Source of the DNA: Lachnospiraceae bacterium
GTDB lineage: Bacteria; Bacillota; Clostridia; Lachnospirales; Lachnospiraceae
NCBI GenBank assembly: GCA_024687125.1
Contig: JAILFA010000012.1
Coordinates: 1-64,000, forward strand
DNA length: 64,000 bases
Reading direction: 5' to 3'
A model generated the notes under the pieces. It did no database searches. It was not told where the DNA came from and saw only the letters and a program-made list of their open reading frames with translations. Made by a program: the position numbers and the translations under genes. This document shows, in pieces, positions 1 to 64,000 of the stretch (positions within the stretch are counted from its first letter, which is position 1; the number at the start of each line of letters is the position of its first letter).

Positions 1-1334
1 GTAAAATACGCACCGTCACGCATATAGTAATTGTCCTCCAGATGCGTGCAGACCGGCATTTCAACAAGATCGCCGATGGTGTGCGTATTCATCAGATCCT
101 CGGTCGTATCCAGCAGATAATCATAATTGAACGTCTGTTCAATTCCTTCCATCGTTGCCTCCTGCTGGAACGAACCGTCCCCCCAGGTGACATCCATGAA
201 ATATTCCCGGCCGTTTACCCTGGTCATATTCCAGGCATGCCGTCCGTTAGTGGTATCCCCGGCTGTCACAGTCCCTGTGACGAGAGTCGTCTGGATCCCC
301 AGACGGTTCAGCAGAAGCTGCGCGGTCTTGGCATAGCCCTGACAGACCGATCGGCCGAAGAGCAGGACCGAGCAGATATTCTGGTTATCGGGCGCCCCGA
401 TCTCGTACTCTGTATGATTCACGATATAATCATAGACATATTTGGCCTTATTGAACTGGTCGCTGTCGCTCGGTGCGTCCGCAAGGATCTTCGCGACGGC
501 ATCTTCGATCAGAGCACTTCTCCGCTTTTCCTCCGAAGCGTCATACAGATACCGGGCGGTATATCCGAGCTTGATCAGTTCTCCATCCTGTGTGTAACGG
601 GTGTAGACATAGCCGTCCACAGAAAACAGTTCCGGATGATCTGCCATCAGATACTGATAAACCTCTCCCAGCCGGTCGACATCCATGGTGGAAACTTTGA
701 TCTTTTCACCGCGCTGTGTGGTGATCTGATACAGCTCCGCATAGAGCCTCTTACCTTCGTTGTCGAGATGCTCGAAATAGTAATTTCCGCGGTTTTCGCG
801 GATGAGATCGGAGATCCTCGTTTCGGTCAGACCGATGGCCTCCCGCTGCTTTTCATCCTCGCGGTCGAGTTCCTCCCGGGAAAGGTGTGTCGTCTGCAGC
901 TCCATCTTTTCCTGCTGCGCTTCGATATCCTCGGTCTCCAGCCCCTCCGCAGGAGTACTCTGCGGTGTCTGCGCATTCCCGGCAGGCTCGGCAGCCGGTG
1001 CGGTACTGTCCGTCGGTTTGCTCTCCGGCGCCTGTGTCTGCTGATCCGCCTGCTGTGTCTGCTGATCCGCCTGCTGCGTCTGCTGATCCGCCTGCTGTGT
1101 CCCGCCCTCTTCGGGAAGCGGCTCCATCGTCACGCCCCCCGATGTGTTCACACCCCCGGCCGCGTCGATCTGGTCCTGCTGGGTAAGATCATAGATGACA
1201 TCCAGATCCTTAAGCTTGTCCACCGCACAGCCCGTGGTGATGAGCACCGCGAGAACGGCAAAAAGCACCGCACGCACGGCTTTCCGCCGGCGTCCCGCCC
1301 TTTGCTGCATACCCGTTTTCCTCGTGCTGTGCAT
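1..1334 (-). CDS. Secreted/lipoprotein transglutaminase-like domain protein, C-terminus runs off window edge
   Basis: Minus-strand reading from ATG at 1334: MHSTRKTGMQQRAGRRRKAVRAVLFAVLAVLITTGCAVDKLKDLD... (lipobox-like TTGC), then VCYGQSVCQGYAKTAQLLLNRLGI...GRHAWNMTRVNGREYFMDVTWGD, typical of transglutaminase-like domains (Cys/His/Asp). Not listed in ORF track because it is open at the window start. Confidence 0.75.
   Translation of the reverse strand, partial: MHSTRKTGMQQRAGRRRKAVRAVLFAVLAVLITTGCAVDKLKDLDVIYDLTQQDQIDAAGGVNTSGGVTMEPLPEEGGTQQADQQTQQADQQTQQADQQTQAPESKPTDSTAPAAEPAGNAQTPQSTPAEGLETEDIEAQQEKMELQTTHLSREELDREDEKQREAIGLTETRISDLIRENRGNYYFEHLDNEGKRLYAELYQITTQRGEKIKVSTMDVDRLGEVYQYLMADHPELFSVDGYVYTRYTQDGELIKLGYTARYLYDASEEKRRSALIEDAVAKILADAPSDSDQFNKAKYVYDYIVNHTEYEIGAPDNQNICSVLLFGRSVCQGYAKTAQLLLNRLGIQTTLVTGTVTAGDTTNGRHAWNMTRVNGREYFMDVTWGDGSFQQEATMEGIEQTFNYDYLLDTTEDLMNTHTIGDLVEMPVCTHLEDNYYMRDGAYF
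1034..1100 (-). repeat. Three tandem copies of a 21-bp unit encoding QQTQQAD in the transglutaminase-like protein
   Basis: tgtctgctgatccgcctgctg repeated three times with one visible substitution. Confidence 0.85.
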
Positions 1335-1340
1335 GCCTGA

Positions 1341-2942
1341 TCAGTTCCTCTGAAACTCTGAGAGCACCAGTCCCTCGTTGCGGTCGATCGTCATCTGCGC
1401 GCTCCACTCGTGGACAAAGATCAGGAGCGGCCGGTCCTTCATATCCTTGACACGCTTCATATCCGACGTGCCCACCAGATCCTCCACCGGTACCGGCGAC
1501 TTTTCCACCCAGCGGATGTGCTCATACGGCAGCTGATCCATACGGATCTCCACGCCGTACTCGCTCTCAAGGCGGAATTTCAGCACATCAAACTGCAGCA
1601 CGCCCACGACGCCGACGATGATCTCCTCCATGCCGGACTGCATTTCCTGAAAGATCTGAATGGCACCCTCCTGGGCGATCTGCGTGATCCCCTTGACGAA
1701 CTGTTTGCGCTTCATGGTGTCCACCTGCCGTACCCGGGCAAAGTGCTCGGGAGCAAAGGTGGGAATCCCCTCATAGCGCACATCATCACCGGGTGCGCAG
1801 ACGGTGTCCCCGATGGAAAAGATCCCGGGGTCAAAGACACCCATGATATCCCCGGCATATGCCGTTGTCAGGATCTTGCGCTCGTCCGCCATGAGCTGCT
1901 GCGGCTGCGACAGCCTGAGCGTACGGCCGCTCTGGATATGCTTTACTTCCTTATCCGCGTCAAAGCGCCCGCTGCAGATCCGCATAAAGGCAACGCGGTC
2001 ACGGTGTGCCTTATTCATATTGGCCTGGATCTTAAAGACAAACGCCGTAAAACCGTGCTCTGCGGGATCGACCATCGTTTCCCCGCTCATGCGGCCCACC
2101 GGCGGCGTTGCCATGGACAGAAAGGATCTGAGAAAGATCTCGACGCCGAAATTCTGCAGAGCGGATCCGAAAAACACCGGTGTCAGGAGTCCGGCGCGCA
2201 CCTCCTCAAGGTCGTAAGACGCACCCGCTCCGTCGAGCAGATCGATCTCCCCCGTAAGCTGTGCAAGCGCGTCCTCACCGATATACTTCGCGGTCTGCTC
2301 CGCGTCATCGAGCGCGATATGGATCTCCTCGCCCTCCTTGGTGCCCTTTTCTGTGCCCTCGTAGACAACAATCTTCTTTTCTGTCCGGTCATAGATCCCG
2401 CGGAAGTCCTTGCCCGAACCGATGGGCCAGTTCCGGGGACAGGTCGCGATCCCGAGGTTGTTCTCGATGTCCTCGAGCAGAGAAAAGGTGTCCAGTGCGT
2501 CACGGTCCATCTTGTTGATGAACGTAAAGATCGGGATATGCCGCAGTGTACAGACCTTGAACAGCTTTCGCGTCTGCGGCTCAACGCCCTTGGCGCCGTC
2601 GATCACCATGACCGCGCAGTCCGCCGCCATCAGGGTGCGGTAGGTATCCTCCGAAAAGTCCTCGTGTCCCGGTGTATCCAGAATATTGACACAGAAACCG
2701 TCATATGAAAACTGCAGCACAGAACTCGTCACCGAGATACCGCGCTGCTTCTCTATCTCCATCCAGTCGGAAACGGCATGCTTTGCCGTAGCCTTGCCCT
2801 TGACGCTGCCGGCCGTGTTGATCGCCCCGCCGTAAAGCAGGAACTTTTCGGTCAGCGTCGTCTTACCGGCGTCCGGATGCGAAATGATTGCAAAAGTACG
2901 CCGTCTTTCAATTTCGTTTTTGATCTCGTTTGCTGCACTCAT
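1341..2942 (-). CDS. prfC: Peptide chain release factor 3
   Basis: 533 aa; translation GTPase motifs AIISHPDAGKTTLTEKFLLYGGAI, DTPGHEDFSEDTYRTL, NKMDRD; RF3-type C-terminus. Confidence 0.95.
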   Translation of the reverse strand: MSAANEIKNEIERRRTFAIISHPDAGKTTLTEKFLLYGGAINTAGSVKGKATAKHAVSDWMEIEKQRGISVTSSVLQFSYDGFCVNILDTPGHEDFSEDTYRTLMAADCAVMVIDGAKGVEPQTRKLFKVCTLRHIPIFTFINKMDRDALDTFSLLEDIENNLGIATCPRNWPIGSGKDFRGIYDRTEKKIVVYEGTEKGTKEGEEIHIALDDAEQTAKYIGEDALAQLTGEIDLLDGAGASYDLEEVRAGLLTPVFFGSALQNFGVEIFLRSFLSMATPPVGRMSGETMVDPAEHGFTAFVFKIQANMNKAHRDRVAFMRICSGRFDADKEVKHIQSGRTLRLSQPQQLMADERKILTTAYAGDIMGVFDPGIFSIGDTVCAPGDDVRYEGIPTFAPEHFARVRQVDTMKRKQFVKGITQIAQEGAIQIFQEMQSGMEEIIVGVVGVLQFDVLKFRLESEYGVEIRMDQLPYEHIRWVEKSPVPVEDLVGTSDMKRVKDMKDRPLLIFVHEWSAQMTIDRNEGLVLSEFQRN

Positions 2943-2992
2943 TATAAATATCGCTCGTTATTAAATAATTCAGACTCTGCCAAAGATACGCG

Positions 2993-3035
2993 AAAACCGC
3001 AGAGAAGCCCACAGTACAAGGGCTCCATCTGCGGT
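2993..3035 (-). terminator. Rho-independent terminator downstream of pnp
   Basis: Minus strand ACCGCAGAtGGAGCCC...GGGCTTCTCTGCGGTTTT. Confidence 0.75.
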
Positions 3036-3053
3036 CATTGCAAATTGTTCCGG

Positions 3054-5144
3054 TTACCTCTGTGCGACGTCCTTCATGGAGAAGCTGATCCGTCCCATCT
3101 TATCCTTGCCAAGGCAGACCACGGTCACTTCATCGCCCATCGCGAGGACATCCTCGACGCGGTCGATCCGGCGGTTGGCGATCTTGGAGATATGCACCAT
3201 TCCTTCCTTGCCGGGAGCAAACTCGATGAACGCACCGAACTCCTTGATGGAGACGACCTTGCCCTTGAAGATCTGTCCCTTTTCGAACTCCATGACGATG
3301 ATGTTGATCATGTCGATCGCACTCTGGATACCCGCAAGATCCTCGCCGCAGACGGAAACATGGCCGTTGTCGTCGATGTCGATCTTGGTGCCCGTGCGGG
3401 AGATGATCTCATTGATCGTCTTGCCCCGCTGACCGACCACATCACCGATCTTCTCGGGATCGATCTGGATCTGTACGATCTTGGGTGCCAGCTTGCCGAC
3501 TTCCTTCCTGGGCTCGGAGATAGCCTTGGACATGCACTCGTCCATGATGAAGAATCTCGCCTCGCGGCACTGCTTGATTGCCTGGCGCACGATCGCTTCG
3601 GTCAGACCATGGATCTTGATATCCATCTGGATCGCAGTGATACCGTCCTTGGTACCGGTCACCTTGAAGTCCATATCACCGAAGAAGTCCTCCAGACCCT
3701 GGATGTCGGTCAGGACCACGAAATCGTCGTCCGTATCGCCTGTCACAAGGCCGCAGCTGATGCCGGCGACCATCTTCTTGATCGGTACGCCCGCGGCCAT
3801 CAGGCTCATGCAGCTGGCGCAGGTGGAAGCCATCGAGGTCGACCCGTTGGACTCAAAGGTTTCGGAGACCGCACGGATCGCGTAAGGGAACTCCTCCTCA
3901 GAGGGAAGGACCGGCAGGAGCGCACGCTCCGCCAGAGCGCCGTGACCGATCTCGCGGCGGCCGGGACCTCTGGAAACCTTGGTCTCGCCGACGGAGTAGG
4001 ACGGGAAATTGTACTGGTGGATGTAGCGCTTGTTCGGTGCAAACTCGTCCAGATTGTCCACCTTCTGCATCTCGGAAAGAGGCGCCAGCGTGATCACATC
4101 ACAGATCTGCGTCTGGCCGCGGGTGAACATCGCGCTGCCGTGTACACGCGGAATGATGTCGATCTCGGCGGAAAGCGGGCGGATCTGCGTGATATCACGG
4201 CCGTCCGGGCGCTTTCTGTCCTTGAGGATCATCTTGCGGACCGTCTTCTTTTCATACTGATAGATCGCTTCGCCCAGGATCGCGAGCCATTCTTCATTTC
4301 CGGCGAATTTTTCCTCGAGCTTCGCGGTAATCTGACGGATGTTCTCCTCACGGACCTGCTTCTCATCGGTAAAGACGGCCTTTTCCATCTCTTCCGGCGG
4401 CACGGTCTCCTTGATCGCGGCAAACAGTTCCTCCGGAACCGCGCAGCTGGTGTAGCTGTGCTTGGGCTTGCCGATCTCGGCGACAATCTTGTTGATGAAC
4501 GCGATGATCTCGAGGTTGACGGAATGTGCCTTGTAGATCGCCTCGATCATCTTGTCCTCAGGGATCTCGTTGCAGCCGGCCTCGATCATGATGACCTTTT
4601 CGCCGACAGAAGCGACTGTCAGGCGCATCTGGCCCTTGTTCCACTGCTCCTGCGAGGGGTTGACGATCAGTTCGCCGTTTTCCATGCCGATCTGCGTCAT
4701 CGCACAGGGACCTGCGAACGGGATATCAGAGATGGATACCGCGATCGAGGAACCGATCATGGCTACCAGCTCGGGACGGCAGGAGGGATCCACTGCCATA
4801 ACGATGTCATCGATCGTGACATCATTGCGGTAATCCTTAGGGAACAGCGGCCGCATCGGACGGTCGATCACGCGGCTCGTCAGGATCGCGTTCTCGGAGG
4901 GTCTGCCCTCACGCTTGTTGAAACCGCCCGGGAATTTCCCCGCCGCGTAGAACTTTTCTTCATATTCCACAGAGAGCGGGAAAAAATCGATTCCGTCCCT
5001 GGGCTTTTCCGAAGCCGTCGCCGTACACATGACGGTAGTTTCCCCATACTGCATGAACGCGCAGCCGTTCGCCTGTTTGCCGACCTTGCCGCACGTCACC
5101 TTGAGAGTGCGTCCCGCGAGATCCATCGTAAATACTTTTTCCAT
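3054..5144 (-). CDS. pnp: Polyribonucleotide nucleotidyltransferase (PNPase)
   Basis: 696 aa; FFPLSVEYEEKFYAAGKFPGGFNKREGRPSE, KH domain (IGDVVGQRGKTINEI) and S1 domain at C-terminus. Confidence 0.97.
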   Translation of the reverse strand: MEKVFTMDLAGRTLKVTCGKVGKQANGCAFMQYGETTVMCTATASEKPRDGIDFFPLSVEYEEKFYAAGKFPGGFNKREGRPSENAILTSRVIDRPMRPLFPKDYRNDVTIDDIVMAVDPSCRPELVAMIGSSIAVSISDIPFAGPCAMTQIGMENGELIVNPSQEQWNKGQMRLTVASVGEKVIMIEAGCNEIPEDKMIEAIYKAHSVNLEIIAFINKIVAEIGKPKHSYTSCAVPEELFAAIKETVPPEEMEKAVFTDEKQVREENIRQITAKLEEKFAGNEEWLAILGEAIYQYEKKTVRKMILKDRKRPDGRDITQIRPLSAEIDIIPRVHGSAMFTRGQTQICDVITLAPLSEMQKVDNLDEFAPNKRYIHQYNFPSYSVGETKVSRGPGRREIGHGALAERALLPVLPSEEEFPYAIRAVSETFESNGSTSMASTCASCMSLMAAGVPIKKMVAGISCGLVTGDTDDDFVVLTDIQGLEDFFGDMDFKVTGTKDGITAIQMDIKIHGLTEAIVRQAIKQCREARFFIMDECMSKAISEPRKEVGKLAPKIVQIQIDPEKIGDVVGQRGKTINEIISRTGTKIDIDDNGHVSVCGEDLAGIQSAIDMINIIVMEFEKGQIFKGKVVSIKEFGAFIEFAPGKEGMVHISKIANRRIDRVEDVLAMGDEVTVVCLGKDKMGRISFSMKDVAQR

Positions 5145-5177
5145 TTTCTTCTTCCTTTTCCTTCCTTGTCTTCTCCG

Positions 5178-5199
5178 GTGACGGACTCCGAACCGTCAC
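5178..5199 (-). other. Small hairpin just upstream of pnp
   Basis: GTGACGG-ACTCCGAA-CCGTCAC inverted repeat. Confidence 0.6.
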
Positions 5200-5252
5200 A
5201 CTTCATCTTCTCTTCTTCCGGTACGGCGGCAGCGCCGAATACCGGCATACAG

Positions 5253-5290
5253 CGACAGTCCGCTCCGGATGGATCCGGCGCGGGCTGTCG
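5253..5290 (-). promoter_or_regulatory. Long rpsO-pnp intergenic stem-loop (candidate RNase III site)
   Basis: CGACAG c CCGC g CCGGAT cc ATCCGG a GCGG a CTGTCG, nearly perfect stem between rpsO stop and pnp start. Confidence 0.7.
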
Positions 5291-5306
5291 GTGTTTGATC
5301 GGCTGA

Positions 5307-5573
5307 TTACTTTCTCAGACCAAGCTCTGCGATGAGCTTACGATAGCGCTCGATGTCCTTGGCCTGCAGATAGGAAAGCAGGCGGCGGCGCTGACCGACC
5401 ATCTTCAGAAGGCCTCTTCTGGAATGATGATCCTTCTGATTGGTGGAAAGGTGCTCATTGAGCTCGCGGATACGCTCTGTCAGAATGGCGATCTGCACCT
5501 CCGGGGAACCTGTGTCTCCCTCGGAGCGCGCAAATTTGCTGATGATCTCAGACTTTTTTTCCTTGGTGATCAT
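5307..5573 (-). CDS. rpsO: 30S ribosomal protein S15
   Basis: 88 aa; [51 protein letters not shown]. Confidence 0.98.
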
Positions 5574-5593
5574 GTTTTTTCTCCTCTCTTGAT

Positions 5594-5612
5594 GCCGGGT
5601 CCATGTCCCGGC
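5594..5612 (-). promoter_or_regulatory. GC-rich hairpin in rpsO leader just upstream of the ribosome-binding region
   Basis: GCCGGG-ACATGGA-CCCGGC in the 5' UTR. Confidence 0.55.
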
Positions 5613-5712
5613 ACTGTGTGCGCCCTGTGCAGCGGATGGGTCGGAGTCTCCCGATCCGATGTACGGGTACTGTTGCTGTTTGCCGCGCCGGAAGTCCCGA
5701 AGCGGCTTAACT

Positions 5713-5741
5713 AATATAGCATAACAACGGCCTATTGTAAA
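5713..5741 (-). promoter_or_regulatory. Sigma-A type promoter for rpsO-pnp
   Basis: TTTACA-17 nt-TATATT on minus strand, ~140 nt upstream of rpsO ATG. Confidence 0.7.
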
Positions 5742-6529
5742 GGAGTATTTCCCGGATCTTTGAAATCGGCCGTTTCGATCACTTCACCGGTCGCTTCGTC
5801 CACCAGATCAACATGAATGCTTTCGGCAGACACGCCGGACAGTCTGGCATACGCACCGCCGAGAACGTACACCCCGGCCGGAATGACCTCCTTCGGTGCT
5901 GTGACATCCTCACCCGTGATGTATACCCTGAAGCCTGTAAAATCCTCGTTTCTCTCTATTCGCGCAAGCAGGGGTGATTCGTCCGCATACTCGTTAAGCT
6001 TCTCGTCCATGCGCTTTTCGAGATTCTTAAGGAACCAGGCGTGCTGGGCTTTCGTCATGGTGAACGTCGCGGAACCGTCCTCGTTTACTTTGCCGTACTC
6101 ATAATTACCGATACCGGCGTTCCTGTTGATCCTGTCCTGTGTGATCCCATGCATAAGAGACGACGGGAGCGTGAGCGTGTCATACACCTCTCCGTTTACG
6201 GTCTCGATCCCCGACAGGTCCTCGAGCATATCCAGCGAAAGGTCCAGGATCCCCTGGCGGCTGTCATCGGATGTCTGCCCGGTTCCGGAGCCCGCATCTC
6301 CCGGATCTGTGGCAGGCAGCGTGTCCTCGGGATACGAGTCCGCGGCTGCAGGCGGCTCAGCAGGGGCAGGGTCGGCGGCGGGAGTCACGGTGTCATCAGC
6401 AGGCGCCGTCTCATCGGGGCGCACGATCTGAATTTTCGCGACCTCTCCCTTGCTCTCGCCGCATGCCGTCAGGACAGCGGAAATGGCCAGAAAAGTCAGA
6501 AGCGCAATGACTCTGTTCTTCATATACAT
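5732..6529 (-). CDS. Lipoprotein of unknown function with Pro/Asp/Ala-rich linker
   Basis: 265 aa; signal peptide with lipobox LTACGES. Confidence 0.6.
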
Positions 6530-6536
6530 CTCCCTG

Positions 6537-7319
6537 TCACACCGTCACAAACGGTTCCCGCTCGACTGCGCAGGTGACCTCGAGAGACGGCATCTGACGG
6601 CGGAAGACTTCCTTCATATAAGGAATAAAGATCTTCTCAAGGCCGTAATGGCCGGCATCGATGATGGAAAGGCCGCAGGCCACGGCGTCGATCCCGGTAT
6701 GGTGATCGATGTCACCGGTGATCAGGACATCGGCGCCGGCCGCGATCGCCGTGTCCACGACACTCTTCCCGGAGCCGGGGCAAACAGCGGCCATACGGAC
6801 CCTGCGGCTCTGCTCCCCGAAGAGTCGGACAGCATCGATATGAAAGACTCCCTTGACGAGTTCCGCGCACTCAAGCAGTGTCATCTCCCTCGACAGACGT
6901 CCGACGCGGCCGATCCCTTCCTTGGCGAGATCATCCTCCCAGGTGACATCCAGTACCTCGCGGTCACCCAGTCCCAGCTCGTCGGCAGCCGCGTCCGCCA
7001 TGCCCATGACATCGAAATTCGTATGCATGGCGATCAGACTGATCCGGTTCTCGATCAGTTTGAGGACGCGGCGTCCCGTAAAATCCTCGTCCGTCACGCG
7101 CTTGAGGCCGTGAAAGATCAGCGGATGATGTGTCAGCAGCAGGTCTGCCTCCGCGCGGATCGCGTCGTCCACGACGTCATCGGTCGCGTCCACCGCAATG
7201 AATACCCGATTCACCTCACGGTCGCTCCTGCCTGCGAGCAGGCCCACATTGTCAAAGGAGAGCGCGAACCGTTCGGGTGACAGTTCCTCCAGCTGCGATC
7301 TGATCTCAGAAAGCTTCAT
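6537..7319 (-). CDS. Nif3-like dinuclear metal center protein (YqfO family)
   Basis: 260 aa; LLTHHPLIFHGLKRV, ITGDIDHHTGIDAVACGLSIIDAGHYGLEKIFIPYM. Confidence 0.9.
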   Translation of the reverse strand: MKLSEIRSQLEELSPERFALSFDNVGLLAGRSDREVNRVFIAVDATDDVVDDAIRAEADLLLTHHPLIFHGLKRVTDEDFTGRRVLKLIENRISLIAMHTNFDVMGMADAAADELGLGDREVLDVTWEDDLAKEGIGRVGRLSREMTLLECAELVKGVFHIDAVRLFGEQSRRVRMAAVCPGSGKSVVDTAIAAGADVLITGDIDHHTGIDAVACGLSIIDAGHYGLEKIFIPYMKEVFRRQMPSLEVTCAVEREPFVTV

Positions 7320-8074
7320 CAGGCATCCTCCTGTTTCATTGCCGATCCCGCGTTCCGAAAGACAGAGAGTGCGGCCTCAATATTCGCCTGCCTGTCCGAA
7401 AGCTCCCGGATCCTGTCCTGCGGCCCGTTCTCCCCTTCAAGCTTTTCGATCAGCACCCGGTTGGCAGCCTGCTCCTTTTCCAGGAACAGATGCCAGGTCT
7501 CGTCACGGCCGGCGGACAGGATCGCCCCGAAATCCTCCTCGGCGCTGACAGCACTTTCACCCTCACGGACAGAGCGCATCATGGTGTAGAATTTTTCATC
7601 CTCATACACCATGCGTTCCCCGATCACAGCCCAGCCGCGGCTTCTCAGGAAGTCCCAGAGCTCCCGCACCTCGGACTGCGGCTGCACGATCAGCTGGCGT
7701 ATTCCGAGTTCTCCCGGGTCATGCGCGGTCATCATCTTCTGTATCAGGCGCCCGCCCATTCCGGACAGGACCGCGATCTGCGCCTCTCCTTCCAGGAGCT
7801 GCTCAAAGCCGTCGGAACGTCTGAGATCGATCCTGTCCAGAAGACCTGCCTGCCGCACATTGTTTCTGGCGCGCTCGAGCGGTCCCTCATTGATATCCAT
7901 GGCGATCATACGCCCGGTAAAGCCCTGCTGTACAAGATAGATCGGCAGATAGCCGTGATCCGTCCCAATATCGACGATCCCGATCCTTCTGTCAGGCTCC
8001 TGTTCCCGTAAATCCCCTGCCGCCCGCAGTACCATCGCCGCTACGACGAGCAGTCTTTCAGACATCGTGCTCAT
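7319..8074 (-). CDS. trmK: tRNA (adenine22-N1)-methyltransferase (TrmK family)
   Basis: 251 aa; IGIVDIGTDHGYLPIYLVQQG, adjacent to Nif3-like gene as in the conserved sigA cluster. Confidence 0.88.
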   Translation of the reverse strand: MSTMSERLLVVAAMVLRAAGDLREQEPDRRIGIVDIGTDHGYLPIYLVQQGFTGRMIAMDINEGPLERARNNVRQAGLLDRIDLRRSDGFEQLLEGEAQIAVLSGMGGRLIQKMMTAHDPGELGIRQLIVQPQSEVRELWDFLRSRGWAVIGERMVYEDEKFYTMMRSVREGESAVSAEEDFGAILSAGRDETWHLFLEKEQAANRVLIEKLEGENGPQDRIRELSDRQANIEAALSVFRNAGSAMKQEDA

Positions 8075-10650
8075 CCCGCGATATCATACGTCGAGATCGC
8101 GCGCAGCTTGTTCTCCGGTCTGCACTCCAGACGGATCCGGCGCTCTCCCGCTTCCATGTCAAAGAAATTGTCCGAAAGGACCGCCGGCCTGTCCCCATCC
8201 ATAATGCAGACACCTTTGGCGAAGGCATCGGACCGGACGACCGCCTCTTCCCCCTCTATGCTGACGCTCAGATGCGGATCCCGGAACATATAGTATTTCG
8301 GTGCGCAGAAGAGTGTCGTTCCGCGTGAGACTTCCCTGCCGGCGATCTCCAGCACATACTCCAGATGCACCTCGTGCTGATCGATATCCATCGCATCCAG
8401 CGCCTCTCCGCCGTTGATCCATCTGCCGTCATAAGGAAGTACCTGCACCTCTTCGCTGCCGCTGCGTACCTCCGCGGACGCGGCGTCACGCAGAGACCAT
8501 CGGACCGAAGCGTTTACCGGATCCTGCGTCTCGTTGGCGACATGCAGCATAAATGTGCAGCGCACAAGTCTCGGCTGCATGTTCGGGAACGGCATCTGTG
8601 TGATCTCGCCCTCCTCCCTGCAGGAGATCATGATCGGCGCGAACATCCGTTTTTCCGCGTAATGCAGTGCCTTGCGGTTGCCAAGACTGTCAATACCGGA
8701 CCAGGAAGCCACCGGCGAGATATCGTTGAACTGCCACACCAGCGATCCCATGCAGATGCCGCGGTTGCGCCTGAGATGCTCGACTCCGTATCGGATCGCG
8801 TCCGCCTGCATGAGCTGCGTCGCATAGAGCACCATCTCAAAGTTTTTGGGATACAGATATGTCTCCGAAAGATACTGCATCAGCTTCCCGTTCGCCGCTG
8901 TATTGCGCTGGTGCATCTCCATCACACGGGAAAAGATATTGAGATCCCTGTCCTCCGCAAAGGTGCGGATCGTCGCCAGACACGGAAACGACTGGAATCC
9001 GAATTCCGACAGGAAGCGGAACGTATGCTTTCTGTACTCGGTAAACGGCTTTCCCGCGTGCCAGACCTCCCAGTAATGCACGTCACCGACGTTTTCCGCC
9101 TGCGGCGCATCGAAGTTGCCGCCGGAGGAAGGAGAACTCGGCCAATAGCAGGTATCGGGGTCCTCTCTGGAAAGAAGCCGCGGGATCCTGTACTCAAAGA
9201 TCTTGATATAGTCCGCCTTCTGTTTGAGGGTCGGTTTCCATGCTCCGTCGATGGTCTGCGATTCCACTTCATTGTTCCCGCACCAGAGTCCCAGGCAGGC
9301 ATGGTGCCGGATACGGCGCACATTATCCGTGATCTCCGCGAGCACGGTCTCCTCAAAGGCGTCCGTCAGTTCATAATTGGCGCAGGCAAACATGAAATCC
9401 TGCCAGACGATGAGTCCGAGCTCATCGCACAGATCGTAGAAATCATCATCCGGATAGTAGCCGCCGCCCCAGACGCGGATCAGGTTGTAATTTGCCCAGA
9501 CCGCCTCCCTGAGCAGTTTCTCCGTACGCTGCCTCGTCACACGGGGAAGGATGTTATCCTGCGGGACATAGTTGGCACCCATTGCAAAGATCGGTGCCCC
9601 GTTGATCTTGAACGCAAAGTTCTTTCCGCCGTCCGGCATTTCATCCTGATTGACGGTCAGGATCCGGAGGCCGATGCGTTTTTCTACAACATCGATCACG
9701 TCGCCCGTCGCCTGCTCCACAAGCTTGACACGAGCCGTATAGAGCGGCTGATCACCGCTGCCGTTGGGCCACCAGAGTCTGGGATCCGGGACACGGATCA
9801 TCTGCTGCACGCCGGTTCCTCCATCCTCATCGGTAATCCGGCCGCGCCTTTTGCCCTCCATATGATATACCGCGCCGTCCGGAGAGACGAGTTCCGCTTC
9901 GACGGCAAACCCCTTTCGCCTGAGATCCTCATGGCTCCCAAGCGTCACCGGTTCGCCTTCCTCATATACACTCACCTGTGTCGTCACATGCAGACGCACC
10001 TCAGGAATAATGTAGCCGTGTACGCCGCGTCCGGTCTTGATGTGCTCCTGATAAAAACTCACCTGGCTGATATCCGCGTTGTGATGTGCGATCACCTCGA
10101 CCTTGCGGAAGATTCCCGCGTCAGGAAGTCTCTGCCCCCAGTCCCACCCGAACATGCAGTGTGCCTTGCGCAGCTGGGGGAAGCCGTCCATCGCATCGGA
10201 TGTTCCGCCGACCGGATTCTGACGGTTTGCCGCCGCGATATAGGCGGTCGGGGAATGCAGATTCACGCGCAGTGTGTTCTCCCGGGAAGCCACGGCACTG
10301 ATATCAAAGCTCCAGGTGCGGTGCATGTTGTCCGTCTCACCCAGCGCGATCCCGTTCAGGAAGATCTCGCCCAGCGTATCGATCCCGTGAAAGACCAGCG
10401 TCAGGGCATCCGCCGAGAGCATCTCCTCTCCGAGCTCGAACGCTGTCTCAAAAATGAACTCGTTGTCCATCAGCGGCAGGACTCGCAGCTCATTGTCACC
10501 GACATACGGATCCGGCATCCTGCCTGCCTCGAGCAGCGTGCTGTAGACGGTTCCGGGAATATGTACCGGGAGTTTTTCCTCCGTTGATACGAATTCGTTG
10601 CCGCGCATCAGGCGGAGCGTCCAGTTGTCAGCGATTTCCTGTCTTTTCAT
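8071..10650 (-). CDS. GH2 family beta-mannosidase-like protein
   Basis: 859 aa; NLIRVWGGGYYPDDDFYDLCDELGLIVWQDFMFACANYE, CLGLWCGNNEVE, SEFGFQSFP. Confidence 0.9.
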   Translation of the reverse strand: MKRQEIADNWTLRLMRGNEFVSTEEKLPVHIPGTVYSTLLEAGRMPDPYVGDNELRVLPLMDNEFIFETAFELGEEMLSADALTLVFHGIDTLGEIFLNGIALGETDNMHRTWSFDISAVASRENTLRVNLHSPTAYIAAANRQNPVGGTSDAMDGFPQLRKAHCMFGWDWGQRLPDAGIFRKVEVIAHHNADISQVSFYQEHIKTGRGVHGYIIPEVRLHVTTQVSVYEEGEPVTLGSHEDLRRKGFAVEAELVSPDGAVYHMEGKRRGRITDEDGGTGVQQMIRVPDPRLWWPNGSGDQPLYTARVKLVEQATGDVIDVVEKRIGLRILTVNQDEMPDGGKNFAFKINGAPIFAMGANYVPQDNILPRVTRQRTEKLLREAVWANYNLIRVWGGGYYPDDDFYDLCDELGLIVWQDFMFACANYELTDAFEETVLAEITDNVRRIRHHACLGLWCGNNEVESQTIDGAWKPTLKQKADYIKIFEYRIPRLLSREDPDTCYWPSSPSSGGNFDAPQAENVGDVHYWEVWHAGKPFTEYRKHTFRFLSEFGFQSFPCLATIRTFAEDRDLNIFSRVMEMHQRNTAANGKLMQYLSETYLYPKNFEMVLYATQLMQADAIRYGVEHLRRNRGICMGSLVWQFNDISPVASWSGIDSLGNRKALHYAEKRMFAPIMISCREEGEITQMPFPNMQPRLVRCTFMLHVANETQDPVNASVRWSLRDAASAEVRSGSEEVQVLPYDGRWINGGEALDAMDIDQHEVHLEYVLEIAGREVSRGTTLFCAPKYYMFRDPHLSVSIEGEEAVVRSDAFAKGVCIMDGDRPAVLSDNFFDMEAGERRIRLECRPENKLRAISTYDIAG

Positions 10651-10678
10651 AGTCTTCTCCTGTCACTGTCGGAACTTC

Positions 10679-11347
10679 TCATCTGCGCTCATCCCACACC
10701 AGCTCCTCCACTGCTTCGCGCGGCATCGCTGTCGTGTGATAGTTATAGGATCTGCTCTCATGATACTGCATGGTCAGATCCGCCGACACTCTGAAACGGC
10801 CGTTCACATCGATATGCTTATTGGCCAGATTCACCATTTTTTCACTGTCCGCGTCCAGCGTGCACTGAAAATCCTCAACCTTGTTGCTGATCAGGTATTC
10901 CGGCTCACAGATCCGTCCGATCTCACTCTTGGCACGCAGCGAATTAAACAGTGCGGAATGTCCCGTCTCTTCATGAAACTCCATATCCGCATACAGCTTA
11001 CGGGTTTCCCGGTCAAAATAGAAGACCGCGCCGTCAAAACTGACCGAATATACACCAGGCGTATCCCTGCCGGTCATCAGGAAGCAGCCGCTGCGGTCAT
11101 TGGAGTAAAAGATCGCCTCCGCGGACATGACCTGTCTTTCAAACTGTGCAAAAACCGTCTCGGCTTCCCTCTGCAGTGCTGAGATCTCCGTGCTGGAACG
11201 GTTCAGCCGCACCACGATGGAAAAAAACTGCGCCACCATGAGCGAGATCACCGAAGAGATCGCCAGACCGATGATCAGTTCGATCAGAGACATCCCCGCG
11301 CAGTCCGCGGTCTTTTTCAGGATCCTGTTTTTCCTGCGCCGAGGCAT
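10679..11347 (-). CDS. Prepilin-type N-terminal methylation protein (minor pilin, PulJ/PilW-like)
   Basis: 222 aa; AGMSLIELIIGLAISSVISLMVAQFF. Confidence 0.75.
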   Translation of the reverse strand: MPRRRKNRILKKTADCAGMSLIELIIGLAISSVISLMVAQFFSIVVRLNRSSTEISALQREAETVFAQFERQVMSAEAIFYSNDRSGCFLMTGRDTPGVYSVSFDGAVFYFDRETRKLYADMEFHEETGHSALFNSLRAKSEIGRICEPEYLISNKVEDFQCTLDADSEKMVNLANKHIDVNGRFRVSADLTMQYHESRSYNYHTTAMPREAVEELVWDERR

Positions 11348-11348
11348 C

Positions 11349-11891
11349 TCATCGCACCCCGTAATCCGTATGCACTTCGCTCCTGCCCGTCGGTTCGTAT
11401 ACCGTCAGGGTAAAAGCCTTACCGGAGCCGCTGAACACGAGCGTCCCGGCACCCTCCGTGCAGGCACCGCTCGCGCGGTCAAAGCTCCACTGATAATAGG
11501 AACCGTCATACCCCTCCTTGAGGAGTGTTCCCTTTTCATCACTGATCCTGAGCGTATTGGAGCTGGCCAGTTCCCTGCGGTCATATTCGCTCCAGGCCGT
11601 GCCTGTCGTGATCTCCTGATCCATCGTGCGCTGGATGACAACCTCCCATACATGGGAATCCTGGCGCAGCTGTATGCGGAATGTCCCCGGCCGGGTCTGC
11701 TGAGCGCTCTGTGCCAGCAGCAGTTCGTCCGATACGGCGCGCACCTGCTGTTCTGTCATCTTGCCGCGGTAGGAGCCCATTCCCATTACCGTGATGCCGG
11801 TCATCGTCATGATGATCGTCAGCACCACCAGCAGCTCGATCAGGGAAAAGCCTTCCCGGCGCCGCTCAGCCGATTCGTTCCCAGTTTTCAA
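11349..11891 (-). CDS. Prepilin (GspH/FimT-like minor pilin)
   Basis: 180 aa; EGFSLIELLVVLTIIMTMTGI. Confidence 0.78.
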   Translation of the reverse strand: MKTGNESAERRREGFSLIELLVVLTIIMTMTGITVMGMGSYRGKMTEQQVRAVSDELLLAQSAQQTRPGTFRIQLRQDSHVWEVVIQRTMDQEITTGTAWSEYDRRELASSNTLRISDEKGTLLKEGYDGSYYQWSFDRASGACTEGAGTLVFSGSGKAFTLTVYEPTGRSEVHTDYGVR

Positions 11892-12747
11892 ACCGTACCA
11901 CCTCGTCGACCGTCGTGATCTCCGCCGGTGCGCGGATCACCATGTCGCAGGAGATCTCCGACCGGGCGTCGCGTTCATAGTTCGTCAGGATCAGATGAAC
12001 CCCCTGCAGGATGAGCGTACCGTCCGGATTGACCCTGATATCCTCCACTCGGACGGAAAGGATCTCTGTCTTCTCTGATGTGATCGATCTGGTGCCCTCC
12101 GCCGTCACAGACGAAGAAAGCCCCGACAGATACGTCTCCATCAGCCTGAGTCCCGCCTCTTTGCGGGTGTCCATCTGGATCTTGCTGCTCGTCTCATAGA
12201 TCGACGGATCAAAGATCCCGACCCGGTTCCGGAGAAACCATTCCGCGGGAGCCTGCGGCCCGGTTGTCGCAAGCAGATCCGGTCCGATCACTTCAGATGC
12301 ATCCTCGCCGTCCGCGGCCTCATCGTCAGCGAAATCCTCCTGCTCCCCGGTGCCCTCCGCGTCCTCTGTGTCCGCGGTATCCTCCGTCTCCTCCTGCTCC
12401 TCGGTATCCGCGGTATCCTCTGTGTCTTCCGGATTCTCCGCGTCCGCTGTCTCTTCCGTATCCTCCAGTTCCTCATCAGCCTGCTGCCAATTGTACATGC
12501 TGATGAAATAGAAGTCCGTCACATCTCTGGTAAGACCGGCTTTTACCTCCCCTTCGACCATCTCCAGCTTATAGAAATTCTTGTCGGAGATGCGCTTTGT
12601 GCCATAAAGGCGGATGCTCAGAAGTGCGCCGCTCATCGCCATGATGCCGAGGACCGTAGCAAGCGCCGTCACGGTCATGACGAGAATAAAGGTCTGTCCG
12701 CCGGTCTGCCGCAGTTTTCCGCGGGCACCTTTAAAGAGCCGCCTCAT
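11866..12747 (-). CDS. PilX-like pilus assembly protein with Glu/Asp/Thr-rich repeat insert
   Basis: 293 aa; N-terminal TM (TFILVMTVTALATVLGIMAMSGALLSI), position in pilus operon, EDTADTE-type repeats. Confidence 0.55.
   Translation of the reverse strand: MRRLFKGARGKLRQTGGQTFILVMTVTALATVLGIMAMSGALLSIRLYGTKRISDKNFYKLEMVEGEVKAGLTRDVTDFYFISMYNWQQADEELEDTEETADAENPEDTEDTADTEEQEETEDTADTEDAEGTGEQEDFADDEAADGEDASEVIGPDLLATTGPQAPAEWFLRNRVGIFDPSIYETSSKIQMDTRKEAGLRLMETYLSGLSSSVTAEGTRSITSEKTEILSVRVEDIRVNPDGTLILQGVHLILTNYERDARSEISCDMVIRAPAEITTVDEVVRFENWERIG
12280..12480 (-). repeat. Acidic low-complexity coding repeat (EDTADTE/EEQEE)
   Basis: DEELEDTEETADAENPEDTEDTADTEEQEETEDTADTEDAEGTGEQED. Confidence 0.8.
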
Positions 12748-13418
12748 GATCCGCCTCCGGGCATGAATCTGGCTGTCTCAAAGCGGATCTGCTCCGTTCC
12801 GTTTTCGGCCAGCCGGCTGTCCATCCGGTAGATGACAACCCTGAGCTGCACAAGCCTGTTCATATCACCGCCTGACAGCACTCCCGGGCGCGGCCAGCTG
12901 TTGTATGTCGCGGCCAGATTCCCGCCGCTCTGGTGATTGGCACCGCTGCTCCCTGTATAGGGCGCGGGGTCGATCTCGCAATATACGCCGTATTGTTTTC
13001 CGAAGCTGACAACCGGTCCGCGGCCGTTGCCGATATCGTTGTACAGCAGCCGTATCCCGTTCTGTGTCCGGGATACCTGATACGTGATCCCGTCGATCCG
13101 GCATACCCCTTCGTTCCTGGCAATCTCCTCGAGTTCGCCGAGCTTTAAGTCCGCAGCCTTCATGCTCTCCATCGTCGTCTTGGCGAGGGTCTGGAGCTTC
13201 TGTTCGGTGGAGGCGCGCGCATTCAGACGCCTGGCCACGATAAAGGACTGCAGCAGCACTGCCGTCATCACACTTAAGAGCGCCACGGAAACAAGCAGCT
13301 CCACCATGGAAAAGCCGGCGTTCCGCCGGCTTTTTTCTGTCACTGTTTTACCGGAGGTCGTTCCGTATCCCTGATCTGCTCTCATTGGTCCCCGCGTTGT
13401 AGTACTGATAACCCGCAC
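12744..13418 (-). CDS. Prepilin-type protein (PilV/GspI-like); start uncertain (13418, 13385 or GTG at 13343)
   Basis: 224 aa ORF; AGFSMVELLVSVALLSVMTAVLLQSFI. Confidence 0.72.
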   Translation of the reverse strand: MRVISTTTRGPMRADQGYGTTSGKTVTEKSRRNAGFSMVELLVSVALLSVMTAVLLQSFIVARRLNARASTEQKLQTLAKTTMESMKAADLKLGELEEIARNEGVCRIDGITYQVSRTQNGIRLLYNDIGNGRGPVVSFGKQYGVYCEIDPAPYTGSSGANHQSGGNLAATYNSWPRPGVLSGGDMNRLVQLRVVIYRMDSRLAENGTEQIRFETARFMPGGGS

Positions 13419-14073
13419 CCGCCGACAGGGGGGATCCGGAATAGAAGATATTGTCCGTCCCGGTCTCTACCTCCGTCTCTTTCTGCACTTCCTTGCGGTC
13501 ATCGCCGGTGATCGCATATTCACTGATGGTCACGTCGGCATCCACCATCCCGTTCGAATTGTCATAGCTCGCACTGACCGTCTCAAGAACCTGCAGTCCG
13601 CCGCTCTCCTCGAGGTACTTGATAAAGCGCTTCCATTCGCTGTAGGAGAGCTGCATCGGAAACTGCAGCGTACTCCGCACGAGAGTGTAGCCTTCCTGAT
13701 TGCCCGGCATCACGGACATAAACTGATAGACCGCCTCCGGATCCGTATAGCTCGCTGTCGTGATGCGGAGATCAAATTCGTCCTCCACACCGCGCAGGAA
13801 CATGATCTGATTATTCTGAGTAATGCCGCAGGGAAACTCACCGATCATCTGATCGTAGTCGGCATTAAACTTATCGGTCTGAACCGTGTATTCGCCGCTC
13901 GAGTCATCGATCTTCTTGAGCCGATCATATTCGGACTGGAGCTCGTCATGTCTGACACTGATCTCGTCACTGGCGTCCTTGATCCGACTGTCCACGACGA
14001 GGATGCTGAACAGTATCATTGCCAGCGCAATACCGAGGACGATCAGCAGTCTGCTCCTGGACACTCCCTTCAT
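13348..14073 (-). CDS. PilO-like pilus assembly protein
   Basis: 241 aa; single N-terminal TM plus coiled coil, directly follows PilM/N. Confidence 0.6.
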   Translation of the reverse strand: MKGVSRSRLLIVLGIALAMILFSILVVDSRIKDASDEISVRHDELQSEYDRLKKIDDSSGEYTVQTDKFNADYDQMIGEFPCGITQNNQIMFLRGVEDEFDLRITTASYTDPEAVYQFMSVMPGNQEGYTLVRSTLQFPMQLSYSEWKRFIKYLEESGGLQVLETVSASYDNSNGMVDADVTISEYAITGDDRKEVQKETEVETGTDNIFYSGSPLSAGAGYQYYNAGTNESRSGIRNDLR

Positions 14074-15884
14074 TGCCCTGCCTCCTGAGATGTTTCCGTG
14101 AGTTCATAATCGCGCTTTACCTTGTTGGTCAGCGTACAGGAGATCGTACAGGTGACCGTCTCCGCGTTGCCCTCATAATAGCTGGCGATCGCGCTCGCCT
14201 CGACCTCGGAGACATTGTTCATCCCCTCCAGGGAGCGGAGCATGGCTGCCACAACATCCTTGCCGGAAGCAAGCACCATCATGGAGACATTGCCTTCATC
14301 GATCGTAAAGCTCTCGATGCTCAGTCCGCTCGGCCGCATCTCCTCCAGATCCGCGATGAACGCGGACAGCACATCGTTGTGAGAGGCCGTGATCCCCCGG
14401 ACATTGTGCACGTCATCATTTTTGGTCTTGGCCTCGTTGTAGGCATTCAGCACCGCGTCAGCGCCCTTCAGGCTCCGCACCTCGCTTTCAAGGTGATCCG
14501 TATCATTTTTGAGCGAAAGGTATTTTGTCGCCGGTATCGCGATCGAGATCGCACTGACTGCAAAAGCACCGGCCAGTATGATCCGGTAGATATGCTTCCC
14601 GCTGGATTCCGCTTTGCTCTGTGTAAGCTCCTGAGAAACAAAGCCGACAGGCTTGATGACCGCGCCGTAGTTGTCCAGAAAACGCATCGCCTGGTCATGC
14701 ATGAGCGAAGTGCGGGGAATAAACACGCCCTTGATCTGGTCGACCGAAATGACCGATACGGACAGCTGTGACTCCAGGATATCCCGAACACCATGATAAT
14801 AGATAGCGTCACCCATCAGGAGCACCTTTTCCACCGGACGCATCCCGCGGTTTCTCGTATAATAGATCATCGTCCGGCGGATCATGTCGATCGCGAAATA
14901 CAGCTGCTCCATCAGAGGGCTGTTGGGCGGCAGATCCTCGTTGATCATCTTCGTGGTGCGCAGCATCTCATCCGCGCGCTCCGCGCTGACCCACTTTTCC
15001 CGGGCTACGATATCAATGACCTGATCCATGCCGAAATCCATATTTCGCTGCATGATCATATCACCGTTGTCAAAGAAGGTCATCGATGTGTGATCACCGG
15101 AGATATCCACGGTCAGTGTCGGTTCCTTGCCGACCTGCATGGCGGCGAGCCGGAATACGCTGTTACCGATGAAATCGATCGACTCCACCCGCATCTTGAG
15201 ATAGGCGGCCATCTCATACAGCGTGCTGACCTGCTCGTTGGGCGCGGCGATCGCCATGACGCGGATCTCTCCGCGCTTTTTCTTTTTGCTGCGCTTCTCG
15301 GCGCCTTCTTCGCCATCCGCGGCGGGCGCATGGTCCTTCTTTTTCTTTCTTCCGGCGCGCTCACGGCGCTTTTTACGCGTCTTGCGCTCCTTGTCCGGAT
15401 GCTTTTTTTCAAAGGTGGTCAGTTCGACATCCGAATCACTCGCAAGATCATCGTTGTCCTCCTGATTCTCCTGTCCCTCCTGCTCTGCTCCCGCGGCGTC
15501 TTCCGCCTGGCGCACGGCCGCGACACGGTAAAAGCCGATAACATACTCCTCCAGATTGATGGGGAAGTATTCGCCGGCGTTGGTCGTGACGATCTGACGG
15601 ATGCGTGCGTCCGACATGTTGGGGAGGATCACTTCGCGGGTCATGACCTTGTCCGCGGGAAGTGTAAAGATCACATTGCGGGAACGGATACCCGCACTGG
15701 CAAGCTGCAGCTTCAGAAATCCGGCGAACGCCTCCGGATCGAGAACGGTGCTGTCATCGACCAGTTCCTTGGGGCATTCCCGCTCCAGCAGACGGCGCAC
15801 ACGCGTCGTACCGCCGCTGCGATGGTGCAGCTGCGCGATCCTGAGCACATTATTATTGATCACTATCGACAGGATATCTGCCAT
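14070..15884 (-). CDS. PilM-PilN fusion type IV pilus assembly protein
   Basis: 604 aa; PilM-like N-terminal actin fold (LSIVINNNVLRIAQL..., LTVDISGDHTSMTFFDNGDMIMQRNMDFG) and PilN-like C-terminus with TM (IYRIILAGAFAVSAISIAIPATKYLSLKNDTDHLESEVRSL). Confidence 0.75.
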   Translation of the reverse strand: MADILSIVINNNVLRIAQLHHRSGGTTRVRRLLERECPKELVDDSTVLDPEAFAGFLKLQLASAGIRSRNVIFTLPADKVMTREVILPNMSDARIRQIVTTNAGEYFPINLEEYVIGFYRVAAVRQAEDAAGAEQEGQENQEDNDDLASDSDVELTTFEKKHPDKERKTRKKRRERAGRKKKKDHAPAADGEEGAEKRSKKKKRGEIRVMAIAAPNEQVSTLYEMAAYLKMRVESIDFIGNSVFRLAAMQVGKEPTLTVDISGDHTSMTFFDNGDMIMQRNMDFGMDQVIDIVAREKWVSAERADEMLRTTKMINEDLPPNSPLMEQLYFAIDMIRRTMIYYTRNRGMRPVEKVLLMGDAIYYHGVRDILESQLSVSVISVDQIKGVFIPRTSLMHDQAMRFLDNYGAVIKPVGFVSQELTQSKAESSGKHIYRIILAGAFAVSAISIAIPATKYLSLKNDTDHLESEVRSLKGADAVLNAYNEAKTKNDDVHNVRGITASHNDVLSAFIADLEEMRPSGLSIESFTIDEGNVSMMVLASGKDVVAAMLRSLEGMNNVSEVEASAIASYYEGNAETVTCTISCTLTNKVKRDYELTETSQEAGQ

Positions 15885-15885
15885 C

Positions 15886-16494
15886 TCAACTGTTCCTCAT
15901 ATCTGCCGTAACTGGCGCTTCCATACCGGCGGGCAGGAAGCCTGCCCAAAACCCATCGCCGGACATCTGCTCGCTGCTGCCGGCCCAGACACCCGTCCGT
16001 ACCATGCGTATGCCGGTGTTCCGGTCAACCTCTTCCCGCAGGAAGATCATGATCTCCCCGGTATCACTGTCTCCGCGTGCCTTGCGCGACACCAGCATCG
16101 GTGCCACGGGGATGTAATCCCGTACGGCATCCGCAAAGCTGTCATCCTGTAAAAAAAGCGTCGAAACCGCGATCGGTGCGGAATAGACGCCATTGGACGA
16201 AAGAGAACTCTTAAGCGCATCATATGCGATCTCGTCATACAGCACACTCTCAAGGGCACTGTAGACCATATTGATATTCTGCTGATCGCGTCTTTCCCTT
16301 CCTCTCTCGATATAGCGCACCAGCGCAGGACTGATGACACCTGTCAGCATCACCATCACGGAAACTGCAATGATCAGTTCGATCAGGGAAAAACCGGCTC
16401 TGGAAAAATCCGTCGCATCGGAGGATCTATTCGGTATCCGCTGCGCCTTCCTCAATGTCTTCCTCTGCCTCACGGCTTGTCGACGGTACTTCAA
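15886..16494 (-). CDS. Type IV prepilin
   Basis: 202 aa; RAGFSLIELIIAVSVMVMLTGVISPALVRYIERGRE. Confidence 0.8.
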   Translation of the reverse strand: MKYRRQAVRQRKTLRKAQRIPNRSSDATDFSRAGFSLIELIIAVSVMVMLTGVISPALVRYIERGRERRDQQNINMVYSALESVLYDEIAYDALKSSLSSNGVYSAPIAVSTLFLQDDSFADAVRDYIPVAPMLVSRKARGDSDTGEIMIFLREEVDRNTGIRMVRTGVWAGSSEQMSGDGFWAGFLPAGMEAPVTADMRNS

Positions 16495-17038
16495 ACTTAT
16501 TGCCCTTGCTGTCAGCGATCACGCGCTGCTCATTCTTGCTGCCGCTGCGTGCGATCCAGACCTTAAGCTGACCGTTCAGATAGGAGAAACGGATGATCTT
16601 GCCCTTGGCGCGATTGGAGACCAGTGTCGGCATCTGATTGCCCATCACGGCCTGATATTCAATGGTAAACGGATCGGTCGGGTTTTCCTGATAAAGATTA
16701 TCGGTGGAGACCACTGCTCCGTCCCCGCTCTCGATATCGACCGCGCCGTAGCGCCAGGTAACCTTGCCGCTCTTCTGAGAGATCTGCTCCATAAAGGAAT
16801 CGTATGCATCCTCATCCGTCAGCGCCGCGTTGATCCCCTCATAAATGGAGTCGATCGTCTGCATATCCCTGACCTCACGGGCCCTGTCCACATATCGGAT
16901 GATCCTGGGCGCGATCAGACCGACCAGGATGACCATGACGGTGATCGCGATCAGTATCTCGACAAGAGAAAAACCTGCCTTTTTGTCAGATCTCATTTGT
17001 TTTCCCTCTGGTGAATAGCTCTGTTCTATGCAAAACAT
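16427..17038 (-). CDS. Type IV prepilin (major pilin candidate)
   Basis: 203 aa; short leader MRSDKKAGFSLVEILIAITVMVILVGLIAPRIIRYVDRARE. Confidence 0.82.
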   Translation of the reverse strand: MFCIEQSYSPEGKQMRSDKKAGFSLVEILIAITVMVILVGLIAPRIIRYVDRAREVRDMQTIDSIYEGINAALTDEDAYDSFMEQISQKSGKVTWRYGAVDIESGDGAVVSTDNLYQENPTDPFTIEYQAVMGNQMPTLVSNRAKGKIIRFSYLNGQLKVWIARSGSKNEQRVIADSKGNKFEVPSTSREAEEDIEEGAADTE

Positions 17039-17098
17039 GATGTCCGGATGGCTACTCTGCTTGCAATTTTAGTTTGACATCATATTATAACACAAGAA

Positions 17099-18316
17099 TT
17101 ATAATGCGTCGATATTTGTATACAGAGAAATCATCGGAGCAAAAACTGCCGCGATGATCCCGACAACGATCAGTGCCATCACGATGATAATGATCGGTTC
17201 AAGCGCCGCGGCTGCGGCCTCCGTGGCCGCCGTAACCTCTTCCTCGTAATAATCGGCCGCCTTTTCCAGCATACTGTCGACCGTACCCGTCTCCTCGCCG
17301 ACCTTGATCATGTTGACGATCATCATCGGGTAAAGCCCGCTGTCCGCGATCGGATCCGCGAGACGCGACCCGCGGGTAACCTGTTCCTCAGCCCCCTTCA
17401 GACTCTGTTTGTACAGCTCATTGCCGAGTGTATCCGCCGTGATCGTGAGTGCGCGCATGATGGGCATCCCGGAGCCCAGAAGAGTACTCAGATTCCGGCT
17501 GAACTGGGCGCAGACCGTGCTTTTGTTGAGCTTGCCGAGTACCGGGAGTTTGAGTTTGAGACGGTCGATCCGTATTTTGCCGGAGGGCGTCGCCGCGTAA
17601 GAGCGGTATGCGATGACGATCGCGAGGATCACCAGCACCAGGATCCACCAGAAGCTGGTGAAAAATCCGCTGAACGCGACCAGGGTCTTCGTCGCCCCGG
17701 GCATCTCCGTGCCCATCTGATCGAACATCTGCGCATACATCGGGACGATCCTGGTGAGCATGATGACTACGACCGCGAGCGCTACCAGTGCCAGAATGAT
17801 CGGATAGACCATCGCCTTTTTTACTACGCCGCGCATCTTTTCCGACTTTTCGTAATGGATGGCCATGCGTTCAAAGGCCACCTCCAGGCGTCCCGCTTCT
17901 TCGCCGGCGCCGACCAGCGCCGTGAACATCGGCGGGAATACGCGGCTCTGCCGGTGCATGCTCTCCGACAGTGTCGCGCCTTTTTCAACCGAGATGCGCA
18001 CATCACGGAGGGCGTCCTTGAACATCTGATTCTCCGACTGCTCCTCCAGCATTTCCAGGGAACGCACGATGCTCACGCCGGAGCTGGAAAGAGTGACAAA
18101 CTGCCGGCAGAAGACGCTCATCTCCCGATGAGAGATCCCTTTGCTGAACGAGGGCAGCTTGATATTCCTGTCCAGACCGCTGGCTTCCTGTACGGAGATG
18201 ACCGTGTTGCCGCCGGATTTCAGCAGTTCGATCGCCGCGTTTTTATCACCCGCGGGAACTGTTCCCATCCGGGTCCTGCCTTCCGGTGTGATGATCCGGT
18301 ACTTGTAATTCGCCAT
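17099..18316 (-). CDS. pilC: Type II secretion/type IV pilus inner-membrane protein (PilC/GspF)
   Basis: 405 aa; two T2SSF domains, ALVGAGEEAGRLEVAFERMA and IKVGEETGTVDSMLEKAADYYEEEV. Confidence 0.92.
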   Translation of the reverse strand: MANYKYRIITPEGRTRMGTVPAGDKNAAIELLKSGGNTVISVQEASGLDRNIKLPSFSKGISHREMSVFCRQFVTLSSSGVSIVRSLEMLEEQSENQMFKDALRDVRISVEKGATLSESMHRQSRVFPPMFTALVGAGEEAGRLEVAFERMAIHYEKSEKMRGVVKKAMVYPIILALVALAVVVIMLTRIVPMYAQMFDQMGTEMPGATKTLVAFSGFFTSFWWILVLVILAIVIAYRSYAATPSGKIRIDRLKLKLPVLGKLNKSTVCAQFSRNLSTLLGSGMPIMRALTITADTLGNELYKQSLKGAEEQVTRGSRLADPIADSGLYPMMIVNMIKVGEETGTVDSMLEKAADYYEEEVTAATEAAAAALEPIIIIVMALIVVGIIAAVFAPMISLYTNIDAL

Positions 18317-18327
18317 GCCTTTTCCCT

Positions 18328-20028
18328 TTACTCTTCGTACGCGATCTTGCGCACCTCATCCATCGATGTGATCCTCTCGCGCACCAGACGCGCCGCCTGC
18401 TGCTGCAGCGTTGTCATGCCTTCATCCAGCGCGATCTGCTTGATCTCCGAACTGGGGCGCATCCGCGCGATCGCCAGATGGATCTCCGGCGAAGACGGCA
18501 GCATCTCATAAACCGCGATCCGCCCGTAATAGCCGGTGTGGCTGCAGCGCTGGCAGCCGACGGGTTCACTGATCGTCAGGGGTTCCGCGGGATCGACACC
18601 GAGCTCCTGCTTTTCCTCCTCGGTCGCCTCGCGGTCACGTTTGCAACTGCAGAGCCTGCGGACCAGGCGCTGTGCCACGACACCGACAAGCGCATCCGCG
18701 ATCAGATAAGGCTCGATGCCCATGTTCATAAGTCTGGCCACCGAGGCCTCAGTACTGTTCGTGTGCAGGGTGGAGACCACCAGATGGCCAGTGATGGATG
18801 CCTGGATCGCGATCTCCGCAGTCTCGGAGTCGCGGATCTCACCGATCATGATGACATCCGGATCCTGTCGCAGGATCGAACGCAGCGCACTGGCGAAGCT
18901 CATGTTGATCTTGTGGTTGACCTGGACCTGGTTCACGCCGTCCACGTTGGCTTCGACCGGGTCCTCGACCGTGACGATATTGACGCTCTCTTTGTTGAGC
19001 TGAGAAAGAGCCGTGTACAGAGTTGTGGATTTACCGCTTCCGGTAGGTCCTGTCACCAGGATCAGACCGTGCCGGTGCGAAAGCATATCATCAAACTTGA
19101 CCAGGTCATCTCCCTCCAGACCCAGTTCGCGTTTGTCGCGAGTCAGGCTCTCCTTGTTGTTGAATCGCATGACCAGTTTTTCACCGTAAACCGTCGGGAT
19201 CGAAGATACGCGGACATCATATTCCACGTGGTCGACCACAAGCGTCGTCCGGCCGTCCTGCGGCTTTCTCTTTTCGGAGATATCCATGCCGGAAATGATC
19301 TTGACACGGGCGGTGATCGCCGCCTGGATCGTGGAGTCGTGGCGCATGGCCTCGATCAGGTCGCCGTCGACACGAAAACGGATCCGGATCCCGTTGCGCA
19401 TGGGTTCAAAATGGATATCGCTGGCTCTCTGGTGTACCGCCTGCTCCATGATCGAACGCACCATGACAACGATCGGCGAGTTGTCGGTCTCGGTCTGTTC
19501 ATCGCGCTTTTCGCTCTTTTCCTCCTGCGCATCCTCTTCGCCGAACTCCTTTTTATAGCGCTCTGCGACCTCCATCACGGACTGCCGGCCGAAGAATCTG
19601 TCGATCTCGTAGGCGATCTGTGAGCTGGTCGAAAGGACCGGCTGTATTCTGCGGTTCGTAATGATGGAAATATCGTCCATCGCGATGAAGTCCATCGGAT
19701 CCGACATGGCTACCAGCAGGATGTTGGGATTGTTCTTGTCAAAGCCGATCGGGATCAGGTTATACTGCTTCGCGATGGTCTCATTGATCAGATAGACCGC
19801 ATCCTTGTCGAGCTTGATGTTGCGCAACTCCACATAGTCGATGTGCAGCAGCTCAGTCAGGATGTCGACCATCTTCTGCTCGGATACCAGGCCCAGGCTC
19901 ATGAGCGTTTCGCCGAGCTTGGTACCGCGTGTCTTCTGCTCTTTCAGCGCCTTTTCCAGCTGCTCCGGGGTGATGACCTGCTTCTGTACGAGAACGTCAC
20001 CCAGACGGATTCTTTGCCTTTGGATCAT
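18328..20028 (-). CDS. pilB: Type IV pilus assembly ATPase (PilB/GspE)
   Basis: 566 aa; Walker A VTGPTGSGKSTTLYTAL, QVNHKINMSFASALRSILRQDPDVIMIGEIRD, Cys motif CSC...CQRC. Confidence 0.95.
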   Translation of the reverse strand: MIQRQRIRLGDVLVQKQVITPEQLEKALKEQKTRGTKLGETLMSLGLVSEQKMVDILTELLHIDYVELRNIKLDKDAVYLINETIAKQYNLIPIGFDKNNPNILLVAMSDPMDFIAMDDISIITNRRIQPVLSTSSQIAYEIDRFFGRQSVMEVAERYKKEFGEEDAQEEKSEKRDEQTETDNSPIVVMVRSIMEQAVHQRASDIHFEPMRNGIRIRFRVDGDLIEAMRHDSTIQAAITARVKIISGMDISEKRKPQDGRTTLVVDHVEYDVRVSSIPTVYGEKLVMRFNNKESLTRDKRELGLEGDDLVKFDDMLSHRHGLILVTGPTGSGKSTTLYTALSQLNKESVNIVTVEDPVEANVDGVNQVQVNHKINMSFASALRSILRQDPDVIMIGEIRDSETAEIAIQASITGHLVVSTLHTNSTEASVARLMNMGIEPYLIADALVGVVAQRLVRRLCSCKRDREATEEEKQELGVDPAEPLTISEPVGCQRCSHTGYYGRIAVYEMLPSSPEIHLAIARMRPSSEIKQIALDEGMTTLQQQAARLVRERITSMDEVRKIAYEE

Positions 20029-20041
20029 AGCTGCCTCACTT

Positions 20042-22306
20042 TCAATCTAAGTAGTCTTTCAGCTTTCTGGATCTGCTCGGGTGGCGGAGCTTGCGCAGCG
20101 CCTTGGCTTCGATCTGGCGGATACGCTCACGGGTGACATTGAACTCACGTCCGACCTCCTCCAGCGTCCTGGCACGGCCGTCATCCAGGCCAAAGCGCAG
20201 CCGGAGCACCTTCTGCTCGCGCTCGGTCAGCGTCCCAAGCACCTCTACAAGCTGCTCCTTGAGCAGAGTGAACGCCGCCGCGTCCGCCGGGACCGGCACA
20301 TGATCATCCTGGATGAAGTCACCGAGATGGCTGTCCTCCTCCTCGCCGATGGGTGTCTCCAGAGACACCGGCTCCTGCGAGATCTTCAGGATCTCCCGCA
20401 CGCGCTCGACCGGAATGTTCATCTTTTCCGCAATCTCCTCGGGACTGGGTTCCCGCCCGAGCTCCTGCAGAAGCTGCCTGCTGATGCGGATCAGTTTGTT
20501 GATCGTCTCAACCATGTGTACCGGGATCCGGATCGTACGCGCCTGATCGGCGATCGCGCGCGTGATGGCCTGCCGGATCCACCAGGTCGCATAGGTGGAA
20601 AACTTGAAGCCCTTGCGGAAGTCGAATTTCTCAACGGCTTTGATCAGACCCAGATTGCCTTCCTGGATCAGATCAAGGAACAGCATTCCGCGCCCGACAT
20701 ACCGTTTGGCAATGCTGACCACGAGACGCAGATTGGCCTCCGCGAGCTTGTTCTTGGCATCCTCGCCGGCGGCGATCGGTGCCTGCAGCGCCTTCTTTTC
20801 TTTGTCTGTCAGCTTCTTCTTGAGTTTGTCCTGATCGAGCATCTTTTTGGAATTCTCGATCATATCACTGATCTTCTTTCTGGCCTCCTCGGCTTCCTCG
20901 TCGTCGCCCTTGACGGCCTTCAGCTCCTTTTCATATTCCTTGATACGGTTCTTGACGTTCTGTCTGCCCTCAGCCGTCATCTTGGTGCGGTCGTCACGCA
21001 GCTTCTTCTCCGCGTTCAGGCCGTCCTCCATGCGCTTTGCCAGAACGATCTCCTCGTCGGCGGACAGAAGCGGGACCTTGCCGATCTCTTTGAGATACAT
21101 GCGGACAGGATCCTCGATAGCGACGTTGTCGGGGACAGAGAGATCGATGTTCTCCATATCGACCTCTTCCTCCTCGATGATAATCTCATCGTCATCCGGA
21201 AGCTCATCGGGATCCTCGTCGGTCTTGAGGACATCGATCCCCTCCGACTCCATGATCTCAAGCACACGTTCAAAATGCTCATCGTCCAGGCCGACATCGA
21301 CCAGATGGTCCTTGATCTCGTTGTATTCCAGGACGTTCTTCTTTTTCTTGGCAATAAGGAGCAGATCGTTCATTTTTTTCTGGAAGCGCTGCTGCAGAGC
21401 CTCATCGATCTCGTGGGCACCCTCTTCTCCCTCAGCGCCGAGAAGCAGCTCCTCTTCCTCCCAGGAGAGCGTATGTCCCTTCTGCTGCTCTTCAGCCGCG
21501 GGAGCCTCCTTCTTTTTCTTTTTGGAGGAGGAAGGAGCGGGCTCCTCCTTCTGCTCTGTCCCGGAAGCGAGACGCGCCGCGCGTTTTTCCGCGGAGAGCT
21601 TGGCCGCGCCGTAAAGCACGCCTTCTCTGGCGGCTGCCGCCGCACCGTAGAGCTTTTTTCCGGACTCATTCTGACCGGCTTCGGCTTCGACCTGGCCCTT
21701 TTTGGATTTCTTTTTTCCGTCCTTCTTCTGTTCCTCGGCCAGACGCGCCGCGCGTTTTTCCGCCGACACCTTGGCAGCGCCGAAGAGAACGCCCTGATGC
21801 GCCGCTGCCGCCGCGCCGTAAAGCTTCTTTTCCTCCGCTTTGGAGGAGGGCTTTTTCTTTTCCTCGGCAAGCCGTTCTGCGCGCTTTTCCGCCGACACCT
21901 TGGCGGCACCGTAGAGGACGCCCTGATGCGCCGCCGCTGCCGCGCCGTAAAGCTTCTTTTCCGCCGTCTTCTTCTCAGACACCTTCTTTTCCGGCGCCTT
22001 CTTTTCCGGTGCCTTCTTCTCGGTCACCTTCTTTTCCGGCGTCTTCTTCTCAGCCGCCTTCTTTTCCGGTGCCTTCTTCTCGGTCACCTTTTTCTCCGGA
22101 GCCTTCTTTTCCGCCGGCTTCTTTTCTGCAGCCTTCTTTTCCGCGGGTTTCTTTTTGGAAGCGGACTTCTTTTCCGCCTCCAGCTTGGCCGCGCGCTTTT
22201 CCGCCGACACCTTGGCGGCGCCGAAGAGTACGCCCGCGTGCGCGGCCGCCGCAGCACCGTAAAGCTTCTTTTCCGGTTTCTTGTTTCTGTCCTCTTTCTT
22301 TGCCAC
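20042..22306 (-). CDS. rpoD: Primary RNA polymerase sigma factor with long repetitive N-terminal extension
   Basis: 754 aa; regions 1.2-4.2 ([75 protein letters not shown]). Confidence 0.97.
21569..22270 (-). repeat. Four copies of a ~30-aa coding module [15 protein letters not shown](Y/F)GAAK(V/L)SAEKRAxRL in rpoD
   Basis: Modules at about 22181-22270, 21869-21958, 21740-21829, 21569-21658. Confidence 0.9.
21953..22147 (-). repeat. 13 tandem EKKxx pentapeptides in the rpoD N-terminal extension
   Basis: [65 protein letters not shown]. Confidence 0.92.
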
Positions 22307-22329
22307 TGTGATTATCCTTTCTTGCTCTC

Positions 22330-24114
22330 TTATGATAATGAGATCTTCAGTTTCTTCAGTTCGTCGATCTTCTTTCGATTCTCTACCACCAGGCTCAGGT
22401 ATGCCGGATCCTCTTTGGAGAATGCGGCGGCCTCATCCTCGAGGGCATGCCGCCTGATGTCCCGGATCAGATTCTCCAATGCCCGCTCGCGCTCCGGCAC
22501 GGTGTTTACTCCCTGTACCGGTGTGTCAAACAACGCGGCCACCCTTGCCTGATCCTCCTCGGCACAGCCGGAAATGATCGCAGCGGGAACAAGCGTCCCT
22601 GCCCGGATATCGGCAAACATGCGTTCCGCGATCTGCCGGTACAGCGGATCCGAGAAATCTTCTATCTTAAGATACTGCTCGATCACCGGCAGAATTCCAG
22701 GTTCATCCGAGAGCCAGGTGAGGAGCATCCTCTGGGGCTTTAACCGCCTCTCATCCTCTTCCCGCCGCCCGGCGTCACCCGCGGCATTCTGACGCCGCGC
22801 CCGGACCGCCGGCTGCGCAATGCCTGTCCTCGCCGCCATGTCCGCGACCAGGTGGCGCAGATCCTCAAGAGAGATCCCGTACTTTGAGGCCGTCGCGGCG
22901 ATATAGTTTTCACGCTCGATGGGCTCGGAAAAACCGCAGAGCTTCTCTGCCGCAGCCCGGATAAAACGTGTGCGTCCCTCCGGGTCCTGCATATCGTAGT
23001 CTCTCTCCGCGACCCTGAGTTCGAAAAAGTAGGTGCTCTCCGCCTTCTTCAGACGCTCCGCGAACGCATCCCGCCCCTCGTTCTTGATGAACTCATCCGG
23101 ATCCTTGTGCGGTGCGAGATTCAGAACCCGGCCGCGAAGCCCCGCCTCTTTCAGGATACCGATCGCCCGCTTTGCCGCCATGATCCCCGCCTCGTCACTG
23201 TCATAAGAGAGGATCACTTCATCGGCGTACCGTCCGAGGATCCTGGCCTGCATCTCGGTAAAAGCCGTACCCAGCGACGCCACTGCCTGCGTAAAGCCGG
23301 CCTGATGCATCGCGATGACGTCCATATACCCCTCGCAGAGGATCATGCTGCCGGTCCGCGATCCCCTGGCATAGTTCAGGCCGTAGAGATTGCGCCCTTT
23401 ATCAAAGATCAGCGTCTCGGGGGAGTTCAGATACTTGGGCTTTCCGTCCCCCAGCACACGCCCGCCGAAGCCGATCACATGGTTGCCGCCGTCAAAGATC
23501 GGAAACATGACGCGGTTCCAGAACTTTTCCGTTATCCCGCGCTTTTCATCATGGGTGGCCAGCCCCGCCTCGATGATCTCCGCGTCGGTAAATCCCGCCT
23601 TCCTGAGATGCTTTACGAGCGGATTTCCGCCGACATCGGCATATCCCAGGCCGAAGTGCTTTATGGTCCTGTCGTCCAGTCCTCTGTCAGCAAAGTATTG
23701 TCTGCCCTGCTTTCCCGCATCTTCGTACAGCTGATGGTAGTAAAACAGTGCGGCTTCCTTGTTGACGGCGAGCAGACGCTGCTTTTTATCCCGCACTCTG
23801 CGCGCGTTCTCGGAATTATCCTCATCCGGGACCGCCATCCCGGCACGCTCCGCCAAATTCCTGATCGCTTCCGTAAAGGTCAGGTTCTCATACTGCATGA
23901 CAAACGAAATAACATTGCCCCCCGCGTTGCAGCCGAAGCAATGAAAGATCTGCTTGCCCTGATGCACGGAAAAAGAGGGTGTCTTTTCGTTATGGAACGG
24001 ACAGAGCCCGAAATGATTGGCGCCGCGCCTTTCAAGGTGGACCACCTGGCCCACTACGTCAAGGATATCATTGCGCGAACGAACTTCTTCAATAAAACTG
24101 TCGCTGAAAGCCAA
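22330..24114 (-). CDS. dnaG: DNA primase
   Basis: 594 aa; zinc finger [49 protein letters not shown]. Confidence 0.97.
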
Positions 24115-24123
24115 TGCCTCACC

Positions 24124-25146
24124 TCAATAAACTGACCAGGATTTTGGGATATGGATCTCTTCATAGCGCGCGATCGCATAGCGGTCTGTCATGGAACTGA
24201 TATGATCGCACACGCAGCGCTCAACGCTCTCGCCGTCGCTCATCATCCGCTGCTGCAGACGCGGAAGCTCCTCCGGATGGCTGCAGTAGTATTCGTACAG
24301 GGTGCGCACCAGCTGCGTGGCCTTGCCCTCCTCACCCTTGGCGATCGGATTTGTATAGACCGCTTCAAACATGAACGAACGGAGATCCTGCATCGCCTGC
24401 GCGACGTCGTCGGACATCCGGATCTCGGCGCTGTCCGCGCTGGTCACGATAATGTCGTGGATAAAGTTATCGAGCCACTGGCCGTTCGTCCATCCGATCA
24501 CCTCGGCGATCTCACGGGGGATATCCGCCTCACGCAGGATACCGCCGCGAATGGCGTCATCCATATCGTGATGGATATACGCGATCTTGTCGGAAAGGCG
24601 AACGATCTGCCCCTCCGGTGTCGCGGGAGTCAGGGAAAGCTCGTGGTTCAGGATGCCGTCCCGAACCTCCCAGGTGAGGTTCAGCCCCTCGCCGTCCTTT
24701 TCCAGGATCTCAACGATCCTCAGACTCTGCTCGTTGTGCTTGAACCCCATGGGGCAGACGGCATTCAGCGCGCGTTCCCCGGCATGGCCGAAAGGTGTGT
24801 GCCCGAGATCATGCCCCAGCGCGATCGCCTCCGCGAGATCCTCGTTGAGACGCAGCGCCCGTGCGATCGTGCGCGCGTTCTGGGATACCTCAAGCGTATG
24901 CGTCATCCGCGTGCGGTAATGATCTCCGTCCGGCGTGAGGAATACCTGCGTTTTATCCTTGAGCCTGCGAAATGACTTGGCATACAGGATCCTGTCCCTG
25001 TCCCTCTGAAAACAGGGACGCAGGTCACAGTCCTCCTCGATCCGGTCCCGTCCGCGCGAATGACTTGAAAGCGTCGCATAGGGACTCAGGATCTCTTCTT
25101 CTCTTTTTTCAAGATTTTCACGGATTTTCATCAGGCACCCCAACAT
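24124..25146 (-). CDS. dgt: dGTPase-like HD domain triphosphohydrolase
   Basis: 340 aa; YRTRMTHTLEVSQNARTIARALRLNEDLAEAIALGHDLGHTPFGHAGE; upstream of dnaG. Confidence 0.9.
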   Translation of the reverse strand: MLGCLMKIRENLEKREEEILSPYATLSSHSRGRDRIEEDCDLRPCFQRDRDRILYAKSFRRLKDKTQVFLTPDGDHYRTRMTHTLEVSQNARTIARALRLNEDLAEAIALGHDLGHTPFGHAGERALNAVCPMGFKHNEQSLRIVEILEKDGEGLNLTWEVRDGILNHELSLTPATPEGQIVRLSDKIAYIHHDMDDAIRGGILREADIPREIAEVIGWTNGQWLDNFIHDIIVTSADSAEIRMSDDVAQAMQDLRSFMFEAVYTNPIAKGEEGKATQLVRTLYEYYCSHPEELPRLQQRMMSDGESVERCVCDHISSMTDRYAIARYEEIHIPKSWSVY

Positions 25147-25171
25147 GTGGTATGTGGCGCTCCTGACAGAA

Positions 25172-25206
25172 AGAACCCCACACTGTTATGTTCGGTGCGG
25201 GGTTCT
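25172..25206 (-). terminator. Rho-independent terminator
   Basis: AGAACCCCGCAC...GTGTGGGGTTCTTTCT on minus strand. Confidence 0.7.
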
Positions 25207-25247
25207 GAATTCCTTTTATAGCAAGTGTTATTTTTTCGATTTGTTTC

Positions 25248-26090
25248 TTATGCTTCGATCTTCTTTCTGTGATCATCATAAGCCTTCTTGACGATCAGCG
25301 CGATCACGATGAGGAGGAGAAGCAGCCACCACCAGTTCATCTGAGCACCGCTCTGCTCGAAGGTCTTCGCAAGCGCGACCTCTTCTTCAGCGATCGTCAC
25401 GAGCTCGGTCTCGGCGGTCTCGTTCGTGATCTCTTCGGCCTCTGCCAGAAGGGTCTCATCGATCTCTTCCGCGCTGTCCGCGATCTCCTCGCTGCCGGCT
25501 TCTCTCTTTACACCGAGGACGGCTGCCTTTTTGCTGCTGTCCTGTGCTGCCGTTCTGTTCACGCCCAGAACCTGCTGTCCCTGAACCGCTGCTCCGCCTG
25601 CTGCCACGAGGGTCACATTGCCATCAGCGGTCTGTGCATCGCCGTCTTCGGTCTGTGCGCTGCTGCCTGCGACAACAACATCACCATTGTCATCAGCGCT
25701 GCTCTCTTCGAAATCTGCCGCTTCGTCCGCGGGAACTACCACAACCGCGAATCTGGAGAGGTCGATGGAATCAACGATCCTGCGGGCTTCCTCAACACGA
25801 TCCTCAAGGCCTTCCTTGACGATCCTGGCCGCATCCAGACCGCTCTGTGCCGCGCTCAGCTGACCCTGCAGAGCCTCCAGACGGCTGCTGTCGATCGTGA
25901 TGTTCTAAAGTCTGTCGATCTCTGCCTTAAGTGCTGCCACCTCATCGGCTGCCGCCGCCACTGCCCTGGCAGTTTCCTCATACTCGCTCAGGTCGCTCAG
26001 CGCCTCATACGCTTTGCAGAGCTTCTGGTAATCATCGAAGTTTCCGGGGATTCCTCAAGGCTCAATGGTACGGGCGTTCCTTAAAGTAAC
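25248..26090 (-). pseudogene. Coiled-coil protein with C-terminal TM anchor, broken by two in-frame stops and lacking a recognisable N-terminus
   Basis: Frame reads ...RTIEP*GIPGNFDDYQKLCKAYEALSDLSEYEETARAVAAAADEVAALKAEIDRL*NITIDSSRLEALQGQLSAAQ...RFAVVVVPADEAADF... and continues to MNWWWLLLLLIVIALIVKKAYDDHRKKIEA; TGA at 26055-26057, TAG at 25905-25907. Confidence 0.7.
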
Positions 26091-26181
26091 GTCATTGTAC
26101 AACAGAAAAAATCAAAAGCAAGAGAAAAATCGAAAAATTTCAAAATTTTTATTTTTTGAGATGAATTCAGATTTTTCGGGG

Positions 26182-26511
26182 CTATGTCGTCCAGGGTGCC
26201 TCTGCTGCCGTGAGCCAGCGCGGCCTGTCCGCCTCATAGCGTTCGGTCAGCCAGGCGGCTGCCTGCTCCAGGCCGTCCGCGGAGAAAGGAAAGGATTCCG
26301 AACTCTTTTCCTCGTCTGCGGTACTCGCCCAGGAATAGGGCTCCGGCCATACGGTCGCAAGGATCTGGACACCCTCCTCGACCGGCTTGTCGGGGCGCAT
26401 CCTTTTCAGGGGATCCGCCGCCACGCGGTAGCGCATCCCCTGATAAGAGCCGAAAAATGCCTCCCCATAGAAGTAATGGTTCAGTCCGAACAGATCGTGA
26501 GCTGTGATCAT
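26182..26511 (-). CDS. Hypothetical protein
   Basis: 109 aa ORF MITAHDLFGLNHYFYGEAFFGSYQGMRYRVA... Confidence 0.6.
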   Translation of the reverse strand: MITAHDLFGLNHYFYGEAFFGSYQGMRYRVAADPLKRMRPDKPVEEGVQILATVWPEPYSWASTADEEKSSESFPFSADGLEQAAAWLTERYEADRPRWLTAAEAPWTT

Positions 26512-26519
26512 GGTCTGCC

Positions 26520-27074
26520 TTAATAATCGATCCTGCCGGTGTCGTGATGGTTGATCACGTAGTAGGCGCGTCTGTCACCGGGCTTGATGTATACCTGCAG
26601 CTCGCGGATCTCAGTGATCTTGTGGCCCTCCGACACATAGTGCTCACGCACGCGCTTGATCATATCGTCGGTCTTGATCTCGTAATCGCCGAACTGGATA
26701 TACACCTCGTTTTTGGAGGTCACCTCAGCAGCTTTGTCCGCAAGACCTCTGCCGGCTTTCTTTGCGGTATCCGCTGCCCGGCCCGCCTGCTTCTTTACGG
26801 TCTCCGCCGCAGGACCCGCTTTTTTCTTAGCCTCTTCGATCACGGGACCTGCTTTCTTTTTCGCCTCATCGATCACCGGCGCCGCCTTCTTTTTTGCGCC
26901 TTCGATCACCGGGCCTGCCTTCTTTTTCGCCTCATCGATCACCGGGCCTGCCTTTTTCTTTGCTTCCTCGATCACGGGCTCAGCCTTTTTCTTTGCTCCT
27001 TCGATCACGGGCTCAGCCTTTTTTCTGGCTGTCTCGATCGTATCTGCGATCTTCTTCATCGTGCTGTCTGCCAT
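26520..27074 (-). CDS. DUF6465-like C-terminal domain protein with 11-aa Lys/Ala repeats
   Basis: 184 aa; repeats (EEAKKKAGPVI), C-terminal NEVYIQFGDYEIKTDDMIKRVREHYVSEGHKITEIRELQVYIKPGDRRAYYVIN. Confidence 0.7.
   Translation of the reverse strand: MADSTMKKIADTIETARKKAEPVIEGAKKKAEPVIEEAKKKAGPVIDEAKKKAGPVIEGAKKKAAPVIDEAKKKAGPVIEEAKKKAGPAAETVKKQAGRAADTAKKAGRGLADKAAEVTSKNEVYIQFGDYEIKTDDMIKRVREHYVSEGHKITEIRELQVYIKPGDRRAYYVINHHDTGRIDY
26750..27045 (-). repeat. 33-bp tandem coding repeats (11-aa AKKKAGPVIEE)
   Basis: About eight to nine consecutive 11-residue units. Confidence 0.88.
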
Positions 27075-27163
27075 CTTTCGTCCCTCCTCTCAGAAAATGA
27101 GATTCATAAACATTTGCCCTATTGTATCACAGATTGCAGCGGATGATTATGAGATTTTTATAA

Positions 27164-27198
27164 ACAAAAAGCAGGAGCCGCCTTCCGACGACTCCTGC
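27164..27198 (-). terminator. Rho-independent terminator downstream of solute-binding protein gene
   Basis: GCAGGAGTCGTC-GGAAG-GCGGCTCCTGC-TTTTTG on minus strand. Confidence 0.85.
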
Positions 27199-27231
27199 CT
27201 TTGTGTTTGATCGAATTATTTCAGAGGCGCT

Positions 27232-29034
27232 TTACTGAAGAGCGTTCTTGGCATCGATCTGAGGCTGCCACTTCTCGCAGTCGAACTTGTACAGATCCTG
27301 GAAGCCCATGCCGTCCAGTGTCTGGGTCATCTCATCCCACAGCGCGTCAAACGCAGCATCGTCATCGACGAAGATCATCTGCCAGCTGTACTGCTCCAGG
27401 GACTCTTCGCACTGGTTACGTACAACAGAGATGTCCGCCGTATCGGAAACGAGCGTAACCGCAACGTTCGGGGAGATCACGAGCTTGTTGTTCTTCTTCA
27501 TCCACTCTGCAGGCTCCGCTGCGCCAAACCTCTCCGCCCAGTCCTTCTTCATCTGGGTCAGCGTGGAAGCCTTCCAGGAAGCCCAATAATCCTTGGCATA
27601 GGTCTCGCCGGTGTTCGGGTTCACAGAGTTCGCGGAAACGATCCACTCGTTGATCTGGTTGTTGCCGTCGCTGTAGCCTGCCCCGCCGTACTCTTCGGGA
27701 ACCGGAAGGTTGTCCATCAGAGCGTTGTCGTTGATAGCAGTGAACTTGCCGTCTGCGCCGACTTCATAGTTGAAGCCCTCGATACCGCAGTGCTCAAACT
27801 GGCATCCCTCAGGAGAAGCGTACCAGTCAAGGAACTCCATGATCTTCTTGTACTTCGCATCGTCAACCTGGGAGCCGACACCGAACACACGGCCGCTGCC
27901 GTAGAAAGCATCCGCATCAGCATAGTAGTTCTGATCGCCAACGGGAACAAAGATCATGGCTGTGCCGTTGTCAAGACGCTCCTGGCTGTTCCAGAAACCG
28001 ACCTGCCAGCTGTACCAGAACATATTGACCTGTCCGGCGCTCATCTTTGCGCAGGCAGCGTTCCAATCCTGGGTACCGGAGTCGGGGTCGACGAGACCCG
28101 CTCTGTAGAGGGAGTTCAGGAACTTCAGCATCTTGTAGTAGGTAGCGTTCTTGTCGGTGAGGGGTGTGAAGGTCTTGCCGTCCGCCTTGAGGATCGCGGA
28201 ATCCTTGATCTTCTCGCCGTACCAGGTGGTCAGCTGAACAACGTTCGCGATACCGAGCATGTTGTCGTTGCCGTCCCAATCAGGCCACAGAGAAACCGCA
28301 TAGCACGGATCTCCGGCATCGTTGGTGGGATGTGCCGCCTGCATCTTGCCCAGGACATCGACGAGGTCGTTGAGGTCCTTGATCTCCGGGCAGCCGAGCT
28401 CCTGATAGTAATCCCAGCGGAGCAGCGGGCTGGAGTAGATGACATCCTGCGAATAAGAGGTCGGAGAGGTGTTCATCATCTGGGTCGGGATACCGTAGAT
28501 CTGACCGCTGTTGCCCTCGAGACCAGAGTTGTAAACGTTGATCTGATCCATATACTGTGCAAGGTTCGGATAGTTCGGCAGATCCGCCGTGATATCCTTG
28601 ACGAGGCCGGTCTTGACACAGTCCGCGAAATCAACGGAGTCAAGAAGGACGATATCGCCGAGGTTGCCGGACTGCGTCCTGGTCTGATAGATCGCGTCGC
28701 CCGCTACCTGCGGAGCGATGATGTTGAGCTCGATGTTGAATCGGTCCTTGACGACCTTGTCAAACCATCCGGTCTGCAGACCCTGATAGTTCGCAGCCGC
28801 GTCGTAGACTTCGATCGTCATCATTTCGCCGTCAGCGGCAGCCGGTGCCGCATCGGTCGTGGCTGTGGTGTCAGCCGTGGTGTCGGTCGAGGTCGTCTGC
28901 GTCTGGTCAGTCGCCGCAGGCTGTGTTGCGTCACCGCCGGCCGGCTGTGCTGCCCCGCCTTCGCCGCATCCGGCAAGGGACGCGATGACCATAGCGGTAG
29001 CGGCAAACAGTGAGATAAGTTTCTTTCCTTTCAT
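27232..29034 (-). CDS. Extracellular solute-binding lipoprotein (sugar ABC transporter)
   Basis: 600 aa; lipobox LAGCGEGG, Thr-rich linker, next to two permeases. Confidence 0.88.
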   Translation of the reverse strand: MKGKKLISLFAATAMVIASLAGCGEGGAAQPAGGDATQPAATDQTQTTSTDTTADTTATTDAAPAAADGEMMTIEVYDAAANYQGLQTGWFDKVVKDRFNIELNIIAPQVAGDAIYQTRTQSGNLGDIVLLDSVDFADCVKTGLVKDITADLPNYPNLAQYMDQINVYNSGLEGNSGQIYGIPTQMMNTSPTSYSQDVIYSSPLLRWDYYQELGCPEIKDLNDLVDVLGKMQAAHPTNDAGDPCYAVSLWPDWDGNDNMLGIANVVQLTTWYGEKIKDSAILKADGKTFTPLTDKNATYYKMLKFLNSLYRAGLVDPDSGTQDWNAACAKMSAGQVNMFWYSWQVGFWNSQERLDNGTAMIFVPVGDQNYYADADAFYGSGRVFGVGSQVDDAKYKKIMEFLDWYASPEGCQFEHCGIEGFNYEVGADGKFTAINDNALMDNLPVPEEYGGAGYSDGNNQINEWIVSANSVNPNTGETYAKDYWASWKASTLTQMKKDWAERFGAAEPAEWMKKNNKLVISPNVAVTLVSDTADISVVRNQCEESLEQYSWQMIFVDDDAAFDALWDEMTQTLDGMGFQDLYKFDCEKWQPQIDAKNALQ

Positions 29035-29118
29035 GTTTTACCCTCCCTTTTGTTGTTAATAGTTACAAAGCCTCCGGATCCGCGGAAAGGAAACAGCGCG
29101 GATCGTTGCGAGGCCAAA

Positions 29119-30051
29119 CTAACCTTTTACGGCACCGATCATGATGCCCTTGACAAAGTAGCGCTGGAAGATCGGATAGACCAGCAGGATCGGCGCAACA
29201 ACGACAATGGTGACCGTCATACGGATCGAAGTCGCGGTCGCAGCGTGCGCCAGAGACTGTGCCAGAGAAGCCGCGTTACCGGTACTGTTGACCAGTGCCT
29301 TGAGCGAGCTTGCCTGATTGATATACTGATACAGCGTAAACTGCAGGGTGGACAGTTTGGGATCACTGACCAGCAGCAGCGTATCCTGGAAGGAGTTCCA
29401 CTGCGCCACTGCTGCGAAGATCGCGACCGTCGCCAGGATCGGTTTGATGACCGGTATGATGATCGAAGAAAACGTGCGGATCGTCCCGGCGCCGTCGAGC
29501 TCCGCCGCGTCGGTCAGCTCCGCGGGAACGGATTCCACAAAGGTCTTGCAGAGCACGATGTAGAACGGAGACACCATCGTCGGCAGGACATAGACCCAGA
29601 AGTTGTTGTAGAGGCCGATGTTCTTCATCGTAATGAAGAACGGGATGATGCCGGCGTTGAAGTACATGGTCGCAACCACAAGGCGGTACCAGAGCTTGCG
29701 CAGCCACATGGTCTTGCGCGTGAACATGTAGCCGAGGAAGGCCGATGCGAAGACCGTCAGGATCGTGCCGATCACAGTCCTCCCGACAGACACCACGGCC
29801 GCATCCAACAGTGACGGAATATGCGACACATTGATGTAGTTGGTGAAGTGGATCTCCTTCGGCAGGAAGGTAATCTTGCCGCGGGCGCTCAGATCGTTGG
29901 AACTGATCGTATTAATGAAGATGTAGTAGAACGGATAGACACAGACGAAGGCAAAGAACGTATACACGATGTACGTGATCACGCTCATCGTCACATCGAC
30001 AGGATCCTGCGTCTTATGGACTTTACGTACCTTGATCTCGGAGTTCTTCAT
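29119..30051 (-). CDS. Carbohydrate ABC transporter permease (YtcP-like)
   Basis: 310 aa; binding-protein-dependent permease EAA region ELTDAAELDGAGTIRTFSSIIIPVIKP. Confidence 0.9.
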   Translation of the reverse strand: MKNSEIKVRKVHKTQDPVDVTMSVITYIVYTFFAFVCVYPFYYIFINTISSNDLSARGKITFLPKEIHFTNYINVSHIPSLLDAAVVSVGRTVIGTILTVFASAFLGYMFTRKTMWLRKLWYRLVVATMYFNAGIIPFFITMKNIGLYNNFWVYVLPTMVSPFYIVLCKTFVESVPAELTDAAELDGAGTIRTFSSIIIPVIKPILATVAIFAAVAQWNSFQDTLLLVSDPKLSTLQFTLYQYINQASSLKALVNSTGNAASLAQSLAHAATATSIRMTVTIVVVAPILLVYPIFQRYFVKGIMIGAVKG

Positions 30052-30971
30052 CAGATGAATCCCTCCCCTCTTGTCGCCTTGGCAATCGTGTTCATCGCCG
30101 CAAGAAGAACAATACTGACAAGACTCTTAAGCACGCCGATCGCCGTTGCCAGCGAATACCCTCCGTTACCCATTGCCAGATTGTATACGTACAGATCCAG
30201 CACCTGGATGTAATCCTTGTTGAAGTTGTTCTGGAAGACGAAGAACTGCTCCATACCATTGGAAAGGAAGTTTGCCATGTTCAGGAACAGGAGCACCAGA
30301 TAGGTCGGCAGAATGCTCGGGATCGTGATGTGCCAGATGGTCTTCCATCGGTTGGCACCGTCCACCTTGGCCGCGTCAATGAGCTCCTCGTCAATACCGG
30401 TGATCGCGGCGATATACATGATGGCTGCCCAGCCCGCGTTTTTCCACGTGAGCCACAGCCACATCTTGAACCAGATGTGCTCCTTGGACTGGAGGAACAT
30501 GATCGGCTTGTCGATGACGCCCCAGTCCGACAGCAGGGAGTTGACAACACCGGTGCTGTTAAAGACACAGAATGCGATGGAATAGACCAGAACCCAGCTG
30601 ATGAAATTAGGCAGCGTGGTAACGGTCTGAACGAACTTCTTGTAGGGTGCGCACTTGATCTCATTCAGAAAGACCGCAAACATCATCGGGAACCACGAGA
30701 ACAGCATGCTCAGGCCGCTGATCGCAAACGTATTGAGCAGCACCTGGAAGATCGCCTTGCGCTTGATGTCGTTGTCGACCATGTAGGAGAACCACTTGAA
30801 GCCGACAAAGGCAGATTCCGACAGCGGTGTCGGAGGCTTATAGTCATAGAAGGCATAAACCCATCCGTACAGGGGGTAGTAGGCAAAGATCAGAACGACG
30901 ATGATAAAGGGTAGAACGTAGAGGAATTCTCTGTATCCGCGGAGCTTTTTCCTGTTCAGCTTCATAGGCAC
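30051..30971 (-). CDS. ABC transporter permease (LplB-like)
   Basis: 306 aa; EELIDAAKVDGANRWKTIWHITIPSILP. Confidence 0.9.
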   Translation of the reverse strand: MPMKLNRKKLRGYREFLYVLPFIIVVLIFAYYPLYGWVYAFYDYKPPTPLSESAFVGFKWFSYMVDNDIKRKAIFQVLLNTFAISGLSMLFSWFPMMFAVFLNEIKCAPYKKFVQTVTTLPNFISWVLVYSIAFCVFNSTGVVNSLLSDWGVIDKPIMFLQSKEHIWFKMWLWLTWKNAGWAAIMYIAAITGIDEELIDAAKVDGANRWKTIWHITIPSILPTYLVLLFLNMANFLSNGMEQFFVFQNNFNKDYIQVLDLYVYNLAMGNGGYSLATAIGVLKSLVSIVLLAAMNTIAKATRGEGFI

Positions 30972-30980
30972 CTCTCACAT

Positions 30981-30996
30981 GGTTAAACGTTAAACC
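30981..30996. promoter_or_regulatory. LacI-family operator-like near-palindrome upstream of permease gene
   Basis: GGTTAAACGTTAAACC, ~10 nt upstream of the permease ATG. Confidence 0.6.
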
Positions 30997-31059
30997 AACC
31001 TACGGATTTATTATACGCCGTTGTCCGAATCGTGTCAACGCGAAATATAACGAAAAAAC

Positions 31060-32112
31060 TCAGCCCGAAGCGAGCGCCACGGAATCCCTGTATACCATGG
31101 TACACGGGATCTTGATAACCTGCGGTCGATCCCCGGGGACGTCCTCCAGACGTTTTTCCAGCCGGTCGATCAGCAGTCTGGCGGAGGTATGACCGATCTG
31201 TGACAGGGGAAGCGCCGTCGTGGTCAGCCCCGGTCTGTAATAGGCCGCGATGCTCTCATCATCAAAACCGATCACCGATATGTCCCTGCCGACCCGAAGT
31301 CCCTTTTCCTCCAGAAAGTCGTAGATACCGCCGCTCATCTTGTCCGAGATCCCAAAAAAGGCGGTGACGCCGCGTTCATAGAGTTCTTTGGCGCCGTTAT
31401 ATCCGGACTCCCTGGTCCAGTCGCCGTAGTAGACCAGATTGGGGTCAAACAGGATCCCCTCTTCGAAAAGCGCCCGCTGATAGCCCAGAAGCCGCTGCTG
31501 CGTGTGGTTGTTCTCGACGCGGCCGCCGATCACGCCGATCCGCTTATGCCCCATCTTCAGCAGATAGGAGACCTCTTCAAAGGCACTCATCTCATCATCG
31601 ATGACCACGGACGGTACCGCGGGAGAATCCGAAAAGGCATAGGCCATGACCACGGGAATGGGATAATCGTCGCTGCAGCAGTGAATGACGCGGGCATGCC
31701 CCGCGATGTAGATGATGCCCTCGACGCGTGCTGACTGCAGGTCGCGGAGCACCGGATCCAGAACGGAATGGTATGCGATCTCCTGATCGTACCAGGTATC
31801 GGCCCATCGGGCGTACAGACGCAGATTGCGGACGGATACGCGGTAATTCTCTCTCTCGCAGTACTCCATGATGCCTTCGATGATGGGCGGCACGGTAAAC
31901 TGCGCGATGTCCTCGGCAATGATGGCGATCGTGCGCGTGCGCTGCAAGCGAAGACCCTTGGCTACCTCATTGGGCTTGTAGCCGGTCTCTTCGATGACGG
32001 ACAGGATCCGTCTCTCTGTCTCCTTGCTGGTCTTTGCCTTGCCGTTGATGACGTTGGAAACCGTCGTGGCGGAAACATGGCAGCGCTCTGCGATCTCTTT
32101 CAGTGTGACCAT
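31060..32112 (-). CDS. LacI family transcriptional regulator
   Basis: 350 aa; MVTLKEIAERCHVSATTVSNVINGKAKTSKETERRILSVIEETGYKPN. Confidence 0.95.
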   Translation of the reverse strand: MVTLKEIAERCHVSATTVSNVINGKAKTSKETERRILSVIEETGYKPNEVAKGLRLQRTRTIAIIAEDIAQFTVPPIIEGIMEYCERENYRVSVRNLRLYARWADTWYDQEIAYHSVLDPVLRDLQSARVEGIIYIAGHARVIHCCSDDYPIPVVMAYAFSDSPAVPSVVIDDEMSAFEEVSYLLKMGHKRIGVIGGRVENNHTQQRLLGYQRALFEEGILFDPNLVYYGDWTRESGYNGAKELYERGVTAFFGISDKMSGGIYDFLEEKGLRVGRDISVIGFDDESIAAYYRPGLTTTALPLSQIGHTSARLLIDRLEKRLEDVPGDRPQVIKIPCTMVYRDSVALASG

Positions 32113-32144
32113 AGGTTCCTTCTGGCAGATGCCGGGGTACGTTT

Positions 32145-32159
32145 GTTAAACGATTAATC
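32145..32159. promoter_or_regulatory. Second LacI operator-like site upstream of the lacI-family gene
   Basis: GTTAAACGATTAATC, related to the site at 30981. Confidence 0.5.
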
Positions 32160-32212
32160 TTACATAAATCGTACTTCATGTACCCCGCATCTGTCAAATG
32201 GTTTTCCTGCGA

Positions 32213-34129
32213 TCACGACGCCTTTTTTTCGGTCTGTGAATCGGTGCCCTGCGGCATCTCGATGATGTTGTCCGGCTGTGCCGCCGCACCGCCGCGCGTG
32301 GCGGGATTCATCCTGACATCGTCTCCGAAGATCGTCGCAAAGTCATTTTTCATGGAGATGGTGAAATACCCTGCCGCATCGCATTTTTCCTTGAACGAAG
32401 CCGCTTTTTCCGGGTTTCCATAGTCTCTGTCCGTATCATCGCAGAGGAGCATGTATGCTCTTCCTTCATATTTACCATTGGACAGCGTGTACTGCGCCAT
32501 GGCAAAATCGCCGGTGCTGTTCCCGAATGCCACAACAGGGACCTTGCCGATCTCCCTGGAAATGGCGGAAACCTTGTTCATCTTGAGATTCTTCACGATG
32601 AGCGCGTCGCCCATGCACAGCTCATCATCCGCAGAAAAGGTGTAATTCAGCCCGTCCGCGTCGCCCTGGTTTGTTCCTTTGAGCAGGAAATCCGAGCCGA
32701 TGACGCGGTCAACAGGGACCACATCGCCGATCTCATCCTCGACCAGTGCTCTGGCGGTCTGTCTTTCTGTCCCGCTGACGACGTAGACCTTGAAATCATT
32801 CGCGGCAAGATATCTGATGACGGAGATCATGGGCTTATAGAAAGCCGTTCCGTAGGTGAGATTGTCAAATCCTTCCGGCGTGAGCTTTTTAAACTCCCTG
32901 ACATAATCCTGGAACTGCTCAACGGTCAGATCCGAATAGCACTGCGCGAAATGCTGCGCCAGCGCTTTCATGTCAAAGCTTCCGATGGTGCCGTCATTCA
33001 TGGCGTCGCGGACACTCTGCGCGAATGTGCGCATCTCGTCTGTGGGCTGATAGTCAGCGTCCTCAAGGACTCTGTGCACGAACATGCAGGTATCGACATA
33101 GGTGGGGAAGAGTTCTCCGATGAACGTGCCGTCCATGTCAAAGACCGCGATCCTGTCCTCAACCGGAACATACTGATCGGAGTTTTCGTCACAGACCTGC
33201 CGGACATATTCACGGATGGACTCTGCCACCTGCGAGCCGTCCGTCCAGTATTCCAGTTCTGCCGCGGGTTCGCAGGGAACTTCCGCCTGTTCTTCGGCAG
33301 GCTCCGTCTCTTCGACTGCCTCTTCGGCACTTCCCGCCGGCTCCTGTGCGGCAGGGATGCCGAAGCCGGGCGCACCCTTCAGATTCATCTCCTCCCAGGT
33401 TTCGGGGCTCAGGATCTCCAGCTGATCGATCACGACCACACAGTCCTCACGGACATTCTGCATGACAGTCTTCATGCAGTCTTTGGGGATCGCCACACAC
33501 CCGCCGGTATAGGGCTTGACCGGCCCCAGGCAGTGCAGAAAGATCGCCGAACCGACACCGGGGACGCCTTCCTCGTTGTAGCTGATGTTCAGGCAGTACT
33601 GATACTGGTACTCGTAGTCCATGATCCGTTCACTGTCATCGACGGCAAGATCCGGCAGATCCTTGATACTGACCATCTGATTATAGGAATAGCCGTCACG
33701 GACATCGCCGGACCAGTAATCATCGCCGGTCACCTTATGATATTTCATCTGGCATCCCGGGTCACTCGCGATTCCGAACGCGTAATTGAAACGGAATTCA
33801 CCGACAGGGGTCATCCCATCCCCTTCTTTGGTCTTGCCCAGCCCGAACTTGCCGATATACCCCGGCGTTGTCATGATCTGCTTCCAGTTTCCGGACGCAT
33901 CCTTTTCGTGCATGGATACATAGGCCGTCGTTTGCGTTACTCCCGCCACGACAAACAACTGTGAGGCATTTTTCTCCTCCCCCAGCTTTGCGATCCATTC
34001 CGGGGAAGCCTCCGCCTTCTTCAGATCGGCCTTTTTGCTCCCGCAGCCGGTCAGGACCGCTCCTGCCATGAGCACTGCCATCACCAGTGCTGTCACTCTT
34101 CCGAACAGTTTTTTCTTCATAATGCCCAT
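32213..34129 (-). CDS. Lipoprotein: N-terminal L,D-transpeptidase (YkuD) domain fused to C-terminal HAD phosphatase
   Basis: 638 aa; lipobox LTGCGSK; FLHCLGPVKPYTGGCVAIP (YkuD); IAVFDMDGTFIGELFPTYVDTCM (HAD). Confidence 0.82.
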   Translation of the reverse strand: MGIMKKKLFGRVTALVMAVLMAGAVLTGCGSKKADLKKAEASPEWIAKLGEEKNASQLFVVAGVTQTTAYVSMHEKDASGNWKQIMTTPGYIGKFGLGKTKEGDGMTPVGEFRFNYAFGIASDPGCQMKYHKVTGDDYWSGDVRDGYSYNQMVSIKDLPDLAVDDSERIMDYEYQYQYCLNISYNEEGVPGVGSAIFLHCLGPVKPYTGGCVAIPKDCMKTVMQNVREDCVVVIDQLEILSPETWEEMNLKGAPGFGIPAAQEPAGSAEEAVEETEPAEEQAEVPCEPAAELEYWTDGSQVAESIREYVRQVCDENSDQYVPVEDRIAVFDMDGTFIGELFPTYVDTCMFVHRVLEDADYQPTDEMRTFAQSVRDAMNDGTIGSFDMKALAQHFAQCYSDLTVEQFQDYVREFKKLTPEGFDNLTYGTAFYKPMISVIRYLAANDFKVYVVSGTERQTARALVEDEIGDVVPVDRVIGSDFLLKGTNQGDADGLNYTFSADDELCMGDALIVKNLKMNKVSAISREIGKVPVVAFGNSTGDFAMAQYTLSNGKYEGRAYMLLCDDTDRDYGNPEKAASFKEKCDAAGYFTISMKNDFATIFGDDVRMNPATRGGAAAQPDNIIEMPQGTDSQTEKKAS

Positions 34130-34147
34130 CTCCTTACGTCACATTGA

Positions 34148-35083
34148 TCAGTCATTTTCAAAGAGAGGCGTGGAGAAATATCTCTCTGCAGTGTCGGGCA
34201 AAACAGTGACCACGGTCTTGCCCTTTCCGAGTTTTTTCGCCAGTTTCAGGGCTGCGGCAACGTTGGTCCCGGAACTGATGCCGCACATGATCCCCTCCCT
34301 GCGCGCAAGATCCTTAGCTGTGCGGATGGCCTCCTCGTCGGAAACAATATAGATATCATCGTAGATCTCACGGTTCAGATTGCGCGGGATGATACCGTCT
34401 CCGATCCCCATCTGGAGATGTGTCCCGATATTTCCGCCCGCCAGGATCGCAGCGTTCTCCGGCTCGACGGCCCAGATCTCAATATCCGGGTACTGCGCCT
34501 TGAGCGTCTCTCCTATGCCGCTGATCGTCCCGCCGGTCCCGATGCCCGAGCAGAAACCGTGTATGGGCCCCGCGACCTGCTCAAGGATCTCCAGCCCGGT
34601 ATGATGTCTGTGCACCTGCGGATTTGCAGGGTTTTCAAACTGCTGGGGGATATAGACTCTGGGATCCTCCTCGGCCATTCGGAACGCCGTCTTCAGGCAC
34701 TCATCCATGCACGCGCCGATGTCGCCGTCATCGTGGATCAGGATCACCTCCGCCCCGTAGTGTCTGACAAGAAAGCGCCTCTCCTCACTGACGCTGTCCG
34801 GCATGATGATCTTTGTCTCGTACCCCATGACCGCACCGATGAGAGCGAGACCGATGCCCTGATTGCCGCTCGTGGGCTCGACGATGATCGTATCATCCTT
34901 AATGATGCCGGCCTTAATGGCCTGCATGACCATATTGTATGCCGTACGCGTCTTGATCGAGCCGCCGACATTGAGTCCCTCATATTTGACCAGCACCTCC
35001 GCGGCATCGGGATCGTTCATCCTGTTCAGCCTGATCATAGGGGTGTGTCCGATGTACTCCAGAATATTATCGCAGATCATCAT
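34148..35083 (-). CDS. cysK: Cysteine synthase family PLP enzyme
   Basis: 311 aa; VGGSIKTRTAYNMV, PTSGNQGIGLALIGAVMGYE, CSGIGTGGTISGIGE. Confidence 0.88.
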   Translation of the reverse strand: MMICDNILEYIGHTPMIRLNRMNDPDAAEVLVKYEGLNVGGSIKTRTAYNMVMQAIKAGIIKDDTIIVEPTSGNQGIGLALIGAVMGYETKIIMPDSVSEERRFLVRHYGAEVILIHDDGDIGACMDECLKTAFRMAEEDPRVYIPQQFENPANPQVHRHHTGLEILEQVAGPIHGFCSGIGTGGTISGIGETLKAQYPDIEIWAVEPENAAILAGGNIGTHLQMGIGDGIIPRNLNREIYDDIYIVSDEEAIRTAKDLARREGIMCGISSGTNVAAALKLAKKLGKGKTVVTVLPDTAERYFSTPLFEND

Positions 35084-35108
35084 CCATTCCTCTTGAAAAA
35101 GCTTTCGG

Positions 35109-35621
35109 TCAAAGATATGTTACTGTCTCGCTCACGGGCTTTCTGCTGGCGTGATTGGCCAAAGGGCCTGTTCCCGCGGCGGCATAGCCCAGATCCAGCA
35201 GCATCACGATCACTTCATGATCCGGCAGTCCAAGATCCTGTGCGAGCAGACCGGGATCGAAGAAATTGAGCCAGCAGCTGTCTACTCCTTCATTCGCTGC
35301 CGCGAGCATCAGATGTGTCGCGACGATCGTCGCATCCTCCGCGCCCGAATCATATCTGCCGCCCGGATAGGTAAACACATTCTGACTGTCATAGGCGACC
35401 GCCAGGACAACGGGCGCGCCATACCGGCACGGCGTAGCCTTATCCACTTTGGCCAGAGCCTCCTCTGACTGCAGGACATAAATATGCTGCTCCTGAAGAT
35501 TTTTTGCCGTAGGTGCCAGCCGTCCCGCCTCAAGAATAGCTTCCAGTTTTGACGCCTCAAGCTTTCTCCCGTCATATTTTTTGCAGGAATACCTGTTTCT
35601 GACTACTTCCGTAAACTCCAT
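35109..35621 (-). CDS. Nitroreductase family protein
   Basis: 170 aa; MEFTEVVRNRYSCKKYDGRKLEASKLEAILEAGRLAPTAKNLQEQHIYV. Confidence 0.9.
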   Translation of the reverse strand: MEFTEVVRNRYSCKKYDGRKLEASKLEAILEAGRLAPTAKNLQEQHIYVLQSEEALAKVDKATPCRYGAPVVLAVAYDSQNVFTYPGGRYDSGAEDATIVATHLMLAAANEGVDSCWLNFFDPGLLAQDLGLPDHEVIVMLLDLGYAAAGTGPLANHASRKPVSETVTYL

Positions 35622-35639
35622 TGCTCCTCCTTTCGGATC

Positions 35640-36989
35640 CTATTCTTCCTGTTTCCCCGTATAAAAAGTATAGGTGTGTTTTCCCTGTCGTTTCGACTCA
35701 TACATCGCAGCATCGGACTTTTCGAACAGGCTGGTGACATCCTTCGCCTCAGACCCGTGAACGACCCCGACGCTGATGGAGACCGGCGGCAATCCGTTCT
35801 CCGGATTCTCCAGCTCCCGGTTGATCTGTTCGATCTTTGCTTCGATCAGCCTTTTCTCCATCCTGCCGGAGTGCACCATGAGCACGACAAATTCATCACC
35901 GCCCAGGCGGCAGATATAATCGTCGTCACGGAAGGCATTCTTCATCTCCTGCACCAGTTTGATCAGCACCTTATCTCCGACTTCATGGCCGTAGGTGTCA
36001 TTGATGGATTTGAAATTATCCACATCGAGCAGCATCATGTAGGTGATGTTCAGATCGATGCCGGACACCAGAACGTCATATCCCGCCCGGTTATACGCGC
36101 CGGTCAGTTCATCATGGGAAGCCTTAAAATTCAGCCTCTCCACGCTTTTCTTATAGGTGGCATACATTTTGTTATAGGCTCTGGCAAGATACCTGAACTC
36201 ATTGGCGCCGACCTCCGGGATCGGACTGTCTGCCTTGATCCTGTCCACGGCTTTGAGGACCGGTCGGACACCCAGAACAGAGGTCAGAAGTACCATGAGC
36301 AGGATCGACAGAACCTGGATCAGGACTGCAGCAAAAAGAATGTTCCTCTCACGGTACAGAGCGGCAAGCTCCTCATTTTCGATACTGTGCGTCAGCTTGT
36401 CGATCTCGTCCAGGCTCTCTCGCATATCGTTCCGGATCATGTCCTTTTTCTCATAATAAGCATCGTCCAGAACGATCGTGGTCGCGAGACGCATTTTATC
36501 TTCCGGGGCAAGTGCGTTATCCGCATCCTTAAGCGGATAGTCATTCAGGATCTCGGGATAGTCCGTATATCCCATGGCCTCGACCACCAGCCGCATAGCA
36601 TAGTATTCACGGTCCATCAGATCCACAGAGTGACTCATTGCCTCGCGGAGCTGCCGCATCGCGGCGGATGTCCGCTCATCAATATTCATCTTTTCAACCG
36701 CTTCTTCACGGCGGTTTTCCTCAAACGCCTCCTCAATATACTCATTGAGAAAACGCACATCTCCGCTGATCGTAAACCGCTGGACGCGCTCGGTGAGATA
36801 ATCGGATGCATCCATCAGCTCATGCGCGGCCTTTTCCAGCCTGATGTGTTCCTCTGTGGCGGCAGCGAGCCGGAGAAACGTAGCAGTCAGGCGATAGGTG
36901 AAAAAGAGCATGATTCCTGACACGATCGCCGTTATCAGGACCAGACAGATCTGGATCACCCTGAGTGAGATTCCCTTTTGCGCATTCAT
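35640..36989 (-). CDS. Membrane-bound diguanylate cyclase (GGDEF)
   Basis: 449 aa; HDELTGAYNRAGYDVL, RDDDYICRLGGDEFVVL (GGDEF plus RxxD I-site), two TM segments flanking a sensor region. Confidence 0.92.
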   Translation of the reverse strand: MNAQKGISLRVIQICLVLITAIVSGIMLFFTYRLTATFLRLAAATEEHIRLEKAAHELMDASDYLTERVQRFTISGDVRFLNEYIEEAFEENRREEAVEKMNIDERTSAAMRQLREAMSHSVDLMDREYYAMRLVVEAMGYTDYPEILNDYPLKDADNALAPEDKMRLATTIVLDDAYYEKKDMIRNDMRESLDEIDKLTHSIENEELAALYRERNILFAAVLIQVLSILLMVLLTSVLGVRPVLKAVDRIKADSPIPEVGANEFRYLARAYNKMYATYKKSVERLNFKASHDELTGAYNRAGYDVLVSGIDLNITYMMLLDVDNFKSINDTYGHEVGDKVLIKLVQEMKNAFRDDDYICRLGGDEFVVLMVHSGRMEKRLIEAKIEQINRELENPENGLPPVSISVGVVHGSEAKDVTSLFEKSDAAMYESKRQGKHTYTFYTGKQEE

Positions 36990-37126
36990 AAGCTGTTCCT
37001 TATCGATAATCTTTCACTCAATCATTTATAACTGAAAGCATAGTATATGATACTTTCACTCATCCTGTCCACAAAAATCAGCAAATACACGCTTGTTTAT
37101 CCGGCCTTAAAGCCTGCCGGCTGCGT

Positions 37127-37945
37127 TCAGATGACGATCCGGTACCCCGACCGCATCTGCACGGCGATATCCCCGAGTTCTTCCCTGAGTATCCCGAAGG
37201 CCCGCCTGCCGGTACAGTGTCCCGTACAGACATACCCGATGCCCGTCTCCCTGACTCTCCCCGCGAAGTCCCTGATCTCCGCTTCCGATTTGTTGAACAG
37301 GTGGAATCCGCCGATCAGTCCGTAGACTTTTTTGTCCGGGAACGTATTCTGCACTTCGTTTATGATATTGTATGCGCCCCCGTGGGAACAGGAATTCAGG
37401 ATGACCAGGCCCTTATCCGTATCGACCACCAGGCTCTGCTCGTGTGAAAAGTCATCAGGTTTCCAGCCGTGAGATGTCTTCCGGTACATCATCTCCCGTT
37501 TTCCGACAGCCTCAAGCCCCTCTGTCTTGTGGGGGATCAGGAACACGCCGTCTGCCAGTCTGAAGTCACCCGAGACCGCTTCGATCCTGTCTGCGTATTT
37601 CACCAGCATTCTGCGCGGGATCCCGATATATTTCCGGAAAAGGAACTTCTTTGCGTAACAGTCCGCTGCCGTCTGTTCCCTGACATACAGCTTTGCGTGT
37701 GAATTCTGTTCCAGAAATGCCGGCAGTCCGCCTGCATGATCATAGTGGGCATGACTGAGCACCGCATGATCGATGGTATCGACATCGATGTCCAGGCTCT
37801 TCATGTTCTCGAGGAACAGATCCGAGGCGCCCGCATCCAGAAGAATTCTGCCGCTCTCATGCTCGATCAGGATCGACAGTCCCCACTCCCCGGAGATACC
37901 GTTATCCGCGATATTGTCTACGATCACCGTGAACTTTGTTTCCAT
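37127..37945 (-). CDS. MBL-fold metallo-hydrolase
   Basis: LSHAHYDHAGGLPAFLEQN, NSCSHGGAYNIINE, GGFHLF; start taken at METKFTVIVDN rather than ORF start 38029. Confidence 0.85.
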   Translation of the reverse strand: METKFTVIVDNIADNGISGEWGLSILIEHESGRILLDAGASDLFLENMKSLDIDVDTIDHAVLSHAHYDHAGGLPAFLEQNSHAKLYVREQTAADCYAKKFLFRKYIGIPRRMLVKYADRIEAVSGDFRLADGVFLIPHKTEGLEAVGKREMMYRKTSHGWKPDDFSHEQSLVVDTDKGLVILNSCSHGGAYNIINEVQNTFPDKKVYGLIGGFHLFNKSEAEIRDFAGRVRETGIGYVCTGHCTGRRAFGILREELGDIAVQMRSGYRIVI

Positions 37946-38060
37946 GACATCCTCATTTCTCATTACAAAAAGGCAGTTCCATACTGTGAAAAAGTAGCAT
38001 GACGGTTTTTGTGTGTCAAGCCGGAGCAAAGAACCATTCCGTCATTGAGATCAGACACAG

Positions 38061-38093
38061 AAAAAGGCATCGGTCACAGGGCCGATGCCTTTT
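38061..38093 (-). terminator. Rho-independent terminator downstream of the MerR-family gene
   Basis: AAAAGGCATCGG-CCCTGTGA-CCGATGCCTTTTT on minus strand. Confidence 0.85.
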
Positions 38094-38122
38094 GTCTGTT
38101 TTCTTTTGCTTTCATTTTTGCT

Positions 38123-38857
38123 TCAACTGCAGTAGATCTGGATCGCTCTGTCGACGAATTCTCCGGTCCCCTCACCGCCGGCCGCGTCGATGTTCTTCGT
38201 GAAATCTCCGCCTGCCGAGTACATCTTCCCAAGGCCTTTCAGGATCTCATTAGTGCAGGTATACATGTTTTCGGTGATATAGGCCTGGATCCTTTTCACG
38301 AGATCCTGTGCCTCAGGAGAGCCGGGATCTTTGTCCTTCATCCCGCCGGCCTCCTTAAAGAGGAGCATGAAGCGTTCCACGAACAGCCTGTTGTCTTTCT
38401 CCGAGCGATCCTTCGTTTTCTCTTCGAATTCCTTATACTCCGGCGTGTCTCCCCACGAAGCTTTTGCTTCTCTGGCATATTCATCGAGCTTCGTCTTATC
38501 AAATGCTGAAAAATCCATATGTTTCACCCCCATTTCTTTGATATTCCGTGCAAAGCGGATCAGGTCATCCAGGTGTGCCCGTTTCAGTGTCAGGAGCTCG
38601 ATCTGCTGCTCCAGCGCCCTGTCCCTGTCAAAATCCGGACTCTCCAGGATGTCTCTGATATCCTTCAGAGGAAACTCCAGTTCCCGAAACAGCAGGATGT
38701 GCTGCAGGCGCTCCAGATCCGTATCGTCATACAGTCTGTAGCCGGCCTCTGTGCGTCCCGTCGGATGCAGAAGGCCGATCCTGTCATAGTACTGCAGCGT
38801 GCGTATACTCACGCCGGCAAGACTGCTCACCTCATGTACGGTCATCATTTCCGTCAT
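38123..38857 (-). CDS. MerR family regulator with TipAS-like effector domain
   Basis: 244 aa; MTVHEVSSLAGVSIRTLQYYDRIGLLHPTGRTEAGYRLYDDTDLERLQHIL; C-terminal ~100-aa helical domain. Confidence 0.9.
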   Translation of the reverse strand: MTEMMTVHEVSSLAGVSIRTLQYYDRIGLLHPTGRTEAGYRLYDDTDLERLQHILLFRELEFPLKDIRDILESPDFDRDRALEQQIELLTLKRAHLDDLIRFARNIKEMGVKHMDFSAFDKTKLDEYAREAKASWGDTPEYKEFEEKTKDRSEKDNRLFVERFMLLFKEAGGMKDKDPGSPEAQDLVKRIQAYITENMYTCTNEILKGLGKMYSAGGDFTKNIDAAGGEGTGEFVDRAIQIYCS

Positions 38858-38878
38858 CCTCCTTTGCTTTGTGAGTCC

Positions 38879-38909
38879 ACTATAAACTATTACGTTACGT
38901 CAGAGTCAA
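38879..38909 (-). promoter_or_regulatory. MerR-type promoter with 19-bp spacer
   Basis: TTGACT-CTGACGTAACGTAATAGTT-TATAGT on minus strand upstream of the MerR gene. Confidence 0.75.
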
Positions 38910-39005
38910 CACATTTTTTCAATAATTTTTCTTGAAAACAATTCCTGATTCGTTTAGCCTTTATTCATAACATTCCTGTCTTATTCACGAGGAGCCGGGA
39001 TACCT

Positions 39006-40331
39006 ATGGGACTGATCGAAAAAATGATAAAAGCCCGAGGCGGCGACCGCCGGTCAAGGGAAAAGATTCTGAAGGCGCAAAGAAAGCGGCTTCTGGCACT
39101 TGTAAGGACAGCCAGGGAAAAAAGCCCGTTCTATCGGAAACTGTATGCCGGGATCCCCGATGATCCTTCGCTCGCAGATCTTCCGCCCGTCAGCAAGCCT
39201 GAACTGATGGCGCATTTTGATGATGTACTGACCGACAGAAGCATCACGATGGAACGGATCGACCGCTTTACACAGAACCTCGACAACATCGGGCGGATGA
39301 TCGACGATAAGTATCTCATCTTCAAAACCTCCGGATCTACCGGCAACCCGGCAGTTGTCCTGTATGACAGGCCGAATATCGATGTGGCTTCCGCGGTCGC
39401 GGCGTTTCGTACATTCGCGAGAAAAGAGGATCTTCGGAAGTTTCTGAAGCACGGTAAGAAGACAGCCGGCGTATTTGCCGATTACGGATTTTATCTTGCC
39501 TGCGGGATGTCCAGATATCTCCAGCTGAAAATGCCGCGGCAAAATGCCAAGATCACGGTCGATGTCAACGCTCCGGAAGCGGATATCATAAAACAGCTCA
39601 ATGAATTTCAGCCGTCCATGCTGAGCGGTTACCCGTCAAACCTGTCCCTGCTCGCTGATCTTAAGGAACTGAACATTCACCCCGATGTGGTGATCACGGG
39701 CGGCGAGCTCCTCACGGATGATATCCGTGCAAAACTTGAGCGCAGGTTCGGCTGCTATGTGCAGACCCATTATTCATGCACGGAAGGCGGAGAGATCGCC
39801 TGCGAGTGTGAAGAAAAGCACCTGCATATCAATGAGGACTGGGTGATCGTGGAGCCCGTGAATTCCGCCGGCGAACCCGTCCCCTGCGGGGAAATGTCAG
39901 ATAAGGTCCTGCTCACCAATCTGTCAAACCACATCCAGCCATTCATCCGCTATGAACTGACGGACAGGATCATCGTGCATGACGAAAAATGCGGATGCGG
40001 CAGGACCACCCGTTGGCTGGAGATCGAAGGAAGGACCGATGATATCCTGGAATTTGACCATGGGGTTCGTATCGCTCCGATGTCGCTGTACAAGATCCTG
40101 GAGGAAGTAAAAGCGATCCGCAGATTCCAGCTGATCCAGAGAGCGCCCGACCGTCTGGAACTCCGGATGGTCTCAGATGATCCAGCCGGGGCTTTTGCTC
40201 AGGCAAAGCATGACCTTCAGGAGTTCTTTGCGGGCAAAGGCCTGACAGTAGACGTCATTCTTTCCGAACAGACACCGCAGGCCGATAAGATCAGCGGAAA
40301 GTTCAAGCACGTCTGCAAAGACTTCGCCTGA
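39006..40331 (+). CDS. Phenylacetate-CoA ligase / coenzyme F390 synthetase-like AMP-forming enzyme
   Basis: 441 aa; FKTSGSTGNPAVVLYDRP, HYSCTEGGEIACECE, GRTDDILEF. Confidence 0.82.
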   Translation: MGLIEKMIKARGGDRRSREKILKAQRKRLLALVRTAREKSPFYRKLYAGIPDDPSLADLPPVSKPELMAHFDDVLTDRSITMERIDRFTQNLDNIGRMIDDKYLIFKTSGSTGNPAVVLYDRPNIDVASAVAAFRTFARKEDLRKFLKHGKKTAGVFADYGFYLACGMSRYLQLKMPRQNAKITVDVNAPEADIIKQLNEFQPSMLSGYPSNLSLLADLKELNIHPDVVITGGELLTDDIRAKLERRFGCYVQTHYSCTEGGEIACECEEKHLHINEDWVIVEPVNSAGEPVPCGEMSDKVLLTNLSNHIQPFIRYELTDRIIVHDEKCGCGRTTRWLEIEGRTDDILEFDHGVRIAPMSLYKILEEVKAIRRFQLIQRAPDRLELRMVSDDPAGAFAQAKHDLQEFFAGKGLTVDVILSEQTPQADKISGKFKHVCKDFA

Positions 40332-40370
40332 TCGATCCGGATGTCATTTGGTAAGCAAGAGGTGCCATTC

Positions 40371-41150
40371 ATGTCAAAACTGCTCGATGATATCATAAAA
40401 GTCTCCGAGGAAGCCGGCCGGATCATGCAGACGGCAAAGCGGCCCAAAGTCATGGAGAAATCCGGACACGCCAATTTCTGCACGGAAACCGACGAAAAGA
40501 TCCAGGCCTTTCTGATCGAAAAACTCTCCGGACTGCTGCCCCAAGCATCGTTCCTTGGAGAAGAGGACGGTCAGGACGTATTCACATCCAAGATGAGCCG
40601 GGGATACTGCTTCGTGATCGACCCGATCGACGGTACATCGAATTTCATCTATTCCTATCATCCGTCGGTTGTTTCCATCGGACTTCTGAAGGAAGGAAAG
40701 CCCTATATGGCAGTCATCCGCAATCCGTACGACGAAATGACGTTCTCGGCGACAGCCGGACAGGGAGCGTATATGAACGGCGAAAAGCTCCTGTCCTCCG
40801 ACGCACCGCTGTCCGATTCACTGGCGGTATTCGGAACGGCACCGTATTATACGGAGCTGCAGGATCAGACATTCGAGTATGCCAGAAAGCTGCTGCCGTT
40901 ATGTGTTGACTTAAGGCGCTCCGGAACAGCGGCGTGGGATATGTGCTGTGTGGCAATGGGGCGATGCAGCCTGTATTTCGAGATGCGGATCCAGTTATGG
41001 GACTACGCAGCGGCTGCACTCGTGGCCAGTGAGGCAGGCTGTTCTGTCACGGATATCAAAGGCGATCCGCTTTCCTATCAGGGTGCGACATCGATCCTGT
41101 GCAGGGCAAGAGGCGTCTCCGAGATACCGAAACCCTTCCTGACTGACTGA
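40371..41150 (+). CDS. Inositol monophosphatase family protein
   Basis: Start at MSKLLDD; GEEDGQD, IDPIDGTSNFIYSYHPSVVSIGL, WDYAAAALVASEAG. Confidence 0.9.
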   Translation: MSKLLDDIIKVSEEAGRIMQTAKRPKVMEKSGHANFCTETDEKIQAFLIEKLSGLLPQASFLGEEDGQDVFTSKMSRGYCFVIDPIDGTSNFIYSYHPSVVSIGLLKEGKPYMAVIRNPYDEMTFSATAGQGAYMNGEKLLSSDAPLSDSLAVFGTAPYYTELQDQTFEYARKLLPLCVDLRRSGTAAWDMCCVAMGRCSLYFEMRIQLWDYAAAALVASEAGCSVTDIKGDPLSYQGATSILCRARGVSEIPKPFLTD

Positions 41151-41382
41151 TCAACATCCCGCAAAGGTTTGCTCGCGCCATATCCGACATTAAAGGCGAT
41201 ATTCGTGACGGTCAAACATGTCCATGTTTCCTTTCCGAGTTTTCTGTCATCATATCATAACCCGCATGCCATCACAAACATGCCCGGTATTCCGCCTGCT
41301 GCACATCATATTGCTTTTTGAAAGGTGTATGATAAAATAACAGTTGGTACCCAACTTCGTCACGTCTATGGGGGAATAAACG

Positions 41383-43836
41383 ATGAGCAATCTCCGGATC
41401 CGAACAAAAGATACGCTCTTTCCGGTCGCACCGGATCTGTATGGCCTGTTTTTCGAGGATATCAGTCACGCGGGAGACGGCGGTCTGTATCCGGAAATGC
41501 TGAGAAACCGCTCGTTTGAGGATTCTCTGCTGCCGGAAGGCTGCGTCACCAAAGACGGCGGCAAAACCTTTGTCTCGCCCACCGGCTGGATAGACGAATT
41601 CAATAACGGTGAGGGCATGAGCGACTGGGTAAAAAACAATGACGTTCCACCCACGGATATACCCGCCTGGTACGCCGATCATGCAAAGATGACGCTGGAT
41701 CATGAGAACCGTCTGAACCAGCATCGCAGGGTATCGCTCCGGGTAGATTTCAGCGCGGGCGGTACCATACGCAATATCGGATATTGCGGCATCCCTCAGC
41801 AGGCGGGGAAATCCTATGATCTCTACATGTTCGTCCGCTCCGATGTCGAGGCGGATCTTACGATCTCGATAACGGAGCAGGATCGCATTTCCGCATCCTC
41901 TGATATCCGGATCCGCCCCGGAGACTGGGACCGGTACGATGCCGTCCTACACGCCGCGTTCTCATCAAAAAGCGCCGCGTTATGCATCACCTGTTCATCG
42001 GATGCGACGCTTACCTTTGGGTTCATCTCTCTGATGCCAGCAGAAACCTTTATGGGGCACGGTCTGCGGATGGATCTGGCGGAGAAGCTCCGCGATATGA
42101 ACCCTGCTTTTCTGCGGTTTCCAGGCGGCTGTATCGTGGAAGGCTTCTCAATGGAGACTGTATGGTACTTCAGAAACACGATCGGTCCCGTGTGGGAGCG
42201 CCCTTCTCACTGGCTGCTGTGGCACTACCGCACCACAAACGGTCTGGGATTCCACGAGTATCTGCAGCTCTGTGAAGACCTGAACGTTGCGCCGCTGTAT
42301 GTGTGTAATTGCGGAATGACCTGTCAGGGCAGGAATCCGCGGTATTTTGACCCGGATGAACAGTCGGACATGCTGGAGGATATCCTGGCTGCGCTCGAAT
42401 ACGCGCTCGGCGATCCCGGCACCAGATGGGGAGCTGTCCGGGCAGACATGGGGCATGAGGCACCTTTCCGTCTTGATTATCTTGAGATCGGCAATGAAAA
42501 TGCCGGGCCTGAATACGAATGGCGTTTTGACATGATAAGAAAAGCTGTTCTGGAGCGCTATCCGGACCTTACCATTATCGCAAACGACCGCGGCAAGTCG
42601 AAAAAACTGGAAACCGATATCGCAGATGACCACTACTACAATATGCCGGAATTCTTTGCCGAAGGGATCCACCTTTATGACGGCTACGACAGGACGGAGC
42701 CTGATGTTTTTATCGGAGAATTCTCGGTCAATCAGACCTATGAGGGACAGCTTCGCGCCGCTGTCTCCGAAGCCATGTTCATGCTTGGCATGGAGCGCAA
42801 TCAGGACAAAGTGAAGCTTTCCTCCTACGCCCCTCTTTTCCAGCATGTACACTATGGTTCATGGTTCCCCAATCTGATCATTTACGACAACGCGGAAAGC
42901 TTCGTGATCCCGACCTATTACTGTTTCCGGATATTCGGAGGAAATCGCGGGCAAAATGTCGTTTTTTCCGAGGAAGACGTAAAAAAAATCTACTATGATC
43001 TCCACGGTCTGCCCGCATTATCCGGAGATGACGGGGTACGGTTCAGGGATCCGGTATGGAACGGAAAATCTGTGGAACCCTCCAGATGCATTCTGGCGCG
43101 TTTTCAGAACATCGGCAAAAATGAGATCACCCTGCACAGTGAATTTGAACCCGACATGCCCGAATTCCCGTTCAAAGTCTATCCTCTTGTAACTCTTGGC
43201 GAGGATCATGAATGCAGAAAAGGCGTCTTTGAGGTCGATGCTTTCTGTGAAAAAGGTAAGGATATCGCTCTTGGCATACTGGTCTCTCCCAAACCCCTTT
43301 CCTACTATGACCGCACAAATCCGAATCCAACCGATCCATGGAGCATGCGGTTTTTGGAAGTGTCAAGATGGATCATCTCAGACGGGCACTCTTTTATAGC
43401 ACGCGGCAGCTTCCCGGCGAAGCCCATTTCGGAACCCAGAGATGTCTGTCTTAAAACAGACGCGTTCAACCACCTGAAGTATACCGTGTCAGACCATACC
43501 CTCATACTGGAGATAAACGGCGAGATCATAGATACCGTAGAGCTCCCGTACTATCCCGCAATGGGCAGCGTGGTCACGGATACGGATGAGGAAGTGATCA
43601 TCAAGATCGTCAATTTTGCCGATGACGCGGAGTCTGTCGGGATCACTCTCGACTGCGACGTGGAGTCCGCCTATACCGTCAATCTTATGACTGGAAACGC
43701 CGCGGATGAAAACAGCCTGGAGGCGCCGGAGAAGGTTTCCGATAAGCTTGTGTGCGCAGACGGTGCTTCGCGTTCATTCGTATATGAAGCACCCGCGCTG
43801 TCTGTCAGCGCCCTGCGCCTGAAAAAACTGAACTGA
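41383..43836 (+). CDS. GH51-type alpha-L-arabinofuranosidase
   Basis: 817 aa; LYGLFFEDISHAGDGGLYPEMLRNRSFE, MNPAFLRFPGGCIVEG, LEIGNENAGPEYEWRFDMI, FIGEFSVN. Confidence 0.92.
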   Translation: MSNLRIRTKDTLFPVAPDLYGLFFEDISHAGDGGLYPEMLRNRSFEDSLLPEGCVTKDGGKTFVSPTGWIDEFNNGEGMSDWVKNNDVPPTDIPAWYADHAKMTLDHENRLNQHRRVSLRVDFSAGGTIRNIGYCGIPQQAGKSYDLYMFVRSDVEADLTISITEQDRISASSDIRIRPGDWDRYDAVLHAAFSSKSAALCITCSSDATLTFGFISLMPAETFMGHGLRMDLAEKLRDMNPAFLRFPGGCIVEGFSMETVWYFRNTIGPVWERPSHWLLWHYRTTNGLGFHEYLQLCEDLNVAPLYVCNCGMTCQGRNPRYFDPDEQSDMLEDILAALEYALGDPGTRWGAVRADMGHEAPFRLDYLEIGNENAGPEYEWRFDMIRKAVLERYPDLTIIANDRGKSKKLETDIADDHYYNMPEFFAEGIHLYDGYDRTEPDVFIGEFSVNQTYEGQLRAAVSEAMFMLGMERNQDKVKLSSYAPLFQHVHYGSWFPNLIIYDNAESFVIPTYYCFRIFGGNRGQNVVFSEEDVKKIYYDLHGLPALSGDDGVRFRDPVWNGKSVEPSRCILARFQNIGKNEITLHSEFEPDMPEFPFKVYPLVTLGEDHECRKGVFEVDAFCEKGKDIALGILVSPKPLSYYDRTNPNPTDPWSMRFLEVSRWIISDGHSFIARGSFPAKPISEPRDVCLKTDAFNHLKYTVSDHTLILEINGEIIDTVELPYYPAMGSVVTDTDEEVIIKIVNFADDAESVGITLDCDVESAYTVNLMTGNAADENSLEAPEKVSDKLVCADGASRSFVYEAPALSVSALRLKKLN

Positions 43837-43886
43837 AGAAGACGTGATCGCCCGTTCTGTACAGACGGGGTCCGTCTTAATCTCTG

Positions 43887-43979
43887 TCAGGCTCGTGCTC
43901 CTCGATTTTCCTCCTCGGAACACGCGGAAAGCATGGTCGTGGTCAGGATCAGTATGGCTGCCGCTGCATACTTCTTCAT
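43887..43979 (-). CDS. 30-aa small lipoprotein-like ORF
   Basis: MKKYAAAAILILTTTMLSACSEEENRGARA*, signal peptide with LSAC lipobox; 5 nt after the preceding stop. Confidence 0.45.
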   Translation of the reverse strand: MKKYAAAAILILTTTMLSACSEEENRGARA

Positions 43980-43984
43980 GACGT

Positions 43985-44287
43985 TCATACCGTGTAATTC
44001 AGGCACACTCTGGATGCCGTATAAGGTCTTACCTTTCCGTCAGCGACCTCCACATGCGCAGGATGCACGGAATATCCCTTCAGCGCAGCTTCGTCCTCGA
44101 ACAGAGAATCCAGCATCAGATCACAGTTGGAGCCCGCCAGAGGCTCCGTGTTCACTTTTATCTCGACCAGTCCGGGAATCCTGCCCTTCAGGCCTTCCAG
44201 CCCCTCTTTGATAGCTTTTTTGATCTCATCCTTCCGGTCACCGGAATACTCATCCTTCAGTGTCCAGAGAATCACGTGACGTACCAT
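43985..44287 (-). CDS. Dabb (stress-responsive A/B barrel) domain protein
   Basis: MVRHVILWTLKDEYSGDRKDEIKKAIKEGLEGLKGRIPGLVEIKVN...SDLMLDSLFEDEAALKGYSVHPAHVEV-type sequence. Confidence 0.88.
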   Translation of the reverse strand: MVRHVILWTLKDEYSGDRKDEIKKAIKEGLEGLKGRIPGLVEIKVNTEPLAGSNCDLMLDSLFEDEAALKGYSVHPAHVEVADGKVRPYTASRVCLNYTV

Positions 44288-44443
44288 AAAAACACCTCCT
44301 TTTCTTTCCGACTTACAAAGCAATTATAGACCATTCCGCGATATATGCCAAATCCGCCCGGCCGCGTAAATCCGCTTGACATGCTGCGCTGACCTGATGG
44401 TACTATGGAAGCGTAATGGCCACACGCATGATGCACAGGAGAT

Positions 44444-45133
44444 GTGATGATAAAAGCCGTCATCTTTGATATGTTTGAGACTCTGGTGACCCTGTTTGAA
44501 GGGAAAACCTACTTCGGAGAGGATATCGCGGCAGACGTCGGCATTGATCCGACTCTCTTCAGAAAAGAGTGGCATTCGACGGAACAGGGGCGGAGCACCG
44601 GCAAGTACACGATCGAAGAAGGCCTTGCGATCGTCCTGAAAAGGCTGGGTGTATACTCGGAAGAGAAGGTGGCGTTCATCGCAGACAAGAGAAAAGCTGC
44701 TCTCAGGGATTCTTTTTCCGCCATCCCGGACGGATCGATCCGCCTTTTATCGGAGCTTAAGAAACGCGGGATCAGGATCGGGCTGATGACGAACACCTTT
44801 TCCGATGAGCGGGAGTTTATCAGGCAAAGCATCCTGTTTCCGTATTTCGATGTCTCTCTGATCTCGTATGAGCAGGGAAGGTGCAAGCCGGACCCTTCTC
44901 TTTACAGCGATATGACGAGGCTCCTCGGTGTCACTGCTGATGAATGCCTCTATGTGGGAGACGGCGGATCCCGGGAGCTGTATGCCGCCAGAGACGCGGG
45001 CATGCATCCCTGTCAATGCACATGGTTTCACGACAGAGCGTTTGAGCCTCATATCCCATGCGCCATCCTGGAAGAATTTGACCACGCGGATCAGCCTCTG
45101 GATGTCCTTGATAATCTGGACAGAAACAGCTGA
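44444..45133 (+). CDS. HAD family hydrolase
   Basis: 229 aa; MIKAVIFDMFETLVTLFEG, YVGDGGSRELYAARDAGM. Confidence 0.88.
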   Translation: MMIKAVIFDMFETLVTLFEGKTYFGEDIAADVGIDPTLFRKEWHSTEQGRSTGKYTIEEGLAIVLKRLGVYSEEKVAFIADKRKAALRDSFSAIPDGSIRLLSELKKRGIRIGLMTNTFSDEREFIRQSILFPYFDVSLISYEQGRCKPDPSLYSDMTRLLGVTADECLYVGDGGSRELYAARDAGMHPCQCTWFHDRAFEPHIPCAILEEFDHADQPLDVLDNLDRNS

Positions 45134-45402
45134 TAATCATCATCCTGCCCGTCCAGTAACGGCGAATTCTCCCCGCCGCCGTTGGTGCTGCGCTTCATGG
45201 CCGCGTAATCATTCTCGCCGTGTTCGATCAGATCCATCACATTCATCGGGCATCCTGCCTCATTCGCGATCGAACAGAAATCAGAAAGCGGATGATCGGA
45301 ATCCCTTGTTTTCAGGAGCCTTTTCTTTAACGTCTCGTCGGCTTTCGCCATGATCATCAGTTTTTCCAATGCTTCTTCGATATCCATAATGGCCTCCGTC
45401 AA
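45091..45402 (-). CDS. Hypothetical protein (103 aa)
   Basis: ORF abutting 45399 of the ATP-grasp gene; 43-bp convergent overlap with the HAD gene. Confidence 0.55.
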   Translation of the reverse strand: MTEAIMDIEEALEKLMIMAKADETLKKRLLKTRDSDHPLSDFCSIANEAGCPMNVMDLIEHGENDYAAMKRSTNGGGENSPLLDGQDDDYQLFLSRLSRTSRG

Positions 45403-47969
45403 CAGGTGATCACCAGGTGTTCATTCGCGATATCATTATACACTGCGCATTTCCGGTCTGCCACATCATACACATGGACGATCTCCTTGAGCTGATCGCC
45501 CTGCTCGAATTCCGTGACGAGATCTACTGAAGACGCCAGCTTCTTCGGTGAAAAGCGGATCGTCTTTTCGCTATGGAATACAGCGGTATAGAGGATCTCC
45601 GCCTCCACCAGATCCTGGAAGATGTGGCTGCCGTAGGAGAGTTCCGGATTGTACCCGGCTTTTGTCTCCTCCGTTTCACAGATGATCTCATAGGCGCTGA
45701 TATCCGAAAAAGCAGTGGGCACACCGAGCTCCGGCGACGAGGTTCCCACGCGCCCCGGAACGATCAGCATCATATGCCTGTTCTGATCGCGGTACTGCCA
45801 GTTGATCCTTCCGATCAGTTTCGCGACCAGATCCTTTTCTTTGTAAGGCATATTGTAATAGCACACCGGATCCACATATACGATGATATCCAGTTCCGTG
45901 GTCTTCGATATTCCCATCGAAGCGCCTTTGCTTTCCAGCAGGATCCTTTCCTCCGGAATATCCGGCGGGATCACCGTCCCCGAGCGTCCCTTCTGCACCT
46001 GCAGCGGACGGCACTGTAAGAGATCGACGGAATACTCCCCGCTCTCTGATACATTGATCGTAAACTCCGTATCCACCGGGTACTCATACTCCTCCTGGAT
46101 ACAGGCGAGCATCCGCTTCATCTGCTCCATCAGCGTCTGATTGGCCACCAGCCCTTTGCAGGAGATGAACCTGATGTCCCTGTCGATCCCTCTTTCCCGG
46201 AGCATGGATTCCGCGTCATGATCGTGCTCCAGAAGGATCCGTTCCAGATACTTCGGCATTTCCGGTTCGATATCCTCGAGGGGAAGCTTCTTCAGCGACC
46301 GTTCCCCCATATGGATCACTTCCGCTTTGCCCTGGGAAAACTTATGCTTGTCCGCCGACGAAGAATAGGATGTCTTTTCCGGCATATCCAGGTTGACGAT
46401 CCGGGGATAGGAGCCCTCCGTCCTGTCCACCGCCGAGGTTCCGAGTCCCATGACAAGACGCAGCATTCCGGCGGTCGGATCAGAGTCCTTCATGATCCGG
46501 TAGGGACTGTAGGAATACCCCACGCCCGCCGCGCAGGGCATGTAATTCTGACCGTAGTATGAGCCGGATACCCGCTGGATCAGCAGCGCCATCTGTTCGT
46601 CCCGTTTATCGAGACCGCGTCTTTTCCGGTAATCGAGCGCCGACAGGCTCATGGAACTGGCATACACGACCTTGATCGCGTGCTCGAATTCCTCGAGGCG
46701 CTCCTCGGGAGTTCCTCTGTTCACGCAGAATACGGATTCATATTTTCCGGCAAAGGCATTGCCGAAGCCGTCCTCCAGGATACTGCTGGAACGGATGATA
46801 TAGGGATCCTGACCATAATACTCGATGATGCGGACAAACTGCTCCCGCATGGCTTCCGAAAACGTACCGCTCATCAGCTTGTCAGCAAACTCACCCGCAA
46901 GCGCAAAGTATCCCTCCTCTGTCCGCTGTCTGATCCTCGTGTCCCACAGATTGTTGTCCACGATATAGGTGTAGTACAGATCCGAACCGACGTAAAAGGA
47001 GTCATGCGGCTCCAGCACCTCGTCGATATCCGGCTCCTTATTCCTGATGATCGCGCGGGCAAGGAGCATGCCGCAGGCTTTTCCGCCGATCATGCCGGTC
47101 CCTACCATGTGATCACGCACGGCAAAATAGTCGTCCGGCTGAAAATGCTTCCGCACCATCTCCCGCATCTTGGGATCCCGCGTCATCATGATATCGCACA
47201 TCTCCGAACAGGCATCGGAAATGTCCATGCCGTTTTCATTCATCAGCTTCACACGGTTGAAATATCTGTCCCAGGAATCGGAGTACTGCTCATCGGCGGA
47301 GCGCTGTGCGTGGCCGAGTGTCTGATAAAACCGGCTGGACTGTACACCGTCCAGGATCGGGTGGAAGGTTCCGGCCTCCGGATCGTAGACATGCGGCAGG
47401 AACATCGTGTCGGAGTTCCGGTTCCACACCTTTTCCGGTCTCACATAGACGTTCTTTTTATCGGAATAAACATCAAAGAAAAGCTGCGTGGTGTTCAGGA
47501 TCTTATTGATCGCCTGTACGGAATGCTTGCCGCGGATGATCGGAAAGAAGGCAACTGTGTCCAGAATGAACAGGAACGGGCAGGTGACCCGGAAGAAATT
47601 GCCCATCATCAGATCCGTCGCCCATGCGGTCTGCAGCTCGGACAGACAGTCAAAGACATAAAAGGCGTCCTTTCCTTCGCGCTCGATCACGTTGTGGATA
47701 TCGACCGTAAAATTCTCAAACCGGTGAGACAGCGGTACATTTACCGTCTTGATCTCCGGGCAGTCGTTCACCAACGGCTCATGGCTGGCGAAGCGAAAGT
47801 AGATGATGTTCCGCTTATCTTCGATGGCCTGCCGTACATAGGGCTCCATGAACAGCCGGAACTCCGACAGGTCCGACACCCGCCAGACAACATTATCCCC
47901 CAGCCTGATATGGTCAAGCGCCGTGTCCATCTCCGGAATGCCGCTTTTTACCTTATCGAATGCTGCCAT
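45399..47969 (-). CDS. PEP/pyruvate-binding (PPDK N-domain-like ATP-grasp) protein with N-terminal KaiC/RecA-like region
   Basis: MAAFDKVKSGIPEMDTALDHIRLGDNVVWRVSD...; FVRIIEYYGQDPYIIRSSSILEDGFGNAFAGKYESVFC. Confidence 0.8.
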   Translation of the reverse strand: MAAFDKVKSGIPEMDTALDHIRLGDNVVWRVSDLSEFRLFMEPYVRQAIEDKRNIIYFRFASHEPLVNDCPEIKTVNVPLSHRFENFTVDIHNVIEREGKDAFYVFDCLSELQTAWATDLMMGNFFRVTCPFLFILDTVAFFPIIRGKHSVQAINKILNTTQLFFDVYSDKKNVYVRPEKVWNRNSDTMFLPHVYDPEAGTFHPILDGVQSSRFYQTLGHAQRSADEQYSDSWDRYFNRVKLMNENGMDISDACSEMCDIMMTRDPKMREMVRKHFQPDDYFAVRDHMVGTGMIGGKACGMLLARAIIRNKEPDIDEVLEPHDSFYVGSDLYYTYIVDNNLWDTRIRQRTEEGYFALAGEFADKLMSGTFSEAMREQFVRIIEYYGQDPYIIRSSSILEDGFGNAFAGKYESVFCVNRGTPEERLEEFEHAIKVVYASSMSLSALDYRKRRGLDKRDEQMALLIQRVSGSYYGQNYMPCAAGVGYSYSPYRIMKDSDPTAGMLRLVMGLGTSAVDRTEGSYPRIVNLDMPEKTSYSSSADKHKFSQGKAEVIHMGERSLKKLPLEDIEPEMPKYLERILLEHDHDAESMLRERGIDRDIRFISCKGLVANQTLMEQMKRMLACIQEEYEYPVDTEFTINVSESGEYSVDLLQCRPLQVQKGRSGTVIPPDIPEERILLESKGASMGISKTTELDIIVYVDPVCYYNMPYKEKDLVAKLIGRINWQYRDQNRHMMLIVPGRVGTSSPELGVPTAFSDISAYEIICETEETKAGYNPELSYGSHIFQDLVEAEILYTAVFHSEKTIRFSPKKLASSVDLVTEFEQGDQLKEIVHVYDVADRKCAVYNDIANEHLVITC

Positions 47970-48675
47970 CTCTGTCCTCCTTCCCTTCACTGCTCTTCCG
48001 CAGTCTGTACTTCATTTCCGCCAGTTCCCAGTCCGTCAGCGTGTCAATGTCCTGTACTTCCATCTCACTGATGATCAGCGGTCTTGCGTGATCAACCGTG
48101 GATCCCGATCCCAGAAAACTGTCCACACGGTAGAAATAGAACTGACCGCAGTCATGATACACGGGTCTAAAATCCTGAGAGCGCTTCATATAATCCGCAG
48201 GACTCGCGGGGGTGATAAATCCGTTCTCATCATAGAGTCCTCTCTGCGGCGGAAAGGCAAACGGGACCACCGGAAAAACCACATTGCAGTCACCGGCAGA
48301 GATCAGATCATAAGCTTCTTTTAATCTCTCTGCTGTGATAAAGGGTGCTGTAGGATAAAGATTGCAGACGAGATCAAAACTCCGTCCCAGGTCTCTGTAT
48401 CTTTCCAGCACTTCCATCAGGGCATCTTCCGTAGTCGCGTAGTCATCCGCGGTTTCCGCACTTCTCATGAACGGGATCTCAGCGCCGTATTTTGCGGATA
48501 TTTCAGCGATCTCCCTGTCGTCCGTCGATACCATTACAGCATCAAACAGTCCGCTGGCCAGCGCAGCCTGTATCGAATATGCGATGATCGGCTGTCCGCA
48601 GAACTCCCGGATATTCTTCTTCGGTATTCTTTTTGATCCGCCTCTTGCCGTGATGACCGCGAGTGTCTTTGCCAT
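47953..48675 (-). CDS. Acylneuraminate (nonulosonate) cytidylyltransferase family protein
   Basis: MAKTLAVITARGGSKRIPKKNIREFCGQPIIAYSIQAAL. Confidence 0.9.
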   Translation of the reverse strand: MAKTLAVITARGGSKRIPKKNIREFCGQPIIAYSIQAALASGLFDAVMVSTDDREIAEISAKYGAEIPFMRSAETADDYATTEDALMEVLERYRDLGRSFDLVCNLYPTAPFITAERLKEAYDLISAGDCNVVFPVVPFAFPPQRGLYDENGFITPASPADYMKRSQDFRPVYHDCGQFYFYRVDSFLGSGSTVDHARPLIISEMEVQDIDTLTDWELAEMKYRLRKSSEGKEDRDGSIR

Positions 48676-48757
48676 CGGCATCTCCCCTTTGTCGTCTGAT
48701 AAAAAACAGCGCTCTGCATACATAAATGTATTGCAGAACGCCGTTGTTCATGCATAT

Positions 48758-48790
48758 AAAACAAAACAGGGCTGTATTGATATACAGCCC
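48758..48790 (-). terminator. Rho-independent terminator downstream of RelA/SpoT-domain gene
   Basis: GGGCTGTATATCAATACAGCCC-TGTTTTGTTTT on minus strand. Confidence 0.8.
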
Positions 48791-48852
48791 CGTTGCCTGC
48801 GCCTATTATATGATCTCTACGATCTCATGTCAACATCAACATGAACGGCAGA

Positions 48853-49842
48853 CTACCCCGTAAGGTCATCCTGAAACCTCGAAAGATGCTCGAACGGCAG
48901 GATCTGCCGCCCTCTGAACAGGCCGCAGCCGTCGTTGATCAGCTGATTGTTGAATGCCTTAAACATATTGACATTGATGGAGGACAGATCCAGATCCTGA
49001 AGCATTCTGAAACGCTCATAGGCCTCATCAAAGAAAACACACTCCCCGGCAGGAATGATGTCTCTCTTTGTCCGGTCCGCTTCCTGACTTTTCTCATATC
49101 CGTAATGATCCGCCGCGCCGATTTCTGCCAGATCGTCCATATCCTTTGTCCGCAGCTGCACTTCCGTATAACACCTTGCATGATTGTCATAAAAGGTGAT
49201 ATGCAGGGACCGATAACCGGATGGACGGGGCGTATGCACATAATCTCTGTAATACGGCCGGATGGCCTTATCCAGTTCTTCCGATCCGTCGTGAACCGCG
49301 TAACCGGACAATTCCGGCGTAAAGCCTCTTTCCTCAAGAAACCCCGGCAGGACATTTGCGATCTCATACAGGTATCTCCGTTCCTGCTCCTCCTGGGTTT
49401 CCTTCCCGGAAACATGACACAGAGGCAGGGATATCACGATACGGTAGGCGATCAGATCCCTGAAACAGTTCAGACTGTTCTTAATCTCTGCTTCACTCGG
49501 ATACTTTCCATTCTCCTTGTAATAATCGTAAATGAACTCCAGAATATAGCCGTTGAACTTCTCCTCCGCGCGGATCAGGGATTTGATCCTGCCCTTAAAG
49601 GTAAACGCAAGAAAGGGATACTTCTGCGTCATATACAGGTAGAATTCCTTTATTCTCTGGGACTGTGACGTAAGGAAATCCGTATGTTCCAGCAGCTCAA
49701 TGATCTGGATCAGAAAATTGCTGTGCGCAAGATCGATCGTATTCTGCGTTTCCAGAGATTCTTTCTTCAGATCTGATGAATATCGAAGCAGGATCTTCAG
49801 AACGGTATCTCCGGAGTATAGATAATCATTCAGTGTAATCAT
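48853..49842 (-). CDS. RelA/SpoT synthetase-domain protein
   Basis: 329 aa; FKGRIKSLIRAEEKFNGYI, FRDLIAYRIVISL, TPRPSGYRSLHITFYDN, CYTEVQLRTKDMDDLAEIGAADHYGY; no HD or TGS/ACT domains. Confidence 0.82.
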   Translation of the reverse strand: MITLNDYLYSGDTVLKILLRYSSDLKKESLETQNTIDLAHSNFLIQIIELLEHTDFLTSQSQRIKEFYLYMTQKYPFLAFTFKGRIKSLIRAEEKFNGYILEFIYDYYKENGKYPSEAEIKNSLNCFRDLIAYRIVISLPLCHVSGKETQEEQERRYLYEIANVLPGFLEERGFTPELSGYAVHDGSEELDKAIRPYYRDYVHTPRPSGYRSLHITFYDNHARCYTEVQLRTKDMDDLAEIGAADHYGYEKSQEADRTKRDIIPAGECVFFDEAYERFRMLQDLDLSSINVNMFKAFNNQLINDGCGLFRGRQILPFEHLSRFQDDLTG

Positions 49843-50720
49843 TGTATGTTTCCGATCAGCTCTCTGTTCAGCCTGTTCAGCACCCGTTTCTTATCCAGAC
49901 ACCACAGCGGGGCGATCAATAACCGGCGCGGGCCGTCACCGGTCATGCGGTGCAGGACGGTATTCTGCGGCAATATCTCCGCGCATTCGCAGATCAGCTC
50001 AGCGTACTGTTCAAGATCCATCAGCGGAAACGGCTCTTTTTCATATTCTACAGCCATTGCAGTACCCTTAAGGATCTGCAGCATCTGCAGCTTGATCCCG
50101 TCAAGTTCGGGGGCAAGAGCCGCCAGATAGTGTATGGTCTCCAGCATATCATCTCTGGATTCCCCGGGAAGATTCAGGATCACATGAACGATCACAGGAA
50201 TGCCCGACGCTTTCAGTTTTGAATATGCTTCCTCAAATACCGGGAGCGGATAGCCGCGGCGGATCCTTTCCGCCGTCCTCTCATGGATTGTCTGCAATCC
50301 CAGTTCCACCCATACCGGTTTGATCGTCTTAAGCTCGCAGAGCATATCCATTACCGCGGGTCCCAGGCAGTCCGGTCTGGTACCCAGGGATAACGCGGCG
50401 ATCTCCTCCCGGCGGATCGTTTCCAGATACAGCTTCCTCAATCTGTCGGTATTCCCGTAGGTGTTTGTAAAGGACTGGAAATAGGCGATGAACCGCTTTG
50501 CGTCTGTCTTCTCGGCGATCCGTTTCTTCGCCGCGCTTATCTGGTCATCGATCGGTGCTGCGGAAGAAGCAAATTCCCCCGAACCGCCCTCCGAGCAGAA
50601 TGTACAGCCCCCATAACCGATCTGTCCGTCCCGGTTCGGACAGGTACAGCCAGAACTCAGCGACAGACGGTATACCTTCTTCCCGAATTCTGTCCGGAGA
50701 TAGTCCGATAATCGTCTCAC
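49839..50720 (-). CDS. TIGR01212-type radical SAM protein (YtqA-like)
   Basis: 293 aa; SSGCTCPNRDGQIGYGGCTFCSEGGSGEF, FQSFTNTYG, LGTRPDCL. Confidence 0.9.
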   Translation of the reverse strand: MRRLSDYLRTEFGKKVYRLSLSSGCTCPNRDGQIGYGGCTFCSEGGSGEFASSAAPIDDQISAAKKRIAEKTDAKRFIAYFQSFTNTYGNTDRLRKLYLETIRREEIAALSLGTRPDCLGPAVMDMLCELKTIKPVWVELGLQTIHERTAERIRRGYPLPVFEEAYSKLKASGIPVIVHVILNLPGESRDDMLETIHYLAALAPELDGIKLQMLQILKGTAMAVEYEKEPFPLMDLEQYAELICECAEILPQNTVLHRMTGDGPRRLLIAPLWCLDKKRVLNRLNRELIGNIQ

Positions 50721-50768
50721 TGCTTCGCCAATGTCCCGACGAGGTTCATTCTCTGTCCGCAGTCACCT

Positions 50769-51227
50769 TCATGCATATTTCACAGCCAGTGATGACGCAC
50801 AGTCATGGATGACAAGATTGATGACCGGGCATGCTTCCGCCCCGTTCCTTGCGAAATCGGCATATTTCGAGCCTTTGCATCTGATGGTCACACCATCCGG
50901 CATATCTAAGATCATATTCCCGGCAAAGGATGTGATCTCAATGTTCAGGCAGTCCTTTTCCGGCCTGGGAACCATGATATGTGCCACGCTGAAAAGCACC
51001 GTCAGATAAACGTTCTGTGTATCCGGCTTCAGCTCGATCTCTTCATTCTGAAACAGGCAGGATGTCATGTAATTGTTCTCGTTCTCATGCTGCTTCATCT
51101 TTTTGCTGTTGCGCACGGCCGTCGCGCCGATCGCGGCAATCCCCGCAGCCAGGGCTCCGCCGATGATACAGAAAGCCCCCGCCAGAGCCTTGACGAACGG
51201 GTTCTTTTTTTCCCGTCTTCTTTTCAT
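50769..51227 (-). CDS. Membrane protein with LiaF-C-like extracellular region (weak)
   Basis: 152 aa; N-terminal TM, NIEITSFAGNMILDMPDGVTIRCKGSKY. Confidence 0.45.
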   Translation of the reverse strand: MKRRREKKNPFVKALAGAFCIIGGALAAGIAAIGATAVRNSKKMKQHENENNYMTSCLFQNEEIELKPDTQNVYLTVLFSVAHIMVPRPEKDCLNIEITSFAGNMILDMPDGVTIRCKGSKYADFARNGAEACPVINLVIHDCASSLAVKYA

Positions 51228-51245
51228 GACTGCTCCTCCTTCCTG

Positions 51246-51345
51246 TTGGTCAAAATCGAGGGTTTTATGCTGATTCCGCCCAACTCACTTCGCTTTGTCG
51301 GTCGTATTTGGTCAAATTTTGGGCTTTTGTGCTGTTTTTGCCCAA
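51246..51345. repeat. Two imperfect ~38-bp direct repeats in intergenic region
   Basis: TTGGTCAAAATCGAGGGTTTTATGCTGATTCCGCCCAA (51246-51283) and TTGGTCAAATTTTGGGCTTTTGTGCTGTTTTTGCCCAA (51308-51345). Confidence 0.7.
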
Positions 51346-51390
51346 ATCTTTATAGCTCAAGAAAACCGAACATCAATAACCCGAGATTCA

Positions 51391-52062
51391 TTATACCCGA
51401 AACAGCAATGAAGAGTACAGCACGATCAAAAAGTCATATACGCCGTGCAGGATGATCAGAGAAAGCATGGTGCAGCCTTTCACCTTGTATCTGACAAGGC
51501 AGAAGATAATGCCTATGATCGTTGTCAGGCATACCTGCACGATGTTTCCGATCATGAGATGGAATAATCCGAACAGTATGGATGAGGCAAAGATCGATAT
51601 CCATTCATTGCTGAAGACACTTTTCAGTTTAGAATAAACAAATCCCCTGAATACGATCTCCTCGACGGCACCTACAGCCACAATAAAATACACGAGTTCG
51701 AAGGCGAACTGCCATAACTGCGTAAACCGGCTGCCATTATCAACATACGAACCGAATCCCATAAAATACGGTACCAGGAAATACGCCGATGCGATCACCG
51801 ATCCGCCTGCCACCCCGATCAGGATCTGCATCCCGATCTTTTCCCGAGAAAACGTCAGTGTATCAATCTTATCCTTTGAAACGAATATCAGAACCAGCGG
51901 CACCAATGCTATCAGCCAGTATACGATGAGCATGCATATCATCCGTCCCGCTAAAGGCAGAGAAGTCAGCACATAACTGTTAAACATGATCACGCCAAAG
52001 CACCCAGCCAGTGCTCCGACATATCCCAGGATCATCAGACAGATATCGCGTTTCCTGTTCAT
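51391..52062 (-). CDS. CPBP family intramembrane metalloprotease
   Basis: 223 aa; GAVEEIVFRGFVYSKL (EExxxR), FGLFHLMIGN. Confidence 0.9.
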   Translation of the reverse strand: MNRKRDICLMILGYVGALAGCFGVIMFNSYVLTSLPLAGRMICMLIVYWLIALVPLVLIFVSKDKIDTLTFSREKIGMQILIGVAGGSVIASAYFLVPYFMGFGSYVDNGSRFTQLWQFAFELVYFIVAVGAVEEIVFRGFVYSKLKSVFSNEWISIFASSILFGLFHLMIGNIVQVCLTTIIGIIFCLVRYKVKGCTMLSLIILHGVYDFLIVLYSSLLFRV

Positions 52063-52095
52063 GGTTTCCCGTTCCTCTTTATACGAACAGCATAA

Positions 52096-54378
52096 TTATC
52101 TTCCCGCTGTCACCTTTTTCCGGCGATACACGCGGATCTGTTTTACACCCTTTTCTACAAGTATCCTTTTTGACAGAACAGCTTCTTCCATCTCCGCTGC
52201 GCCGTATAACAGCCCGTTATTTCCATAGTACTCCATGATCCCATGGTCAAGGATAACGGTTGTCTGCGCTTTCGCATGTTCAAAGCGGATCTCTGTTTCA
52301 TCCGTCCGGATGACGGCAGGCCCCGCCGTCTCCCACTCCACGGCCATCACGACAGGTTCACCTTCAGGCCTTATCTCTGCACGGCCTCCGTCAGGCCTTA
52401 TCAATTCTGCTTCCCGAAAGCTCTCCCACAGCTCTCTTACCGGTCTGAAGCAGATCCGATAACCGCTTTCCGTTTTCCGAAGAATAAGCTCCGCAGGGAC
52501 AGACATCATCCCCCGAAAGCCCCCTCTTTCATTTTCGGTCCTGTACCACGCAACGCTCACCGTTCTGTCCGGAATCCCGGCGTAAGTCTGCGCGGCATAA
52601 GGCAGTTTCGTATCGTAGGCCGAACACACCTCGGAATCCGGCTCAAATCGGAACCCGTCAAAGCTTCCGGTCATGTAATACCCATCCGCAGACCAGAACA
52701 CCCACTTTTTCTCTCCCGGTTCGTCTTCAACCGATAATTCAAACAGATCCGGGCATTCCCACATATGATCCGCCGAAAACCGCTGACTCTCTTCCCAGTG
52801 AAGCAGATCGGCCGACCGGAATACGGCAAACTCATTTTCGTCCAGGTACAATACCATCACATAGGCATTGCTTTCCTCGTGCCAAAGCACCTTCGGGTCT
52901 CTGTTTCCGCCCTTTATATGTTCGAGGATCAGCCCCTTTTTCTGCAGGGTTTCTCCGCCATCAGCAGATACTGCCAGCCTCTGTGTATGCTTATTTCCGT
53001 TTTCTGCAGACCACAGGCTGGTCCCTCCGGCCGCGGTGTAGAAAAACAGCAGAGTATTTTTTCCGAAACCGGCGGCATTCACCTTATCCTGCCATCCGCA
53101 CCCGGAAAACATCGTGCCGGACGCATCGGGTTCCATGGCCATCGGACGGGTTTCCCAGCTGATCAGATCCCGGCTCACCGCGTGTCCCCAATGCATGTTT
53201 CCCCATTCGGTCCCATACGGATTCCACTGGTGATACAGATGATAGATGCCATCCGCGTATATAAGGCCATTGGGGTCATTGATCCACCCGCCTGCAGCGG
53301 TAAAATGGATCACCGGCCGATGCGGGCAGGCCCCGTCCGGCTGCTCATCATGACAGCTGAGCTTCTCAAGGACATCGTCAGAAACGTCGCCTCGGATCTC
53401 GATCTCCCGCCCAATGTATCTGCAGAGATCCATCGCAAAAAAATGATCGGGTCGCTCCGGGCTTAGCTTCACGTCCAGTTCCTGAAACTTCTCACCATCT
53501 ATGTAGAAATGCAGTTTCTTTACCGCACCGTCTTTCCTGACAGGCAGCCATAAATATCGACGGGAAACATGCAGGATCATGTCCGCATCCTCAGGAATCC
53601 TGTCCCAGATGTCTCTCATTTGATCGCCTCCCTCGTATGTCCCTGCATAGCGGCCATCCTGCGTCAGTGTCAGAATCAGATCCGCATCCGCGGAGTGCTC
53701 CAGGCAGAGTCCGGCGTTATACATGTCGCTGAAATCCACGAATGCCTCCGCCTCTTCTGCCGGGTGTCCGCTTGCGATACGCCTTGCAACAAGCCGCTTT
53801 TTCAGCATCGATTCCTCTGCCCGGATCTGTATCGTATAGTCCGCATAGGAGGATAGCCTTTTCCAGCCATCCAAGTCAAGAAGAAGATAATTCCCCTCCA
53901 GAAGGACGATGTTCTTATCCACCGTGACCGCGTCCTCTACAGGATCATGAAGGAGCCTGTCATACACCGGCCAGCCGCATGCCGCACCTGTTCTGATCCT
54001 CCTGATGGCTTCCTCCAGTTTATCCAGGTCAAAGGTTTCCGGGGTTCCTTTGACATCGACCATCGGGATCTCTTTCCCGTCCCTTACGAGGGTATGGGAG
54101 AGAAGATACTCCTGTCTTCTGTGAAAACCGTCCATGCCGATCGCCTGCAGTTCCTCCAGATCCGGACTTTCCGATGCGAGTGACTGCAGAAAACTCGCCA
54201 GCGTACTCTTGCCCGCGCCGGGAGGTGCGGCAAGGAATGCAAGGATCCGCCGGTGATTCTCTTTATACAGATCCGTGAGAGTGTGCAGAAGCGGGAGGAA
54301 GATCTCTCTGATGTTCTCCTCTTCATAGCAGGCCCTCACAGATAGTCCGTTGATGCTCACACTGTATGTTCTCATCAC
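52096..54378 (-). CDS. Fusion of N-terminal P-loop sugar/nucleoside kinase (FrcK/YggC-like) and C-terminal GH32 fructan/sucrose hydrolase
   Basis: 760 aa; Walker A AAPPGAGKSTLASFL, GMDGFH, VLLEGNYLLLD; then VIHFTAAGGWINDPNGLIYADGIYHLYHQWNPYG, GNRDPKVLWHEE, WECPDLF. Confidence 0.88.
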   Translation of the reverse strand: MMRTYSVSINGLSVRACYEEENIREIFLPLLHTLTDLYKENHRRILAFLAAPPGAGKSTLASFLQSLASESPDLEELQAIGMDGFHRRQEYLLSHTLVRDGKEIPMVDVKGTPETFDLDKLEEAIRRIRTGAACGWPVYDRLLHDPVEDAVTVDKNIVLLEGNYLLLDLDGWKRLSSYADYTIQIRAEESMLKKRLVARRIASGHPAEEAEAFVDFSDMYNAGLCLEHSADADLILTLTQDGRYAGTYEGGDQMRDIWDRIPEDADMILHVSRRYLWLPVRKDGAVKKLHFYIDGEKFQELDVKLSPERPDHFFAMDLCRYIGREIEIRGDVSDDVLEKLSCHDEQPDGACPHRPVIHFTAAGGWINDPNGLIYADGIYHLYHQWNPYGTEWGNMHWGHAVSRDLISWETRPMAMEPDASGTMFSGCGWQDKVNAAGFGKNTLLFFYTAAGGTSLWSAENGNKHTQRLAVSADGGETLQKKGLILEHIKGGNRDPKVLWHEESNAYVMVLYLDENEFAVFRSADLLHWEESQRFSADHMWECPDLFELSVEDEPGEKKWVFWSADGYYMTGSFDGFRFEPDSEVCSAYDTKLPYAAQTYAGIPDRTVSVAWYRTENERGGFRGMMSVPAELILRKTESGYRICFRPVRELWESFREAELIRPDGGRAEIRPEGEPVVMAVEWETAGPAVIRTDETEIRFEHAKAQTTVILDHGIMEYYGNNGLLYGAAEMEEAVLSKRILVEKGVKQIRVYRRKKVTAGR
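53617..53633 (-). promoter_or_regulatory. Internal Shine-Dalgarno plus ATG inside the kinase-GH32 ORF
   Basis: AGGGAGGCGATCAAATG in frame at the domain junction (Met254). Confidence 0.75.
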
Positions 54379-54431
54379 TTCAGCTGCTTTTCCATAAACA
54401 TCCCGGTCATGAAAACTTCGTATCAGAGTAT

Positions 54432-55034
54432 TCAGACGCCGAATCGATATTCCCTGTCTTCTTTATCATTCGGGACAAGCCCAAACGCTTCGATAACCCT
54501 GTCCGCCACCTGGTCCGGTTCGAGGTCGGAATTATCGATCTTCAGATGGTTTTCAAACCAGGTCTCGCCTTCTTCCGAATTCAGCCTGTGTTTTTCCGTG
54601 TCATCGAGAAGATTCGACCTACTCCATTCCAGGTCACGCTTGGATGCCTTTCTTTCCATTCTGTAGGCCGTCTCATTTCGCGCAAGCCTGGTGTCAAGAT
54701 CAGCGCTCAGCTCGACAAAGTAGAATTTTCCGCCGTTCTTTGTAAAAAGATCATGCAGGCTCATAAGATAGTCTTTTTCTTCCTGCATTTCAAACGCGCA
54801 CACATAGGTGAAGATCAGATCCACGTTATGCCTGACCGCAAGTTCAAAGGCCTTCTCTCTGAAAAACGCGTTAAACTCCCTCTGTGCGGGAGTCGCAAAG
54901 CCAAAGATCCTGTCCGTGATCTCGATACTGTCATGGTTCAGCATCATGTTGTATTTCAGTTTGTCTCTCAGGCTCTCAGCAACCACCATTTTCCCCACAG
55001 CCTGAGGGCCGCATACGACGATCAGATTTGCCAT
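54432..55034 (-). CDS. P-loop ATPase/kinase-like protein
   Basis: 200 aa; MANLIVVCGPQAVGKMVVAESL. Confidence 0.75.
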   Translation of the reverse strand: MANLIVVCGPQAVGKMVVAESLRDKLKYNMMLNHDSIEITDRIFGFATPAQREFNAFFREKAFELAVRHNVDLIFTYVCAFEMQEEKDYLMSLHDLFTKNGGKFYFVELSADLDTRLARNETAYRMERKASKRDLEWSRSNLLDDTEKHRLNSEEGETWFENHLKIDNSDLEPDQVADRVIEAFGLVPNDKEDREYRFGV

Positions 55035-55073
55035 CTCTCTATTTCTCCTGTCCAGATACAGCGCATATCACCG

Positions 55074-56246
55074 CTAAAAGTGCTCCCCGACGAAAATGTT
55101 CTTCTCGCGGAACAGCATCCTCAGCATTTCTTCCTTTGCCCTCACGGTAACATCCTCGCGGAGCATTGCTTCGTCAAGGTTTACCGCGCCGACTGCCATC
55201 TGCGAAAGTGCGCGTTCCGAGAGCTCGATGTCGGCTGCTGCCTTTGTCTCGATGACCTTGCTGTCCCTGACACGGAAGGTCCTGTTGTTCTCCTTTATGA
55301 TCTCATCCGTGACCTTTATGACGAGATCGCATCCTGCGGGCTTCCTTATCATCTCCAGCAGTTTTTCGGTGTTGATGACTCTTGCCATGAAATTCTGTCC
55401 GGTCTTTTTTTCTACGTGATAAGAAAGAGGCGATCTGATGATGCGGAGAAGATCGATGCCGAGGGGAAGCGGGAGACTGATCTCTCCGTAATCCGCCTCA
55501 AATCTTGCAAGAAATCCCAGGATCGCGTTAAAACCGTCGCGGCAGGTCCAGGCACACTCCTCCACTTCAAGTATCGCTGCGGGATCGTGCCTGATGTCCG
55601 TAAAGATCAGGTATGCGACCGGCTTCCCGCCTTGTTCGAACAGGTATGAAAACTTCCTGTCCGCAAAGGGCTTGTCGACCTTCATGTGCTCCCGCATCAT
55701 TTCTTCGGTGCGGACTGCAGCCAGATTGAATCCCCGTGCGAATCCGCTGTAGACGGAAAGAAACTCCGTGACCGGATCGCCTGTGTTCCACTTTTTCACC
55801 TCGCCGTCAAAGTGATAGCCCGAAAGAACCGCCGGAGCAAAGGTATATCTGTTCCTGTGGGTGATCGTCTCGTAGCCGGATTTCCTGTAGAACTCGTGCT
55901 TGAACGGAAAAAGTGCAGACAGCACCTCGCCGTTCTTATAAGCATCCTTCAGGAGTTTTTTGAAGATCTCTCTGATCGCTCCGCGGTCGCGGTATTCGGG
56001 CAGCGTCGAAACCGCTCCTACCCCGCCCACAGGAATCTCGTGTCCATCGAGATAAAAGGTGTAGTGATTGTTGATGATCCTGGCCATCAGCGTCCCATCA
56101 TCATCGAAGGCACCCCAGTCACCGCGGTTTGACGCGTCGATCTTTCTGATCTCGGCGTCCGTGTCGTCCGTCCGCACGTGAAAGCAATACGCTGAGATCA
56201 GATATGCTTCCGGCAGTTCGTTTTTTCTGAGTTTTCTGATTTTCAT
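55074..56246 (-). CDS. Eis-like GNAT N-acetyltransferase
   Basis: GGVGAVSTLPEYRDRGAIREIFKKLL; start taken at MKIRKLRKNE. Confidence 0.85.
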   Translation of the reverse strand: MKIRKLRKNELPEAYLISAYCFHVRTDDTDAEIRKIDASNRGDWGAFDDDGTLMARIINNHYTFYLDGHEIPVGGVGAVSTLPEYRDRGAIREIFKKLLKDAYKNGEVLSALFPFKHEFYRKSGYETITHRNRYTFAPAVLSGYHFDGEVKKWNTGDPVTEFLSVYSGFARGFNLAAVRTEEMMREHMKVDKPFADRKFSYLFEQGGKPVAYLIFTDIRHDPAAILEVEECAWTCRDGFNAILGFLARFEADYGEISLPLPLGIDLLRIIRSPLSYHVEKKTGQNFMARVINTEKLLEMIRKPAGCDLVIKVTDEIIKENNRTFRVRDSKVIETKAAADIELSERALSQMAVGAVNLDEAMLREDVTVRAKEEMLRMLFREKNIFVGEHF

Positions 56247-56408
56247 GATCTGAAGCTCCCTGCTGCGGTTATCGTGCTTTTCCATTATACGTCAAAAGAT
56301 CCGTTCCGCCAAACACATCTATGGTCATTCATGCATATTTATGGTACAATTCTGGCTTGGAACGCGAAAAACTGAGGACGCGTATACGGAACAGGGAGGA
56401 AGAAAAAG

Positions 56409-57749
56409 ATGAGCAACAGCAGAGAACGACTGGGGAGCCGTTTGGGCTTCATCATGCTGAGCGCAGGATGTGCGATCGGCTGCGGCAATGTGTGGAAATT
56501 CCCATGGATGACCGGACAGTTCGGAGGCGGCGGTTTTGTGCTGATCTATGTGCTGTGCCTGCTGCTTCTCGGATTTCCGGCTCTCACGATGGAATTCGCC
56601 ATCGGACGTGCTTCACAGGCCAGCCCGGTGCGCATGTACCAGAAGCTTCAAAAGCCAGGACAGAAATGGCATATTCACGGTTATCTGTGCCTCGCCGGCA
56701 ATGTGGCCCTGATGTCCTTCTACACGGTGGTCACCGGCTGGATGATCTATTATTTCCTGATGTTTCTGACCGGCCAGTCCGCCGAACTGGGCTTTGTTAA
56801 GATGATCACCGATCCTTCGGTCAATATCATCTACATGCTCATCGCTGTCGCCCTGGGGTTTGGGATTCTCTGCTTTAACCTGCAGAACGGTCTGGAGCGG
56901 GTGACAAAGTACCTGATGACCGGTCTGCTCATCCTGATGATCGTGCTCGCCGTACGCAGCTTTCTGCTCTCCGGAGCGGCGGAGGGGATCAGTTTCTATC
57001 TGGTGCCAGATTTCTCCAAGATCAACGGCTCGGTGATCGTGGGCGCCATGAACCAGGCCTTCTTCACGCTGAGCATCGGCATCGGCTGCATGTCCATCTT
57101 CGGCAGCTATATCGGCAAGGAGCGCTCGCTCCCCGGTGAAAGCCTGCACGTGATCCTGCTTGATACGATGGTCGCCATCATGGCCGGCCTCATCATCTTC
57201 CCGGCCTGCTTCACCTACGATATCGAGGTCAATGCCGGTCCGTCCCTGCTGTTTGACACCATGGCGACGGTTTTCAACAACATGAACGGCGGACGGATCT
57301 GGGGGAGTCTCTTCTTCCTGTTCATGGTCTTTGCGGCTTTCTCCACGGAGCTTGCCGTGTTCGAGAACATCCTGGCCTGTGTACGCGAGATGACCGGCTG
57401 GAGCCGTCCAAAGGGCTGTCTCGTCAGCGGGATCGGGGTCGCTCTTCTTTCCTCTACGACTGCGTTGGGCTACAGTGTCTTACATTTTCAGCCCTTTGCG
57501 GAAGGAACGGCCTGGCTGGATTTCTGGGATTTCATTGTGAGCACGAACCTCCTGCCGATCGGCGCCATCCTGTTCAGCCTCTTCTGCTGCACGAAACTGG
57601 GGTGGGGCTGGGATGCTTTTGTCGCGGAGGCGAATTCCGGCAAAGGGCTGAAGATCCGCCCCTGGATGAAGCCGATCTTCCAGTTCTTTGTCCCAATCTG
57701 TGTGGCTGCTCTTTATATCTACGGACTGGTCACCTTTTCCTGGCATTAA
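56409..57749 (+). CDS. Neurotransmitter:sodium symporter (SNF) family transporter
   Basis: 446 aa; SRLGFIMLSAGCAIGCGNVWKFPWMTGQFGGGGFVLIYVLCLLLLGFPALTMEFAIGR. Confidence 0.95.
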   Translation: MSNSRERLGSRLGFIMLSAGCAIGCGNVWKFPWMTGQFGGGGFVLIYVLCLLLLGFPALTMEFAIGRASQASPVRMYQKLQKPGQKWHIHGYLCLAGNVALMSFYTVVTGWMIYYFLMFLTGQSAELGFVKMITDPSVNIIYMLIAVALGFGILCFNLQNGLERVTKYLMTGLLILMIVLAVRSFLLSGAAEGISFYLVPDFSKINGSVIVGAMNQAFFTLSIGIGCMSIFGSYIGKERSLPGESLHVILLDTMVAIMAGLIIFPACFTYDIEVNAGPSLLFDTMATVFNNMNGGRIWGSLFFLFMVFAAFSTELAVFENILACVREMTGWSRPKGCLVSGIGVALLSSTTALGYSVLHFQPFAEGTAWLDFWDFIVSTNLLPIGAILFSLFCCTKLGWGWDAFVAEANSGKGLKIRPWMKPIFQFFVPICVAALYIYGLVTFSWH

Positions 57750-57768
57750 AGTCACAAAATATATAAAA

Positions 57769-57797
57769 ATCGGGGCGTCCCGCGCGGGCGCCCCGAT
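57769..57797. terminator. Bidirectional terminator-like hairpin
   Basis: ATCGGGGCG-TCCCGCGCGGG-CGCCCCGAT between convergent genes. Confidence 0.75.
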
Positions 57798-57836
57798 CAT
57801 ATAAAAGGTATGACCTTCATATTTCGGAGGATACTC

Positions 57837-58634
57837 TCACAGCTTCTTCCCCTGCAGGATCATGGAAAGCGGAAAACCACGATGATCCAGGGAAGAAAAA
57901 CCGCCGCTTATATCGTAGTCAAACTCCTGAAGTCCTGTGATAACAATTCCGTTATGACACATTCCGTTTATGATCTCCGACATCGGATGCGTATAATCAG
58001 TAAACGTCTTCGAGCGATAGCTCTTCTGCGTCATATAATACATCCCCTCGTTTCCGGTCCATTCATGCTCGAAATATGAATAATGACATTCCGTCCTGTG
58101 CTCCGGATCAAATTCCTCTTCCCCCTCCGTGGCAAGCATATTCGTGCAGGGGTGCTGTTCGTTAAGCACGATCACAGCTCCGGGCTTCATGCATTTTTCC
58201 ACGATCGCAAAAAAACGTTCCAGATCGTCAAACCAGCATAACGCGCCTATCGTAATGATCACAATGTCAAACTGTTCCTTGAAGCTGTCGTCAATATCAT
58301 AGATATTTACTGCTTCAAATGTACAAGGCAGGTTCAATTCTTTTGCTTTTTCATTTGCAAAAGCGACCTGATTCTCGGCAATATCAAAGCCGATTCCTTT
58401 TGCTGCTTTTCCGCTTTTCACCAAAGAAAGCAGTTCCCGGCCGTTATTGCAGCAGAAGTGACCGATCGTTTTTCCTGCGGTATCAATGTTTCGCAGGACA
58501 TCAGCCATTTCTTTTTCAAAAAACGGATAGTCTTCTTTCCGTATGCGCTCGGTTATATCGGCGCCCCAGGATGCGTCCCTGTTATCAAAAGCCTCCTCCC
58601 ATGCCGCCTTATTGCCTTCAATATACTTCTCCAT
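57837..58634 (-). CDS. Class I SAM-dependent methyltransferase
   Basis: 265 aa; TIGHFCCNNGRELLSLVKSG, FDIVIITIGALCWFDDLERFF. Confidence 0.85.
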   Translation of the reverse strand: MEKYIEGNKAAWEEAFDNRDASWGADITERIRKEDYPFFEKEMADVLRNIDTAGKTIGHFCCNNGRELLSLVKSGKAAKGIGFDIAENQVAFANEKAKELNLPCTFEAVNIYDIDDSFKEQFDIVIITIGALCWFDDLERFFAIVEKCMKPGAVIVLNEQHPCTNMLATEGEEEFDPEHRTECHYSYFEHEWTGNEGMYYMTQKSYRSKTFTDYTHPMSEIINGMCHNGIVITGLQEFDYDISGGFSSLDHRGFPLSMILQGKKL

Positions 58635-58658
58635 AGGATCTCCTCTTCCTTCGTATGA

Positions 58659-59129
58659 TCAAGCGCAGGAATTCAAAGACATTACGTAGATCTGGCAGGG
58701 ATTGGCCTCATCCCAAAGGAGAGGGAATACCTCAAACTCCCTGAAGCCGCAGCTTATATAGAAAAGATTTGTCCTGTCATAATCATCGTACACGCCCATC
58801 TTCACCGTCTTAACCTGCATGAATTCGTATCCTTCGTCCTTCGCTGCTTCTTTGGCTTTTTCTACAAGTTCCCGGCCGACCCCGTTTCTGTGATATTCCT
58901 TCATTACACCCATAACGGCAAGTTCAACCGTAGCATTTCCCGTTTTCTTCAGGCATAGGAATCCCATGATCCGATCACCATCCTTTGCCGCAAGAAATGT
59001 CCAGTCTGCGCAGTCATGGATATAGCCCTCCCGGCTCTCTTCGACCTCAAACCATTCCGTAAGGGCCTCAAGCACTGTTCTGGCGATCGCTCTTTTTTCT
59101 TCCGGATCCTTTATTGCTTCAACCATCAT
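58659..59129 (-). CDS. GNAT N-acetyltransferase
   Basis: 156 aa; VELAVMGVMKEYHRNGVGRELVEKAKEAAKDEGYEFMQVKTV. Confidence 0.88.
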   Translation of the reverse strand: MMVEAIKDPEEKRAIARTVLEALTEWFEVEESREGYIHDCADWTFLAAKDGDRIMGFLCLKKTGNATVELAVMGVMKEYHRNGVGRELVEKAKEAAKDEGYEFMQVKTVKMGVYDDYDRTNLFYISCGFREFEVFPLLWDEANPCQIYVMSLNSCA

Positions 59130-59144
59130 TTTCCGATCCTTTCC

Positions 59145-59513
59145 TTACTTCTGTGTTTCATCGGGATAATCCCAGAATCCGCCGGTATGGAAGTTTTCAT
59201 TTCCCAGCGGCTTTGCCGTCAATCTGAAGATCACGCAGCCATCCGGACACACAACAGTTTTTGTATACTTTCCGTCACCGCCGACTCTGGTAAGATCACC
59301 GCCGCTTCTGACAGCTTCCATCAGAGGATACAGCATCATCATTGTCTTTGAACAGATTCCGTAACCATCCTTATTAACCGGGCATCCATAGGTGCATTGA
59401 TAGACATCACCGATCTCTTCACCATTACGGCAATATCTTTCTGTATGATCCCCATGCAGAAAGCCGGTCACCTCCACAGTAAACTCGTATTCTTCGTCAT
59501 ACCATTTTTTCAT
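59145..59513 (-). CDS. TIGR04076-like family protein
   Basis: 122 aa; CPDGCVIFRLTAK, Cys-rich. Confidence 0.65.
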   Translation of the reverse strand: MKKWYDEEYEFTVEVTGFLHGDHTERYCRNGEEIGDVYQCTYGCPVNKDGYGICSKTMMMLYPLMEAVRSGGDLTRVGGDGKYTKTVVCPDGCVIFRLTAKPLGNENFHTGGFWDYPDETQK

Positions 59514-60262
59514 GATTTCTCTCCATTAACAATTTTCCGTATCGCACGCGCGTACTGATCTGCATGATTGATCGAAAACTCTCCGTGCCTCAGCCCCTTC
59601 AGGCGGTGCAGCTTACAGGAGGGATGCATCCGGCAGATGGTTTCTGCGGAGCGAAGAATCTCCCGAGTTTCTTTTTCGCCGAAATATACGTGTATCCCGG
59701 CAGATGATTCCCTGAAAGTGTCCTTCATGGAATATGCGGTATTTGCCTTCAGAAACGCGATCATGTCCTGTTTTTTTATCCGGCAGGTATCCCTGTAATA
59801 ATCCTCGAACAGATCCGGCCTGATATGCAGAGACTGAAACTGCAGTCTCGCAAAGCCCCTGCGGCTGATCAATCCATAGCAGCTCCCAAAGGTCGGTGCG
59901 ATCAGCTTATTTGTCAGTTTTGAAGGGATCACAGCCGCACTTTCGACCAGCGCGTAAGAGCAGATATCTTTGCGCTGTGATAACATATCCAGCAGGATCT
60001 GTCCGCCCAGCGAAAGACCTCCGATCAGCAAAACCGAACCGGACAGTTTTTCATCAATGAACGAAATGATCTCTGATGCATTCTCCTCGATCGTCGTAAA
60101 CGGCCGGTCACTTCCGGCATGTCCGTCCAGGATCGGAAGGATGACGTGATACTTATCCTGAAGGAGTTCGGCTGCTTCCCGATAATTCCACCACGATAAT
60201 CCGCCGCCATGCAGCAAGAGAATAGTATCTTTTTGATCTGTACCGTACTCCTTGATTCTCAT
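59510..60262 (-). CDS. Alpha/beta hydrolase
   Basis: LLLHGGGLSWWNYREAAELL, LLIGGLSLGGQILLDML; start taken at MRIKEYG (ATGA overlap with upstream gene). Confidence 0.85.
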   Translation of the reverse strand: MRIKEYGTDQKDTILLLHGGGLSWWNYREAAELLQDKYHVILPILDGHAGSDRPFTTIEENASEIISFIDEKLSGSVLLIGGLSLGGQILLDMLSQRKDICSYALVESAAVIPSKLTNKLIAPTFGSCYGLISRRGFARLQFQSLHIRPDLFEDYYRDTCRIKKQDMIAFLKANTAYSMKDTFRESSAGIHVYFGEKETREILRSAETICRMHPSCKLHRLKGLRHGEFSINHADQYARAIRKIVNGEKS

Positions 60263-60846
60263 TTCTTTATTGTTTTCATCGGCTCTCCCCACATCCCCAG
60301 TGCTTTGCCGTCATAGCTCAGATAGGTTTTGGCTGTGGTTCTGATCGGTGCAATGCGTGCAAGCTTTTGCTCCACCGTTTCATCGGATGACAGCGACTCA
60401 TCCTGGAGAACATTTCTGATTTTGCAGAGCATCACTTTTCCGTCATGTTTGGAAATGAAATCCGTCACCTCCAGTTCATAGCTGACCGGAGATTTATTAA
60501 GGATCGGAACATTCAGGACCTCGCCCTTTCCGATATCCAGATCGATCTTCATTTTGTCCGGGTTTTTTCCGCTGACGCATCCGAGATAGTCGGCGACAGC
60601 CAGAAGCTCTTCTGTCACCAGATTCGCGGAAAACACCTTGTCACGCTCAATATTCCTCTTCGTAAGCTTGTCTCCGCCCATACAGCACATAACGCCGAGC
60701 TCGCCGTCCCAGATGTAACTGAGCCAGCAGAAAAGACCGAAGTCGGGATTTCCGTTCTCGTCATAGGTGCCATACAGGAACAGCGTCTGCGGACAATAAT
60801 CATTGTTTGGATTCATACTGATCTTTGACATTTTGTATCCTCCCAT
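60259..60846 (-). CDS. Flavin reductase family protein
   Basis: 195 aa; MSKISMNPNNDYCPQTLFLYGTYDENGNPDFGLFCWLSYIWDGELGVMCCMGG. Confidence 0.75.
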   Translation of the reverse strand: MGGYKMSKISMNPNNDYCPQTLFLYGTYDENGNPDFGLFCWLSYIWDGELGVMCCMGGDKLTKRNIERDKVFSANLVTEELLAVADYLGCVSGKNPDKMKIDLDIGKGEVLNVPILNKSPVSYELEVTDFISKHDGKVMLCKIRNVLQDESLSSDETVEQKLARIAPIRTTAKTYLSYDGKALGMWGEPMKTIKK

Positions 60847-60861
60847 ATTCTTTTGATACTG

Positions 60862-61476
60862 CTAAACCAAAAACAGCAGCCCGATAAACATTACCGCTCC
60901 GGCCACGTTTCCTTTGGCAGGGATCTTCGTCGGAGCTATAGGGAGCATGATGACTGCTGTGTTGAATACGCATCCCCACGCGGGAAGTCCTGTCATGCCC
61001 CGCACCACCATGACAAACAGTGTTACAAGCAAGGTGAGCCAGCCGGCATAGCCTGCCGCCATTGTAGATATGGTCTTTTTCTGAAGCTCCAGCATGGCTG
61101 TACGTGCCTCGGCCGTTCGTCCCAAACGGATATACCCCCACTCTACGACGCCGCACAGCACGTGGTGCACTACGATGGAAACAAGGAACACTACTGTCGC
61201 GATAAACATGATATTGGCTGCCGTCCCGGAATACTCCTTCATCCAGAAGCACAGCGCAAAGTACCCGAATCCGAAAAGCGTTATCGCGAATGTTCCCATG
61301 ATCATCGATGCCAGGGGGAATGACAAAGGCATATCGGCAAACATCGCCGACATCTTATCCTGATCGCTGATATCCTTAAAATTCAGCCTGCCCCTGGGCG
61401 AGTAACTCAGCAGGCAGTCGCTGATCCCGCACAGGATATGTCCGATAATTGCAAGGACTATTGCTGTCTTGATCAT
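60862..61476 (-). CDS. Multi-pass membrane protein (DUF6796-like)
   Basis: 204 aa; several hydrophobic segments. Confidence 0.6.
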   Translation of the reverse strand: MIKTAIVLAIIGHILCGISDCLLSYSPRGRLNFKDISDQDKMSAMFADMPLSFPLASMIMGTFAITLFGFGYFALCFWMKEYSGTAANIMFIATVVFLVSIVVHHVLCGVVEWGYIRLGRTAEARTAMLELQKKTISTMAAGYAGWLTLLVTLFVMVVRGMTGLPAWGCVFNTAVIMLPIAPTKIPAKGNVAGAVMFIGLLFLV

Positions 61477-61486
61477 CCTTTACACC

Positions 61487-61975
61487 TTATTCCTGCAGTT
61501 CTTTCACCATATATCCGCACGTAAACGGGAAAAAGTCATACTTCTTCGTTCCGGTGTGAACTGCTCCGTTCTGTTCATACCATTTTCTGAGAATACGGTT
61601 TTCTTCAACAATTCCTATGTTTATAAGCCTGCGCCCCCGGCTTTTTGCCGATTCATATGCATGCTTAAGTAATTCCTTTCCGATCCCGCAGTGCCTGAAT
61701 TCCGGAAGAACGGAAAGATTATTGAGTTCACATTCATTGTTATCCAGCATCAGCAGCGAATAATACCCGCATATTACCCCATCCTGTTCGTAGACAAACA
61801 TCAGACGCGGTTCATTTTCCAGCTGACTGTAAAGTCGTTCTTCGGTCATTGCGAAAGCCGTGAATCTTGGCGCATTCTCCAAAGTAAGACCAAATTCATC
61901 TGCAACCGTCTGAAAACTCTTTCTGATAATATCTACACATACAGGAACATCGCTCTTTTTGACTTCTCTGATCAT
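61487..61975 (-). CDS. GNAT N-acetyltransferase
   Basis: LNNLSVLPEFRHCGIGKELLKHAYESAKSRG; start taken at MIREVKKSD. Confidence 0.88.
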   Translation of the reverse strand: MIREVKKSDVPVCVDIIRKSFQTVADEFGLTLENAPRFTAFAMTEERLYSQLENEPRLMFVYEQDGVICGYYSLLMLDNNECELNNLSVLPEFRHCGIGKELLKHAYESAKSRGRRLINIGIVEENRILRKWYEQNGAVHTGTKKYDFFPFTCGYMVKELQE

Positions 61976-62146
61976 TTTCTCGTTCCCTCGATCGACTCTG
62001 CTATAATCCTGAGATTGACTAAAACATCCGACAATCATTCTATCACAGTTGTCCTGCCGAAAGAAGAGATAATGGGTGCATTTGCGCAACAGATAGATTA
62101 TAATATTGCAGTCCGGTTTTGCATTTGATCTTCGGAGGAGAAAACT

Positions 62147-62707
62147 ATGGTTTTATTTGTAAACGCGTGCGTCAGAGGGGAATCTCGCACCAAACGGCTC
62201 GCGGATGCATTGATACAAAAACTGAATTGTGAAGTGACAGAAGTAAAGCTTTCAGAAATCAGCTTTCCGATTGCAGATGCCGGTTTTCTGACAAAAAGGG
62301 ATTCTCTGATCGCAGCTGCCGCATGGTCGGATCCGATGTTCGATCTTGCCAGACAGTTTGCCGGGGCCTCTATGATCATTATTGCCGCGCCATACTGGGA
62401 TCTATCCTTTCCGGCGGCACTTAAGCAGTACTTTGAGCAGATCAATGTGATGGGGATCACATTCCAATACACACCGGAAGGAACACCTGAACCGCTCTGC
62501 AGCGCGAAAAAGCTCTACTACGTCACGACTGCCGGAGGCGCCTTTGTCCCCGAGGAATTCGGCTTCGGATATGTAAAAACGATGGCACAGAGTTTTTACG
62601 GAATACATGATGTAGAATTGATCAAGGCTGTTGGACTTGATATCGACGGAGCTGATGTTGAACAGATCATGAACGATTCGATCAGCTCTATTCCGGATCT
62701 TGCCTAA
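62147..62707 (+). CDS. Flavodoxin-fold NAD(P)H oxidoreductase (AzoR-like)
   Basis: 186 aa; FVNACVRGESRTKRLADALI, APYWDLSFPAALKQYFEQINVMGITFQYTPEG. Confidence 0.88.
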   Translation: MVLFVNACVRGESRTKRLADALIQKLNCEVTEVKLSEISFPIADAGFLTKRDSLIAAAAWSDPMFDLARQFAGASMIIIAAPYWDLSFPAALKQYFEQINVMGITFQYTPEGTPEPLCSAKKLYYVTTAGGAFVPEEFGFGYVKTMAQSFYGIHDVELIKAVGLDIDGADVEQIMNDSISSIPDLA

Positions 62708-63051
62708 AGGCTTTGCTTTCCATATTTACTGAATATTATCTTATAAACAAAAACGAGAATGGGTATCCCGCCCAAGGTGCCGATCGCAAGCACCGCGCCG
62801 GCCGCATCCATCTGAAAAAGTCCCATGACGGCACCTATCCAAAAAACCGTGGAGTAGCAGATCCACATGATGCCATTCGCTCTGTTATAAGCAGGTATAT
62901 CTGATATCTCACTTTCTTTGACGGTACTGCCTGACCAGAACCACATCGGTTTTTTTCGATTCCAGGCATATATGCCGAGACCGGTAAAAAAGGCACCAAT
63001 GGGGATCGTGATGAGGAGCCATATCAGGGTTGCCGCAGTCATTGATCTCAT
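62704..63051 (-). CDS. Small membrane protein
   Basis: 115 aa with several TM segments. Confidence 0.65.
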   Translation of the reverse strand: MRSMTAATLIWLLITIPIGAFFTGLGIYAWNRKKPMWFWSGSTVKESEISDIPAYNRANGIMWICYSTVFWIGAVMGLFQMDAAGAVLAIGTLGGIPILVFVYKIIFSKYGKQSL

Positions 63052-63542
63052 TACTCCGTAATCATATCCGCAATCTGTTCAACCGTTAATCCGGTTGTAT
63101 CAATAACGTTTTCTGCCGATTCGAAATATGACAGGGATGCGATACTCGCGTTGAACCACTGATCGGTTCTCCATTCGCATTGATGATCCTTCTCCCAGCG
63201 CTCAGCAAGGCACTCCCTGCTGCAGACAAGTGTTACACTGTTTACATCTGCCTGGAGCGTGGTAAGCCCGTCAATCATGCTCCGGTACACCTGCGGATCA
63301 TCCATCAGCCATGCAAGAACGACCATGCTGCATTCGGAACATCTTTTGTAGTTTCCGATCATATGAAGAATATTGTCGACAGCCATCGCCCTCGTTTCCG
63401 GATTTCCGACAAACGGATGGATATCCATACACCAGTCCCCGTCAATAAACGCGGTTCCGGGATTCCTCTCTGCTATGGCTTTCCCTATGGTTGTTTTTCC
63501 CACACCCATAGGCCCGTTTATGATGATCACCTTCATATTCAT
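63051..63542 (-). CDS. P-loop kinase-like protein (AAA family)
   Basis: MKVIIINGPMGVGKTTIGKAIAERNPGTAFIDGDWCMDIHPF; ORF track start 63680 rejected because it enters the tRNA gene. Confidence 0.85.
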   Translation of the reverse strand: MNMKVIIINGPMGVGKTTIGKAIAERNPGTAFIDGDWCMDIHPFVGNPETRAMAVDNILHMIGNYKRCSECSMVVLAWLMDDPQVYRSMIDGLTTLQADVNSVTLVCSRECLAERWEKDHQCEWRTDQWFNASIASLSYFESAENVIDTTGLTVEQIADMITE

Positions 63543-63622
63543 GCCTCGATTACTCTCAGGGAGTTTTACGAAGATAATTATAAATGATACTGTTTTGATT
63601 GCCAACGATAAGAATTCCTTAC

Positions 63623-63694
63623 TCCTGACAGATGGACTTGAACCATCAACCTCCCGCATATCAGGCGGGTACTCTGCCATTGCGCTATGTCAGG
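63623..63694 (-). tRNA. tRNA-Ile(GAT)-like, atypical
   Basis: CCTGACA...CCCGC CTGATAT GCGGG...GATGG TTCAAGT CCATC TGTCAGG A; one D-stem mismatch; no encoded CCA. Confidence 0.65.
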
Positions 63695-63695
63695 T

Positions 63696-63768
63696 TATTG
63701 CTGCCCGGACTTGAACCGGGATCTGTGCTTTAGGAGAGCACTGTCCTGATCCATTAGACTACAGCAAT
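63696..63768 (-). tRNA. tRNA-Arg(CCT)
   Basis: ATTGCTG...GTGCT CTCCTAA AGCAC...CCCGG TTCAAGT CCGGG CAGCAAT A. Confidence 0.85.
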
Positions 63769-63771
63769 TTA

Positions 63772-63844
63772 TGTTCCGTACAGGATTCGAACCCGTATTA
63801 TGCGGGTAGAGGCCGCATGTCCTGATCCGTTAGACGAACGGAAC
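63772..63844 (-). tRNA. tRNA-Arg(TCT)
   Basis: GTTCCGT...TGCGG CCTCTAC CCGCA...ACGGG TTCGAAT CCTGT ACGGAAC A. Confidence 0.88.
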
Positions 63845-63848
63845 AAAG

Positions 63849-63937
63849 CGACAGCACCCGGACTTGAACCGGGACACCGGCTTTTACACCGATGGACGGA
63901 TTAGCAATCCGCTGGCTTACCATTGGCCCATGCTGTC
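63849..63937 (-). tRNA. tRNA-Ser(GCT)
   Basis: Class II tRNA with long variable arm, anticodon GCT, G73 discriminator. Confidence 0.85.
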
Positions 63938-63965
63938 AAATTTCCATATTTCACGACAGGGGCGG

Positions 63966-64000
63966 GGCGCTGGACGTCCAGTGGACGTCCGTTTAGCGCC
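63966..64000. other. Strong compound hairpin at window end with two palindromic GGACGTCC units
   Basis: GGCGCT GGACGTCC AGT GGACGTCC GTTT AGCGCC. Confidence 0.65.

Follow-up and report, generated by a model that had tools for sequence, protein, structure and literature searches.

Can a single surface protein unite an enzyme acting on the cell wall with a phosphatase, and if so, would the two activities work together or merely side by side? The question is raised by one gene in the draft genome of a Lachnospiraceae bacterium, whose relatives originate from rumen and gut. The DNA analysed, hereafter the window, comprises 64,000 nucleotides of contig JAILFA010000012.1. An earlier note had described the gene product as a lipoprotein carrying a YkuD and a HAD motif, and proposed an extracytoplasmic enzyme that links wall remodelling to the dephosphorylation of an envelope substrate.

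Gene layout and integrity of the fusion

The gene occupies a minus-strand frame of 638 codons with 0 internal stops (Table 1), and what the earlier note had seen directly in its product was confirmed, including the coordinates, the lipobox, the YkuD motif HCLGPVKPYTGGC (aa 199-211, His199 to Cys211) and the HAD motif DMDGTFIGE (aa 331-339). The first ATG is directly abutted by an AAGGAG Shine-Dalgarno sequence that lies 9 nt from the second ATG, and because of this good spacing the second ATG (34120) is probably the true start. The N-terminus carries a lipobox signal peptide, MKKKLFGRVTALVMAVLMAGAVLTGC, recognised both by eye and by pattern. Pfam profiles of YkuD (PF03734, aa 81-234, 25.6 bits against a curated cut-off of 23.4) and HAD (PF12710, aa 328-546, 38.5 bits against 27) match above their cut-offs, and combinations of these domains with further partners recur in relatives. 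The sequence supports a predicted extracytoplasmic lipoprotein with two catalytic domains that look complete.

Table 1. Features of the YkuD-HAD gene in the window, by window position
Feature	Position	Strand	Basis and remarks
Whole ORF, 638 aa	32213..34129	-	Frame and sequence; probable start 34120 (second ATG)
Shine-Dalgarno AAGGAG	34130..34135	-	Sequence; 9 nt ahead of second ATG
Signal peptide and lipobox LTGC, aa 26-29 (Cys29 is the predicted lipidated residue)	34043..34120	-	Sequence; most close YkuD relatives also carry a lipobox
YkuD-fold domain, aa 36-255	33365..34024	-	Pfam, alignment, AlphaFold model, Foldseek
YkuD active-site stretch H199-C-X10-C211	33497..33535	-	Alignment of relatives
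Glu/Pro/Ala-rich linker, 33 residues, aa 256-288	33266..33364	-	Sequence
HAD phosphatase domain, aa 289-609	32303..33265	-	Pfam, PDB 4ovy, model
HAD motif I DMDGT (Asp331 nucleophile, Asp333, Thr335)	33125..33139	-	Alignment
HAD motif II Ser452	32774..32776	-	Alignment
HAD motif III Lys519	32573..32575	-	Alignment
HAD motif IV GNSTGD (Asp541)	32507..32524	-	Alignment
C-terminal tail, aa 610-638, without recognised domain	32216..32302	-	Sequence

The upstream cysK gene ends at 34148, a tight spacing to the probable start of the ORF. Operonic organisation with the cysK and nitroreductase genes that lie upstream was considered and set aside; nothing here is built on their proximity, as conservation of the neighbourhood was not found. 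Elsewhere in the window, a 600-aa ORF (27232-29034, minus strand) located beside two ABC permease genes has 0 Pfam or NCBIfam matches and possibly encodes the solute-binding lipoprotein of the adjacent ABC transporter. PilM-like and T2SSE ATPase genes (14070-20028, minus strand) form a type IV pilus-like cluster, which adjoins sigma-70, dnaG and a dGTPase-like HD gene.

That two genes were joined artificially, by an assembly error (a concern already raised in the earlier note) or by a frameshift, would fit a draft genome of 155 contigs and a relative (L037) that holds the same domains as separate adjacent genes. Against this, the contig to which the window belongs is 73 kb long, the frame is intact across a low-complexity linker, and G+C and GC3 are alike in the two halves (0.555/0.72 and 0.534/0.68) and similar in neighbouring genes. 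Furthermore, a single frame on another contig of this genome, C14 (L115:275-2761), combines three modules in the order YkuD, VanX-like M15 peptidase and HAD. It contains one in-frame TAA at 1391-1393 within the M15 part, which reflects either a broken gene or an error of this 3.1-kb contig. Because this fused relative lies on an independent contig, a chimera in the window is very unlikely on sequence grounds; the second fused copy, the intact frame and the even composition led us to reject assembly chimerism, and an artefact of either kind appears extremely improbable. A fusion of the window type, lacking M15, turned up in just one genome, and viral contigs, searched with regard to a phage or mobile origin, contained 0 matches to the gene.

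The YkuD-fold domain and its active site

His199 is present in 42 of 42 aligned YkuD relatives and Cys211 in all 41 that reach that column, and the AlphaFold model of the domain is confident (pLDDT 93.9). By profile and fold the domain is a member of the YkuD family that lies outside the published motif: instead of H(S/G/D)X14-19C, which is common to Csd6 and L,D-transpeptidases (PMC4599014), the window protein and its relatives contain H-C-X10-C, in most cases continuing with VAI or similar residues, which would define an atypical YkuD subfamily. The LDT_Go 1,3-transpeptidase family was tried as a match for this odd motif and ruled out by the His-Cys spacing of 19 in its H245/C264 pair (PMC10864386).

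A Foldseek search of the domain returned Csd6 (E 9.7e-7) and Pgp2 (E 3.5e-5) as best matches, followed by canonical L,D-transpeptidases, with moderate TM scores (0.49 for Csd6). Both were also among the top matches of the profile search (E 1.5e-5 and 7.6e-5), after the uncharacterised 7o21, with the match spanning the N-terminal part only. Csd6 functions as a carboxypeptidase only (PMC4599014). The genome encodes three other YkuD proteins with SHGCVN or SMGCVR motifs and longer spacing, which, judging by these motifs, could be the cross-linkers instead of the window protein.

These findings lend no support to the cross-linking role that the earlier note had associated with YkuD enzymes: it is not to be assumed, because the motif is atypical and the closest relatives with a solved structure and a characterised activity are L,D-carboxypeptidases. 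A genuine L,D-transpeptidase, which would cross-link stem peptides or attach proteins, perhaps the window protein itself, to the wall while the HAD domain serves as a wall-anchored phosphatase, is consistent with the YkuD fold and its conserved Cys and His, with canonical enzymes as the fold matches that come after Csd6 and Pgp2, and with LysM and SLH anchors on other HADs of the family, where phosphatase anchoring recurs. Yet neither the motif spacing nor the carboxypeptidase relatives fit such an enzyme, the lipobox already provides an anchor and the three further YkuD genes carry SHGC or MGC motifs, so that we consider this alternative unlikely and infer that trimming is favoured over cross-linking. 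The YkuD domain shares 61-65% identity with its counterparts in another family of the phylum (f114) and 63% with a Selenomonas enzyme, values compatible with horizontal transfer.

The HAD domain and its fusion partners

All four HAD motifs (DxDxT, S/T, K and GD) are present in the window protein, and Asp331, Asp333, Thr335, Ser452, Lys519 and Asp541 are each invariant in the alignment of 47/47 HAD relatives. The model of this domain is likewise confident (pLDDT 91.2), and the catalytic residues, whose loss on modelling the earlier note had considered, therefore appear to be retained in both domains. The full HAD length is matched by 4ovy (profile E 1.7e-47, TM 0.80), and the second-best fold match is PchP (TM 0.55), with a partial profile match (E 1.3e-3). 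Scoring 14.2 bits against TIGR01488 (NCBIfam, HAD class IB), the window HAD does not reach the cut-off of 45 bits, and the same model matches 46/47 HAD relatives weakly (best E 5.6e-7); the domain is best described, from its sequence, as a class IB-like phosphatase. The earlier remark that HADs are usually cytoplasmic applies to HADs at large, for which the location is unusual, but not to this subfamily, for which it is normal, and a periplasmic HAD is known in PchP (PMC3170909).

As judged from the architectures of its relatives, the HAD domain combines promiscuously with other modules outside the cytoplasm. It is fused to LysM (L038, L039), SLH repeats (L071, L073), Cu_amine_oxidN1 (L037, L070 and L072, the last assigned by visual comparison with L070), the amino-acid-binding protein domain SBP_bac_3 (L070), a GH3 domain nearest to the beta-N-acetylhexosaminidase NagZ (L054, L128:5603-8617), a Pfam-identified histidine phosphatase of branch 2 (L011:1351-3759, L050) and a multi-pass membrane segment (L043, L045 and L048, read by eye), and it also occurs as a stand-alone domain behind a lipobox or membrane anchor. 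Based on frame length and HAD position, the fusion to histidine phosphatase is probably also present in L051-L053, L055, L058, L059, L063 and L066. These HAD-histidine phosphatase proteins are surface double phosphatases of about 800 aa and common in the genus. Two uncharacterised secreted domains have likewise moved between YkuD and HAD proteins: an accessory domain of 111 aa (55% identity) is common to the YkuD protein L004 (aa 314-424) and the C-terminus of the HAD protein L071, and a second domain of 146 aa (42% identity) is C-terminal in L033 and N-terminal in L082. Since the HAD of the C14 paralogue clusters with LysM-HADs of the same genus in the HAD tree (SH-aLRT 99, 74% identity), partners have been exchanged. 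AU tests (p 0.22 for HAD and 0.45 for YkuD) did not decide whether the fusions in the window and on C14 arose from one event.

The wall and surface partners (LysM, SLH, Cu_amine_oxidN1 and NagZ-like GH3) favour substrates at or near the wall; the histidine phosphatase and the amino-acid-binding protein have no special wall link. The sheer range of unrelated surface modules fused to this domain speaks more for co-localisation of the activities than for a coupled reaction. The earlier idea that wall remodelling is linked to dephosphorylation thus loses ground, and chemical coupling of the YkuD and HAD reactions is not supported. The same promiscuity could point to a surface phosphatase that scavenges phosphate or nutrients and whose partners came along through domain shuffling as functionally neutral passengers, as suggested by its fusions to SBP_bac_3, assorted anchors and histidine phosphatase (two genomes and, by frame length, probably about 8 more) and by the partner switching in the HAD tree. 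However, several of the partners are peptidoglycan enzymes (M15, YkuD and NagZ-like GH3), and M15, YkuD and HAD are in places encoded by distinct genes that lie next to one another, for which passenger fusion alone is an insufficient explanation; we regard scavenging as possible but doubtful.

Association with M15 peptidases and comparison with known systems

Related gut bacteria contain the same parts again, often together with a third wall enzyme, either as fusions or as adjacent genes. In L037, three successive genes encode M15, a YkuD lipoprotein and a HAD with a Cu_amine_oxidN1 stalk, M15 adjoins YkuD in L034 and L036, and M15 is fused to YkuD in L007/L097, L104 and L105 and to HAD in L040/L118. 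Furthermore, YkuD lies within 4 kb of an annotated M15 gene on Selenomonas ruminantium plasmid pSRC1, and plasmid pSRC2 carries HAD with an M15 remnant upstream. The two plasmids (L094, NC_017078.1, and L095, NC_017076.1) share a stretch of NlpC/P60, acetolactate decarboxylase and STAS genes, which together with the YkuD, HAD and M15 genes resembles a recurring plasmid gene pool. Clustering of recurrent neighbours also showed that some relatives lie close to SBP_bac_3 and STAS genes, with no clear pattern. HAD is present in 10/14 known genomes with a close YkuD; in the family sample it was identified in 3/3 other genomes with a close YkuD and in 6/146 without one (Fisher p 1.6e-4, an optimistic value because the genomes are related and not phylogenetically independent). 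The part of the earlier proposal that placed a wall enzyme and a phosphatase at the surface is thus strengthened by the recurring association with wall-directed modules (VanX-like M15, LysM and NagZ-like GH3), and the parts concerning cross-linking and coupling are not.

Adjacency or fusion of M15 to YkuD in several genomes could alternatively indicate a bypass unit, in which D,D-trimming by M15 is combined with an L,D-acting YkuD enzyme and HAD is accessory. A precedent exists in Enterococcus faecium, where the metallo-D,D-carboxypeptidase DdcY feeds the L,D-transpeptidase Ldtfm (PMC12729407). The M15 modules identified here are, however, VanX-like and of the dipeptidase type (207 bits against a VanX equivalog cut-off of 320), the window gene lacks M15 and such a pathway requires no phosphatase, which makes a bypass unit highly unlikely.

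We consider it on balance probable that the window gene encodes a lipoprotein in which two tethered enzymes trim wall peptides and hydrolyse phosphomonoesters locally. The computed domains, catalytic residues, lipobox, fold and recurrence of partners carry this reading, and both activities, the localisation, the substrates and any local co-operation would follow from them by prediction. The YkuD-fold domain, more likely a trimming L,D-carboxypeptidase than a cross-linker, would attack an L,D bond in peptidoglycan stem peptides through a Cys211 acyl-enzyme formed with the His199/Cys211 pair. The HAD domain would split small phosphomonoesters at the cell surface in a Mg-dependent reaction via an Asp331 phospho-enzyme, for which teichoic-acid-derived phosphates and MurNAc-6-phosphate are candidate substrates, with none singled out. 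The flexible linker would bring two independent active sites to one place, which does not require that they act on the same target molecule, and the protein may represent one outcome of secreted modules having been shuffled repeatedly, with M15, YkuD and HAD co-travelling as neighbours or fusions. A bolder proposal appears quite unlikely, namely that VanX-like M15, YkuD and HAD constitute a mobile, functionally coherent surface cassette, which trims and dephosphorylates wall-derived material (e.g., MurNAc-6-phosphate at former teichoic-acid sites), with the atypical YkuD subfamily specialised for this role and the window gene as its most compact form.

Both domains belong to known families and their combination is new; no description of the YkuD-HAD fusion, the atypical YkuD motif or the M15/YkuD/HAD grouping was found in the literature searched, and a literature search on 4ovy yielded nothing relevant. 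If both active sites work, stem-peptide processing and phosphatase activity would reside in one surface protein, and the M15/YkuD/HAD grouping would give a widespread uncharacterised subfamily of surface HADs a testable role near the wall.

VanX-type D-Ala-D-Ala dipeptidases (PF01427) resemble the recurrent third module that is adjacent or fused to YkuD or HAD; unlike VanX, these M15 modules follow signal peptides and score below the equivalog cut-off, and M15 is absent from the window gene. The HAD domain is matched end to end by the HAD hydrolase 4ovy of Planctomyces limnophilus, at 26% identity and with no fusion in the solved 4ovy chain, and shares the DxDxT, Ser, Lys and GD motifs with the exported phosphorylcholine phosphatase PchP of Pseudomonas aeruginosa (4as2; PMC3170909), to which its fold and profile similarity is lower than to 4ovy. 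The YkuD domain belongs to the same Pfam family, above the cut-off, and the same fold class as the L,D-transpeptidases Bacillus subtilis YkuD, Ldtfm and LdtMt2, but contains HCX10C with TGGCVA in place of their SHGC. Its best characterised solved relatives, the L,D-carboxypeptidases Csd6 of Helicobacter pylori and Pgp2 of Campylobacter jejuni, have the Cys/His pair in common with it, but their H-to-C spacing is 16 instead of 12 and Gly follows His where the window protein has Cys. Furthermore, the Lachnospiraceae protein is a lipoprotein that lacks their C-terminal NTF2-like domain and is fused to a HAD domain instead.
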